Shown piece by piece: positions 1 to 64,000 of a DNA stretch of 64,000 nucleotides. The notes below the pieces were generated by a model, which was not told the DNA's origin, did no database searches, and was given only the letters and a program-made list of their open reading frames with translations. Origin of the DNA: Paracyclopina nana. Lineage: Eukaryota > Arthropoda > Copepoda > Cyclopoida > Cyclopettidae. Every line of letters begins with the position of its first letter. Positions within the stretch are counted from its first letter, which is position 1. The DNA lies in NCBI GenBank assembly GCA_019096065.1, contig JAGUCH010000008.1, positions 5,399,001-5,463,000 of the forward strand. The letters run 5' to 3'. Position numbers and translations under genes: made by a program.

Positions 1-2183
1 AGATTGTGGTATTTCAGATGGTGGCATTCCTACAGAAGTTATCCCTGATAATGATGTATCTGTTGGTGCTTTTTCCGATGGTGCTATTTCCGATGGTAGC
101 TGGCTGGAAGTTGGCATGGGTGATGGTGGCATGGGCGATGGTGGTATGTGTGATGGTGACATGGGTGATGGTGGAATAGGCGATGGTGGTATGGGTGATG
201 GTGGAATGGGTGATGGTGGCATGGGAGATGGTGGCATAGGTGATGGTGGCATTGTTGACAGTTTGGTTGCGGTGGCGGTTTCTGTTAGGGAGATGGTTGC
301 ATTACTATTGACTGTTGTAGATTTTATTCCTGTAGAATGGGTTTTGGTTGTAGCAGCTGAAACCGCAGTGTATGTAGAGATGGTAGTTGTATTGGTTATG
401 GTTATAGGGGTGGAGTTTTCTGTTGAAATGGTTTTTGTTGTCATGGTTGAAGAAGGTGTTATTTTTGAGTTGGTTGTTGCGCCAGATAATCCAAAAGTGT
501 TAACACAAGCCTGTCCACTGCAAGTTGTAGATGAAGTTGTGGTTTTAGCAGAGGTAGTTAAGGGGGTGGTGGCTGAAGATGTGATGGTTGAAGATGTGGT
601 GGTAGTAAATATTGCGGCTGTAGTGGTGGTGGTATCAGTTGTTGAAAGGGTGTAGCTTAAAAATGTTGCGGTTGAAGATGTGGTGGTTGTAGACGTTGTG
701 GCTGTAGCAGAGGTGGTTGTAGTTATGGTTTTTGTTGTCATGATTGAAGTAGTGGTAGTTGAAGTGGATCCTGTTGTTGTAGTGGTGGTTGTGCCAAATA
801 ATCCAGAAGTGTTTATGCAAGTTGGCCCAGTGCATGTTGTTGATCCCAAAGTTGAAGTTGTGGTTATGGAGGGAGTGGTTGCGAGTGTGGTGGGCAAAGA
901 TGCAATGGTTGAAGATGTGGCGGTTGTAAATGTTGTGGCTGTAGTAGCGGTGGTTGCAGCTGTTGAAAGAGTGTTGTTCAAAAATGTAGCGGTTAAAGAT
1001 GTGGGGGGTGTAGATGTTGTGGCTGTTGCAGATGTTGTTGTTGTTATGGTTTGTGTTGCCGTGGTTGAAGAAGTTGTGGTTGAAGTAGTAGCTGATGTTG
1101 TAGTGGTGGTTGTACCAGTTAATCCAGAACTGTTTATGCAATTTGATCCTGCACAAGTTGTAGATACCAAAGTTGAAGTTGTGGTCATAGAGGGGGAGGT
1201 TGAAGAGTTAGTAAGCAATGATGTGGTGGCTGAAATTGTGGTGGTTGTAGATGTTGTTGTTGTTGTAGAAGTAGCATTCGAAGAGGCCGCCGTTGAAGAT
1301 GCGGTGGTTGCAAAAGATGTCAAGTTTGTAATCGCAGATTCTTCAGATGAATTCGTTACTGCTTGCTCAGTTTTGCTCGTAAATTCAATCATTGAAGTTG
1401 ACGTCATTGCAATGAGTGTACTTAGAATAATTGATGTAGTTGAAATTGTAGATTTAGTCGGCTCAACGGCTTTTTTAACAGTTGTCAAATCTGCAAAACA
1501 AATCCCTGAAGGAATTACCTTTTCCCACAATTTTTAGTTTTTTAAGCACCAACCTTCCTTACAGCGACAGCCTGGGCATGACATGTAATTAAATTGCGGA
1601 TCACTCAAGCAACAGTCACCACCGTCAAAGTTGCAAACAGCCGTATTTGCGATACTATCACAGATGCCATCGTCAAGAAGTAGGTTTGAAAGACAATCTT
1701 GGCTAGATATTTCTTCTTGTACATCTAGGTGAAAATGATTTGTAAAAGAAGATTGGTTAAACGCTCGATCTCACTTTGTAGAACTAAAATAAGTTTCGTT
1801 CCAATTGAGGCCAAAATGCCCAGAATGGCAAATATAAGAAAAGCCAAGAAAAAAGTATGTAATTTTCGCGAGCAAAGTGATGTGTGGCGATTGTTATTAG
1901 CATTCTCAGCCACAGAAGAGAATGTGATTTGCGGAGTCCAAGCTGGGTCGTCATTTATGGCAATTTTTGGAACTTTCATAGCCCCATGAAGTTTGTCAGA
2001 AAATCTACTACTAGAGAATGTAATCAATACACTATACCATAATGTCTGCGGTTCGACGAATTGATGCAGCCAAGTGAGGTCAGGTTTCTTCGATTTGCAA
2101 GCTAACAAATCCATACATGGACAATTTAAGCTGGATTTTTCCTTTCCGAGCTCGTTTTCTCGAGAAAAAGATAAGTGAAGCAT
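1..2183 (-). CDS. LNR-domain, mucin-like membrane protein (3' end beyond the window)
   Basis: Three exons are joined by consensus introns with matching phase: 2183-1775, 1724-1563 and 1490 to the left edge (introns of 50 and 72 bp, donors GTGAGA and GTAAGG). Exon 1 gives about 110 residues without a signal peptide, then one hydrophobic helix (FFLAFLIFAILGILASIG), suggesting a type II membrane protein with the rest outside the cell. Exon 2 encodes one Lin-12/Notch repeat: DDGICD, then C-N-F-DGGDCC, with the usual cysteine and Asp spacing for calcium binding. Exon 3 is open for 496 codons and is almost all Thr, Ser and Ala (likely O-glycosylated), interrupted by three C-x-G-x-x-C-x-N-x-x-G-L motifs, and ends in Pro-Ser-Pro-Met repeats. 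The ATG at 2183 is the first in frame; a TTG three codons earlier is not a likely start. The function is unknown. The LNR-plus-mucin layout suggests a cell-surface or matrix protein, by inference only. Confidence 0.72.
108..250 (-). repeat. 15-bp tandem repeat coding Pro-Pro-Ser-Pro-X
   Basis: On the plus strand the unit is atgggtgatggtggc with small changes, repeated about nine times. Read on the minus strand in the frame of the LNR/mucin gene, each unit gives a Pro-Pro-Ser-Pro-(Met/Ile) pentapeptide, so the repeat is a coding minisatellite in the stalk of that protein. Such repeats commonly vary in copy number. Confidence 0.8.
480..1170 (-). repeat. Three diverged coding repeats of about 310-325 bp in the mucin stalk
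   Basis: Three copies of a short motif (Thr-Thr-Cys-x-Gly-x-x-Cys-x-Asn-x-x-Gly-Leu) lie near 482-534, 793-845 and 1118-1170, each followed by a similar Thr/Ser-rich run. Their spacing is 311 and 325 bp. The two cysteines and the Gly-Leu are kept while the Thr/Ser filler has drifted. This points to internal duplication under selection for the cysteine pair. Confidence 0.7.
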
Positions 2184-2645
2184 AGCGCACAAGCCTCAAG
2201 TCAGTTATATTTAAACTGCATTTTGAGGCCTTGATGTGAAGATTAGGCTAGTTGCAACTAAATTATGAATTGAAAGCTACCTTGGCATGTACTGTCCAGC
2301 TATTTCCGATTGACGTTATCTAATTAATCAATAAAACGAAAAACCCTATCGTTTCTTCACGAAAAATCACCTGCATTTCGAGAATAAGGTAATGGTATGC
2401 CTTGCCAATTTTGGTATTCGCTCAATTAAGGGCTCAAAGCTGAAAATTCGAACATTATCGGATTATGTGCTACTTCCATAAACCGCTAAAGCTACTCTTG
2501 CGTTCGTCCGCGCGTTAAAGTCTCCGCGAGCTCGCGCGACCCGAGAATCGCGCGTTGAAACGCCGCTTAGTGAGAAACCAGATCAAATTCAGCTACCTAT
2601 GGATGCTACCTGAGAAAAAGTAGCAGTTGTTGGTCAGATCTCAAG
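2184..2645. promoter_or_regulatory. 462-bp gap between two head-to-head genes, probable shared promoter region
   Basis: The start codons of the LNR/mucin gene (minus) and the PRDM-type gene (plus) face each other across this gap. A CpG-rich patch at about 2500-2562 stands out from the AT-rich surroundings. No TATA box or other core element could be assigned with confidence. The promoter role is inferred from geometry and base composition. Confidence 0.4.
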
Positions 2646-5600
2646 ATGGAGACACACGTTTTAATCCCGCCGTTTTTGAGCCTTAAAGTGAGGCCACCAA
2701 ACAGTTGCTCATCGCCCACAGTGGCCAAACTGCTTGAACCAGAAGTGTCGGTTTTGACCAACAAGGAATTGCCTGCAGGCTTGCGAATTTCCCCGGCTGA
2801 AGGCACCAAACGATGTGCCAAACTTGATATTTATTCCTCATTTAATCACGTAAGTTTTATTTTAACAGTTTTATACATTTTAACTATCTTTTTTTATCAG
2901 TAGCCTATTGATTTTATCCATTTTCTATGTGATTGTTAAAGTTAATTAATTTTTCAAGCAGTTTAATTGCTAGTCCTTTTGCGAGACACTCTCGAAAATA
3001 AGTATTTTAGCTTCAAGATTGCAACAAAGAAAAGATAAGCGTATTTTTTCTCACTACCATGAAAAACTTTTTTGTCGGCCGCGTAAAAATCTGCACTTTT
3101 CCGCAATGTGACAGCATATCAACGCGTAGGAAAATAGCGTGATTAATCGCACATAAGGAAAGTTGGACGTAATCTGAAAAGTTGGACGAGGAAATGCGCG
3201 CGCGACTCAAAAGAGTTGCCGCAATTAATTTAATTTCGCACCTGCGAAACCTCGAGAGACGCGGAAGATATGGCAAATTGAATTTGATCAAAAGTTGGCA
3301 TATTCTTGGAGCAGTATTGAAATGTAGAGGCGTTCTTCATTGGCGCGAGAAACCTGAAATAATTGTGGTTTGATCCACATTAATTGGCTTGATTTCATTT
3401 CAAGGCTGTAAACTTGATTTTGGCACCAACGTTTTCATTGAGGTTTCAATTGTTACGCATTTATTATGACCATATATATGACTGCTATTTAGGGGAGCGT
3501 TGCAATATGCTTGGAGTAATAATATTATTATTTTTATGAGGCTGCAGTTAAAAAAATGAAAGTAGCTTTATAACGCTGGTCTCTGGCACTCGTTATATGT
3601 GCATTATTGACACTAAAAGCATATAATGTGTAATTTTCTTCGGCTTCTCTTTCTTGAAATATGGCACAAAAGAACACATTCTCTCTTGAGAATAAAAGAC
3701 ACTTTGGACATTTTTGGACGTATTTGTCACCATTTTATTGCACCTGTTGAATTTTGCCCCTTAAAATTCAATCTGGCTTACAGTTTCAAGGCCTGAATAA
3801 TATAAGGCATTGCTACTTCATGATGGATAATCCTCACGTTGTCATACTTAACAAGCCTGGTTTATTTTTATTATGGTACACAAATCAATCAGCTTTTATC
3901 ATTTTTTGCTGCTCCTGAGCTAATAATGCAATTATGTAGACCAATTTTGTTCAACCCTTTTTTACATCAGCTTGAGCTTTGAATGACAAGTTGATCGTTT
4001 TTGAAAAGCTCCTTTGACAATAAGCTCCTTTGACAGGTCATGAAAAAATTACTGTGCTACATAAAATCAGCCAAGAGTGACTACTATAGTGGTGGAAAAT
4101 TGTGCGGAACAACAAGGCTTGTCACCATAGATCAAGCTAATTTTCATGCTTTTTCCAAATCTTTAATGGCCACCACTTGATGATACCACACTACATTAAC
4201 TTCTCTATGGTCACCATCTGAAGAAAATACAATTTTCTTTCCAGCCAAATCAACTGCAATACGGATGCTACGAAGACCTTCTGGCTGCTCCTTTTTACTC
4301 GAGTAGCATCGACGAAGTTCGTGTCCGTCTTTGCAATTGGACTCGTTTCCTCACTTTTCAAAATGGCCACCAGGATGAGAAACTGTTGCCTCGAAAAAGG
4401 GCAAATATTAGGTGTACCAAAGCCATCGACGGACAGGTGGTCTATGAGACCCTGGAGAACATCCCACCTAACACAGATCTCGTCGTGGCTCCACTTATTA
4501 CCAAGGCTCGACTTGAAGATGCCAATTCAGTGCATGTCTTGTCGTACACAATCCAAACCATTGCTGCCTACATGAGAGGTGCGTAAAAAATCCCTTATAT
4601 TAATCATCGTAGATCTATGACCGTAATCTGTAAAATAGCTAGACTTCATTGAGCGGGCCAGGAAATTTAGTTCTATTGATTTAGAATTGATTTGCTGGGT
4701 ATATTTGGAGTATCTGAACTTTGCATTGCATTGCCACCTTCGGCGGCTTGATTCGCTCCGCTCAACCAGCGTAAACTGAGCTCAAACTTGAGAGTTTGCA
4801 ATCACGTCTCATTAATCGTTGTTTTGATGACACTCAGTTTTGAAAGTGCATCTTGCGTTCAAAAATGCCTAGGACTATAAAAAATATAGGTTCCCCTCAA
4901 AATTACCAATTTTTAAAAATATTTTTTTTTTGCTTCCCAGATTGTCCTTTGGACTTGTCAACACCCCTTCTTTCCCCTCTGTCAGAGATTCACTTCAAAA
5001 TCCCCACACCTGCCCTAGCTTCGCCTCAAATCGAGGACAGAGTGTCAGTGTCGAGCGACTCTGGAGTCTCGTCATGTGAGGAGGCAGACAAGCCCAGAAC
5101 AAGGAGTCCCAAGGCATCCTTGATGATCCCAAAGAAGTTGAACAGCAAGAAGAAAATGCTGCCTTGCTCGTTCTGCGGCAAATGCTTCGACCGACCTTCC
5201 TTGCTGAACAGACACTTGAGAACTCACACTGGAGAAAGACCTCATGTTTGTGACATTTGTGACAAAGGATTTTCCACCTCATCAAGCCTTAACACTCACA
5301 GACGAATCCACAGTGGGGAGAAGCCTCACGAATGCTCCACCTGTGGCAAAAGGTTCACGGCGTCGAGCAACTTGTACTACCACAGAATGACACACGTGAA
5401 GGTGAGACAACATCATTTTTAGACCTCATTAATTGCCTGCGGATCATCGAGCAGAGATCTTCACCTAGCCGTCAATTACTGTATTTTTGAGAGTAGATCG
5501 TAGCACGGCCCCAAATAAAGGGATAAGATCACGAATCTTTTTTTGCTGCTGCTTCACCAACGACGACGGCTTCTTTATTATCAGGCGTTGTAATCTTTTT

Positions 5601-6396
5601 GTGTAGTCTGGCTTTGATAGATGAAATTCCTGCTTTTTTGACCATAAACCCACTCTAGAAGCTGGATCACTTTTGTTATGGTATTTTTTTCTAATTGCAG
5701 GAGAAACCGCACAAGTGCGAGCTATGCCAAAAGTCGTTTCCCACTCCGGGAGATTTAAAGTCCCACATGTACATCCACAATGGATCGTGGCCTCACAGGT
5801 GTCACATTTGTGACAGAGGATTTAGCAAAGTGACCAACTTGAAAAATCACCTCTTTTTACACACTGGTAAGTGGATATTTATAGTCTTTAATTCTCATGC
5901 TACGAGGCTCGAAAAAAGGGGCACACTGGGCCGAGCGTCCACATGGCAACTGCACCGAGTTGGACGTTTTGAAAATCTACTGGCCCACTGTGAGCTCCTC
6001 CCTGATATAGCTACTTGTGTGTGTGATACAAATTCTCAATTTATGGCTGCTATGTAAAGGGTTGAGAGATCGAGAGCCAGTATTGATTTTTTAAGCAGCA
6101 ACTGGGTTCAGAAAGGATAAAATGAGAGCTATTTATTATACTGTGTGTGCTACCCTTTTTTGGAAGAGCGAGCTGAAAAATTACAAAAATCTACTTTTCC
6201 AGGCCAAAAACCTCATGAGTGTCCCATATGTGATAAGCGTTTTGCCCTGGGATGCAACATGAAGGCTCACTTGAAGACTCACGATCCCAACCGAAATAAA
6301 GAGAATAACCACGCAGTGAAGGAAGAATTGGATGAAGATGAAGAAATGATGGACTTGGAGAATGAAGAAGAAGCGATGCTCAATGTTACAGACTGA
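2646..6396 (+). CDS. PRDM-family regulator: PR domain, CtBP-type motif, six C2H2 zinc fingers
   Basis: Five exons: 2646-2849, 4245-4578, 4941-5401, 5701-5866 and 6203-6396. All borders are GT-AG and the phases match, giving 452 residues. Exons 1-2 encode a PR (SET-like) domain: LPAGLRISP near residue 48, then NWTRFLTF and GQVVYETLENIPPNTDLVV. Exon 3 opens with PLDLS, the classic CtBP-binding PxDLS form, then Ser-rich linker and fingers 1-3; exon 4 holds fingers 4-5 and exon 5 finger 6. TGEKP-like linkers join several of them. The tail is acidic (Glu/Asp-rich). Family knowledge: PRDM proteins are nuclear DNA-binding regulators, often repressors recruiting partners through such motifs. Six fingers bring PRDM14-type proteins to mind, but the subfamily is not proven. 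The ATG at 2646 has a fair Kozak context (caagATGG). Confidence 0.85.
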
Positions 6397-6450
6397 TTTT
6401 ATTCGTTTTTTCTGACTCGATACCATAATTTGTGTACTTGGGCCAAAATT

Positions 6451-6456
6451 AATAAA
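6451..6456 (+). terminator. AATAAA poly(A) signal of the PRDM-type gene
   Basis: An exact AATAAA lies 55 bp after the stop codon of the zinc-finger gene, at a usual distance for a short 3' UTR. Confidence 0.6.
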
Positions 6457-9400
6457 TTATGAGGAATTCGAGATTATTATTATTATGGTTTCTAGTCACC
6501 CTCTCAGTAGTTTTTTCCTTGTATTTTTTTCTAATTTATAACTAAATGCAACAGAGTCTTGACAGGTCAATTTTGTGGTGAGCAGGTAAAATGAAAATGG
6601 CCATTAAATTGGCTCACCGCGCGTATATAGTACCAGTTTAGGTGCAAAAAATAAGGTGCCCACGTGGGTGTTGACTAATCTAAAAATCTGCTTTAAAACT
6701 GTTATCATCCTGTCACTTGCCCACCATTTCACGTTTTTTTCCTATATTCCCTTCCATTACTTTATGTTGAATAGGTAGCTTGATTTCCTTGTTGAATTTT
6801 CCACTCAATTCGAGCCACAATTCTTTTCCATACAAGTGTGATCAACTGATCTTCGTTGTCGCTAGCACAGTGGCTAAAAAATTTTCAAAGTAGTCGAGAA
6901 AGGGTCAAAAGTGCCTGATTGATGCAGCAGATTTTTGGGCTGGCATGGCAATAGGTCCATGCCATATTTGGGCTTTTTTTTCTAGTTAGTGTGGCAAAAC
7001 TTTGGTGTTGGCCAGTGTGCTCTTTTGTAATGTGTGTGGGAACCACTTGATCCACCCAAAAATAGCCATTCATAGAATCATCAAAAAAGGTCGATTTCGG
7101 TCTCAAAATCATGCTTCGTACCTATACTTTTTACTTAGCATATTATTCGAAGCATTAGGTTATCATAGGAATATCTGATTTTGGATCAATCTAGGAAAGG
7201 GAAGCTTATCTCAAAAAGTCTATTGGGAGTGATCTTCAGTTCTCAGAGTTGCCATAAACTTTCTCATGCCCTTGATCTGCTTCATCATCATGCAACTTTG
7301 ACCACGAGAATTGTAAGTAAAGAGTTCTTCTTAGAAGTGACAGCTCAAGCTGCATCATAATATAAGTCAAGTGCATAGATAGGCTCTAATGCTCTCTGGG
7401 AAGCCATAAATGAACACAAAGGCAGCTAGCCCCGTGATCTGCTATTCAGACCAAAATGACACAACTCTGCTTTTTGCCTTCCCGGTAAAGAAAAAATGAC
7501 TATTTTAAAAGGCCTCAATTGTTGTGGGAAAAAGCCAAACTTGACCTTTTTGGCCCGAATTTCGGCAAGTTTTGATCCTAATTAGCATCTGTCTGACCCT
7601 TGTTGCTTCATAGCACTATATTTCTCACGTGTAAAAAAATATAGAGGTCTGTTGTTGAAGAAGTCACGAGATCATCAGCAGCCATTTTGAAAAAGTGCTG
7701 ACCTTTGATTTAATGATGCAAAGACATCATTGTTTCTGATCAGCACACAGTCCAGTAGATCACGGTTCGATCGAGCCCAGCTGGATTCTGATCTAACAAG
7801 ATGATGAGATGGCAGCCCTTGCACCCTGCCAAGTCAATAGCCAGACTGTTATAAAGCAATATTCTGAGGAGAAAACCTACACAAAGAAGACAAAGAGTTG
7901 CGCTGAATCCATATACAGCCCGTAATTACGGCCCAATTGGGCTCTTCAAGGGTTTTGAAACAATATTTTGTTTTAAGCAAACAGAAACAACAAATCTTCT
8001 TCATTATCGATATTATTGGGATGATTGCAGTTTCTTAAAGTCTTTTAAAGTGCTATCGAAATAGGTCGTATTTTTTGATTGTCAATTTTGCATTTTTTCC
8101 CCCTTGGTTTAATCAAAAGTAGGTGTACTACTAGTAATATATAGCTGGCCCTATTTTTTTTACATAAATGCATATCCTCTCTTTGACCCTACTATTTCAT
8201 TCGATACGAATATTTCATCAGGAATTGTCTGATAAATATTGTTGAAATATTGTATATTTATGAGAAAAATTCATGTTAGTGAAATGTAAGAATCCTATGT
8301 AAAACCCTCCATCAAAATACCTCTTCTTAGAAGGCCAAATCTAATATAGTACTATATAGTTGTTAAAGAAAATAATCTGTAATAGTCCGAGCTGGTGTGC
8401 AGTGCTTAGCGTACGCATAGAAAACCCAGAAATCATTGAGAATCTCATTAGCACGAAAAGATAAGCTACCTCATGATGAGTGATTGAAGTTGTTGGGTCA
8501 GTCGGTACCAGGATCAGCCCTGTTTGATACCCCTTTGATGATGACTAGATCATGATGATGAGGCTGAAAAAACAAGGGCTGATCTGCGGGGGACCAAAAC
8601 TGTTATTTATGTGCAAATAGCTTGGGTTTCATGCTACTGTGCAATTTGTATAGATGAACAACCCGTGCGCGCGCGCGCGCACCTCTCAAACTGACCAAAC
8701 ATAAATCAAAATTCAAAATATTGCCCTCAGAAATGGAAACAAAGACTGCAGTCCTACTACTTTTTTTCGAGTATCATTACACCAATTGGCCACGGTGAAA
8801 TGGATAAAAAATGGGCTTTGGCGGGCATTTTTCACCAATATATGTGCGCGTAAGACCTCCATTGAGATTTTTTGCTGACTGGTTTGTTTATTTAAAAATC
8901 TCCCTTTTGTCCACAAGCTTCACACTTTTTGCTACTGCCGAGTTTCAATGGCTGTTTTTCCGATTGCCAATGAAGCCTAAATCGTTTTCAAGCTCCCCTG
9001 TGGAGAGCAGAGCAAATTAATTCCATTTGACGACACATTCTTGGACATTCACTACCTAGCACTATGTATCATTGCATGTCGTACTGCAGCACATTTTATA
9101 TAGGAGCAGAAGATAATCTGGCCACGTTTCAATTTTAGTCAAGTCATTGCCAGCCAATCTTCATCGACATCTTTTCGGGGAATCAAAGCGTGCCCTGGAT
9201 CATTAACAGCTCCATATCTGTGTATATACAACCCTACTACAAATGAGGATACAGTCATCTGCAAGAAGGATTCTTTCCTAAATAAATGTAAAGAATTGCC
9301 CTTTCTACTTTCTTTCTTCTAATACTACATTAGTGAAAAAGGCTTTTTTTCTATTTTTAAAGAGCATTAGAATTTATTGTCGCACTTTCTCAATTTATGA

Positions 9401-12400
9401 GAATTTCTAATGATCCCCAGTTGCTGCATTGAAGTGGTGTAATTATGAAAGTTCTAGGGTAAATACCAGCAGCAGATGACGAGGACCTTCTCTTTCTGTT
9501 GCTAAAAGCCATTATTAAGAATGCATTTATTAAAGGATGACTAGAGCATCTTCATGCTGGTAGTTGTAAAAAAAGCTGTAAAACAACCGAATGAAACTGC
9601 CTTTTGGCGGTTTTTCCTTATATGAACATTGTAAAGGATCGAGCTTTAAGGGAATGGACAAACTCTCAAATGTCATTTTTCAATTGGAAAACGGTGTATG
9701 AAATCCTGTTTTTCACATATGGGTGAGTGTGCTGCTACTACTACGTGTGCGTGGTTTCATAATAAAAATCATTAAGGTTTGGGCCAGTTTTCTTCGGTGA
9801 AGGAAGAAGACCACCCAATGTGTCAAGCTTTGAAGGAAGATGAAGCGAGCATAAGCCACGCAACAACAACCACACATTATATGAATGAAGAATAGCCAAC
9901 TACTATAACCACTTCAAAGAGCTACTTTCAACAGAGACCCTTCATGCGCGGAAAGATACGCGAGAGCCTAAATTGAACAGCCTTAACCAAATTAAATTCC
10001 TTAAATACAAAATTGGAGTTAACTATTGAATCATGAGATTGATCTCCAAAAAATTGTAAAAAAGCTACATAACTGAAAAGAAACGAGAATTTAATTATAG
10101 TCAATTATAGACATTTGTTTTTTGAAAAGTGGAAAGTTTGGCTCTTACATGAAGAAGAAAAAATATTTTTCTGCAAGATAAGGTGTGAGGTTTTGTGAGC
10201 ATTTCGAATTATCAATTATATGCAGCTTCCAAAAAGGATTTTTCAGAAAACATTTTACTCATAATAAGTTCGCAACTTTGAAATTGTAGAGTCTCTACTT
10301 TCATGACCATTTGAAACGTAGATGTTGGCTGGTGGTGGCATTTCCAAATTGTATCATCACATAAGAAGAAATGGGGATTTTCTCCCCGCGTCCCTATCAT
10401 TACTTCACGAGCACAATTGTGGGGATGGAGAGAAGGAAAAAAGGTCCAAGATTCGACACAAGGTTTTTTTTCGGCAATTAAAAGGCCCTCTAATTCATGG
10501 CAGCAGCAGCATCTTTTGAGACCAGTGTGGCAATTATCCATAACGAATGATCAGGTGTGGTCGTGCTTCCACTCCATCAACCACTGATGCACACTGGGCC
10601 AACACGCTCAAAACGGAGCCAAATCAAAGCATACGCAATGACCCCAATGTGGCCAGTGTGCAGCATTTTTGCCAGCTACTCCTGCCATATTGTACTACTT
10701 TTTGCCTATAAGAACCTGGGCTGAACTAATGAAAATGTGCAAAAACTGAGCACTTTTTCTGGCCAAAGAATTCATGTTGTGATTAACAAAGGTGGCTACA
10801 ATTTTTTTTCCACTTTAATGCAGTCAAAATCTTGGTTATAAAACGTAAGTAAGACGATAAGCCACGTGCACGCGTTGCCCAATTTTGCCCAAGGCCCAAA
10901 GCTGAAGTAATTCTACCAGTAAAAAGTAGTCAGCTGCTGTTGCTGCTGCATTAAAAACGGGTTTCTCCAATTATTTTGCTAGCGTCCAATAAGAAGTTCG
11001 TGAATTGGAGGGAGGCAAAAGGCTCAGGGCAATTCTTCACACTTCTTTTGAGGGATCACAATTTGTTACATTAATTCAAGTTTTATTGCAAGGCTAAATC
11101 TAATTGATCTGTTTTTCCACCCAAATCCTAATGGTTTTCCATACTTTTAGCCATAAGCAAAGTAATGTAAAGCAATGAAGTCGAGGCTGAGCAAAAAATG
11201 CTTACATATGTAATTTCACCTTGGTACAATGCATTTCAATGAACTTTTCAATCAGAGCCCCCTCTTACTAATATAAAAAGTTTGACCCAAATTTCCGTAG
11301 CACTTTTTTCGACTGTGTCACTCTGGAATGCACAGTGGGAACAATTTCTCCCATAATTTGTGATGAAGAAGGAATGCCATCTTTTTTGCTCTAAGTGAAA
11401 GAAGCTCGTGAGGTCAAATTATTACTTTTATTTCAAGGAATCTTCCTTTTTTGCTAGTTGAGTCTCACGTGTTTTTTTCAGTAAAGTGACGCTACCGCCC
11501 ATGCGCGCACACGTGCGAGCGTGCGTGCCTGGCGTGCCGCGCCGTGGTCAGCATTCAGTAAACAAATCTGCGTATGCGCGATAAACATTCCGTTACAGTT
11601 TTCTACTCTTAAGAATTATGAATGAAAACGAGCTTGAGAATCTTCTTCGTGATAAAGATTTTACTTTATCTGTCTGACTCGAGGCTTATTTGTATCTGGG
11701 CTTATTTTGGCCCCGGGGCAACACTTCTGGAATTAATTCAACAAATCAGTTTCTACTCATTATGCCCCCACTGGACAAAGGAAAGTGAAAAATAGAGATC
11801 ATCATTGCATTTATAATCAAACAGAGCCCAGCTTTTAAAAGCTACAACCAGCCAAGCCAGGCATAGAAAACAGCAATATAAGCATGGCTTTTCAAATGGA
11901 AATCTGATAATTGCTAGCCTCGTTTTTTTGGTGTACATAGACAAACAAGAGTTGATAATTGGCAGTTTGGAAGCCCCACTGGCCAGTCTCCTCAATTTGT
12001 GGCTAAATTGGATTTTGCTAAAGAGGTAAGCTGCTCAATTCAAGCAGATATCCGACAAAGCTCAGCATGACTCTGTAACATTATGTCTCAATCAATCCTT
12101 GTTTCCTTAAGAGACAACAATTCTAAAGAAAAGCACACTGGGAGGAAAATGTAAAAGTTCATTCATCCAAATCCTTGCTTTTGAAATAAGTTCAGCCTGT
12201 CAACAATAAGTTTTTTCTCTCCTCCTTGGGAAAAAATTGGTTTTCAATGAATAAAAATGGTCAATTTAGAAGCCCTAAAACATAAAATGAAATTCAGGGC
12301 TTCCAATTTCGGAATCCTTTTTCAAAGGTTGAGAAATGACATAATTGCTATATTGGATTTTGGGGTTACTGCCTGAATGTTGTGAGTATCTGAGAGAAGT

Positions 12401-13169
12401 GCATAAAAATCCTATTTCTTTAATTATGGCCACACAAAGACCACTTGAATGAGTTATGCTAATTAAAGTTGGGAGTTTAACTTTTGTGAGGTTGTAATTT
12501 TGTGAAGAATGCCAAGTTCATTAATCAGCAGCATGAAGTCCTCAATTTTCCAAGTGGCACCACATGAAGTCCATAGTCTTGGGGTCACATATTGGGTTCA
12601 TCTAAAACAATATCCAAGTTCACACAGAATCAAAAATCTCTTGCTGGCATCAATTATTACAGCAAAAAATCATGGTTATATCAACAAAAAAATTGATGCA
12701 AGTTAATTATCTTTGGCGAAGTATTGTTGTACCTACATTCAATATTTCTCAATTCTTAGATATATGTGAATGTTTCATTAATATTTTGAGGCTTGCTGCA
12801 AGAATTTCTTGTTGTAACTTTAGATAGGCTTCAGCGAAGATTGATCTTAATTAACTTTGGTTACACCTTGTTTTGTTTACAACTTCCCTTTCTTGCTTCT
12901 TGAGGTTTTTGAGCAAGCTGTTGGTGATTTATTGCGCTCTTCATGATCCCCTTTCCACAGGAGGAGGATTTTGACCAATTTTGAGACCACCTACGGAGGA
13001 TCCTCAATGTAATTTTCTGATGAGTTTAATGCGTCTAGAGTAAGAAATGTTTTTCACACCTTAACGAGGAGACCAAGAAAATTTCAATCAACATGACTCA
13101 ATGTCAGTGAATAATGAAAAAGATGAGATGTACAAAGCTGACAAAATTTAAGTTCACCTCAAATAAGAA
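6457..13169. other. About 6.7 kb without a recognisable gene
   Basis: No open frame here shows a recognisable domain, a believable exon chain or a coding-like composition. The frames present are short (65-110 codons) and isolated. A short alternating GC tract lies at about 8667-8680 and a CpG-rich patch at 11505-11555. There are many A/T runs. The stretch could hold distal regulatory DNA or small non-coding RNAs, but nothing specific is supported. Confidence 0.5.
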
Positions 13170-13175
13170 TTTATT
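13170..13175 (-). terminator. AATAAA poly(A) signal, candidate for the gustatory receptor
   Basis: Minus-strand AATAAA about 112 bp beyond the receptor stop codon, in the right orientation. Confidence 0.4.
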
Positions 13176-13286
13176 GGGTTTGATTACAAACCATAAGATA
13201 AAAAAATCCAGATCATTTCTATGTATTCTAGTTTGAAAAGAACATGGATGGATCAGTGAATAAATTGTTTTTAGGATGGCATAACT

Positions 13287-14597
13287 TCAATAAGCTACTA
13301 ATCCGGATCTATTAGAGGAGTTCCATAGGCTCATTGTTAGGTCAATGTTGCTTTGCTTGAATTGGATGAGAATCACCAAATAAGTAGCAACAAGGCTGGC
13401 AGCTGAGATGGCCGTGGATAAATTCAAGTCAAAACTCTCCCAAGGTCTGATTGGAGCCTTCATGTCAAACCTTTGGATGAGCAATTTGATTCTGGATCTA
13501 TCTCTTTTCTCCAAGACTTCATCCATCCAGACATTTTCCAAGTGTGTTTTCACCTTTTGGCAACTGACTGCTAGCCTTTGACCCACTCGGTAGTAATTGA
13601 TCCATCTCATGGTTGCTTTAAAGGCAAGAATGAAGCAATGCACTCCAAAGGACAGCTTGACGTAGTTCACCTTAAAAGCAATATCATGCGAGAAAGCATC
13701 AAAGATAAGAGGAGTGAAATAGCTGCCAATGATGCTGACAAAAATGCACATGCAGATATCAAGCATCAGAAAGCAGCCCAACGTATTTGAGGCTATGTTT
13801 ATGCTAGAGTTGATTGCAAAGCCAATGTCAATGAATTCAGTTACAAGTAACTGAGGCTCAATCATGATTTTCGAAGAAGATGCTCTGATTTGGGAACTTT
13901 TGCATTCCGGATCATCAAATCTTTTCCACATCTCTCCGGAGATTTTCCTCAATTTCTCTGGAGTTGCTTTTTTGTCAATTTGTCGTTCTGGATCGTCAGA
14001 GGCTATTTTCCCTTCACTCTTCGTGAAAACTTCATCAGTGATGCAATCCGGATTTTGATTACGCAATTCAGATTCCGGATTTGAAAGCAAGTGGCATGAA
14101 AGTGGGCGTTTCTTGCAATAAATATCCAGCTGATGCTCCAGAGTCATCAAGCATTGTCTACTGACCAAGAATGAAGCTGCAGCAGGAAGAGGCCAATAAA
14201 AAATGAAAATAACAATCAACCAAACAACATTAAGGGGAATGAATGTCAAGTTTGACACATGTGACGCCACAATTTCTTGAGAATACTTGTAAGAAGTGAG
14301 TACTGACAAAATGTGAAATAAATAAAGACTGGCAAATGCAATATATGTCCTTTTGGTGATTCCTCTCAGGTCAGATTCACTAATGTCCAGTAATTTATTT
14401 TGATCAGCCAAAATTTTGCATAACTTGGAAATAGGCTTGGCTGACACTCTAAATGCTCTGAGAAATCCAAATGCTACCAAAACATGACCCCACAATAGTA
14501 TTATGGCAGCGCCCAAATCTACCATTGTCAATCCGTGAGCATACCAGTTACTTTTCAGTTGCTGGACGCTGCTGGTATGAAGACCCACTTTGACCAT
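13287..14597 (-). CDS. Gustatory receptor (Gr) family chemoreceptor
   Basis: A single long frame of 436 residues with about seven hydrophobic helices, among them LGAAIILLWGHVLVAFGF near residue 30, YIAFASLYLFHILSVL near 95 and a last one near 400. The final helix carries TYLVILIQF, an exact match to the TYhhhhhQF signature of arthropod gustatory receptors. Family knowledge: these are multi-pass ligand-gated channels with inverted topology, expressed in sensory neurons and also in gut or brain. A hydrophilic loop of about 90 residues in the middle fits the intracellular loops of the family. The first ATG is at 14597; the GTG just before it was not used. Length is usual for the family. A short 5' exon cannot be excluded. 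The ligand is unknown. Confidence 0.85.
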   Translation of the reverse strand: MVKVGLHTSSVQQLKSNWYAHGLTMVDLGAAIILLWGHVLVAFGFLRAFRVSAKPISKLCKILADQNKLLDISESDLRGITKRTYIAFASLYLFHILSVLTSYKYSQEIVASHVSNLTFIPLNVVWLIVIFIFYWPLPAAASFLVSRQCLMTLEHQLDIYCKKRPLSCHLLSNPESELRNQNPDCITDEVFTKSEGKIASDDPERQIDKKATPEKLRKISGEMWKRFDDPECKSSQIRASSSKIMIEPQLLVTEFIDIGFAINSSINIASNTLGCFLMLDICMCIFVSIIGSYFTPLIFDAFSHDIAFKVNYVKLSFGVHCFILAFKATMRWINYYRVGQRLAVSCQKVKTHLENVWMDEVLEKRDRSRIKLLIQRFDMKAPIRPWESFDLNLSTAISAASLVATYLVILIQFKQSNIDLTMSLWNSSNRSGLVAY

Positions 14598-15325
14598 CAC
14601 ATAACTATAATATAATTCACCTTCTTTTCAAAGGAAGATGATTTCTTTGTTAAAAATGGATAGCTTACAGATAAAAAGTTATGGGACCTCCATAGGTCAG
14701 AATATGGTAAATGGAGGCCCATTTCCAGAATGAGAATGTAGTCCATGTATCATCTTGGGAATAGAGAGGGAATCCTCCAACAATTTGGAACACTCTCAAA
14801 AGTTGACAAATTGGCTTCAGAGGGGAGCACATGACTTTACCACTATTACTAAATTACTAAGCAAATGAGGTTGGGTGGGTCTAACAAGCTTGCTCTGTTT
14901 ACCTTTCACAGTGGGGCTATCAGTTAAAAATATTCGTTTGAATAATACTGTATCTTTTTTATTGAATGACTGTCTTAAAATAAGATTCAGAAGTTATTTG
15001 ATATACTCAACAAATATCAGGCTATTCAGTTGTGAAATTGCAGCATTTTATGTAGGCCGTATATTTTAGAATGTAATTGACTAATTTGTTTTAGTTCTCC
15101 CAAGGCATCTGCCATAATGGTTGAGCAACAAATACGTTTTACGTTTTGAGTATTTGCTAGCAGAATCAATACTGACTGTCAATGATATGGTCCAAACCCT
15201 AATGTTTTCCTTTCTGAGGCTAATGGAATACTACACAAGCGCGACAATTCCATTCCAAGCGAGGAAAAATACTCTTTTCTTTTGAATATAAATACATTTA
15301 TGGAGAACCATTTTAACAAGCAACT
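14598..15325. other. Intergenic DNA between the gustatory receptor and tRNA-Pro
   Basis: 728 bp, AT-rich, with only one 64-codon frame and no recognisable motif. It presumably includes the receptor promoter near its right side, but no core element could be assigned. Confidence 0.4.
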
Positions 15326-15397
15326 GGCTCAGTGGTCTAGGGGTATGATTCGCGCTTCGGGTGCGCGAGGTCCCGGGTTCAAATCCCGGCTGAGCCC
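15326..15397 (+). tRNA. tRNA-Pro, anticodon CGG
   Basis: 72 nt folding as a complete cloverleaf. The acceptor stem GGCTCAG pairs with CTGAGCC, followed by a C discriminator. The anticodon loop TTCGGGT gives CGG, and the T arm is CCGGG-TTCAAAT-CCCGG. The internal A box (TGGTCTAGGGG) and B box (GGTTCAAATCC) are intact and a T run (ttttttc) follows as a Pol III stop. No intron. Confidence 0.95.
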
Positions 15398-15629
15398 AAC
15401 TTTTTTCTCATGCTTTTTCTATTTCAAAACGAGACATGTGATATGACGTTTTCATCAATTTGCCAAGGAGAAGTGAAGTGTATTAGTTGTTGGGTTGTTG
15501 TTGGCTTCTAAGGTTGCTGATGATGTAATTTTTTGTGGTGAAGAAGCATTGTAGCCCCATTGATGTGTCTCTTGAAGGGCTCTTGAGGTCAGCATTTCGA
15601 TTTCGGAAATCAGCTGTTCTGTCTCAAAG

Positions 15630-16476
15630 TCAGCCTCCGGATTGTTCAAGCTCAACAAATCCTCATTGTCAACCTGAAATCAAAATACAGCTTTGTAATT
15701 CCACAGGGCACGAATTTTAAGGCGAATTTCAGCTACTTGTGAGTCCCAATCCAATCCTGGAATCGAAAGGTGACTTGATGCTCTGGATCCTTTGGTGGTG
15801 CAAGGTAAATTAGTGGATATGGAGCAGGTGTCTGGATCACACGTTTTGCTGTTGACAGGATCGACTTGTTTGCAGTTATTGAGCCCATTGATGGCTGCAG
15901 CTGCCATCAAGTCATCTGAAAGGGTATAGTATTTCAAATGCAGCTTACACCACTGTATTTTAGGTAGTGTATACCGTCATTTTCCCATTCAAGGTCAATG
16001 GAAGGTGCTCGATAATGTTCATTGCCCTCAATTGAATTGGTCGAATTCACTGACCATTTCGACCGACTTAGCCCTGGAGATGGGCGTGGTATCAAGGGCG
16101 GGGCTGGAATTGTAGCATGTCCATTTAAATTACGTGGATTTAGCACAATGTAAGCAGCTCCTCCTTTCCCGAAGAGTTCCTCTTCGTTTTCCCTAGGTAA
16201 GAAAAAATTAGCGAAAGCAAATGCTGTAAGCCTACCCAAAATTGCTTACAATTTTCCATAATGATGGGATTTCTTCATGACACAACACGTTAAAGTATTT
16301 CGAAGTCCCACCACTTGCCTCAAATCTGGAGGATTATTCGACCCTCTTCTACTCGTTGGGGTTTTGGAATGACTTTTCTTAAAGAACCTTGGATCGGCTA
16401 CCATGTCATACAGCTCAATTTGAGGGGAATCTTCATCCTCATCGTCCTCGTTCTGGTGGAGAATGTAGGGCTTTTT
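15630..16476 (-). CDS. 3' part of an unrecognised gene with a C-terminal LC3-interacting-like motif
   Basis: Four exons: 16476-16250, 16192-15975, 15915-15737 and 15674-15630. Phases match and the borders are GT-AG, giving 222 residues of the C-terminal part. Upstream exons were not found. The protein looks disordered: an acidic run (NEDDEDED), basic and Ser/Pro-rich stretches, then an acidic end DNEEFVELEQSGG. EEFVEL fits the acidic-Phe-x-x-Leu form of an LC3/Atg8-interacting motif, as at the C-terminus of RETREG/FAM134 ER-phagy receptors. That link is a suggestion only, because no reticulon domain is seen. The first exon may instead end at 16319 on a strong GC donor (AG|GCAAGT), which keeps the same phase and removes 23 unconvincing residues. 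A longer 67-codon frame through the last exon is out of phase and was not used. Confidence 0.5.
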
Positions 16477-18419
16477 CTACAAAGAAAAGGAGGCTTTCAT
16501 TTCAAGCTCCACAAATTAATGAATGCATCAATCTGCATAGCTAAATAAATGAAAAATGTACCATTTGGAGAATGCACTGAGTATCCATTACGTGCAATAT
16601 ATACAACTGCACATAATGGATTAAACTGTATGCTGTATTTACTGCTTCCATCATTTTGCAAACGCTACCACCATAACAGACATAGATGCACTTTGGAGTT
16701 GGTAACTTTGAGAAGAAACGTTCAGCTGTATCCATGTTGTAGTTTTGCAAGTTTCATTATAACTAATGAAGATGCAGCCAACTTTTATGGGCCTCTATTT
16801 TCCTGTCATTCCTTTAGCTTTGCAAATGCCATTACCCTATGTAAGCTCCTTCTAATATACATTAAGCAAATGACCCATGAGCTGTAAGCAGAATCCATGC
16901 CTGCATAGTGGAATACTTTAGTAAAAAACCTTGAAAGCTGCACCGTACACGAATTATCCCCCATTGTGCTATGCTGTGAAAAAAGTATAGCCATATAACA
17001 GCAGTGATGGCCTCTAAAGTAATCCAAAATGGGGAAAACTTTTTTGATACGTACAACTCACTTTTTTCATTGCTAACTGTAATTTTCTGCACAAGGTCTT
17101 TTAGTGCATCACAGTTCCATAACAGCTTTCTGTGAAAGTTACATACTTTAGGTTCTTTAGAAATTTCTGTTCTGATGCATAAGGGAAACTGTCAATTTCT
17201 CTCAATGGAGAAGCTGCCGAGGAAATGCACTTAACCGAAAAAAGAAATCTTTAGGCTTCAAATCGAACTCCCAAGGTGTCAATTTTTTCACACCATATCA
17301 CGATCAAGTTTACCCTAGAATTTATGGGGCCTAAGAGGGGCTTAAATCTCTCAGAAAAACGTTGCTAGCGAAAATTGTATTTTTAGTGCAGAGCAAACAT
17401 ATGCAGCAGCAAGCCTTAGAATACATCTTGAATTCCATGAATACATTTTGTCAAGCCAAAGCCATCTTGAAGAATTCTTGCTCCCTTTTACTTGGAAGCA
17501 ATTTCAAATGCCATCTCCCCTTTTGCAAAATTCGAAAACCTCGAGCTTTTCTTGGCAGCTCATAAAAGAGCTTACATTCATTAATTATTTGAGTAAGGAT
17601 ACTGTGTTTACTTTTAGGTTATATATTCCCAATTGTGTTGCGTGCGGTAATTTAGCAGCAAGAGTGCATGTGCACCAAAATGAAATCAAGGAAAGTGGAG
17701 CAAACTCTGTGCTCCACTTTTGCAAGAAGCTGTATTTGACATGGAATGTGTTTGTTAGATGTGCTGTGCTAATAGAAGTATATTATTATGAGATACTGCT
17801 ATTTTCATGGTAATACTGTCAGATACAGTATAAAAAGGCTACATAGAGCGGCAAAAACATTTGTTTTGGCGTACTCTGATGATTTTTTACACTGACAATT
17901 TACAAAGGAGAATTGAGGCAGCATAAAACCCATAAAGGTGCCTGGATTTGGAAATGTAGCATGGGAAATCGCCGTCTCATTCGTTTTTGACAACAAACTA
18001 GGTAAAGGCGTCCATAAATGGACAGCGGAGGGCGGGCCTACGGAAATATTTGAAAGTATAGCCCTTTATTTTAATAAAAAAAATGGAAAGCATGCTTCAT
18101 ATCACAAAGCTTTTTCATTCAGCAACCTTCACTTTTAAATGGAGCTGAGTCACATGTGTAGTTAATAGTTCAACTTTATTATATGACAGAGCGGCAATCA
18201 TCCAACGCACATTGCTGAGCAGATTGCAAAGGTTGAAAATGGTCGAAGTCATAGGTGGTGCAATTTTAAGGAAATCTGTCACTCCACTTCACCAAGTAAA
18301 TAAGTTTGACCTTGGCAAATTTTGGCGGGCTCAGCTTGCCAAGATTGCCACTCTCTCTGATGTACAGTTGAACTAGTAGTTGCACTCAGGTTCAAATATG
18401 CTAATATTAAGAAGACCTG
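16477..18419. other. Mostly intronic or intergenic DNA upstream of the LIR-motif gene
   Basis: No exon could be assigned with confidence. A short frame at about 17125-17068 (minus) ends at a GTGAGT donor and could be an upstream exon, but it could not be joined in phase. Near 18025-18043 a half copy of the ggagggcgggcctacgg element seen at 22.2 kb is present, probably a SINE 3' remnant. Confidence 0.35.
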
Positions 18420-19840
18420 TGTCCTATGCATGGATCAACTGAGACAAACTCAGACCAGGACCAACTGTTTGCTAGAGCCAGGACCAACTATCGGGCAGCT
18501 GTGCTTGGATCAACTAAGACATACTGTACTTGGAATACTCCAACGGATTGCCCTTGGATAGACATAACTCATAGTCCCTGGATTAACTTTGAAGACAAAC
18601 TGTCCTTGGATCAATGAAATGGATAGTCCTTGGATCGACTACTCTGACTTAGCAGGACTTGGGTCAAGTATTTCAAACTGTGACTGGATAGCCTGACAAA
18701 TCTGATTGTCCCTGCACCAAAAACGGATCAAACTTGGATTGAAAGCTAGAAAAGCATGCGGCTCCAAAACTGTACTCAAGAAGCTGGAATAGGACCTACC
18801 AGAACATACTGTGCTAGAAACTAATGTGACGGTAATGGAATAGAGTCTACTCCATGACAGAGCTAGAATAGGAACTACTGTGACGATACCGAATAGAATC
18901 TACTCCATAACAGAGCAGGAATAGGATCTACTGTGACAGTACAGGAATAGAAACTACTGTGACAGACCAGGAACAGCATCTTTACCAGACTTGGGATTTA
19001 AACAATTGCTAATGCATGCCATAATAGAATTTAGGCTGACCTAATACTCTGAATTTGTTGAAACCAAAGCTGAAATGCAATTTACTTTACAACCTAGCTG
19101 ATATTTCAGGACTTGGCCAAAACATTCAAGATTTGGACTTCAGGACTTGGCCACTACATTCAAGATTTGGACTTTAGGACTTGGCTGAACCTTAAGGACT
19201 TGCCTCTCACTTCAAGACTTGCTTTTAACTTCAGGATTTACCTTAACTTCAGAACTTGGCCAATACTTCAGGACTTGTCTCTAGCTTCAAGACTTAGCCA
19301 ATACTTTGGACTTAGTTGAAACTTCAGGACTTACCAAAATTTCAGGACTTGGCCAATACTTCAGGATTTGGCCAAAACTTAAGGGCTTGCCTATAACTCC
19401 AAGACTTGCCTATAAGTTCAAGACTTGTGTTTTACTTATTAGACTATGACTTTTTATGCCAAAGTTCTTCCTGACTGAAAAACATGGCCAAGACTTCTAG
19501 GACTTGTTGCATACTTCAATATATCTTATTTGTCATGACCTTAATCACTTAGCTGATTTATCTACCTGATGTATTACTAACTTTGCTGGCCTAGTTTTTG
19601 TTCTAGTGGATTCTATTCCTTTTCTGTCTTTGTAGTAGATGTAAGTACAGGTCTGTAGATGCTATTCCTGTTATGTTACACAGTAGATTCTATTCCAGTT
19701 CTGTCACAGTAGTTTCTATTCCTGGTACGTTGTGGCAGTAGATTCAATTCCGGGTCCAGTGTAGATGCTAGTCCAGGTGCATCACAGTAGTTTCTAGTCC
19801 AGGTCCATAGTAGATCCTAGGATAGGAGCCCCTACACACA
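18420..19840. repeat. Mirrored block of short degenerate tandem repeats
   Basis: Three repeat types are nested. Type A (ggatcaact / cttggatagac) fills 18420-18730. Type B (aataggatctactgtgacag) fills about 18770-18990. Type C (acttcaggacttggcca) fills 19100-19440. Type B then reappears in inverted orientation (ctgtcacagtagattctatt) at about 19605-19830. Type B therefore flanks type C as an inverted pair. Type A words recur at 19970-20030 and 21230-21330 in the first orientation and at 20500-20655 in the reverse one. No coding potential is seen. Confidence 0.75.
19100..19440. repeat. Degenerate tandem array of about 17-20 bp (acttcaggacttggcca)
   Basis: About 17-20 imperfect copies run head to tail. 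Copies differ by a few bases and in length, so the array is old or evolves fast. It sits at the centre of the mirrored block. Confidence 0.8.
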
Positions 19841-20740
19841 GCGGGCTGCTCAGAAGTAGTAAAGAAACTGGCCGAATTGGCTGTTGCACAATTGCATTTT
19901 TGGCGCTGCACCCTGTACATTGTTAGAATGCAGCAACAAACTGTCCCTGTATTGACAAAAACATTCTGTCCTTGGATAGACTGGCAGAACAGACTATCCT
20001 TGGATAGACTGGCAAAAGAGACTACCATGGCTGGAGAAAGTGCTCAGCAACTGAATTTTGACTCTTGCAGCAAAAGTATAGCTACATTTGAGACAGTATT
20101 TCAAAATCTTTTTCTTATAGCCATAAGCTAAAAACAGTCTATCATATCTCCTCATTCCATAAATTTCCAGGCCCAATTTCAATTGATTATCCTGAAATGG
20201 TGTCTTGGTTATTTTTTTTCTCACAATATCTTGATTGCCTCAAAATGGCCAAACTGTTCTTCTTTTTCTCCAAAAATGGACTATATCCAAGAAAAATTTA
20301 TTTTTAAGGCAAAATTTCATCTTATTTGTCAATATCTACTACTTTGGGCACTTTTGATAGCCAAGAAGTCATTCAAAAATAAGATGCTGAAAATTGGTCT
20401 TGAAATGAGAATTTCGCCAATTGGTGGAATTTCTAGAGATTGCAGGAAATGGCTTATTATGTGAGTTGGTATTTCTTGTCGAACCCAATATATGTCTGTC
20501 CTGGTCTATCTACGGCCTGTGTGTTCTGATTGTCGATCCAATGATGATCCATGGATTATCTGTAAAAGTAATTGATCCAAGAACGATTTATTTTGTCCAT
20601 GAGAGGCCAATTTGTCGTAGTCTATCCATGGACGATCCATTGTGAATCCAAGGGAAGGAGTCCCAACTGTTCTAATAGATTTTAGTCAGTTCTTGGACCT
20701 GGCTGCCCAAAATTTACCTATGTCATGGTAAATCTAAGTC

Positions 20741-20785
20741 AGCAATGGATTACTTGGATAACCATTATCCAAGTAATCCATTGCT
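20741..20785. repeat. Perfect 21-bp inverted repeat with a 3-nt loop
   Basis: The left arm 20741-20761 and the right arm 20765-20785 are exact reverse complements around the loop cca. Such an arrangement would extrude as a cruciform or fold as RNA. It contains the ttggat word of the type A repeats nearby, so it probably arose by inversion of one such copy. The loop is too short for a typical pre-miRNA. Confidence 0.9.
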
Positions 20786-21339
20786 CCTCAATTCAGCTAT
20801 GGTTTCCAAAGTCAGAAATGGTGACTCAAGTCACTCCTTAAGTGGCTGCACAAGGTGAAGCTTAATAAGGCTTGGCTACCCAAGTCATTCCTAAGAAGTT
20901 TGTGTTTAACCAAGTCAGCCCAAGCTAGTTAAGTCACAAGTCAGTTAGGTTACACAAATGAGCCCCAACTTAGTATGTTAGAATAATAGAATAGTAGTTG
21001 GTCCCTGTCATGCTATGTTCTGGGTCAGTCATACCAGTAGGCCATGTTCCTGAAATGTTTTGTTGGTCATGATCTGGGTCCTTCTTTTGGAAGTCAGACT
21101 GAAGGCCTACCCTTGACATTTTGCTGAAATTGCACAAGAGGCTGTAGGCCTCTGTGCTGAATGTGGTAGTGTTTCTTTTTCCAAAGAGGGGATTTGAAAC
21201 TTATCCCAAAAACTCGAAACTGGAATGTACATCCTACTTGGATCAACTACGTGGTCAGTCATTAGATCAACAAGAGGGATACTACTTGGATCGATTGTTA
21301 GAACTCACACTCCTTGGATAGACAGGACGGAGATGCATT

Positions 21340-22060
21340 GGGAAGGGAGAGGGGCAGGCCTTTTGCCCACTCAATAATATGCTTCAATAACTTTGTTGAT
21401 AGCAGTTTGAGTTATGAGGGCCCAGCCTCCCAAAAATAATTAGAGTGGGCGGGTTTTTGATCCGCTCCAACTAATATTTCCTGCCTATTGCTCTTCTTAA
21501 AATTTTGTATTTTCAAAAAGCACTTAATATCAAACTAGAAACTTCACATATACAAAGGAATCATGGTGCCTGATTGGTTTTTGTACAGCTTCTTGTTTCA
21601 AACAGGGGAGCAACACAAGTCACAGTGAAATGTGGAGGGCAGGCCTTTTGCCCACTCCCAATAATGTGCTTCAATCAATTTGTTGATAGTATTGCAGTTT
21701 GAGTTATGAGAGCCCTCCCTCCCAAAAATAATGAGAATGGGCGGGCCTTTGGCCCGCTCTCACTTACACTGCCCGAATATTACTCTTCTTAAAATGTCCT
21801 TGTTGCAAAAAGCATATAATATCAGAGAAGAAGCATACAAAGGAATCATGGTGGGTCATTGGTTTTTGTTGTTTCCATTTTCAAACAGGGGAGCAATATA
21901 TGTCACAGTGAAATGTGGAGGGCGGGTCTTCTTCTGCCCGCTCCCACAAATATTGCCCGAATAATACTGAATAATTTGTTTGGTGTAGGGGCAAACCAAA
22001 ACATTTGTTCAACTTTTGCTATGAATGATACTGCAAAGAGTTGGAAAAATTGTGTGATGT
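21340..22060. repeat. Cluster of SINE 3' fragments and GGCC-centred hairpins
   Basis: Several truncated copies of one element occur here. The phrase aacaggggagcaa, then cacagtgaaatgtggaggg, is seen near 21600-21640 and 21885-21925. Each copy leads into an imperfect GC palindrome (gggcgggcc, short spacer, ggcccgct). Separate palindromes lie near 21347-21370, 21445-21470, 21640-21660, 21738-21760 and 21917-21942. There is no coding potential. Confidence 0.65.
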
Positions 22061-22260
22061 TCTGATGGCTCAGTGACAGAGTGTTAGATTGCAATGCAGT
22101 CCAATCCAGGTTCAAATCCCAGTATAGGCAAACATTTTTTGTCTTTTTCTGAATAACAGTTTACTTCCTGGTCGATATCCTGGTGCAGTTTCCTGGCTAA
22201 AAACTGGGGAGTGACATAGGTCACAGGGAAATGTGGAGGGCGGGCCTACGGCCCGCCCTC
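22055..22260 (+). mobile_element. tRNA-derived SINE with 3' hairpin, copy 1
   Basis: The tRNA-like head has a Pol III A box (TGGCTCAGTGACAGAG, 22066-22081) and B box (GGTTCAAATCC, 22109-22119). A body shared with copy 2 follows (acttcctggtcgatatcctgg, split by drift). The 3' end is an 11-bp perfect palindrome, arm GAGGGCGGGCC at 22236-22246, loop TAC, matching arm at 22250-22260. The cloverleaf is not fully paired, so this is not a functional tRNA gene. Confidence 0.75.
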
Positions 22261-22395
22261 ATAAAAAATTGAGTAGGGGCGGGCCTTTTGCCCGCTCCCA
22301 ATAATATGCATCAATCAAATTGTATATAGCATTGATGTTTTTGTTTAATGGGATGAAGGTTTAAATCCCATCTTTGGAAAAACAGTAACTGCCAT

Positions 22396-22430
22396 ATTCT
22401 GCCCAGAGGCCTACGGCCACTGGGCAGAAT
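22396..22430. repeat. Hairpin with a GGCC-TAC-GGCC core
   Basis: The arm ATTCTGCCCAG (22396-22406) pairs with CTGGGCAGAAT (22420-22430). After one A/A mismatch the stem continues as GGCC / GGCC around the loop TAC. The core is the same as at the end of SINE copy 1, although the outer arms are unrelated. Confidence 0.8.
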
Positions 22431-22537
22431 GCGGCCAACATACAAAATTTGCTTGGGGTACAGGCAATCCTAAAAATTTGCTCAACTTCAACTTTTTCAT
22501 TGATAATGCTGATCAGAGAAGTAAATTTTATGTGATG

Positions 22538-22753
22538 CTTTGGTGGCTCAGTGACAGAGTGTCTGATTGCAATGTAGTCAGACCCAGGTTCAAATCCCAC
22601 AACAGGCAGTTATTTTTCTGGTTTTTTCTGGATTGCAATTTACTTCCTGGTCGATATCCTGGTTTGGTTTCCTGGTGCAGTTTCCTGGCTAAAAACTGGG
22701 GAGTGACATAGGTCACAGCGAAATGTGGAGGGCGGGCCTTCGGCCCGCCCTCC
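22538..22753 (+). mobile_element. tRNA-derived SINE with 3' hairpin, copy 2
   Basis: The head is like copy 1, with an A box at 22544-22559 and a B box at 22587-22597. The body contains a short internal duplication (tttcctgg twice). It ends in a perfect 12-bp palindrome, arms 22727-22738 and 22742-22753, with loop TTC. A CUUCGG-type tetraloop can form at the tip, so an RNA copy would carry an exceptionally stable 3' hairpin. The roughly 100 bp upstream of the head also match those upstream of copy 1, so the unit may be larger than the SINE. Confidence 0.78.
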
Positions 22754-25700
22754 AATTAATAGCTGCGAAAATTGCATTGATTATTACCTTGGTGGCCTTC
22801 CCCAGTCGACCTTTTCCAAGCGAAAATATTCCATTACTGTGAGTGGCCTTTTCCACGCGTTTGGCATTGTCTTGATTTCGGCTTGCTTCTTCTCCCCAAA
22901 GAATTTCTTCAGCCTGAAGAAATAAATACATCATCGGAAGAAAGCACTTTTGAAAATGCCTTTTTGACCAAAAACCTGAGATCCTGCCCTTCAAAAAAAT
23001 TGTGAAAGGCATAACCCGACCATACAACTTTTTTACCAATCGGATTGCGTTCAACTTTTTTGATGTGGAAAGTTATACTAACCCTGCCAAAGAAACTTTT
23101 TTCCTCTGAATGCATATCGTAGACAACTTTTTTAGAATTGTATAGTACACTGTGGTATAAATGTCCCTCTAACGTATTCACTTCAGCGAATACATTTATT
23201 TTATTATGAGGATATTTGAAATTCGTCAAAATGCATTTCTCTACTTGACAAACAACCGTCGCTTTCTCAAACTGCATACGATTTCCTCTTAAAGTGAGAG
23301 GAAAGCCCAAAGCATTCCATAAACGTACGTAATTTGGGGCATCTAAATGCATTCACAAGGGACCCTCTTGATGAAATACTAGTATTCCATTAATGCTATT
23401 GCAGTATTTGCTCAAATACAGGTAAATACATTAATTATTAGCCTATGGCACAGGCAAGCTCACTAGCTCACTATTTGGCCACATCTAAGGAAATACTGCT
23501 ACAGCACTGTCCTGGTAATTTGGGTCACATGGAAAAAGGGCTCTCTGCCTTTTACCTGCAAATCCGCCCCGTTGATGTATTCCTTTGGCCTTGAGTTCCC
23601 AGTTGATCTGAGGAGAAGAAAAGAAGGGATTTTCACACACACTGTGTAAAGATAATTGTGTGCTTATGCAAATGAAAAAGCCACCAGAAACGGGTGTATA
23701 TAAGGAGATTTGACTTCACTTCTTCCATCCAAGGATTAGAAAGCTCCACTTTTAAAGCCACTGCAGCCCTTAAAAATACTATTTTTTTAAAAATCTCCCA
23801 ATCTGAACTCTTTCAGATAGTTCCAAAACTGAGAATTGAGTAAGTTTTTTATGAGCAAAATTACTATGTTACCCCAAATGTGCATTTTCTCATCACTTGA
23901 CATTTATAAGATAAAGTATTAGACAAAGATACTTAACAGAAGACCATTCCAGCAGCCTAGCAGAGCTCATTTCTTCCCAGCAAAAAGGCTATACAACTTC
24001 CTTTTAAAAAATGGAGACTCTCTTGGAATCAAGTATTTATCTCACTGTAAAAGGCTAAAAAATGGGCCTTGTGGGGCCATTAGGCCTTTTGGCACCAATA
24101 ATGCACAGAAAAACATCAACAGTGACAGATCCATTAGCAAAAGTTTTTATACTTACACCACCGCAATAATAGTGGCATAAAAGTAATACAACTGGAAAAT
24201 AAATGCTGCAGAACCTAAATGAAGAAAGCTCAGTTTAATGTCATTTGTGGCCCACTCTAGCCTACAGGGCGATTGAGCAAGTCACTTAGATCTTGGCTCT
24301 GAGAACTTCAAGTCCTGCTCATTGTGCACGCTGGGACATTAACACTCAAAAAGCCCAGAAAAAAGCATGTCTGCATACAAGTTCATTTCATATATGTACG
24401 TATTTCTTATGCACTTTGGTTTTTTCTGCCCCTTTTTGGATGCAGTGTTTTTCCCATAGTGAAGCTATGATAGTCTTTGGGTCCTTAAGGCCTTTTTACG
24501 CTCTTGGAGACCGAAACACATTTGGGAAAGTAATTTTCACATCACATTGCCTTAGGAGAAAGCACACTCATGATTTATACTATCAAAGGCTTAAACTTAG
24601 AGGAGAAGAAGGGGGAAAAACAAAGGACCATGAACGTTTCTATTTAAACTCCAGCTGTTGGCCTTTCCCCACAAGCACACACTCATCGTGTAGTATATAA
24701 GCAAATAATGTGGGATTGTGACCTTTTTTCCAACTTTGTATTAAAGGCCATGCTTGGCCTCTCCTCCTCCAGATTTGTGAGACAAAGATACAGCTGTTTC
24801 ACGTTAAGTTTGAACTTGCACCAATTTCCACAAAGTGTGAAGAAAGCTCTCATGACTTTTGGTGGTTTTCCCCTACTTTCCTATATATGCATATTATGTG
24901 CTAGTAGATTATTGCATTAATGCACAACATATGCACAATGTTCTTTTTCCCCTTAGGGCTTCTGGTACCAAGTTCCACTCATTTCTTCATTTCTTATGTG
25001 CAGATTACTATTGAATAATCGCATGAAAAAAGAATCATTTCTTGGAAAATTTTGTGTTAAAAAATGAATGGAAATCGATTTTAGTCAGCTTGTGAGTGCA
25101 GGATTTTCAAGCACTTCTCCAGCTGCTAGCAGGTGGATTTGGCAAATATTTGCAAATCCTCTGAATTTGCATAGAAAACGTGAAGCTGGTTAAACTGGAG
25201 CAGAAGCAACTGTCAATTACTGCTATGCTTGATTTAGAACAATGGATCTGCATTTGTCTCCTTGAGACTTCATCGATCTTTTGGTTCTAAAGAAAATGAA
25301 CATTATCACACACACTCTGAAGAGTGATGGGATCACAGAGTGCCAAATGGAAGAAAAAGGCCATCTTTCTTCTCACCTACTTCATCACCTTTGAAAAGTA
25401 CCATTTCCTCCCTTTTTATACCATTTCTTCCATATCCTACAAAGGTATACAAATTCCATTTGTAGTTTGTCCCCGAAAAATGTGTCGTTTTCCTGAGTAA
25501 AAGTATATTTCATTGAAGCTCTTACATTTTTAAGAATGAAACGTCTTGAAAACACTCTTGTCGAAAATTCAGAAATCCTCCAAACAATCTTGGGCAATTT
25601 GATGTTTTTTAAGAGAAAGACAATTTTCGTACATAAACCATAAAATGGAAAAGCAAGCCTTTTGCCAAATTGATTTTTTGCCATTTTTTGCGTAAATGCA

Positions 25701-27253
25701 TACATAGCTTCTTCTGCTGCCTGCTGCGAGGATAGTGTCATCATAATCTCACGCTGAAGAAAGATGATACAGCTTTGGCCAAATACTGCAGTGGTGGTCG
25801 TAGTATCATAACAAAGAACCATGACATGTTCTGTATCGGTCTAAAAGGCTTTCCCTGCGAATACATACAGCCTAGTGTAAATGTAGCTTATGGTTTTTCA
25901 AATCTGGCTGCAAAGGCCAAGAAAGCTTACTTTTTCCATTTTGTTCCATAGAAAAGGGTGCCTCTTAAAACAAGTTCAGCTTGAGACTGCGCCTTTGAAG
26001 GCAGATTCGACACTTACTGCTTGAAATCAGCGATTTTTTCATAAATAAGCACGGATTTGTTAGTGTTCTGATTATTTACCATTTTTATAGAATCGGAATG
26101 ATTTCATCCCAAATCGGACTTTTTCAGTAACGTTGAATTTTGCTAACGGCTTTAAGTTCAAGAGTAAGTGTTTTTCACTTAGCGAAAAGATTCCGTTGAA
26201 ACTAGAAAGTTGAAACGAAAAAATTGCTGCATCGAATTTTTAACCCGATCCATTTTTAACGAACAATCGAAAAAAGATGATGGATGAAAGGGCTAAAAAT
26301 GAATTAATTTTTTAATGAGTTGGTTTATGAAATGTTCATATATCAATTTCAATTTAATTCTCCATTAGCGTTGAGGAAAATCCTGAATTTGTCGAAAAAA
26401 GCGGCTAGAAATTGGCCCAAAAAAAGCTAGATCTAAACTCAACAAAACTGAGAAATTCAAAACAAAAGTGGGCTGAGCGGCTGAAGTTTAATTGGAAATT
26501 TAGCGTGTTGTTTTTAAAATCGATTTCGAGGCAAATCTTGCACTCAAAAGTTATTTTTGGTATCGAGCTAATAACGAGAAAAGCGAAGACTCATATTGTG
26601 TTTTAACGCCCACCGACTAAGCAGTTTCAATTCGGCGGAAAAAATTCGAAGTGGACGAATTTCTGGTCGCAGCTGAGGAATCTTTTGTGAATTTTTGAGG
26701 TAAGACTTAAAGTTGCTTTTTAGCTATAAAGTTTTGTTGAACATGAACTGGACGAAAATAGATGTTTGATACTGTGATATAGGAGACTTTTCCCCTCTTG
26801 CGTCAATTTTGCCCTTTATTGCTTTCACCCACTTCATTCCCCAAAAAACATTACAAAAGAATGCAATTTTCTCATACTATGGTGCAATATGACTAAGGAC
26901 GTAATTAAAGTGACTTGGCAAAGGTTTCCTACTTATTACTGCGCGAGCTTACATCGTATACCAGATAATACCTCAACAAGCCATGTTAGGAGGCGCTATT
27001 GTAATTATTTTTTTGTTTCTTAGGGGAGCAAGCTAATAACGTTGCATAATAAAGAAAAATTATTCGAAGCAAGCAAAAAGGTCAAACAAGGCCAAAGCTT
27101 GAACACCGTAGACTAGTACGTTTTTATCCCGGGGAGAAGCAATTAGAAAAGTTTGCTTTCTCGGTTTTTGTGGCAAAATTAGCTCATTTCCGCAAAGCAT
27201 TGAGGGGGAAAATTGCTTTTTTCGAAATTGAGTTGAAATATATACATTTCTAT
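22754..27253. other. Intergenic DNA with a few isolated frames
   Basis: Only two frames exceed 140 codons (22909-23352 and 25385-25822, both minus) and neither has a recognisable domain. Around 22919-22793 (minus) a segment is bordered by a good acceptor (tttcttcag) and a donor (AAG|GTAATA), so a small exon is possible. Otherwise nothing can be supported. Confidence 0.35.
22909..23352 (-). CDS. Hypothetical 147-residue open frame
   Basis: ATG-started frame of 147 codons, longer than chance frames nearby. The product is mixed hydrophilic with no signal peptide, helix repeat or known motif. A possible acceptor-donor pair overlaps its 3' end, so it may be one or more exons of a longer gene on this strand. 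I do not recognise it, and it may be non-coding. Confidence 0.2.
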   Translation of the reverse strand: MHLDAPNYVRLWNALGFPLTLRGNRMQFEKATVVCQVEKCILTNFKYPHNKINVFAEVNTLEGHLYHSVLYNSKKVVYDMHSEEKSFFGRVSITFHIKKVERNPIGKKVVWSGYAFHNFFEGQDLRFLVKKAFSKVLSSDDVFISSG

Positions 27254-27637
27254 AGCTTGTTCTCATAAAACTCAGTAAGGCAGGCGATAAGCAAAGCAAG
27301 GCACTTTGGAAGCTCATAACTCAGTAAGTATTGAGCCGATTGGAACCAAATTTGGAGAGATTCGTAAGAGCGTATTGAAGAATCTTCATGCCAATTTTCA
27401 TCCGGATCGGAGGTCTCTAAGGAGGTGGCTGATTTTTCTCCTTTGCTTAACTGATTTGCCTCACTTTCAGTAAGGCGACCTTAGCGGCCTCCAATTCGGA
27501 TGAAAATTGGCATGAAGATTCTTCAATACGTCCTCATGAATTCCTCCAAATTTGGTTCTAGTCGGACGAGTAGATGCTGAGATATAAGCGCGCAAAGTGC
27601 CTTGCTTACCTTATAGAAATGTTTATGAGAACAAGCT
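27254..27637. mobile_element. Foldback (inverted-repeat) element of 384 bp
   Basis: The termini are perfect 16-bp inverted repeats (AGCTTGTTCTCATAAA at 27254-27269 and its complement at 27622-27637). Inside, 27371-27404 and 27497-27530 are perfect 34-bp inverted repeats, and most of the sequence between pairs imperfectly, leaving a short centre near 27430-27490. No protein is encoded. The structure fits a foldback or MITE-like non-autonomous element. A clear target-site duplication was not found. Confidence 0.7.
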
Positions 27638-29607
27638 TATGTCACATAGCATTGCAGATATCTAGCACATGGGTTGAAGGAATCAAGTGCATTTTTCTCG
27701 CTGGTGTACTTTTTTGTTGTTCAACCCAGTGCTTGATTAGAATCATTTGTCAGCCTTCTTCTCACTGCTAAAAACTTGCTCCCAGTGGAAATCAAGAACT
27801 AAAGCCTGGTCACAATAGATGGACTGTATTGGCACCAGAAATTGCTGCCTGCTTTCGTTTCAAGAAAATGACCTATTTTGAGCCAGCAAAATTGCATCTT
27901 TGAAAAAAATTGTAAGATAATCTGAGGTCAGTGAATATTTGTTTTCATTCTTCACTTTGGTCATAAGACATTCATCTCACGAAACTTTGTAACTCCCTGT
28001 AATACCAGCTGCTGGAACTTTGCTTTGGTGCGACCTAAATCCTTGCAGAGTCCTTACAGCCACATTACTTGCTCAAGAGTTCCAAAATGAACTAAAGCAC
28101 ATTTTACATCTACTTTACCTGCTTAAAGTATTTCTTATACATGATAAGCAAAGATAGAATGTCTTGGCACAATTGGTAACTAATTACTGCATCATGATGT
28201 AGTTGGCAGTAATGCATCGCTTACATGTAGTACATGTAAGAATACAGAATGTGAGTATGAGTGTATAGAGTAAAAACCTACATAAATCATGCTTAACCCA
28301 AAAAGTCATGGGGCTTCTGCAAAACACATGATCTATCTTCCTTACCATGACATTTAATAACAAATTATTCCTGGATGATCATTTTGTGTTGTGGTATATG
28401 TCTGGTTTTTGAAATGTATGAAAGTGCATTCCCCTTTTCTGCATCACAACAGCTAGCTAGCAGTAGGAGCTGAACTGCAACAACTTTTGTGCTTTATTGG
28501 ACATGACACCAACCTTTCATGGGTTGCAGCAAAAATGCACCTATAAAATGTAAGCCAACACCTCGCAGCCCAAAAAATTGGTGGGTGGTGCTGTGGTGAA
28601 AAATTCAATTTCCCTTCTGTGAGCCATGTTTTATTGATGTGATTGGAATTTAGAAAGCATCTCAAGCCACCCTCCAAGCCTGGCAAGCAATAACTTGACA
28701 TGTTTATTTGGCAAACTTCTACTACTACTACATACTACTCTAGTATATGGAAGAAGGTCTTATTTGAAGTCCCCTCGCACAAATACTGACATAAAAAATA
28801 TGTCCAATCAACCATTTTTCTTCCCCTTTTTGGGCCACTGACATTTCTGGTAAAATAGGACATTTTTACTAGCAAAATTTCGTAAGAATCTAGAAAATGC
28901 AATAAGCTTTCGATAGGCATGTATTTCTTCTGAAAATACAGCTTACTCATAATTGTGCCGACGCAATGAAATTGCGCAACTGAAACTTTATTGCATAACT
29001 GACTTTTATTTTTAAGTTTTGGTAGATAGCTTACTTGAAAAAAAGGGCAGGCTTTTAATTTCATCCAAGTAAGAGCCTGCAGCTTTTGTGCGCTACAAAA
29101 AGCAGGTAAGCTCGTGAGTAAAGTAGCAATATATACAGTACAGAAAAAAACAGGTTCCTAACACGAAAGTTTGGTAAATCTTCCCCACTTTGCCAAATTA
29201 ACAAGAACAAACAAGGGAGAAAGGGGAGTTACTTCTTCCACCCCTTTTGGTGGAAATTTGAGACTTATTATAGAAGTATAAGCTTTCTCCTCTCTTGATG
29301 CCACTTTTTGCACTAGACTTTAGCTGCTATATGGCTGCTGCTCCTATAAAAGCTCTGGGCGTGGTTTACGCTTCTGCTACCTCACTGAGAATAATAATGG
29401 CAAAACAAAAAGTTGGCTTTTGGCCTCCTTTTTATGGAACATAAAAAACGGTTGTTCCCTTTCACTCCATCCACTGTGGATCTACTTTTGATGTGTTCAC
29501 ATATCTGCGTCTATTGAGGATGCTTTTTGCTGCTGCAACAGCTTTACTAGACTTGGCTAAAGCTGAGAATAGGAGTGACCCTTTAGGCTCTGATAAGCTA
29601 ATATCTA
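27638..29607. other. About 2 kb with no recognised feature
   Basis: AT-rich sequence with only short isolated frames (up to 109 codons, minus strand at 28735-29064) and no splice-supported coding pattern, tRNA or clear repeat. Confidence 0.4.
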
Positions 29608-29798
29608 TTTATATATGTAAACAATTTATAAAACAAGCTAATAAAATAGCTGAGCAAATTTTGTAAAGTAGAAATCGAGTGGCATTTTTGCGGGCTCGAG
29701 CTTGCGAGAGCCAAGTAATGCCACGAGATTTTTACTTTGCAAAATGAGCTCAGATGTTTTGTAAGCCTGTTTTATAATTTGTTTACATATATATACGA
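29608..29798. repeat. Foldback repeat of about 190 bp
   Basis: The left half (about 29611-29700) and right half (about 29703-29792) are imperfect reverse complements, for example ATATGTAAAC at 29613-29622 against GTTTACATAT at 29781-29790. The centre is GC-rich (gcgggctcgagcttgcgaga). No coding content. Confidence 0.65.
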
Positions 29799-30388
29799 TT
29801 TTATATGATGGAAAGTAATTTTCAAATGTTAATGAAGTTACCAGACCAGGCAATCTTGACTTAGCACCTGATCCATTACTTGAAGGCTAGGGTTGAGAGG
29901 CCCTCAGTAGTGCAAGAGTAACAGAAAGCGTTAATCAATCAATTAAAAAATTGTGCACTTAGAATTTGGCATTTTTGGGGGCTAAAAGATGTGTTAGATT
30001 AAGTTTTGTCTGGTACCTCTGAAAAGGCTCTACTGTTCTACTAAGCTTAGCTCAGCTGAGAATAAGAATAAGAAGGAATTCTGACATTAATTATTCTGTC
30101 TGTATTGGTAGCTCAGTCAGTAGAGCGTTGGACTCCTAATCTAGATGATCAGGGTTCGATCCCCATACTCGGCATTTTTTCTCCTTTTTTCTAACATGGG
30201 ATTTACTTCTTGGACAATATCATGGTCTCTGGTCAAACAGAGGAGCAACACACCTTATAAAATACTTTATAATGCGTGTCACTTGATAAAGTTAAACGTC
30301 AGAGCTTTTATATATGTATAGTAATATGAACTGAGACGAATTGGTAAACTGAATTATACATGCGAAAATTGCTTTCCATCATATAAAA
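29799..30388. mobile_element. 590-bp element with 25-bp terminal inverted repeats
   Basis: The ends at 29799-29823 and 30364-30388 are 25-bp inverted repeats with a single mismatch (TTTTATATGATGGAAAG at the left tip). The interior has no open frame but contains a tRNA-derived SINE. It abuts the foldback repeat on its left. It is best read as a MITE-like element carrying a SINE, although chance adjacency of two inverted repeats is possible. Confidence 0.5.
30100..30255 (+). mobile_element. tRNA-derived SINE, second head type
   Basis: The head has an A box (TAGCTCAGTCAGTAGAG from 30109) and a B box (GGTTCGATCC at 30153-30162) with an anticodon-like CCT. The acceptor and T stems do not pair well, so it is not a working tRNA. 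A T-rich stretch and the phrase aacagaggagcaacacac follow, matching the SINE bodies at 21.6-22.7 kb. Confidence 0.65.
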
Positions 30389-32568
30389 TGGAGGAAATAT
30401 GGAATTTCAATCACTCAACTTTTGCAAAACAAGTGAAAGGGAAAAACAACTTTTTGTCCTCTTACTCAAACTTTCCTCTTTTTGGCTGCATGATAATCTT
30501 TGCTTTGAAAAAATTTTCAACTTGCAAAAATTACTTTTGTTGAGCTTTTGGAGGTTTTTTACTGTCAGTACTATATTGAATATTTACTAAGAACCCTTGA
30601 AGCAGAAGATATGCTACGGCTTTTGTCTTAAGCAGCTGTTGTGAAGTAGAAGGAGAATACATTTGTTGAACTTCCCTTCTTACGTATTACGTATTACAGT
30701 TTGATGAATTCATACCAGTTAACATTATAAACGGTTTCAATTCTCCTTTGAAATGTTCTAAGTAGGACTACATCATTTAAGTCCATGCACTTTTATGCAA
30801 AATTATACTATTTCAAGGGGCTTCTTTGATCAGTCATTTGAAGTACACTCCCTTGCACCTCAACACAAGCCTTCTTTTGCTTATCTTTACTTTTTCTTAT
30901 TTAACAAGTATGATTTTTCTTACTTTTTCTTATTTATCCAGCTAGGAATGGCTTCTTGCCAAAGGGAGCCCATGCATTGGCCCATGTCTTTGATTTTGCA
31001 GTTAAAACTCTGTTGAGGTCAACTTTGTTGATGTAGCCATGTGGATGTGTGATGCAACCTTCAAAGGCTTGTTCTGTCCTAAATGTTGTCCTGACAAAGT
31101 TTAGCTCTTGGTGGCAAAAGGCTGTGTCCCCTCTTAGTTGGAGTAGATGGGGCCATGTTCTCTTTTTCTGCAAAATTGGATCCTGAAATGAGCAAAAATT
31201 GCCTGCTTTCTTTTATCTTCATGTGAAAATTCAATATCCCCTCCTCCACCCTTTTTCCTATGTGGTTGGATGACTTCAAGGTCATCCCAGTAGAATTTTA
31301 TGGTCTCACTGCAACATCAAATGAAAGGGCAGGCTATTAGAACATCTGATATGGTAGGCCTGAAATGGTATTTTACTCTGAACAAGTTGCAAATTCACTG
31401 GACCTCTCCTTTATGACCATCATTCATTCAAATTGGCTCAAATGCTTCTAGTTGCTCTCACTGTACTCTTTGTATTATAATCATGATTTACAAATTGGCG
31501 GCCTTGTGGCTGAGATGTAAGCGTTGAAAAAAACTTACACTGAGTATTTCCTAGGAGCCCCTTGGGTGTACCCAAAAAAGTCACTAATAGCAATTTTTCA
31601 GCAACTATATATTAGTAAATAAAGGTATCATTACCTTTGCTCTACCTCAGTTCAGTGCTGAGATACAAGCGTTGGAAGAAAGTACGCTATTTGCGAAAAC
31701 GAAAGCGGGGTGAATGTGATGAGGCACCAACTTGCTTTCACTCTGATTGAGCTGTTGGGTCTCACAATGAGCACAAAAGGAAGTGATGAATGTTACCATT
31801 GACCAGTCAAGGTCTTCTGTCTGATTGTGCTTTCAGCAAAGGTTGGGAATCAACTGGGATGTCTTTCTCTTCTTGGCTTGGAGAGAGCGCCGCCGGCTTT
31901 GCCCTCTCATCATCATGAGCCCACAGTTTTGAACAACTGCTGCTGCTCTAGCTTTTGCTGCCACCAACTCAAGTGCCAATTTCTAATTTCTCCTTTACTG
32001 CACATAGGCCAAAGATGAGCATGCTCTTTAAGCTAAAAGGTTTCCTGACTCATGAGAACTTTTTTGAGCCAAAGTTTGCTTTACTGCATCATCTCATCTC
32101 GGATGCTTAATGTTGAGAATAGACATGCAAAAGTGTAATCAAGGCTTTGGGGGGTGAGTTGACTTGGGAAAAATTATTAGAAAGCAGCCTCTGCAATCTT
32201 TGGTGGCGGAACTTAACCTGTTTACTTGAGCTACCCCAAGTTTTGCTCCTGACTTGAAAAAAGTGTCTACTTGGGCATTATCTCTGCGAAAAGGCTATGG
32301 AACTTTCTAGGAGAACTTTCAGAGGCTAAACAATGCCGAAAAACGCTGAGCATAAGCCACGTTGCGCAACAACGGCTCTACGAAATTAACTTCACTTTAA
32401 AAGCTAAAACTCTATGAGTGCATTTACCTAATCATGTTATGATGAAACCAGCCTAGACGGAGACAAATGCAAATTAATTCAGCTGTATGCCTGTTTGCCT
32501 TCGTGGTAGCACATTGCAAATGAAAAGAAAGCACGCAACAATTTTGACATTGGCCACAATTTTTCCTG
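30389..32568. other. Intergenic DNA with scattered repeat fragments
   Basis: Two related words (gctgagatgtaagcgttg at about 31511 and gctgagatacaagcgttg at about 31658) resemble a phrase in the foldback element at 27.57 kb, so old copies of that family are present. A frame on the minus strand near 31190-31080 follows a good acceptor and contains a KEN-like word (EKENMAPSTPTKR), but no exon chain could be built. Nothing else is supported. Confidence 0.35.
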
Positions 32569-32809
32569 TGTTGTGAATTTTGGTGTCTACATTATGGAAC
32601 TTGACTTCTCTCGTACAAAGCCACAACTGAGTTTATTTCTCAACCAAACACTGTATATACAATGTACTGTCAAGGTGAAATCGCATTGTACATCCTGCTA
32701 GGTGAAAGTGTGGTTAGGCAGCGCGGCTCGTACTATGCTACTATACTACTATATTACTGAAGGATGACGCGCTAGCGCCATGAATGATGAAAGTTATAAA
32801 AACATAACA
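32569..32809 (-). repeat. 3' LTR of the retrotransposon
   Basis: 241 bp, first base pair TG and last CA, identical by eye to the copy at 38074-38314. It lies downstream of pol on the coding strand. Confidence 0.93.
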
Positions 32810-32819
32810 TCCCTCCCAA
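32810..32819 (-). other. Polypurine tract of the retrotransposon
   Basis: On the minus strand the bases just before the 3' LTR read TTGGGAGGGA, the usual purine-rich primer for second-strand synthesis. Confidence 0.75.
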
Positions 32820-32968
32820 GCTAAAGAAAGCTGTTGTTAACAGGGGGATGAAGGTATTAACGAAAACCACCACCAAGTCATAAAAGTTAGAAAGTGTAAA
32901 GTCAAACTTCGGGTTTGTCAGGTCAGGTCAAACAGGATAATTATGACCAAGTCATGTTAAGGAAGACA

Positions 32969-35900
32969 TCATTTTTTCTTAGGTCGCCCCCGGCCAGGCT
33001 TGTATTCTGGCGCCCTGGCTGGTAAAGGCTGGTCTTCTATCAGAACTCGTTGAGCTCTAGCCTGATTGCGTGTCAATGAGCTTGTGGGGTCTCGTCCCCC
33101 TCGGAAGCTGTCACGGAAACGGTTGAGTAGTTTCCTAGGTGAGCCAGGGTTACTTCTTGACAGCAAGTCTGGTGGTTGATCATCTTGAGTGGGTTCATGC
33201 ACATCGTCATGAATGAGTACCTCTTCCGCAGGTGGAGAGTCTGGTTCTTGCTTAATAAGTGGAGGTGTTGTCGTCATCGGAGAGGCAATGCTGGCAGCTG
33301 GTTCCTCTGATTTGAGGGGAATTTTGGGGTTGAATTTCAGAAGTTCTGGGCAATCCAACCAAACCAATAACCCTTTCCTAAAGTTTTCTGGCTTGATCTT
33401 GGCATCTAAAACCATATTTGGATCCATTAATGGTTTTCTGGGATGCACTCCAAAAAGGAGGAAGAATGGACTCATTCTTGTTGTCTCACTCAAAGGAGAA
33501 GATGTATCAAGCATTTTTGGCAAGTAACTTATAGTGTGCTTATTAATAACTTCAGCAGCTGAATTGCATTGAGGGTGACTAGGGCTGGTTGTGCTCTTAT
33601 CTTCCCGGAGCAGATTATAAAGAGATTGACTCAACTGTGAGGTGAATTCTGTCCCTCCATCAGCAATGAGCACAGCTGGCAAGCCGAATCTTGCAATCCA
33701 TCGATTAAAAATGGCCCCAGGAACAGTGTCAGATTGTTTGTCTACCAGAGTGACAAACTCTGCATACTTACTAACAGACTCCATGATAACCAAAATATAC
33801 TTCTTTCCATCTGAATCCCTCCAAGGTCCAAAGAGGTCAGCATGGACCCTCTCCAGGGGGCCCTTGGGTTGCTGGTGGGGCAGCAATTCCACATTCGGAT
33901 GTGATTGCTCAGGTTTGGTTTTGTCACATTTCCAACATGAACTGATGTATTCCTCAACATCAGTCAATAAACTAGGCCAAAAATACTGCTCATGAATTCT
34001 TTCACTGGTTTTGTTGATGCCCTTGTGCCCAACAGCTGCATGCGCAGCACTAATAATGTCAGCATGACAAACAGCCGGTGCTGCCAACACTGATTTGGGC
34101 CCACTCATCACAAACAACAAGTCATTCATGACTTCAAAAATAGGGCCATATCTTTTAATAATCCATTTCAACTTAGGTTGTCTGGGTACAAGTCCTTGTT
34201 TAACAAAGGAAAGTAAAGCCGCAACAACCAAGTCTGTAGATTGTAGCTTCCTCATGGTTGCCCTGTCTTCTATGGCGTCAACAACTATAACCAAGTCTGT
34301 AGATTGTAGCTTCCTCATGGTTGCCCTGTCTTCTATGGCGTCAACAACTATACTTAGGGTTTCAATACATTTCCGGAGTTTCTTCATAACTGCCAGGCTC
34401 TCCATGGCCTCGACGGAATTACTGTGGGTTTCACCACTCTCTTGTAGTTTCTTCATTACTGCCATGTCCTCCATGGCCTCGACGGAATTACTGTGGGTTT
34501 CACCACTCTCTTGTAGTTTCTTCATTACTGCCATGTCCTCCATGGCCTCAACGGAATTACTGTGGGTTTCACCACTCTTTTGTAGTTTCTTCATTACTGC
34601 CATGTCCTCCATGGCCTCAACAGTGCTACAGTGGGTTTCACCACTCTCTTGTAGCCTCTTCATAACTGCCATGTCCTCCATGGCCTCAACGGAATTACTG
34701 TGGGTTTCACCACTCTTTTGTAGTTTCTTCAATACTGCCATGTCCTCCATGGCCTCAACAGTGGTACAGTGGGTTTCACCACTCTCTTGTAGCCTCTTCA
34801 TAACTGCCATGTCCTCCATGGCCTCAAGTTTCTTCATTACTGTCATGTCCCTCATGGCCTCCATGGCCTCGACGGAATTACTGTGGGTTTCACCACTTTG
34901 CAGAAGCTCTCGTAACTTCTTCAGAACTGCCATGTCATCCATGGCCTCAACAGTGCTATTGTGGGTTTCACCACCTTGCAGAAGCCCTTGTGACTTCTTC
35001 AGAACTGCCATGTCCTCTATGGCCTCAAAAGTGATATTGTGAGGTTCACCACCTTGCAGAAGCCCTTGTGACTTCTCCAGAACTGCCATGTCCTCCATGG
35101 CCTCAAAAGTGATATTGTGAGGTTCACCACCTTGCAGAAGCCCTCGTGACTTCTTCAGAACTGCCATGCCCTCCATGGCCTCAAAAGTGATATTGTGAGG
35201 TTCATCACCACCTTGCAGAAGCCCTCTTGACTTCTTCAGAAATGCCATGTCCTCCATGGCCTCAAAAGTGATATTGTGAGGTTCACCACCTTGCAGAAGC
35301 CCTCGTGACTTCTTCAGAACTGCCATGTCCTCCATGGCCTCAAAAGTGATATTGTGAGGTTCATCACCACCTTGCAGAAGCCCTCTTGACTTCTTCAGAA
35401 ATGCCATGTCCTCCATGGCCTCAAAAGTGATATTGTGAGGTTCACCACCTTGCAGAAGCCCTCGTGACTTCTTCAGAACTGCCATGTCCTCCATGGCCTC
35501 AAAAGTGATATTGTGAGGTTCACCACCTTGCAGAAGCCCTCGTGACTTCTTCAGAACTGCCATGTCCTCCATGGCCTCAAAAGTGATATTGCGAGGTTCA
35601 CCACCTCTCAGAAGCTCTCGTGGCTTTTTCAGAAATGCCATGTCCTTAATGGCCTTAACAGGGATATTGTGAGGTTCACCACCTCGCAGAAGTACAGGAA
35701 CAATCCTTTGATTTCTATACTCGACCATTGGTCTCCAAGCAGTAGCTCCTGTCAGTTTCTTGGGCACACAGAAAATACTTGAGTTCCAGGGAGAATTGCA
35801 GGGTTCCAAAATGTTCATCTCCAGCCAATCTTCAATGCTTTTGTTGATTTCATCAAGATGTGACATGGGAATCTGGAATTGTCTAGCATGAACTGGTCGG

Positions 35901-36862
35901 TGGTCATGTGTGTCAAATTTGTGTGTCATCAGGGTGCAGTCACCCAAGTCAAATTCTGAAGTGGAAATAATGTCAGAATTACGAAGTAAACACTTCAAAT
36001 AACTCTGACATAGATTAGGAGAAAGGTGATCAAGATTTGCATGCTTTAGAATGTAGTCCTCCACCTGTCTAGAAGGCCTCCCTATAACATTTTTATCTTT
36101 TAAAAACACATCATGTACTGGGATAATCTTATCGACACTCAAAATTTGCCCTGTGAAAGAAACCTTGTCTATCATAAAAGGCAATAATCCTGCATTAGTA
36201 ACCTTTATATTAGCGATTCCTTGTTGATTAGAACGGATGAGGCAATCCTCCTTGCAAAGTTGGATGGCATCGCTTCTTTGGAGACATCCTTCAAAGTGAG
36301 CTAAGGGCCCATTATCCTGGTTCTTCAGCAGCACGGAAATTGTAGCGACACTTCTGGCAGGTATGTACGTCTTCTTCTGAGTTCTGGCCTCAAGTGGAAA
36401 CTTATTTGCAGAGCGGATTTTCATCGATATGGGATCATAAAACAAGCCGGTAGCATGGATCAGGTCAATACCCAAGATCCCATCAAGTGCGAGTCCCTCG
36501 CACACGTAAAATGGCCACTTCAACTGTCGGCCTTCTATCATACAGTCTATTTCATAAAGTCCATTGATCCTTAAAGGGTTTCCGGAAGCACATGTTGCAC
36601 GTAACATCGGAGCGTTTGTAATTCTCTGAGGTCTTAGTTGGGGGGCAATTCTCCTGAATGCCATACGCGATAACAGGGAAATATTGGAGCCAGTGTCAAA
36701 CAACATTTCAAAGGTGGCTCCAAGGCTGTGGATTGATACAAAAGGTCGTTTGGTATTCTCATTCGAGGATAGCAGGCTGAAACTTGTGATTGCGTGAAAA
36801 AGCTCAACGACCTTGCGACGACCAGTGGTGTGGAGCCCACCCTGGTCGTTTACCAGTTTAAA
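32969..36862 (-). CDS. pol: Retrotransposon pol with tandem repeats in place of the RT core
   Basis: The frame is entered from gag by a -1 shift at 36862-36856 and stays open to 32969. Order of parts: aspartic protease (LFDTGSNISLLS, at 36703-36668), linker, the N-terminal end of reverse transcriptase (VHARQFQIPM, then a NILEPCNSPWNSS-type segment and WRPMVEYRNQR), about 490 residues of tandem repeats, then a connection-like segment and integrase. The integrase keeps its zinc finger (H-x4-H and C-x2-C) and the DDE residues (HADLFGPW, IADGGTEF, and Glu in NSAAEVINKH). No YxDD active site and no RNase H residues remain. The C-terminal tail is Pro- and acid-rich, then basic. The array keeps the frame, so a full-length fusion protein is possible. 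Its use is unknown. Confidence 0.88.
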   Translation of the reverse strand, partial: FKLVNDQGGLHTTGRRKVVELFHAITSFSLLSSNENTKRPFVSIHSLGATFEMLFDTGSNISLLSRMAFRRIAPQLRPQRITNAPMLRATCASGNPLRINGLYEIDCMIEGRQLKWPFYVCEGLALDGILGIDLIHATGLFYDPISMKIRSANKFPLEARTQKKTYIPARSVATISVLLKNQDNGPLAHFEGCLQRSDAIQLCKEDCLIRSNQQGIANIKVTNAGLLPFMIDKVSFTGQILSVDKIIPVHDVFLKDKNVIGRPSRQVEDYILKHANLDHLSPNLCQSYLKCLLRNSDIISTSEFDLGDCTLMTHKFDTHDHRPVHARQFQIPMSHLDEINKSIEDWLEMNILEPCNSPWNSSIFCVPKKLTGATAWRPMVEYRNQRIVPVLLRGGEPHNIPVKAIKDMAFLKKPRELLRGGEPRNITFEAMEDMAVLKKSRGLLQGGEPHNITFEAMEDMAVLKKSRGLLQGGEPHNITFEAMEDMAFLKKSRGLLQGGDEPHNITFEAMEDMAVLKKSRGLLQGGEPHNITFEAMEDMAFLKKSRGLLQGGDEPHNITFEAMEGMAVLKKSRGLLQGGEPHNITFEAMEDMAVLEKSQGLLQGGEPHNITFEAIEDMAVLKKSQGLLQGGETHNSTVEAMDDMAVLKKLRELLQSGETHSNSVEAMEAMRDMTVMKKLEAMEDMAVMKRLQESGETHCTTVEAMEDMAVLKKLQKSGETHSNSVEAMEDMAVMKRLQESGETHCSTVEAMEDMAVMKKLQKSGETHSNSVEAMEDMAVMKKLQESGETHSNSVEAMEDMAVMKKLQESGETHSNSVEAMESLAVMKKLRKCIETLSIVVDAIEDRATMRKLQSTDLVIVVDAIEDRATMRKLQSTDLVVAALLSFVKQGLVPRQPKLKWIIKRYGPIFEVMNDLLFVMSGPKSVLAAPAVCHADIISAAHAAVGHKGINKTSERIHEQYFWPSLLTDVEEYISSCWKCDKTKPEQSHPNVELLPHQQPKGPLERVHADLFGPWRDSDGKKYILVIMESVSKYAEFVTLVDKQSDTVPGAIFNRWIARFGLPAVLIADGGTEFTSQLSQSLYNLLREDKSTTSPSHPQCNSAAEVINKHTISYLPKMLDTSSPLSETTRMSPFFLLFGVHPRKPLMDPNMVLDAKIKPENFRKGLLVWLDCPELLKFNPKIPLKSEEPAASIASPMTTTPPLIKQEPDSPPAEEVLIHDDVHEPTQDDQPPDLLSRSNPGSPRKLLNRFRDSFRGGRDPTSSLTRNQARAQRVLIEDQPLPARAPEYKPGRGRPKKK
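34235..35700 (-). repeat. In-frame coding tandem array inside pol (about 19 units)
   Basis: Two related unit types follow each other. First come about ten units of 26-27 residues (GGEPHNITFEAMEDMAVLKK core, 78-81 bp). Then come about nine units of mostly 23 residues (SGETHSNSVEAMEDMAVMKK core, 69 bp), ending in two shortened, diverged copies near 34235-34360. All changes keep the frame. Neighbouring units are nearly identical in places, as after recent unequal exchange. It replaces the RT palm, thumb and RNase H. Confidence 0.92.
36818..36862 (-). promoter_or_regulatory. Programmed -1 ribosomal frameshift signal between gag and pol
   Basis: The heptamer T-TTA-AAC sits in the gag frame at 36862-36856. 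A 6-nt spacer that includes the gag stop codon follows. Next is a stem-loop: ACGACCAG (36849-36842) pairs with CTGGTCGT (36825-36818), and an inner GGTG/CACC pair around a 7-nt loop adds four more base pairs with one bulged A. Slipping by -1 enters pol exactly in frame. UUUAAAC is one of the most efficient known slippery sites. Confidence 0.85.
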
Positions 36863-38004
36863 GGGTTGGAATGGTAGGAGGCACGAACTTCATTGACCTT
36901 ATTTGCCTCCTGCTCTGTTGCTCTTTTACTGCCAGGCCTTGGGTTGTACATGCCCTTAGCAGCATCTGCTTGCCTGGAAAAGCACTCAGCCTCACTATGA
37001 TTCTTCTTGGTGCAATACCAGCAGACCATGTTGGCTCGGAACTGTCCACTTGCAGGACCCCGCACTTGTCCTCGGGCTTGTCCTTGCACTTGTCCTTGCA
37101 CTTGTCCTCGCGCTCCACTTCCATTGATGAGATTCACAAGTGCTCCTAGTGTCAGAGGCTGGTTGTGAGGATTGCTCTCCTGAGCACTGTCGGCTTGCTC
37201 AACAGCATGGACTTCAGGGACTGGTACAGTGGCTTTCTTTTCACTTGACAATGAGGCCTCTACACGCTTAGCAACCTTTAAGATTGCCTTAAGGTCCGTG
37301 ATGTTATGCACGATCACCTGCTTCTTGATGGCAGGTAACAGACCTTGAATGAACTTTCGCCGGCATGCGAACACATATGCGCTCCTCTTGCACATTTCTA
37401 CGGCAGCATCATTTGTGGCATACTCGCCCTCACCAAGGACGATGAAAGTTTCCATTAGGGTCATGACTCCAGTTTTTACACGGTCATAGAAATCCCGCAC
37501 GGATTCTGATGCCTCCTGCACCAGGCTGTCCTCGATTGCGGACTGTTCGGCTAAAGTGGCCTCATGGTGCCAATGATCCAGGAACTCCTTCTTCAGACCA
37601 GATACTCCACTCCACTCTTTAGGAGCAAATCCCTCTTCCTTTAGGGTGTTATACCATTGTGCTGCCTTGGCTTTGAGTGCCATGGCAGCGTACATGGCTG
37701 TCATTTCGTCCGTCCATCTTTGCGGCTGTCCAGCTGGGATGTTTTCGTTGGCAAGGGCTCTTAAATCGTCGATCCTCCTAGCCCATGCTCGTGCTTGCAG
37801 CTTGTCAACTGCAGGGTCCCCACTAAATTCGGGTACATCAATTGCCTTGATATTACGCTGAGCCATAGTGAACAGACATTGTTGAGGAAATGCGGAGGTT
37901 TCTGTGTTATCCTCTTGTGGTGGAGCAGTAGGTGGAATTGTTCCCTCTGATGAAGCCTCTTCGTAAAATTCGTCCTCATAATATTCGTCCTCACTATCAG
38001 CCAT
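36850..38004 (-). CDS. gag: Retrotransposon Gag
   Basis: 384 residues from the ATG at 38004, 70 bp inside the 5' LTR edge. The N-terminus is very acidic (DSEDEYYEDEFYEE). A Gag-like central part follows, with a WYNTL...FLDHW-type segment. Near residue 330 is a CCHC zinc knuckle, C-WY-C-TKKN-H-SEAE-C, which binds the element's RNA. Product role by family: forms the virus-like particle. The stop at 36850-36852 is inside the frameshift signal, so most ribosomes make Gag alone. Confidence 0.88.
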   Translation of the reverse strand: MADSEDEYYEDEFYEEASSEGTIPPTAPPQEDNTETSAFPQQCLFTMAQRNIKAIDVPEFSGDPAVDKLQARAWARRIDDLRALANENIPAGQPQRWTDEMTAMYAAMALKAKAAQWYNTLKEEGFAPKEWSGVSGLKKEFLDHWHHEATLAEQSAIEDSLVQEASESVRDFYDRVKTGVMTLMETFIVLGEGEYATNDAAVEMCKRSAYVFACRRKFIQGLLPAIKKQVIVHNITDLKAILKVAKRVEASLSSEKKATVPVPEVHAVEQADSAQESNPHNQPLTLGALVNLINGSGARGQVQGQVQGQARGQVRGPASGQFRANMVCWYCTKKNHSEAECFSRQADAAKGMYNPRPGSKRATEQEANKVNEVRASYHSNPLNW

Positions 38005-38054
38005 TTAAATAGGACTCAGCATCACTCACTTCTCATTCCCTCCAGGGCTGCAGG

Positions 38055-38071
38055 TAAGTGAGCTGCCACCA
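38055..38071 (-). other. Primer-binding site, probably for tRNA-Leu
   Basis: Two bases after the 5' LTR the minus strand reads TGGTGGCAGC, the complement of a 3' tRNA end ...GCTGCCACCA. From general knowledge this fits tRNA-Leu of the UAG/AAG group over about ten bases, after which the match fails. The tRNA identity is an inference. Confidence 0.55.
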
Positions 38072-38073
38072 GT

Positions 38074-38314
38074 TGTTGTGAATTTTGGTGTCTACATTAT
38101 GGAACTTGACTTCTCTCGTACAAAGCCACAACTGAGTTTATTTCTCAACCAAACACTGTATATACAATGTACTGTCAAGGTGAAATCGCATTGTACATCC
38201 TGCTAGGTGAAAGTGTGGTTAGGCAGCGCGGCTCGTACTATGCTACTATACTACTATATTACTGAAGGATGACGCGCTAGCGCCATGAATGATGAAAGTT
38301 ATAAAAACATAACA
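38074..38314 (-). repeat. 5' LTR of the retrotransposon
   Basis: 241 bp, TG...CA, identical by eye to the other LTR. It contains the presumed promoter and poly(A) information of the element, but no TATA box was assigned. Confidence 0.93.
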
Positions 38315-40307
38315 CCTGCATGCTAAAGTAAAGTGCTCTTAAACTTAATTGAAATTGTGCAGACCAAGAACATTAACAACATGGCTTTCAGGAAACAGCA
38401 CAATTTGCTCATATTTGTAATTATATTGAAGCTCTATACCGCAATATATGTTCTTTGTGCTCGCTAAACCTTTGGCTTAGTATTGTAGTACCTTAACTTG
38501 TAGCCATAGGGAACCGTAAAACGGTACCATATTTATCCTACCGGCGAGCTCATAAGATTTCAGACGGCTGATCGCTGCTTACGCTGCGCCGTCTGAATTA
38601 GCAAAATGCCTCATTTTTTTTATTTTCTTTCGCAAGGTGTAATTTTCACAAGCTTAAGTAGAGCCTATGTTTCAAATAGACCAATTATATTTACATCTCA
38701 CTATAGTAAGAGTGGTACAAGATGATCTATAATATAAGGTGAGTGGTATATTTCCTGAAATTCCATCTTTTCCTTTGGGCTGGCTTACGGGCAAGGTAGA
38801 GCACTAATTAAAAGTGTTCCCAGATTGACACACTAAATTAAAGTGGCTTTTTTACACTGGCTCTTTTTGACTATTTTGTACAGTTCACATCTAGTAGCTC
38901 ATTTGATGAACGTGTCAACTACGCTCGCGCACTGATGACGTCAAGCCGTCTGAACTCAGTGGCATATAGTGCATTCAGCCAGAGCAGTAAATTGAGTAAA
39001 GAGTATAATAAACTCAGTTTGACTAACAACAACAAGTACTGACTAAAAAACGAGCGTATGTGTTAGGCCACTAAAATGTAGCCTTGTATCTTGCCTTAAG
39101 CAAGAAAATGTCCCTGCTATTTCTTCTTCTGTCCCTCAAAATGATGAATGGATCTAAAAAAACTTGGATTACAATTCTAGAATTTAAAATATGAGCTCTA
39201 AAAAATTTGTTTTCTTTTTTGAATTTCCCGCTCAAATTGATGTGCAGTCTTGTCAGAGTTATCTGTATGGTTTTTGACAACAATCGACTTTTTGTTTGGA
39301 AAAAAGCCAATTGCTCTGATTAACTTGACTTAAAAAAACCACATCTAAAACACTGTTATCAACAAAATTCACATGCGAACCAACTAATAGTAAACAAAAC
39401 GTTTTTTGGAATTGTTGGGACCAAAATGGCAAAGAAAGTGCTCATTTTGAGCTTGTAACAGCACAATTGATTCAAGGATTAGATTGGTACCATTTTGAGT
39501 AAGATTCTTGAAAGTCAAGGAATTTTGGATCATCAGTCACATCATATCCAGACCTGAGTATGATGGATCAAATCAGAATAAATAGCCTTACTTTTTGTAG
39601 CTCTGCTCTGTGTGAGTTCAAAACAAAAAAGTTCATCTGGTGTGGATTCAATAAAAATGGCTAATTTTTCAGCAAATAAGCCATTACTTGTAATAAGTTG
39701 AGGAAACAAAATTTTCTGGTAATCATGATTGCCATGCTATAGTTGTTGTACTGGCATGGAAAAACTGGGAAAACGCAAGCCTTAAAGTAGCAATTTTGCA
39801 AATAGTTATTCTAAAAATTGGCTTTTCTGTAAACTTTATGACTATTTTCGGTTTTATCTGGCTACACTGAAGAAAGTGAGAGAGGGGAGAAGAAAAAGTG
39901 GGAGTGGGAAAGCAGATATGGATAGTTTATTAAATGATTTTTTAAATTTTTCTTTACAAGAATGAGTTATGTGGGTGGGAAAAAAACTAAGATTTGTACC
40001 TGCACGAGCTAGAAATATGTGCTTATGGTGCAAATCGATGAATTTTGAAGAATCCTTTGTTCAATGGCAGCATCTCTGCTAGCATGTGCCTGCCCCCCGC
40101 CAAATGGCAGAATACGTAAGAAAGCTGTGAAATTAGTCTATTTCAGCAAAACTGAGCAAGCAGAGTGGCCCTCTCTATTTATTGCCCTGCATTCAGCTTG
40201 ACTTCGGGTTCCTATAGCTGATGGAATGCAAACATTTCTTTTTTCACACCCACCCATTTGAAACTTTCAGTAACGTTGGGATATTGCACTGCACCAAATC
40301 AATAGCA
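38315..40307. other. Intergenic DNA upstream of the ionotropic-receptor pair
   Basis: No gene is seen. A 10-bp inverted repeat (TTCAGACGGC at 38559-38568 and its complement at 38588-38597) encloses a GC-rich loop. A third copy of the right arm lies at 38945-38954. The rest is AT-rich, with an in-frame ATG at 40221 that could extend the first receptor. Confidence 0.4.
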
Positions 40308-41984
40308 ATGAGGATCAACTTTATTTTGTCATGGTTTGTGCTTTTTAAGTGTTCCGTTCAGGCTTTAGATAATATAGAAATAACTGAAAATCTGAAAAAA
40401 TTAGCGTGGACCTCAGCTAATTTTATTGACGACTCATCAATAATCAATGGTACATTTTCACTATTGAAAACTGCCTCGAATGAGGACATTTATGTGAAGC
40501 TGACCAAGAATGTTTCTAGATCTGCAAAGAATGTGCTTCTATCACGTGATTGGCAACTAATAAGATCTTGCTTGCAAAGCAGTTATCCCAACAACTGCTT
40601 TCTATTGAATGATATACACTCAAACTTATTGAAAAGCTTTAAGAAACCATCTAGCTTTTTTTGTCTGAGAGGTGGGCAGATTTACTTGACTTTCACATTT
40701 AGAAATCAAAGCAGTATGGCTGAAAATTTGTGGATACCAGGTCAAGGGTTTCAAAGGCTCAGTCTCAATGGAGCATCCTTGTATCTTTTGCATAAAGACT
40801 TTGATTGGTTAGCTGTCGCTCAAAGTTGCAAGAACAAAGTCTTGGGCCAGGATTGTACCCTAAAAGGACCAATCATGGATTACTGGAACGAGATGAAAGA
40901 ACAGCTTAATTTTAGCACGAAGATTGATATATTTCATGGTGGTTGGGGAGTCACTCCCATCAATGGGAATTGGAGCAATCCTAATGAGTTTGCAGGAACT
41001 TTGTTTGGTTCAATCATCCAAAATATGGCTGACTTACCCACATCCTATTACTTGGCAACTCTTGAACGAACTAACCATGTTTCACTTTCCTTACCTACAA
41101 CCTTATCAAAGTTTAGGCTTTTTTACAACAAAGCCAAACTGCCTCAGAATCCGGATTGGACCAAGTTTTCTAGGCCGTTTACCAAATCAACATGGCTGAT
41201 CTTCCTTTCCATAATTGTCATCCTGACCGGCTTTCACTTTTGGTCCTCTTATATGAAATTAAATGAAACCGTAAGAGTTGTTGAGCTATGTGGATGGCTC
41301 ATGTTTGTTTTCATGTTTGCTTTCTATAACGGAGCTTTGACCATGTTTTTCACGAGTGCTTCTAAACCTCCTGCTCAAGACTTGAGAGGAGTCATGCGAG
41401 CCTTTCCAAAATGGAAATTATTGATACACCCAGACAATGATGTTGTGTTTCAGCCAGCAGCAGCATCTGGAGATCCAGACTATGAAGTATTCTTCAGAAA
41501 AGCTCAAGTACATTAAAACAATTTAGAAACACTTTTTGTTCTGCAGCCATTTTGGAACAGAGTGCTAGCAAATCCGAAATTTTACAAACATAACACTTCA
41601 TCAGCAATTAAGAAGCTCAATGAAGAGTCTGGACTTGTTTACTTTGGCAATGAATGGAACTTTAGGCATACTTTGAGGAATAACTTGATGTCAATCTTAG
41701 ATCATAAAAGCGAAATTGTCAGTTTTGGCAAAGCAGAGAAAAAAGGGCATGCATTTGTTATGCCCCTTAATTCCCCGTTTGTGCAAGTCATCAATTATGG
41801 TATCCTTCTCCGGTTGGAAGCTGGAAAAGTCATTTATAAAAAGGAAATGGCTCTTGAATATCCTCCCACAAATGATTTGGCCGATATGGGATTGACTTTA
41901 AATGATTTTGTATTGCTGATATCTATTTTTGGTAGTAGCTGTGTACTTGCATTGCTCATATTCTGTTGCGAAAAGGCCAAATGA
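40308..41984 (+). CDS. Ionotropic-receptor-like (IR) protein, copy 1
   Basis: Two exons, 40308-41486 and 41547-41984 (60-bp GT-AG intron), give 538 residues. The start at 40308 yields a signal peptide (MRINFILSWFVLFKCSVQA); the in-frame ATG at 40221 would bury it. The parts are typical of divergent iGluR-like receptors: a ligand-binding S1 lobe (HGGWGVTPINGNWSNPNEF), transmembrane segment 1 (WLIFLSIIVILTGFHFW), the pore-to-TM2 region (FMFAFYNGALTMFFTSASKPP), an S2 lobe and a last transmembrane segment (FVLLISIFGSSCVLALLIF). The donor was chosen because it aligns DPDYE-PFWNRV with DPDYKGFWDRV of copy 2. Family role: ligand-gated cation channels in chemosensory dendrites. The ligand is unknown. 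Confidence 0.78.
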
Positions 41985-42080
41985 AGCCCTAGTTTTTATT
42001 GGAAGATTGGACTATTCTTTATCCCACCCTGAAAGCAAATATCACTGTTGAGCCCAGTTTGTTAGTAATAATTGAAAGTT

Positions 42081-43727
42081 ATGAACCACTGTTACATTAA
42101 ACTTGTTCTGTTGGCTATTTTTGGCCAAAGATCATTTGGGTCACGTCCTGATATTAGTAGGTTACTACTAGCTTTGGATAATTTGACTTGGACAAATGTT
42201 AACCTGATTCATGATGAAAGACCCAACCGCAATTTCAGAGGATTAATAAAAGCTGCTTCATCAAGCAACGTTTATGTCAAGATTGTGCAAAGTGTTGACT
42301 CTGACAGCAGAAATGTTGTCATCAATCAAAATCAAAGTTTAGTCGAAGATTGTATCATCAGCAGCAAACCTAACAGTTGCTTGATTTTGTCTGAAGCTCC
42401 ACGAAATCATTACAAAAATATACGGAAGCCCAGAAGTTTTTTTACCAGCAGAGGCGAGGAAATTTTGCTAACATTTACTTTCAGAAACCAAAGCACAATT
42501 GCTGAAAATGTGTGGCAAAAAATTGGGGGAGTAATGAAGTATGACCTAAAAGGAGGGATTATGACTGCCATACACAAAGATTGGCCTAAGTTTGCATCAT
42601 GGCTCTCTTGTAAAGATGAAGTGAATGACATGGATTGCTCCTTGGAAGGAATTATTAATAGTTATCTGGAGGCTTTCAAAGAAGTTGCAAATTTGAGCAC
42701 ATCTGTTGATTTGTTTCATGGTGAATGGGGCACCACTCCCAAAAATGGAAATTGGAGTGATAAAAATGCCTTTTCAGGCACATCACTAGAAAAAATAATG
42801 GCCCATGAATGTGACTTCTTGACAGTGTATTTTACACCAATAATTGAAAGAAGAGAATATTTGTCATTTTCCCATTCACTCACAGTGAAAAAGCATGCTC
42901 TTTTTTTCAACAGAGCTTTGCTGCCTGAAGATCCAGATTGGACCAAGTTTCAGCGCCCTTTCACAAATGAAGTATGGATTGCCTGCAGTGCCATAATTAC
43001 CATCATCAGCTGCATGTCCATCTTCTTGCAGAAGATTGATGCTACCTCTGCAAACAATTTAACAATTCTTACTTTTTGGCTTTCTTTTGTGTTTGTTTTC
43101 GCCTATCATAATGGAGCTTTAACCATGTTCTTTACTAGCTTGCCTAAGCCACCTGCATCAGATATGAGAGGAGTTATGCAATCTTTTCCAAAATGGAAAC
43201 TATTGATAGGTGATGATGAAGCAATATTCTTTCAGCCTGCTGCTTCTCAGGGTGATCCTGACTACAAAGGGTTCTGGGACAGAGTTCAGGCCCATCCAAA
43301 TTTGTACATGGCTAGTTATGACTTGGCTGCTCAGAGACTTGTTCATGAGCGAGGTTGGGTATTTTTTGGCATTGAAGAGTTCTTCATGAAGGCAATAGAG
43401 GAGCAAAGCATTCATGGTATGGATAGCAACATAATCAGCTTTGGCAAACCTCTCAAAATGCAAAACTCATTCATGCTGCCTTTACACTCACCTTTTGCTG
43501 AAGTCATCAACTACTCCATCCTTAAAATGACTGAAAAGGGGGTATCTGACATTATCTTCAAAAGGAGACAGTCAAGTGTTTTACCCCCTCATTCAGAATC
43601 AGTTAAAGGACTTAGTGTTAATGATGTCATTCTTTTGTTTGTTCTCATGGCAATTGTAGCTTTTGTTTCTTCTTTAATTCTTGCTGCTGAGATTTATTCT
43701 TGCCGCTTTAAGAATGGGTCCAACTGA
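42081..43727 (+). CDS. Ionotropic-receptor-like (IR) protein, copy 2
   Basis: An intronless frame of 548 residues in tandem with copy 1, only 96 bp downstream of it. It has a signal peptide (MNHCYIKLVLLAIFGQRSFG), a matching S1 lobe (HGEWGTTPKNGNWSDKNAF), TM1 (EVWIACSAIITIISCMSIF), the pore region (FVFAYHNGALTMFFTSLPKPP), an S2 lobe (FQPAASQGDPDY) and TM3 (VILLFVLMAIVAFVSSLIL). The long amino-terminal domain of true glutamate receptors is absent, as usual for IRs. ATG 42081 was chosen; the TTG at 42072 is not a likely start. The pair clearly arose by local duplication, and the intron of copy 1 was gained there or lost here. Confidence 0.8.
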   Translation: MNHCYIKLVLLAIFGQRSFGSRPDISRLLLALDNLTWTNVNLIHDERPNRNFRGLIKAASSSNVYVKIVQSVDSDSRNVVINQNQSLVEDCIISSKPNSCLILSEAPRNHYKNIRKPRSFFTSRGEEILLTFTFRNQSTIAENVWQKIGGVMKYDLKGGIMTAIHKDWPKFASWLSCKDEVNDMDCSLEGIINSYLEAFKEVANLSTSVDLFHGEWGTTPKNGNWSDKNAFSGTSLEKIMAHECDFLTVYFTPIIERREYLSFSHSLTVKKHALFFNRALLPEDPDWTKFQRPFTNEVWIACSAIITIISCMSIFLQKIDATSANNLTILTFWLSFVFVFAYHNGALTMFFTSLPKPPASDMRGVMQSFPKWKLLIGDDEAIFFQPAASQGDPDYKGFWDRVQAHPNLYMASYDLAAQRLVHERGWVFFGIEEFFMKAIEEQSIHGMDSNIISFGKPLKMQNSFMLPLHSPFAEVINYSILKMTEKGVSDIIFKRRQSSVLPPHSESVKGLSVNDVILLFVLMAIVAFVSSLILAAEIYSCRFKNGSN

Positions 43728-43903
43728 GCATAAACTTTCTTCCTCAATCCTATGTAATTTATTTCAGGTAAAAGATGCAATTGATGCTTTAGTTAGGTAT
43801 TGTGAAGAAATGAATCTCTTTGACTTGGAGGCTTTCATTCAATCAAAGTGGTTTTCATTGACATAGTAGCAAGCGCTTATTGTGTATTCTTTCAAAATTA
43901 GCA

Positions 43904-43909
43904 AATAAA
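43904..43909 (+). terminator. AATAAA poly(A) signal, candidate for IR copy 2
   Basis: It lies 177 bp after the stop and directly before the stop codon of the convergent GGT gene, so the two 3' ends nearly touch. Confidence 0.45.
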
Positions 43910-46887
43910 TTAATAACCATCAACTTCGCCTTCTTTTCTACGGTCGTTATTTGCAGTTATGATCCCATTATCTGAAACAGATACGCCTTGAACTCGAGCT
44001 CCTCCATAATTAGCAGCAAAGTAGACATCAACCACTTCAACCTTGTGGCCTTTGGTCTTTAGACTCTTTAATACTTTCTGGAAAATGGAAGAACTTCCAG
44101 CTTGTTTAAAATCTAAAAATGAGGAAATTATTGTTACCTGGTCAGTTCCAATTTCAACAAAAGTGGTCATTGGGATCAGCTGGTGATGAGGTCTGGGAGC
44201 ATCAATGGCGGTTTTTATGTCCTCATCCATCCACAAATGTCTCATAGTGACCTAATTTATTTCAAATGAACTTTTAATAAAATTACACAAATAAACTATT
44301 CAGTAATAACTATGCAGTGACATGTTTTTCATAAATCTAGAATTGTTTGTTTGCCAAAACAAGATGATTGCTTTAAGAATTCCTGAGTGGGAAATGAACT
44401 CTTACGTAAGCAATGGCGGAGATGATTCTTGGTCCTCCTGAAGCTCCAATGACAAGTTTCACCAAGTTGTCTTTGTCCAACACAATTGAAGGTGCCATTG
44501 AAGACAATGGCCGTTTCAGAGGCTTGATAAAGTTTTCAGCTGAAGGTGCTATTCCATAAATGTTGACAGCATCAGGAGTGGAGAAATCATCCATTTGGTT
44601 ATTCAACAATATCCTGCTTGATTTTGACATGATTCCTGCAAGTGAGGGGGCAATGAAAAATTATTTTTTTTAAGTACAAATGATAACATACCAGAGCCAA
44701 AATAGCTATTGACTGTGCTTGTCACACTCACTGCATCGCCATTTGGGCCCAATATGGAAATGTGAGAAGTGCCATGATCTTCTGGAAGACTGTATTGGTA
44801 CTCAGCTCCATAGAACTGAGAATTCCTGGTTGTTTTCAGGTCATTCCACTTGCTCATGACCCAAGTGAGCCAATCTTGACTTTGCAAGTAGCTCACAGTT
44901 TCATTGATTTGCCCTTGGATTTCAGGGTCATTTCTCCAATCCCCAAGTTTGGATCTTTGTGCAAAAGCAAATTTGGAGGCTTCAATGAATCGGTGATAAT
45001 TGAGAGCTTTGTCTTTGAAGTCATCCATTCTTGTGAACTTGGTTAGCAACTTGAGAATTCCACCAACAATGCAACCAGATCCTGGCGCAGAAGTAGTCAC
45101 CAACTTTTTCCCATTGATGACAAACTCCAGAGGATCTTCCCATTTGGCTCTGAAAATGCAGGCCAAAAAATAATAAGTTCATACCAAATACCTTTTTTGT
45201 GAGGCATTTTCGCTCATAATGCATGAATTTAAAAATGGAACTTTGAGAGGTCATGCTTTTCAGCACAATTTGCAAAGAGCAACAATTTACTGAGATATTA
45301 CTCTTTTCTAATAGTAATAACTCACGAGAATCTTTTAAGGTCTTCCATAGTGAGAATACCCCCCAATTTTTGTACTTCTTCAACCATTTTTCCCCCTATT
45401 GGGCCTTGGTAAAAAATGTCAGCTGTTCCATTTTGACCTATTTTCAATAATGTCTGCGCATATTGAGGCCTCTTGATAACCTCACCACTTTTGTATAATT
45501 TCCCAGTTTCTGGGTTGGTGTATTCTTCCCTGAAATCGAATCTCAATTAAAACCAGGAACTTTTTCCCAAGTTTAATTGGTCTAAAATTACCTCAAGTTC
45601 TGGTCAAACTTGTCCTCAACATCAATCATATTGATTGCTCTTTCCAAACTTCTCGTGATTTTGAATCCATTTTGGCATAAGTTTATGGTTGGCTGCATCA
45701 AATCAAGCATGCTTAAATTGGGATTGCCAAATCTAGTTTTGGCCTCGAAGTAGCCTAGTTTTTTTCAAAAAAGCCATTCATACATTTGAAAAATGTGTTT
45801 CGGTATTAAGTTGCCAAACTTTCAAAATACCAATTTTACACAAAAAAGAGAGCCAAATAAGCTGTTTCATATTGCTTATTTGCATGAATGGCTTTTCATT
45901 TTCCTTTGAGTTCTCCAGGTATGCCAATTGCTAATGGGCCTTGTGAGCTTGCTTTAGGATTGCCCACAAACATATCCCTTGTGGCAGCTAATGGCGCCAT
46001 TTCTCTGGCATTCAGAAAGTAACTCTTGCCCTCTGATTTAATGAAGATGGTCATGAAAAATCCACCACCCAAGCCAAGACTGTGGGCATGCACTGCACCG
46101 TTGCAGACTAAAGTGGCAATGGCTGCGTCCACAGCCGTGCCATTCTTGCGAAATATGTCCCTGAAACAATATGTTTTATAAAAGAAAAAAATATTTGGTC
46201 GCCCAACGTGGGGCTCGAACCCACGACCCTGAGATTAAGAGTCTCATGCTCTACCGACTGAGCTAGCCGGGCTCTCTTGTCAGAAAGTATTTTTTGTCCA
46301 TATTTATAAAGTTTCAGAGCAATTGTTCAGTTATGTCTAAAAACAAATATGGTGAATTTTAGGCATGCTTTCATTGGCTAATAGGCTGCTTTACTTAATT
46401 TATAATTAATTAATACAGCAACATACCTATCAAAGAGATCGTTTTAATGTAATTCCTTCAATTGGAATTACATACTAGCATTCTAAGGTCTTTTCAACTT
46501 TTTGAGGAGCACAAGAAAATAGAAAGCTTTTCAGTCTACATTGAGCACTTACACTCCCACTTTAGCACATGGTCTGGTATCTGTAGCAACTGCAGCTTTG
46601 GTGTAAATTCCCAATTGTGAAGTTGGTAGCTTAAATTCAAATTCTTCTGGTGGAACAAGTGGTGAGGATATTCCTTCATCATTATAACTATAACCTGAGC
46701 CTGAAATAAAATCACCTTTTTTGGCAAAGGACAGTTCTTAAAATGATTATTTTTTACCTGTTTGTTTTATCACAAGAGCAGCTGCCAAGGCCACTGTGCA
46801 AACCATGAAAATACCAACCAAGAACATGAAAAGCCTTGTGGTCCTTTTACTAGGACAACTATTATCTTCTTCGTCACTACTACTCAT
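43910..46887 (-). CDS. Gamma-glutamyltransferase (gamma-glutamyl transpeptidase)
   Basis: Nine exons (46887-46758, 46700-46553, 46160-45904, 45754-45592, 45529-45326, 45149-44692, 44635-44406, 44251-44138, 44077-43910) give 623 residues with consistent phases. The enzyme cleaves glutathione and gamma-glutamyl amides outside the cell and transfers the glutamyl group. It has a short cytoplasmic N-terminus, a signal-anchor helix (LFMFLVGIFMVCTVALAAAL), a KAAVATD segment and GLGGGFF. The autoprocessing and catalytic Thr is in DHGTSHISI, with the following AVSVTSTVNSYFGS, and PLSSM and GASGGPRI close the active site. All borders are GT-AG except the third donor, which reads AAAG|GAAAAT. Unspliced, the frame stops three codons later. 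Either a GA-AG intron is used or the copy is damaged. A tRNA-Lys gene lies in intron 2. Confidence 0.85.
46200..46272 (-). tRNA. tRNA-Lys, anticodon CTT
   Basis: 73 nt with a full cloverleaf: acceptor GCCCGGC against GTTGGGC plus discriminator G, D arm GCTC...GAGC, anticodon loop CTCTTAA (CTT), T arm GTGGG-TTCGAGC-CCCAC. The A and B boxes are intact. It lies within the 392-bp second intron of the GGT gene, on the same strand. Confidence 0.95.
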
Positions 46888-49192
46888 TTTTTTATTTTAA
46901 ACAATTTCTCTAGTAAATGATGATAAAATGGAGCCTGCTGCTAGCCTGCAGTTTGACAAATTTTGACACTTTGCACAGTGGTCACCTGGGTGCACATGAT
47001 GAGGCCTGTCCTGACTTTATTTACCTGGGTGCGCATAGGGGCACGTGCTGACTATATTATATGATCTGGCACTGTGTGATTTGTCAGAAAAAGTATTAAA
47101 AGCCTCAGTTCTTCAATTGTTTCGTATAAAAACCAGTTTTGGTTGATTTCGTGAGCATTTTTCCAAAAAAAAGTACGAAAAGGTATCATGAAATCTAACG
47201 ACTTTTTCATTGAGCTTCCCATTATAGTTGATTTTTCATTTTCACCTACACACTGTATTTCGTTTCATGACCTTACATATAGTAGAGTTTGAAATTTTAT
47301 TGAATGTTGAAAATGGCGGACGTTGTTGAGCGTCTCAACAGAACAGCTGAGGTAAGCAAATAAAGAAATGACGCTGTACTAACCCTACATTGTGAAAAAA
47401 AAGAAAATAATTTTTTATTTCGTCTCTTCATATCTAAAGCTTACTGGCCCCGCAGTATTGTCAAATTAAAATTAATGCTTCATTTCAAAGTTTGTGCCGA
47501 AAATGCAAAATAGAGGGCGTATCAACCCTCGTGCAAACTCACGGCAACATTTTCGCGCAAAAATTAAGAGGGCGGAGCTTAACCTCAGATCCAGATGTGG
47601 TATTTTGAATTAGCTGTCAAACTGGCATTTTTATGAATTAATCAACAAAATTGTCTAGTGGCACTGATGAAATAGAGAACTTCCATACAAAAGTTTGGGC
47701 GATTTTTAGGAGCAAGTTTGAGCTCAAAAGTTGTTCTTTAGTTCCAAAAGGCATTTTTTCTATTTATTCTGGCCCAGAGGCTCGAATTTTGGGTGTTTTG
47801 TTTCATTGACCTTTCAAATAGAGCAATGACTATGACAGAATCTGTCAAAAAGCTTAATAAGGAGGCTCCGAAAATCAGAGCTAGAGGTCATTTTCGATCC
47901 AACTATTGTTCTTAGTGCAAGCTGCTGGGGAGCAACTGCTGCTTAAAAATGATCGCGATGCTTATAATGATCACTGATATGAAGCATGTATCCGCCAATT
48001 GGCCTCAACTATGACCAATTTTTAAGAAAATCATACCAAAATAATCACTGTAAATCAAGGATCTTTTTTATTAAATTGAATATCCTTGAATTAAGAGAAT
48101 TCTTAAAATTATTTTCAAGCTTTTTTGTTTATGTTTGGTGACGTCACATCTGCTAATGCTTTTACCGCCATCTGTTGCAGGCCTTTTAACTAAAATGTTG
48201 AGTTTGACGGCGATCGTAATTGGACTGTTTCCTTTTCATAGCATTTTCTACAACTGTATGATTAAAATGAAAGCCTGAGCAAAGTAAAAAAGCCATTCAA
48301 TTTTGCGCACAGAACTATTCAATTACTTAGGAAGCAATATTTCTGTTATTGTGCACATAACTTATAATTATTCCATGGCATAATTGAATCAATCATTTTA
48401 TTAGAGGCTTATACGACTTTTATATGTATTGTATACCAATTCTTGCTCTTAGAACATGGTTACTTTGTTTTGCCTCTAGCTTGTGTCTTAAAAAAGTTTT
48501 TTAATGCATGAAGAGCCTCTTTTATTAAAATAGGCTCATTCATGCATAAGCTAGATAATCTTCAATGAAATTGCTACTTTTTATTTTTCCATTGAATCAA
48601 AATTGTAGCTTTGAGACAAGAGGAAAAACTCCTTTCCTGGAAACTTTATAGGATGTATCTCTTCAAAGGGATACACATTTATAAGCGTTTATGTGCAAAA
48701 ATAGCAATCTGTGATAATTATGAAGCACACAGTTATAATGTATTTTTAATGGTTTACCCATGATATTTTTTGAGCTGAGCCATTTCAAAAAGAAAAGATA
48801 CTTAGAGATTAAGATTAAAACAACTGAAAAGAAGTGCTCATTCATGATTTCTGTAGAATTTCTTGGCTCTTATTTGTGGACAAGAAATAAAAAATAAGCA
48901 ACAACGAAATGGCCACATCATGAACATTACTCCTTGCAGCTCTAAGAAGCAGTCATAAACGTAACACCATGTATTTTTCACCTGTGTAGTCATAACACGT
49001 ACAGCATTGTTACAATACATCAATACAAAATGCACTCTTTCAACAAATGCTAGTCAATAATTTAGCAATGCAAAGCATGAAGGAAAAATAAGTTTTTTTT
49101 TCTAAACTTTCCAGATGTCTCTTGAGCCAATTCTTGATGAAGTTGAGAAGTACTAGGTGTAAATTCATCTTTCTGCATGGAATACTGTTTTT
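46888..49192. other. Intergenic DNA between GGT and the GPCR, with one possible first exon
   Basis: The stretch is AT-rich. At 47313-47351 (plus) an ATG in strong context starts 13 codons ending exactly at a GTAAGC donor (see separate entry). No downstream exon was joined with confidence. Nothing else is recognised. Confidence 0.35.
47313..47351 (+). CDS. Possible first coding exon (MADVVERLNRTAE)
   Basis: The context gaaaATGGCGGAC is a strong start site, and the 13-codon frame ends at GAG|GTAAGC, a good donor in phase 0. It would be transcribed away from the GGT gene. A candidate second exon starts after ccccgcag at about 47447, but its product is not recognisable. May be chance. Confidence 0.25.
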
Positions 49193-51352
49193 TCACATAA
49201 ATACACCTTGTTGCCTTGTTCCATAACTAGGCCTTAATGTGACCAATCTGGTGTTGTTAGGATCATGCATGCTTTGCATAGAAGCCCCTCCATAGGGAGA
49301 AGAAGGCCTATAGGCCCTTAGATGGCTTTTACAAAAGTAAGTGTAGCAGAAAGCATCCCTGAACTTTTTGCCTCTCAGCAAGTAAAACAGGAAGTTGCCA
49401 GCTGAGTTGACAACGCAAAACAAATTACCCAAGCAAATGAGGTAATCTATGAAAACAGATGAAATCTGGCACATTTGATCCATTTCATTCTCCTCCTGGG
49501 CCAGCTGGAAATGGTCACATTCTAGCATTTCATAAATGTCTGGAATCACTTTGATGCTTTGGCATATGATGAAGAGCAAAGAAATGGCCACCAAGGTGAT
49601 GGCCAGGTCAATTTCATGAGGCTTTAGCAGGGAATTTTGGGCCACTGTGGCAGAAGGCCTACTGCTACTAATAGTATTCAAATTGAGCTGGCTGATAGCT
49701 TGCCTTTTTTGCCTCTCTGACATTTCCTCATTTTTGATGGCAATTACTGTGGTCACTGAAGATCTGGCTTGTTTCAACATCACCATCCTGGTGGCAACCT
49801 TTGGAGTCAAGATTGGCTCTTCCTCACCATCTTCCTCAGATGAGTTCGGCCTCTTTTCAGTCCTCAGGAATTGCCTTCTGAATTGGTAGGATCTCCATAT
49901 TTTGCTCAGAATGAAGCCATTCAACACAAGGAGAAATGTGTAGGGAATGAACTCCATGAAGACAACTTTGCTCCAGAATACATAATAGGTGGCATAGTAA
50001 GGGTTCTTTCGTAAAGCTGTTTTTCTCACGTCCTTTTGTACCAAGTTGCCAATGACAAAATCGCAAGTTTCCATCTCGAAGAACTGTTGGAAAAGAAGAA
50101 AGGAAAAAGGTTTTTTGAGCTAGCAAATCTTGTGATTTCGTGGAAAAAAATATTGCTTTGTGATGATGCCTTTCTGCGTCAACGATGCAAATTGCTTTTT
50201 TTAATAGTAGTTTTTATTTACCTTGGGTAGGTTGTAGGTAATGGCGAAGGTGACAGCCATGGGCAAAAGGGCCTTTTTCAGCTTGAATTGCTTGAGTGGG
50301 TGAACTATGGCAAAATAGCGCTCAATTGTCACTGCCATTGTCACGTAGACAGATCCAGTTCTGGCAATGTGCAAAATTCCGTGGCAAATAGGAACTATGT
50401 CTGCATAAATGTGGATTCCAAACCTGAAGCCAAATGAAAAAATGAATCAAATTGGCTAGAACCCTTTAGCATTATATGTTAACGATTGCAGGCTTTTCAA
50501 TCAATGGCGTGGATTCATTCTGTTATAATCATTTCAAATAGTGATTGGGAACTGAATTCTGAATGCTAAGACTAATCAGTTCTTTGTGACATTTTCTTTC
50601 ATCTTATTGCACACAAATTGAATACGTAAAATATGCCATCGTTTTGTAAGGGGTCACTAGCAATAGTTGTGCTTGATCTATGCGAAGGACTATTTTGAAT
50701 GTAATGTGAAGAAGAAGCTTCCCAGACTGATTCTATTAAAGGTAATTTTAGACCTTGTTACGAAGTGTTTAAATTATCTTTCTAATGCATGCTAGGAAAA
50801 ATCCAAGCTGACAATTTTCAAGCTAGCTCCCGAGACACTTGATACAATAAAGAGAAGGTTTCCATGGCTAGCTAGGCTGGAATGCTTCAAAAAACTTGAA
50901 CAATGGCGCAAGAGTAAAGGCCCTTTGAAAAAGCACAAGATCAATTAAGTTCATAGGTTGTGTAGTAACTAGTTGATGAGGCAATAATCCACAGAGTTGG
51001 AGCTAATTTCCTTAGCAAGCCATGACTTTTCCTCATTTAAAAGCTAGCTTTCAAAAAAGTACTCAAAATGTTCATTGTCATACCATTCTGAAATAGCTGG
51101 GAGGCCTATGTAGAGAATTGCCACCAGGAGAAAGATGGAGTCAAAAATGGACAAAGCTGTCAGAAATGTGGAGAAGAAATCCCTGATCCTCGGTTTGAGC
51201 AGGACCACAATTGACATCAATGAGCCCAAAATGCCCACTGTGGACACGAAGGTCAGTGCCACGCCATCAAGGTAGAAAATGTAGCTGTCATCTGGCAAGC
51301 CCAATGTGAGCTCATCAAAAGTGACATTTTCATCATAATTGCTAAACATGTT
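49193..51352 (-). CDS. Rhodopsin-like GPCR, FMRFamide-receptor-like
   Basis: Three coding exons, 51349-51063 (ATG at 51349), 50423-50222 and 50083-49193, give 459 residues with matching phases. The N-terminus is extracellular with an NVT glycosylation site. TM1 includes VGILGSLMSIVVLL. The TM3 end ERYFAIVHPL is the DRY-type motif, then comes PKFFEMETC. A long third loop rich in charged residues and Thr/Ser precedes TM6, and TM7 is NSAGNFLFYLL in place of NPxxY, as in FMRFamide/myosuppressin-type receptors. Role by family: G-protein-coupled receptor for a neuropeptide. An upstream exon ending at 51503 (CCA|GTAAGT) could add 19 residues from ATG 51556, in frame, or may simply be 5' leader. The peptide ligand is not determined. 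Confidence 0.83.
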
Positions 51353-51556
51353 CTGAAAAATTAAAAATTAAACAATTGACTTCATGAAAGATTATATTTG
51401 AAAAGTGATCAAAAAATTCCAAACTATCCCTTTAACACCAATAATATCTAAGCCAAAGTAATTCGGAAGGTTGCTTCAGCATAAAGGATAAAATGTACTT
51501 ACTGGATGTATCAACAAGTTGGAAAGTCCTTCCGTTGCTTCTCTGGATGCCATCAT

Positions 51557-52379
51557 GAAAGTTACTGCGGACGAAAGTCGCCTCTTCTTTCTTCTGCTCT
51601 TGTGTTGAAAGCTCGGATGAGATCCTGCTACGAAGAGTAAAGTTACACATAATCACCATTGCATTGTCTGCTGAATGATCAATGCCTGTACTAATAATTA
51701 GTAGGAATACATAATCTCACCAAATTCCACTTCACAGAATACTTTTTACTGCCTAAGATCTAATTATTATCTTCTCTTCCTTTGATCTCTCGATCTTGCA
51801 TGCTTCTAACATAACCAAGTTTCTTTCCTTTTTGTCACTTTGGATGCAGCTCAAAATGTCTTGATGTAATTAATGTGGAGTGATTAGTTTGCTTGTACCG
51901 AAAAGTAGAAGAATTGATGATTAGCAGTCAGATGAATTTCAATTAGGAATCTAAGAATGTTTCTTTCTTTATCAAATATGAAGAATTTGGTGACTTGATC
52001 CAGAAACCCTAATTAGTAAAAGCAAAATTTGTACTCTTTAATTAAGGCCATGAGCGTACACTTAGCATTTTTGGGTTAAGGTGACGTCATTGAGAAACCA
52101 GTAATCATCATCGTTGAAGTATAATTTATGCATTACCAAAAATCTAGTATCTAGCACGATTTTTTGGTGAAAATGCAAATTAAAGTCGACATCTAAATAA
52201 TTTTTAGCGTCTTTCCTTTCGTGATGATTTTTGGCACCAAAAGCCTTTCTCTTGCAATTCAAGCATGGGTTTTCGACATACTCATTATGAAAAGATTCCG
52301 TCAAAATGTGTGCAATAATATCTGCTAAGATTTATACAATCACAAAGCAAATGATAATTTATGCAACATTTCATATACA
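51557..52379. other. Intergenic DNA between the GPCR and the SMYD gene
   Basis: Likely holds the GPCR promoter and leader. No gene or repeat is recognised; the frames present are under 81 codons and lack splice support. Confidence 0.4.
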
Positions 52380-52385
52380 TTTATT
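52380..52385 (-). terminator. AATAAA poly(A) signal of the SMYD gene
   Basis: Minus-strand AATAAA 87 bp beyond the stop codon. Confidence 0.5.
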
Positions 52386-52471
52386 TCAAGAAACTCAGTG
52401 AAAATAGGGAGAGGTTTCGTTACTCACACATTGAATTTACGTTAGGAAAGGCAAAGAATTATACATCAATT

Positions 52472-54423
52472 TTAAGTGAACTGAGCTGAAAATGTTTGAT
52501 CCAAATACTTGCAAGTTTGCAAGTACGCTTTTCCCCCTAGGGAATCTTTGGGCTCCATTTTCAAGCATTCGAGGATTTCTTGCAAAATCTCCGTATTTTG
52601 AGTGGCTTTGAAGAGCTCGAACAGAGTCATGCCTCTACTGAAAGACAATCCCGGGTCCAGCTTATGGAATACAGCCAACACCTCTTGGCATAGTACCACT
52701 TTTCTTGCATCTCCCCGTGGTAACAGTTGAGTAAGGTAGCGCTTGGCAATCAACCTCATATAGTGATTAGGATGCAGCACCTTTGAAAGTAATTTTGAAT
52801 ATCGTTTAGATTGATCCAAATCCGCTACATTTGCGAAGATGATGAAAAATAAAAAAAGATAACTCGATTCCTGATTTGAATTGAGGCCGTGTAGCCTCTA
52901 CTTTGAAAGCATGTAAATCTATAAAGAAAGGACAAAAATGATCTCGTATTTTAGCCTTAATTATTAATGTGCATTCTCAACTTTGTCACTTTTTTAAATA
53001 GTGATTGTAAGTTACCTAAATGATTACTTCCAGCGAGCAATCTTTAAGAGACCCAGGTGTGATAAAAAAGGATCACAAAAAATAAATAATTTTTTGCAAA
53101 TATATTGTAGTGCCACTTTTGGTAAGTTTGCTATTAAGAAGAAAGCTTCATTCGCTAGAATTTTAAAATTGGTATTGACCTTGCCCGAAGTTTCCAGAAA
53201 TTCCTCCAGATCTTCAATCTTGATCATTGCTGGATCAATGGTGATGGCACTGAGCAATTCCCAGAAATGTCCAATTAATGAGGCCACAGTGGCCTCAGAA
53301 ATGGCAGTTTGGCAGCAATTGTAGGTGGCATTTTCGAGTTCGATTTGCATCACAGAGTCACATTTGGGGCATTTCACACTGCCAATGTGAGTGCCTTAAA
53401 TCGAAAAGAACGCGCTCAGCCTTTTTTTAAAGTAAACAAAAGTTGTCTTACCCAGCTCAGTTGGATCCTGACATCTGTTGCAAGTGCAGGTGAAATGCCA
53501 AAAATGCTCCAATTTTGCTCTCCTTTCGAAAGTGGATCTCAGCAAGTTTGTGTAAGTGATGGTGACTTCTTCTCCCTTTTTGATGAGAACCTGAGCATAG
53601 ACATAGATTTGGAAGCCTCCGCCAAAATGAGGCAGCACCACGTGTCTTGCATTGTTGGTGCAGGAATGTGAGATGAACGAAAAAGTGGGGAAAATGGCCC
53701 TCCCTTGGCCTCCATAAACCTCAACTGAGTTGGTCTTCAGTAGCCCAAGGCACCTCGCAAAATCAGCCCTGGCTGAGCCGTCACCAACCAGATGGGTCAA
53801 AAGGTCAGCTGACTTTTGCACTTGCTCCAGCTCTTCGAGATCAGTGATGTCATCATTGTGATCCATAAGAAGGTCCAGCCTCGAGGCCAAGTCTCTGTCC
53901 TCATTCGCGGCCAGCCAAAGCCTGTATTCGATGATTCTTTAAGTATTTCAATTATGCATTCAAAAAATAAAGGTAACCTGAGAGGTGCCAGGAGCTCCAC
54001 CTGATCCGAACCAAGTCCAGAATTTTGCCAAAGCTGGCATTCGTATGGATCATGTTTGGAGCAGAATTGGCACAGCAGCAGGCCGCATTTGCAGGTTTGT
54101 AGGAGCGAGCCGGCAGTTTTAGGGCCCAAATGGCAGCTCACGCAACTTGTCATTAACGGTTGCTTTTGTTGGTTTGTGCGAGGTCCTGAGGCTGCACTGA
54201 GGTCATGGATGACCAACCTTCCTGGCTTGATATCCCTGATGGCCACTAAACACCTGCCAATGCCCTTTTTAGTGGCGATTTTGACGGGGAAGCAAGTTTT
54301 GTAGTCTGCATCCAGGTGCAAATGTTGATGGGCATGGCAAATTAAGACTGACTTGCAGTTCTCACAAAGTAAGCAATTTTCATTGTGGCACACAAAACAA
54401 CCCCCAGCTTCTTCAGGTTCCAT
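52472..54423 (-). CDS. SMYD-type SET/MYND domain protein (arthropod SmydA-like)
   Basis: Four exons, 54423-53978, 53936-53452, 53394-53185 and 52824-52472, give 497 residues. A Cys-rich start (CFVCHNENCLLCENC) comes first, then the SET N-part (KKGIGRCLVAIRDIKPGRLVI). A MYND-like zinc module follows (SCHLGPKTAG...CKCGLLLCQFC...C). The SET core includes FISHSCTNNA and EEVTITYTN, the post-SET zinc site is CTCNRCQDP, and the tail is helical with LHPNHYMRLIAKRYL. Family role: protein lysine methyltransferases; the arthropod branch is little studied. The usual NHSCxPN motif reads SHSCTNN, so activity may be altered. The third intron fits best with a GC donor (TCG G|GCAAGG), the only solution found that keeps the phase. 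The others are GT-AG. Confidence 0.82.
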
Positions 54424-56786
54424 TTTTCGAGTTTCACTCTCTGCTTGCTTGATTTTGGCTGAACGCCAAAATTTCGCATCATTTCAAAGCTCAGAGAGGG
54501 AGAATTACTCTACTAGAGCTGAAAAGTGGATATCCATTACTTTTGCAATAATAATGATTTTACAACGTAATACTTTTTTTCATGTGCTGGATCGTGATTG
54601 TGTGTTATGGCCCACTTTTTATCTGATACTCGATATTTCGGCAGCTGAAAATTGTTTCTACCAATTCAATCATTGAATAACCATATTTTTCAAGTGGTTT
54701 GGAAAAATGTGAAAAGTTTCCATTAAGGAGCAAAATGATGCCATTATTCGAGGTCGTTTCTAACATTCACCAACAGTCAGACAATGGCAAAAATACTTGC
54801 ATTTTCAGAATTGAAAAAGAAGAAATCCGAATTTTTATCCTTTATCAATATTTTAGTTTATTGATTTTTTCTGGTGAGTGGTTAAGGATACAATGAGCTT
54901 GCGTATAATAGTCTGACAACAGCTTTTTGTGAAAAAATGCGTACTGTACTGGATGATGTGGGCCTGGTTTAGCCATGCAGGGCTAGGCTAAATCCCTGCA
55001 TTTCACCAAGAGAATGGCTTGGCAGTTTCCGAAACTGTACTTTTCAGTCGTCATCAAATGGTTCACAGAAGTGAACAGTGTCTTACTGGGAACAAAAAAG
55101 CAATTTAAATTGGTCCTGTCACAACCTTTTAACATTTTCATTTCCAAGAATGATTGCGTAAAAGCTTTCTTAATTATAGAGTAATCTTTGAAAAAGCCCT
55201 ATAGTCAATTATAGTCAGGTATATAAGTACATATAAACAAATAAATTTTGATGGCAACGAGTACTTCTGAAGCCTTACAGGAAAAGAGAATCCTGGCCAA
55301 TCTTTGTACTCTCAAGTACTTTAATGCTAGGCGTGTACCGTTTTGATCCTGTCATGCAGAGTGAAGAAGCAAAGCTGCTACGTGCCAAAGTTGAGAAAAT
55401 TCCCAACCAATTCACGCTGGGAATCATCCAAGAAAATGCAACATAAAAATAAAAGCATGCCATATTCATCGAAAAGCATATTTAGTTAAATGTCACATGG
55501 CAATGATAATTTAAAAAAAAGTCCACTGTGCACAGGAAGCCGGCCGGCGAGCACGCTTTGCACACTCGCGCGCGCGCGCCTGCGCACTTTTAAAACGCTA
55601 TGTGTTGCGCAAGGAGTCCTTGGCATCATAACACACTGTTACAGGAATGCAGTGGCGGAAAAAGATGCGATGATTGTGTTGGCTCACAGGATTTTATTTC
55701 TTGGACAATCATATATTTAGTAGCAATATAATATTTATGTAATATGTTGATATATATCCTCGCGCGAGCGAGAGCGCTCGAGTAAACGCACGCTTTACGG
55801 AGCGCACGCGTCGCGCCCTCGTGATATTATAGATTTATAGATATTTTCTGCTGAGTGGAAGTGCTCAATTGTTTGTAGTAGTATATAATAATATAATGTA
55901 GACATTTAAAAACACCTGCAATTCACATTTAATAGGTTTTTTTTTGTTTATAGTAGCAGCAAAATTGATGATGATTTCTTCCACTTTTCTGCTTTTCTTA
56001 GTATCACAATTCCTGACAAAATTCTAACTTTTCTTCCGTATGATGATGACCAATTGAAATCTATTAATGACATTCTGTTTTTCAATGTAGCTAACTAATA
56101 AAAAATGCAAAATCAAAATTGCCTCAAAAGCAGTCACATTTGGGGGGGGGAGGGAATCAGCAGTAGTATCTTTGGACTCAAAAATCATTTTTGCTAGTAA
56201 TTTAAAGCCAAATAGTATTTGTTTACAGACAATCAACACACTTATTTGGAAAAACAATCATGATTTTGTAATGTGCTGAAAAGCTCAAGATTTTTAAAAC
56301 CAGACTCCATGTTGCAGATTTAGTAGTAGTAGTAATTTTTGGCTATGATAACTGCAAAAGAGGAAAATGGGCTCATTACAAAGCACTGCAAATTATAACA
56401 AATTCTTTTCCAGGCTCACCATTTGCATCTACTTTTTCAGCGTCACTCTCTTTAGCTCAGGAGAAGTCTTTAAAGAAAATATAGAAAGTTGAAGTGATAT
56501 GGCTTATCAACAAGTGGAACTGAAAAATATCCAATTCCTCTTAGATATACTGTAAGCCAGTAAGAAAAACGTTGCAAATCACGAGCCTGCACACAATTAT
56601 GAACTAGTGCACATCTAGTATGTCTCTATGTGTAATCATTAATTAAAAGTATATACTTTTAGGGAGACAGAACAGTGTTCTTCATCATCAACAACAACTC
56701 GCGCTTCTTCCTTGTCGGACTAGTCTATTTTGGCCGGATTATTTGATTTCTTGAGGTCATTTGGTAATTTCTGTCGTCCGACGGCC
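54424..56786. other. Intergenic DNA, about 2.4 kb
   Basis: No gene is seen. Two CpG-rich purine-pyrimidine patches lie at about 55543-55590 and 55760-55820 in otherwise AT-rich DNA, and a run of nine G at about 56143-56151. The first patch has alternating cgcgcg that could adopt Z-DNA. The role is unknown. Confidence 0.4.
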
Positions 56787-58923
56787 TCAGCTCGAGGCCA
56801 CGGCCGTAGTTTTGTCCGGCGAATTTTCCGAGGCTGTCAGTAAGCTCGGCGAGGTTCCCTGAATCTTTGGTGAATACAGTGTCGAGGACGAGGCTGAAGT
56901 GATTGACCTCGGCGAGCCGAGGCCGGAATCCACGGATTGCGGATTATTCGAGGCCGTCGAGGCTGACCCGGAAGTTCTCCTCTGCTGCTGCTGAGGAGGC
57001 TGCTGCTTCAATCCCCCCAACTTGTTGCTCGTGGACTCGTCCAAGGCCGTCGTCGAGGTCAGCACAGGCATGGCGAAGGACGGCGAGGCTGCCGAGGTCG
57101 AGGTCAACGTTGAGGCCGCCGAGGTCGAGGTCGGCGAATGGGCAGGGCTTAAGCAGCTTTCACTCGTGGTGGGCGTGGCTAGCATCAGGTCATTGGCGAC
57201 CTCACTCAGCTCGCTGCCGTTGCTCGAGGTCGTGGTGACGTCATTGAGGCCACTCGAGGCTGCTGCAGCTGAATCGGGGGCTTGACTTGTGGCAGCGGCC
57301 TCGGTGTCCTTGTCGTAAATGCTGGCCAGCCACTCGGCCAGCTTCAAGGTGTACTCTTTTTGGCTGGAGGACATGGAGAAGACCTTGGCCTCAGTGGCCT
57401 CGGCCATGGCAACGGCGTTGGGCACGTTTTGCGCCACGCACTCATCTTTGAGCCTCGACAGAAGGCTCTTCCTTAGATCGCCCATGGAGGCCTTCCAATC
57501 CATGAGAGGCTCGATCTGAGGTCGGCCTCCGGCATTGTTGGCCATAAAGTCACCGATGACGGGGTCGCCGAGGTCCGACCCATCGAAGCTCGACCCCATC
57601 ATGTCGGCAGACATCATGTTGCTGTTGTACCCGTTGCTGGGGTTGAACATGTTGTCGTTGTTGTACGGCCTCATACTCTGCTGATAGTTGTTGAAGTTGC
57701 CGGTGGCCATTTGCTGTTGCTGCGGCCTCATGAGGCCGCCCGAGGCCGCCACCGCCGGCCGCATGTAGCCTCCGCCATTTCCCATAAAATCCTGCTGCGG
57801 CTGCTGCTGCTGGTGGTGCTGATTGTTGTAGTTCCCACCGCCGAAATTCGAGTCGAAGCTCGCGCTCATCCTCAGGGCTTGCATGGAGTCGTTCGGGTGG
57901 TGGCCCGAGGGCGAGTACATGGGCTGTTGGCACGAATTCGGGCTGCCGAATCTGTAGGCGCCCGCGGGCGGCGCCACGCCCTCCATTCCGTTGCCGCCGT
58001 AATTAGGCGCGACGGCGGGCCTGCTGCCGTAGCCGTTGTTGAACTCGTACGAGTTGTTGATGGGTCGCATGGGCATCACTGGAGGCTGCCGCTGCTGCTG
58101 AGGCTGCTGTTGAGGCTGCTGGTGTCTGTAGTACCCTCCCTGGTTACTCATCATGGCTGCCTTGTTGGGATCGACCCACTGCTGCTGCTGCTCATTGTAG
58201 AACCTCTGGTGAGGCTGAGGCCGAGGCTGCTGAGGCTGCATGTGCTTTTGAGGCTGCATGACGACGTTGTTGTACATGCTGCCGTTGTTCCAGTTGTTGC
58301 CCCCGTTCATCTGTTGGTGATGGGGTGGCGCCCTCAGAGGCTGCTGAGGCTGCCTGTAGTAATTTTCCGAGGTCGGCCTGAATTGCAGCCTCTCCTGCAT
58401 GGTGGCGTAGACCTTGCTTAATTGAGGATAGTCGGCCACTAAGCCTTTGGCCTCATCGGCCTTCCCCTCTTTCATCAAGTCCACCAACCTCTTGGCCAGC
58501 CCGTTGTCACCCACCATGGGGGGCGGGGACCTCACGCCCATGGGGCCACCCCCACCACGCCCCTTCTCCATCAAGGCTTGGGCCAAAAGGCGGCCTCCAT
58601 TTCCATTACTACTGCTGCTGCTGATGTTGTTGTTGTTGTTCATGTTGGGGTTGTCCTGGTAGGAGTCGAGGCCCGAGGCTGCCATGAGGTCAGAGTCCAT
58701 TTTCTGCGACTTGATCCCAATCATGGACTCGTCTCCGGGCTCATCCAGCTTGCGTTTTTCACCCGCTCCACCCGAATGGATTTGGCTTCCATTCGAGGTC
58801 GTCCGGATGAGGCGGTCTCGAAGCATCTCCTTGTCCGACTTGGGGCTGGGCATGTCGGCCAACAAGGCATCGAGGTCGTTGAGCTCGGTGCCCGACATGC
58901 TTCCACCATTTAGCATTGAGCCC
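56787..58923 (-). CDS. KIX-domain, Gln/Asn-rich coactivator-like protein
   Basis: One long exon gives 709 residues from the ATG at 58916, preceded by an acceptor (cttttttccag) so further 5' exons are likely. Near the N-terminus is an LxxLL-like motif (NDLDALLADM). A long low-complexity region rich in Gln, Asn, Gly, Pro and Met follows. Residues about 475-545 form a KIX-like domain: MDWKASMGDLRKSLLSRL, then AKVFSMSSSQKEYTLKLAEW, matching the helix pattern of CBP/p300 and MED15 KIX domains that bind transactivators. The tail is Ser/Thr/Pro-rich and ends at TGA. No TAZ, bromo, HAT or ZZ domain follows. The exon is far richer in G+C than its surroundings. Role by inference: nuclear coactivator adaptor. 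Confidence 0.72.
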
Positions 58924-61005
58924 CTGGAAAAAAGATATCAGGGTGAAGCTGAGGTGCTACTGAAAAAAATTGCTCAGCTTGTTCTATCACTAACTTTTAT
59001 TATCTTATCAGGATATGGAGCTAGTGTGAGTGAACTGAAGGAGGCGTGTAAGGCTGGAAAAGGAGCGAAGCGCCGCGCAAAAAACTGTTTGGAATCTGTT
59101 GAAATCGTGGTACATAAGTTGATGCCCCTTTGTCATACCGATTGTGCAAATGAGTAACCATTCCAACTTTGCTCAACTGTGGTGACTTAAGGCTGACTAT
59201 GAAACATTGTTTCGATGCATACAAATGATTTTTTTTATAAAAAACCTTGCTGGCCTAGCAACACAATCGAATAACAGTCAGTTAGAAAATATGTAAGCAA
59301 AGGCATAAAAACAGCGAGAGAAGCTGATGCTTGTGGATGATGCCAAAAGAACTGTTATAATGTGCTAGAAAGTGTAGCTGAGTTGAAATGCTTAACCTTG
59401 TTGCGAAAAAAGGGTAAATATCAATGACTTGTAAAAGTGCAACAGGTTTAAGAAAAAAAACGTTACCAACGTCATGAGAAACAGATGCATTTTTTTATTC
59501 ACTCTTTAGTGAAACTTTGCTACACAGCTTGCATGGCGCATTTCAATTCAAAAGCAGAGTAAAACTTGAAGAGCTTTACAGAAAACTAACTGCACAAGGC
59601 TACAGCAGCTTTGTGTGTTTGACTGATGTCCTTTTTGACAAACTTGTTAGATTCATTCAAGTCACCAATGTTTACTTTTTTCCCAAGACAAGGTTTGGCA
59701 ATTCAAGTCAGCAACAATTTTTAACGCATCCTCTCATTACACTCGTCATCGTATCTTCAATACATAAAATTCATTTTTTAGCGAATAAGCCTCAAAGGTA
59801 AGCTAATTCATAATTCTTCACTTCCTATGATAAAGTTTCATAATATTTCCACGTATTTTCTGCCTTTGGACGTCTACTACTACACAGCTGTGTAGCACTA
59901 CATTGCTCTAGAGGCGCTCAGAGTTGAGCAAGGTGCGCGCGGTTGCAGCTTTGCACAAGCAAGGTGACTTCTCTGCTCCAACTGCTGATGCATTATTCTA
60001 CCACGTTTCTGGCATTTTCCCCTATATACTGCTACTACAACATATACTGTGTGTAGTGGAGTTGCTCTCTGCTACTGCTGCTCCTGCGAATATCAGGCAG
60101 GCTCGCTGTGCTTAGAGCTGGCCTTAAAGGCCGCCAAGCAAGGCCTTACAGAGCAGCAGGAGCATACTACATACTACTACAACAAATTCGGCCTCATAAA
60201 ACGATTTCTTTTTTTCCAGCTTTCTCCATGCTGCTTTTTGTTGCCATGCTTTCACGCAACCTACCTAGGCCACAAAGGTACTACATTTTTACCACAAAAG
60301 TCAGCAGGAAAATGAAGGCCGAAATTGGCATCAATTTGTTGTGTAGAATTTACAAGGCCATTGTTTAGAGGAAAAAGGCACCGAAAGTGGCTTTTTTCCC
60401 AAACATTATTTCTAGGCCTTTACATACTTGGAGGCCAGCGAGATAAGGAAAAATTGCGATAAGGCCCTGATTTTGGATGTGTCATTAGTAAGGCAAATTT
60501 TTCAATGATGCAAGGCCATTAGTTGATTATAGCCTTTCAAAAAAGGATTTAAGGCCTTTTCAAGTTTTCCTGGTATGCATTAGCTCTTTTGAGGCTGCTC
60601 CATATCGAATATGGCTCTTTTGAAGCCTTCAATTGGCCTTTTTACAGACACAATTACCTAAGGTTTTGTCAAATTCGGAACATTTTTGGTAGACCTTGGA
60701 AGTTTCCAGACTTCTTAAACATGTTAACTTCCCTGTCAAAAGGCTTACAAAAATGATGAATTCTTTGAAACTTTGAAATTGCGCTAAATTACTGAAAATG
60801 ACAGCATGGGCTCAACAAAACTTAACGCCTAATATTCTAACAAAGGAAAAGAGAATTGAAACAATGCATGCATAAACTGAAGAGAGCTAGCAAAAACTGG
60901 CTCCATTTTGCGATCTCGGAGAGATAAAACATCCAATTTCTAAACGTTTTCCTTCTTCATGCTAGCTGATCTAACATAATAACCTTAAAGCAAATTTCAC
61001 CTTAC
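58924..61005. other. Probable large first intron of the KIX gene
   Basis: 2082 bp between the KIX exon acceptor and a strong upstream donor (AAG|GTAAGG at 61006/61005). No other gene is supported. From about 60100 to 60660 the words aaggcc and ggcctt recur many times in both orientations. Confidence 0.4.
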
Positions 61006-61052
61006 CTTGTGGAAGGAGGAGTTGGAGAGCGGGAAAAGTAGTCGAAATCCAA
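61006..61052 (-). CDS. Candidate 5' exon of the KIX gene
   Basis: 47 nt between a possible acceptor (ttttcaag) and the donor AAG|GTAAGG. Joined to the KIX exon in phase 2 it reads LDFDYFSRSPTPPSTR then GSMLNGG, with no stop. It has no ATG, so a further 5' exon would be needed, or the segment is untranslated leader. Confidence 0.3.
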
Positions 61053-61659
61053 CTTGAAAATTCAGCAATTGGTGCGTCGTAACAAATTGAGTAAAGGCCA
61101 GCTAGCACTAGTTGATGTATATAATAAGAGTCCACTATATTGACTTCTAGGCTAGGGTGAAGATAATGGTGTTGTTGTTGTGAGCTCGGCTCGTTCCATT
61201 CTGACGTTGTCCGAGCAGCTTCCAGCCTTACTTAGCTTTGGTGGGACCGGAGGCGGGAGATGTCCTCACCAGCTAAGCAAGGCGCGAGCCGGCGGACCGG
61301 CCCGGCCAAAACAGCTGCTGCTGCTGAGGCCATGTATACACATGCCCACCTACCTTGCTGGCTTCGCTGCTCACAGCTGCGAGCCAAGCACTAGAAGAGC
61401 TGCATGCGCGAGGAGCAACTCAGGGCTGATCCAAAATTTACTCGACTGCTCAAGCTGACAACAGGTGCATGCTTTTTTTGGCTAGTTTGAAGTAAGGGCG
61501 TACGGGTCAGTACGAGTTGGTAGCGCGCGTACCGGACCGACTCGCTGCTCGGCCATGCTGCGCTCCTATTGGCCAATGGGACTACGGCAGTTTAAAAATT
61601 CGTTAGATCCGAAAGCGTGATTGGGTCGTATCTTTGGCTTGGTATATGGCCATTTGCGC

Positions 61660-61855
61660 TCAGCAGTCAGCTGATCACGATGGAGGCTGACCGCTGGATC
61701 AGGCCATGCACTCAGCTGATTGCCGACAACTTTTGTTTGAATCAGCTGATTTGAAAACCAATTTAGTCTAGTTCATTGAAAATAGGCTGATGCTAGCAAG
61801 AAAGTCAGCTGATTGAGCCGATGCAGCGGCGCACGTGTCACAATCAGCTGACGCA
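61660..61855. promoter_or_regulatory. Cluster of CAGCTG E-boxes, candidate enhancer or promoter module
   Basis: CAGCTG occurs at 61668, 61713, 61743, 61806 and 61845, mostly within the longer word TCAGCTGAT, plus one CACGTG at 61832. Five palindromic E-boxes in about 185 bp far exceed chance. Such clusters bind bHLH dimers in animal enhancers. It lies upstream of the KIX gene's likely start. Function is inferred. Confidence 0.45.
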
Positions 61856-63736
61856 AGCTTCTTTACAACTTTACGCTAGCTTCTTTGCAACTTTACGTAA
61901 GCTTGGCAGGTGCTAGGTGGTCGGGTTAATTTTTGCCCAGCCTTTTTGAGAGTTGCATGCATGCATGGAGGTGGCTCGTGTGCTCGTCTTTCTTTCTTCT
62001 TTCTCTTCGACGTCGTCGTATCAGTGCATGGATTTGACGTCGTCGCGGCGCCGCCGAAAAATCGCAGCTGCTTTGCGCTGTCGCTGCTCGACGTCGATGG
62101 CGTAGCCATTTCAGGATAAGTTTCGTCCTCTCCTGGATCATCGAGTGGCCGCTCGCACGCGTTGCATGGTAAGCAAAGCAAAGTGGCACAACGTTCGGTT
62201 CATGGCCTCCTCCATGCACACGCGCATATACACACACACCGCGAAACGTCGTCGCGCCACACTGGGCAAAAAAGATGCGCAAAAAACACCCCAATGACAC
62301 CTGTTAACTCGAAAAAACCAAATTTTTTCAGGGTGGCCCGTGGGCCGAGGCTGGCCCGAGGCCGCTCTCAAAACGTCCTAATGATGGCGAAGTATGGCAA
62401 TTTTTTCAAGAAAAATATTTCGAGTTGGCCCAGGCCGAAAAATTAATCATGGCAGTGAAAGGCAAATAGGGGCGAAAAATGTGGTTTGCGGTTTTTTTTT
62501 GCCCTATCGAGGGATGTGCCCAGTGTGTCAAGCTGCTCTTCTCGGAGCCCGAGGTGCCGGTACGCGTCTACACATGACACCCCCAACACTCACATATGAT
62601 CCGGACATGTCCGGACCCCGCAAAACTGTGTACATTGTACATGACGCTACGTTATTATGCTACTTCAGAGTGCAAAAACTATGAAATGCCTTGAAATCAC
62701 TTTTGCTCTCTGGTACACATGAAACGGCCCGCCGCCCTCACTTGCAGCCTGCCCGCTTTCGGCTCTTCAGATCAGCCCGTCAACGGATTCGAGAGGAGAA
62801 AGCTTCGAGACCGTTTAACCTGCACCAGATACCATCACCTGTCTGGCTGCATAGCCGCATATACCAAGGTTATGCTGTAGCCATGCATGGTACATACTGC
62901 TAAGGAAAGTTCTTCAATGATTTTACTGCACTCTTCTGGTAAATTCAAGTTAAATCAAGGCATGCTTCAGCTCATGCTCATCTATTAAATGAAGTGGTAT
63001 CTTGTACTATGTTCAAATTGAAATATACCAACTAGCGCAATGCCAGCAAATGGAAGCATGCCGTACTCAATTCGAAGCCTCGATCCAGTCGCAATTATGA
63101 GCCATTAGCTGCTAGCAGTGATAACAGCATTACCATATCTCTGCTAGGGTCAAAATTCGACTTTGAACTTGTTTTACCGGATATTTTGCCCAGAAACAAC
63201 TCTACTTTATTCTGGAAGCATGAATAATAATGCAAACAGACATAGCTTTTTCCACTATAGCATTCATAAATTGATAGCTCCCAAATGTTCTGGTAAATTT
63301 GTATAGAAAGCAGCGGCATTAATTATGATTCATTGAGTGTCTAGACTGAATGCAAAGAATGATTTTTAACTCGAAATAAACTGTTTACCACCAAAAATGT
63401 TCGCAACAAGTGACTGTAGTAGCATTTTGGGAGCTTTCTCGTTTTCCCTCCATTTCTGAGAAGTTGATGTTACGTTCAGATTTCTCCACTGTTTTAGTGA
63501 AAATGTTGCACTCTCTACTTTTTACTTTTCTTTTTATCAGCTATGTCTAAAGGCTGAAAATGAAATCGCTACTTTTCACAAATTGTACTACTGCCACGCG
63601 TATTTTAGGTGTATTTTTGCAATCACGAAGTGCTACCGCAAAAGTCTATAATTCGCATTGTTTTCCAGTTTATCTAATTTCACATCAACAGAATTGATTG
63701 AACAACTTTTAGTACGAGCCAAAAACTTGAGTTGCT
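61856..63736. other. Intergenic DNA, CpG-rich at its left side
   Basis: 61860-62700 has many CpGs, (CA)n-type words near 62215-62240 and antisense open frames without recognisable products. A 22-bp direct repeat (agcttctttgcaactttacg type) lies at 61855-61898. The right half is AT-rich and featureless. Confidence 0.35.
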
Positions 63737-64000
63737 ATGAAGCTGCTTTTTTCTTGTTCCATAATTGCAGCTCTATTTGGCGTTTGTTTTAATATTCTCA
63801 CGAATGGAACAGTTAATAATGGAACCAGAGCACCAGCTTGGCAGGTTAAGCATATTATTTTTTAGCTCTTTAAAAAGTGTGTACTGATGTCTGTATTTGC
63901 AATAGGAATTTTTCATAGAAGTCAAGTCATCATTTGCTATGCCAGACATGGGCAATTTTACTAATGCAGTGAACGATTTGGAATCAACTTTTAGCAAGGA
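63737..64000 (+). CDS. 5' end of a secreted protein gene (runs off the right edge)
   Basis: Exon 1 (63737-63844) encodes a clear signal peptide (MKLLFSCSIIAALFGVCFN) and a short Asn-rich stretch with NGT glycosylation sites. A 61-bp GT-AG intron in phase 0 follows, then exon 2 from 63906, open to the edge (EFFIEVKSSFAMPDMGNFTN). I do not recognise the family from these 67 residues. Confidence 0.5.

What the first reader, a model, noticed from the sequence alone, without database searches (positions are those of the whole stretch)
34235..35700. Young LTR retrotransposon whose RT core is replaced by an in-frame tandem-repeat array
Seen: LTRs that look identical, a target-site duplication, gag, protease and a full integrase, but the reverse-transcriptase palm and RNase H are swapped for about 19 repeat units of 69-81 bp, all in frame. 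Known: without RT the element cannot copy itself. Inference: either it is mobilised in trans as an integrase-plus-repeat-fusion element, or the array grew after insertion. If other copies share the array, this is a non-autonomous family with a novel protein domain.
Basis: partly seen in the sequence, partly recalled or inferred. Interest (0 to 1): 0.88.

Follow-up and report, generated by a model that had tools for sequence, protein, structure and literature searches.

The report
RT-less retrotransposon family with repeat array
A family of jumping elements has lost its copying enzyme, carries in the gap a multiplied piece of its own protein linker, and still spread recently, most likely by borrowing the enzyme of intact relatives in the same genome.

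Summary
The window carries a 5,746-bp Ty3/gypsy-type element (minus strand) with identical 241-bp LTRs, a 4-bp target-site duplication, open gag and an open 1,306-aa pol frame. The RT palm and RNase H are absent; a 1,470-bp in-frame array of 19 units lies there instead. "Full integrase" is wrong: the integrase has three large in-frame gaps.

It is a family. The genome holds 14 such arrays (8-23 units counted). All 7 array copies with both LTRs scored have identical LTRs and perfect 4-bp duplications at different sites. Another 26 places match a single unit; in 12 of 13 examined it directly follows RNase H, in the linker before the integrase, in relatives whose LTRs are 94-96% identical. The array is thus an amplified native linker, not a foreign domain.

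Best reading: a non-autonomous family mobilised in trans by those relatives. Its gag is still constrained, its RT stub and integrase near neutral. Array length changes by whole units, and relationships switch across the array, as expected of template switching in reverse transcription. A function of the array protein is not supported. Array-bearing LTR elements are known; the listings and passages I saw showed none inside pol.

The parts
32565..32568 (.). target-site duplication CCTG, low-coordinate copy
32569..32809 (-). 3' LTR
   Evidence: 100% identical to the other LTR
32810..32821 (-). purine-rich tract next to the 3' LTR (polypurine-tract position)
   Evidence: same 12 bases in the 14 LTR pairs compared; function recalled, not tested
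32969..36889 (-). pol ORF, 1306 aa, stop to stop
   Evidence: Pfam domains
32972..34225 (-). integrase remnant with three large in-frame gaps
   Evidence: zinc domain 33911-34069 and weak core match 33575-33862; gaps against the RT-bearing relative
34226..35695 (-). in-frame tandem array, 19 unit cores, derived from the linker between RNase H and integrase
   Evidence: single unit in relatives
35696..36070 (-). N-terminal stub of RT, cut at the start of the palm
   Evidence: comparison with the RT-bearing relative
36686..36700 (-). protease motif LFDTG
   Evidence: read in the pol translation; motif recalled
36850..38004 (-). gag ORF, 384 aa, with a CCHC-like motif
   Evidence: weak Retrotrans_gag match, 22.9 bits under the 24.1 cut-off
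38062..38073 (-). primer-binding-site position next to the 5' LTR
   Evidence: same bases in all 7 array pairs; one base differs in 3 of 7 RT-bearing pairs; the tRNA was not identified
38074..38314 (-). 5' LTR
38315..38318 (.). target-site duplication CCTG, high-coordinate copy

Best explanation
A recently moving, non-autonomous Ty3/gypsy-type family. In an ancestor the linker between RNase H and integrase was multiplied in tandem; the RT and RNase H core, and in the successful lineage parts of the integrase, were lost in frame. The element RNA still carries its own LTRs, priming and polypurine positions and its own Gag. Reverse transcriptase, RNase H and integrase are supplied in trans by RT-bearing sister elements with nearly the same LTRs. 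During reverse transcription the array lets the growing strand slip or switch templates, so unit number changes from copy to copy and the array is a joint of mosaic elements. Shown here: the family, the shared array, young insertions, the origin of the unit, relaxed constraint on the RT stub and integrase, array length changes, mosaicism. Inferred: the supply in trans, and that the switching happens in reverse transcription.
For: 14 arrays in the genome, 12 of them with one and the same RT junction. 7 of 7 testable pairs with 0 LTR differences and perfect 4-bp duplications. RT-bearing relatives with 94-96% identical LTRs, 8 of 24 with a 1368-1371 aa open frame. One unit in the native linker, also in an outside relative. 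Gag open (372-384 aa) in 7 of 8 array copies. pN/pS among array copies: gag 0.29, RT stub 0.96, integrase 0.70; among RT-bearing copies 0.11 for each. C7a and C7b are separate young insertions sharing a frame break in the integrase, so a copy with a broken integrase was copied. Whole-unit changes between near-identical copies and relationships that switch across the array.
Against: No reads, RNA or population data, so movement and supply in trans are not seen directly. LTR pairs were testable in 7 of 14 array copies. Selection counts are small and copies are related (p = 0.024 and 0.015, uncorrected). The mosaic tests are 9 uncorrected comparisons picked from 55 pairs, and their breakpoints are only placed in or near the array. 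Protease keeps an intermediate 0.51, so pol may not be wholly free of constraint.
Confidence: 0.8

Rival explanations
1. The array protein is functional: a repeat domain joined to the protease and integrase remnants, for instance a particle scaffold or an inhibitor of the helper, kept by selection.
For: 10 of 14 arrays have no stop and 13 of 14 have a length divisible by 3. Over all units pN/pS is lowest in the real frame: 0.58 against 0.70-1.40 in the five others. The whole pol frame is open in the window copy.
Against: Single-step recent unit variants are 6 synonymous to 16 nonsynonymous, close to the neutral expectation of about 20% synonymous. In C1b a unit with a stop codon was itself duplicated. 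Unit number varies widely between near-identical copies. Frames behind the array are cut short in 6 of 12 copies. No credible Pfam match, no confident fold (pLDDT 47.9).
Confidence: 0.1
2. The arrays change length and recombine by unequal exchange or gene conversion between chromosomal copies, not in reverse transcription. The family is otherwise as described.
For: Tandem arrays are known to change by unequal exchange, and near-identical copies with different arrays do not show when the change happened.
Against: The 7 testable copies have 0 LTR differences and intact duplications at separate sites on 5 contigs, leaving little time after insertion and no sign of flank exchange; length change and mosaics fall on the same place, as template switching would give.
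Confidence: 0.25
3. The array differences, or the arrays themselves, are assembly artefacts.
For: Tandem repeats are prone to misassembly, and no reads were available.
Against: 14 places with different unit orders, the same order of unit types, coding frame kept; two separate loci agree over 1,470 bp except in one unit (C8 window and C2a).
Confidence: 0.03

Closest known systems
RT-bearing sister elements in the same genome (Ty3/gypsy type; 26 places with one unit)
   Same: LTRs 94-96% identical, same bases at the polypurine and (but for one base in 3 of 7) primer positions, gag, protease, RT N-terminus, integrase zinc domain and core
   Different: They have RT and RNase H, one linker unit, and an integrase without the large gaps
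Non-autonomous LTR families with tandem repeats in Culex quinquefasciatus (PMC3286476; passages seen)
   Same: LTR elements of an animal that spread without coding for their enzymes and carry tandem repeats inside
   Different: Those 38 families lack coding sequence and have no known master; here gag is open, the master is present and the repeats come from a coding segment
Plant Ogre/Tat and Retand elements with variable arrays (PMC7004042, passages and Discussion; PMC11963269, passages)
   Same: Hypervariable tandem arrays in Ty3/gypsy elements, also in non-autonomous ones; abnormal strand transfer between co-packaged copies proposed as the source
   Different: There the array lies behind pol, in the 3' untranslated part; here it is inside pol, in frame, and its source segment is known

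Membership tests
Ty3/gypsy (Metaviridae) LTR retrotransposon | pol order protease, RT, RNase H, integrase (order recalled) | tested here: met
   Met in the RT-bearing relative for RT, RNase H, integrase; the window copy keeps protease motif, RT stub and integrase in that order but lacks RT palm and RNase H
Ty3/gypsy (Metaviridae) LTR retrotransposon | LTRs starting TG and ending CA, short target-site duplication | tested here: met
   TGTT...AACA in coding orientation and 4-bp duplications in 7 of 7 array pairs
Ty3/gypsy (Metaviridae) LTR retrotransposon | primer-binding site complementary to a host tRNA | not tested
   Position conserved; no tRNA was matched
Non-autonomous LTR retrotransposon family | lacks a needed enzyme, yet several young copies share the defect | tested here: met
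   12 of 14 arrays share one RT junction; 7 of 7 testable pairs are young
Non-autonomous LTR retrotransposon family | moved by enzymes of a partner element | not testable with these tools
   A partner with near-identical LTRs exists; the supply itself is inferred
LARD or TRIM elements | no coding capacity inside (definition recalled) | tested here: not met
   gag and pol remnants are open in the window; gag frame in 7 of 8 copies
Ogre/Tat or Retand type array elements | array between pol and the 3' LTR (PMC7004042, PMC11963269) | tested here: not met
   array lies inside pol, before the integrase

The most novel reading that the evidence does not exclude
The amplified linker has become a working part of the parasite: either a repeat protein fused to the protease and integrase remnants, or a built-in recombination platform that lets an RT-less element keep swapping its two halves with other copies and so persist.
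Probability: 0.12. Interest if true: 0.75.

Novelty: new variant of a known kind. Interest (0 to 1): 0.5.

Why it matters
Donor, derivative and an older intermediate sit in one genome, so one can follow how a coding segment of pol turned into a hypervariable tandem array while the element lost RT and still spread. Comparing young copies unit by unit makes the proposed origin of such arrays, abnormal strand transfer in reverse transcription, which the authors of PMC7004042 call undetermined, testable. It also shows how far a parasitic element can strip pol while gag stays under constraint.

Tried and rejected
Array as a foreign domain: rejected, the unit is the native linker and no credible Pfam match exists. 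Array as a one-off grown after insertion: rejected. Array as a dispersed satellite: (82 of 82 candidates scored) lists no array outside the 14 places except an inverted fragment inside the C7:2.73M copy. Several independent RT losses: considered because L052 and L051 have other junctions, not claimed, since one loss with later trimming fits as well. Midpoint-rooted tree grouping L051 with the RT-bearing copies: not used, an outgroup is missing. Protein search with residues 400-900 of the window pol: no hit among 7990 scored candidates. Structure prediction of the array: mean pLDDT 47.9, so no fold search was made; strands for near-perfect repeats are, as I recall, a known artefact. Selection values for RT stub and integrase conflict (1.31 and 0.34; 0.65 and 1.06) because of junction codons, different copy sets and gap removal out of frame; one search replaces them. 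Part of the script failed on lower-case letters; its unit results stand. Host: not identified; the two long ORFs beyond the element gave no Pfam match.

Rows left out: L053 and L054 overlap L043 and L044 and were not counted apart; L056 was not examined; C7:2.73M was left out; C2b and C4 were left out of selection counts, as was C9b for gag (frame broken).

Literature: six searches. I saw their listings (titles and starts of abstracts), passages of three papers and one Discussion; no array inside pol appeared there. Only open-licence papers are held, so this is weak.

Full report
What is there. On the minus strand of the window, between 32569 and 38314, lies an LTR element of 5,746 bp: two identical 241-bp LTRs, a CCTG duplication on both sides, gag (384 aa) and pol (1306 aa), both open. 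The pol frame runs through a protease motif, the N-terminal part of RT, a 1,470-bp array and the integrase. The array holds 19 unit cores without a stop. In reading direction its first part has units of 26-27 aa and its second part units of 23 aa, with one unit of 38 aa between them and a short repeat of 21 aa near the end. Pfam sees integrase domains only. The integrase is incomplete: against an RT-bearing relative it has three large in-frame gaps and a small one.

It is a family. The array was searched in the window's own genome (92 Mb, 10 contigs) as DNA and as protein. Both give 14 places with arrays, the window included; an inverted fragment lies inside the C7:2.73M copy. Unit cores per array are 23, 19, 19, 18, 17, 17, 16, 14, 13, 12, 11, 10, 9 and 8 (a looser pattern finds 18 in the C7:2.73M copy, and double spacings in L051 hide further units). 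13 of 14 array lengths are divisible by 3; the 14th, L051, is bounded differently. 10 of 14 have no stop. 12 of 14 share the same RT junction; L052 (contig C4) and L051 (C1:9.97M, the most diverged, called C1old) do not.

They moved recently. In the LTR search (40 of 96 candidates scored) seven array elements have both LTRs. All seven pairs are identical and all seven have a perfect 4-bp duplication, each of other letters: CCTG, GTGG, GTAT, CATT, ATTA, AATA, TTTT. Seven RT-bearing pairs in the same call have 0, 0, 1, 0, 0, 0 and 5 differences. The twelve bases inside each LTR, where polypurine tract and primer site belong, are the same in both groups, except for one base on the primer side in 3 of the 7 RT-bearing pairs. 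RT-bearing copies have LTRs 94-96% identical to the window's, and 8 of the 24 single-unit places lie in an open frame of 1368-1371 aa. So a possible source of enzymes exists in the same genome.

Where the unit comes from. One search lists 26 places with a single 65-73-bp match to the array (a lower bound: 40 of 62 candidates scored). 14 of these loci were fetched and 13 examined (L056 left out): in 12 the end of RNase H runs directly into one unit, followed by the integrase, and 11 carry RT and RNase H in the same open stretch. The closest outside protein, P0001 (62% identical over the searched part), has this linker once, and it aligns with the unit at 44% over the 93 columns around it. A single unit is therefore taken as the old state and the array as its amplification.

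Order of events. C1old has 10 unit matches directly behind a 13-residue remnant of RNase H, a longer piece of RT (27 residues of the palm), and an integrase without the three large gaps of the other array copies, though with a gap of its own in the core and broken frames. The array is thus older than those integrase gaps, unless C1old took its integrase by recombination. L052 keeps another piece of RT (21 residues of the palm). Whether RT was lost once and trimmed later, or several times, and whether the array or the RT loss came first, stays open. At the junction of the main group the RT side and the RNase H side share six bases, GATTAT, in the same frame, which suits a jump between short repeats.

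What selection says. On codon alignments pN/pS among array copies is 0.29 for gag (7 copies), 0.51 for the protease part (8), 0.96 for the RT stub (10) and 0.70 for the first 240 integrase codons (10; 1.06 without C7a and C7b). Among RT-bearing copies it is 0.11 each for gag (7), RT stub (10) and integrase (11). Counting distinct changes in the same seven array elements, gag has 15 nonsynonymous to 15 synonymous, integrase 21 to 8, RT stub 13 to 2; gag against the other two gives p = 0.024, and integrase of array copies against that of RT-bearing copies (6 to 12) p = 0.015. Counts are small and copies related, so this is support, not proof, that gag still matters to the family while RT stub and integrase hardly do. 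Earlier, conflicting values are not used.

Is the array protein used? Over 55 distinct unit cores pN/pS is 0.58 in the real frame against 0.70, 1.03, 1.40, 0.72 and 1.05 in the other five, but the single-step, recent variants are 6 synonymous to 16 nonsynonymous, close to the neutral expectation of about 20% synonymous. In C1b a unit with a stop codon was itself duplicated. I see little constraint on the array now. A structure model had mean pLDDT 47.9 and says nothing.

How the array changes. The strings of unit types show whole-unit losses and gains: C9a lacks two neighbouring units of the window's order (besides point changes), and C2a differs from the window in one unit. C3 and C1b differ by 5 and 6 substitutions in the kb on either side but have arrays of 804 and 1791 bp; window and C1a by 6 and 4, arrays 1470 and 819 (11 of the 12 main copies compared). 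Relationships also switch across the array: window and C7a differ by 4 upstream but 27 downstream (p = 1.6e-5), window and C3 by 39 upstream but 13 downstream (p = 2.2e-4), while C3-C1b and C7a-C7b are even (nine pairs tested of 55, uncorrected). Opposite directions speak against a plain rate difference. Trees of the RT stub and of the integrase place C7a, C7b and C3, C1b differently. Breakpoints thus lie in or near the array. Template switching in reverse transcription explains length change and mosaics together; exchange between chromosomal copies remains a rival.

C7a and C7b are separate young insertions that share a frame break in the integrase, so a copy with a broken integrase was copied; this too speaks for enzymes supplied by others.

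Comparison. Culex has 38 non-autonomous LTR families with tandem repeats but without coding sequence or known masters (PMC3286476, passages). Plant Ogre/Tat and Retand elements carry variable arrays behind pol, also in non-autonomous copies, and abnormal strand transfer between co-packaged copies has been proposed (PMC7004042, passages and Discussion; PMC11963269, passages). The present family works like these but has its array inside pol, made from a known coding segment, with gag open: a new variant of a known kind.

Limits. No reads, expression or population data; 7 of 14 array copies with testable LTR pairs; host unnamed; the literature search covers open-licence papers only.

Noticed in passing
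34068-35042 (+): A 324-aa open frame, stop to stop, runs antisense through the integrase side of the array; probably a by-product of repeating a stretch that is open on both strands.
   Followed up: no
34226-34352: A perfect 63-bp duplication at the integrase end of the array is seen only in the window, C2:10.74M and C9:3.14M copies among the 14, marking a young subgroup.
   Followed up: partly
40218-43727 (+): Two neighbouring long ORF stretches of similar sequence beyond the element, by eye like tandem receptor genes; no Pfam match at E 0.001.
   Followed up: partly
L044 (C7:2725569-2730066): This array copy is rearranged, with an inverted array fragment and an inverted repeat of the integrase end behind the array.
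   Followed up: no
L050 and L056 (C3:2.859-2.867M): An array copy and a single-unit copy on the opposite strand lie within about 3 kb of each other.
   Followed up: no
L043 (C1:2153551-2157948): The longest array (23 cores) contains the same stop-bearing unit twice, three units apart: a block duplication after the stop arose.
   Followed up: partly
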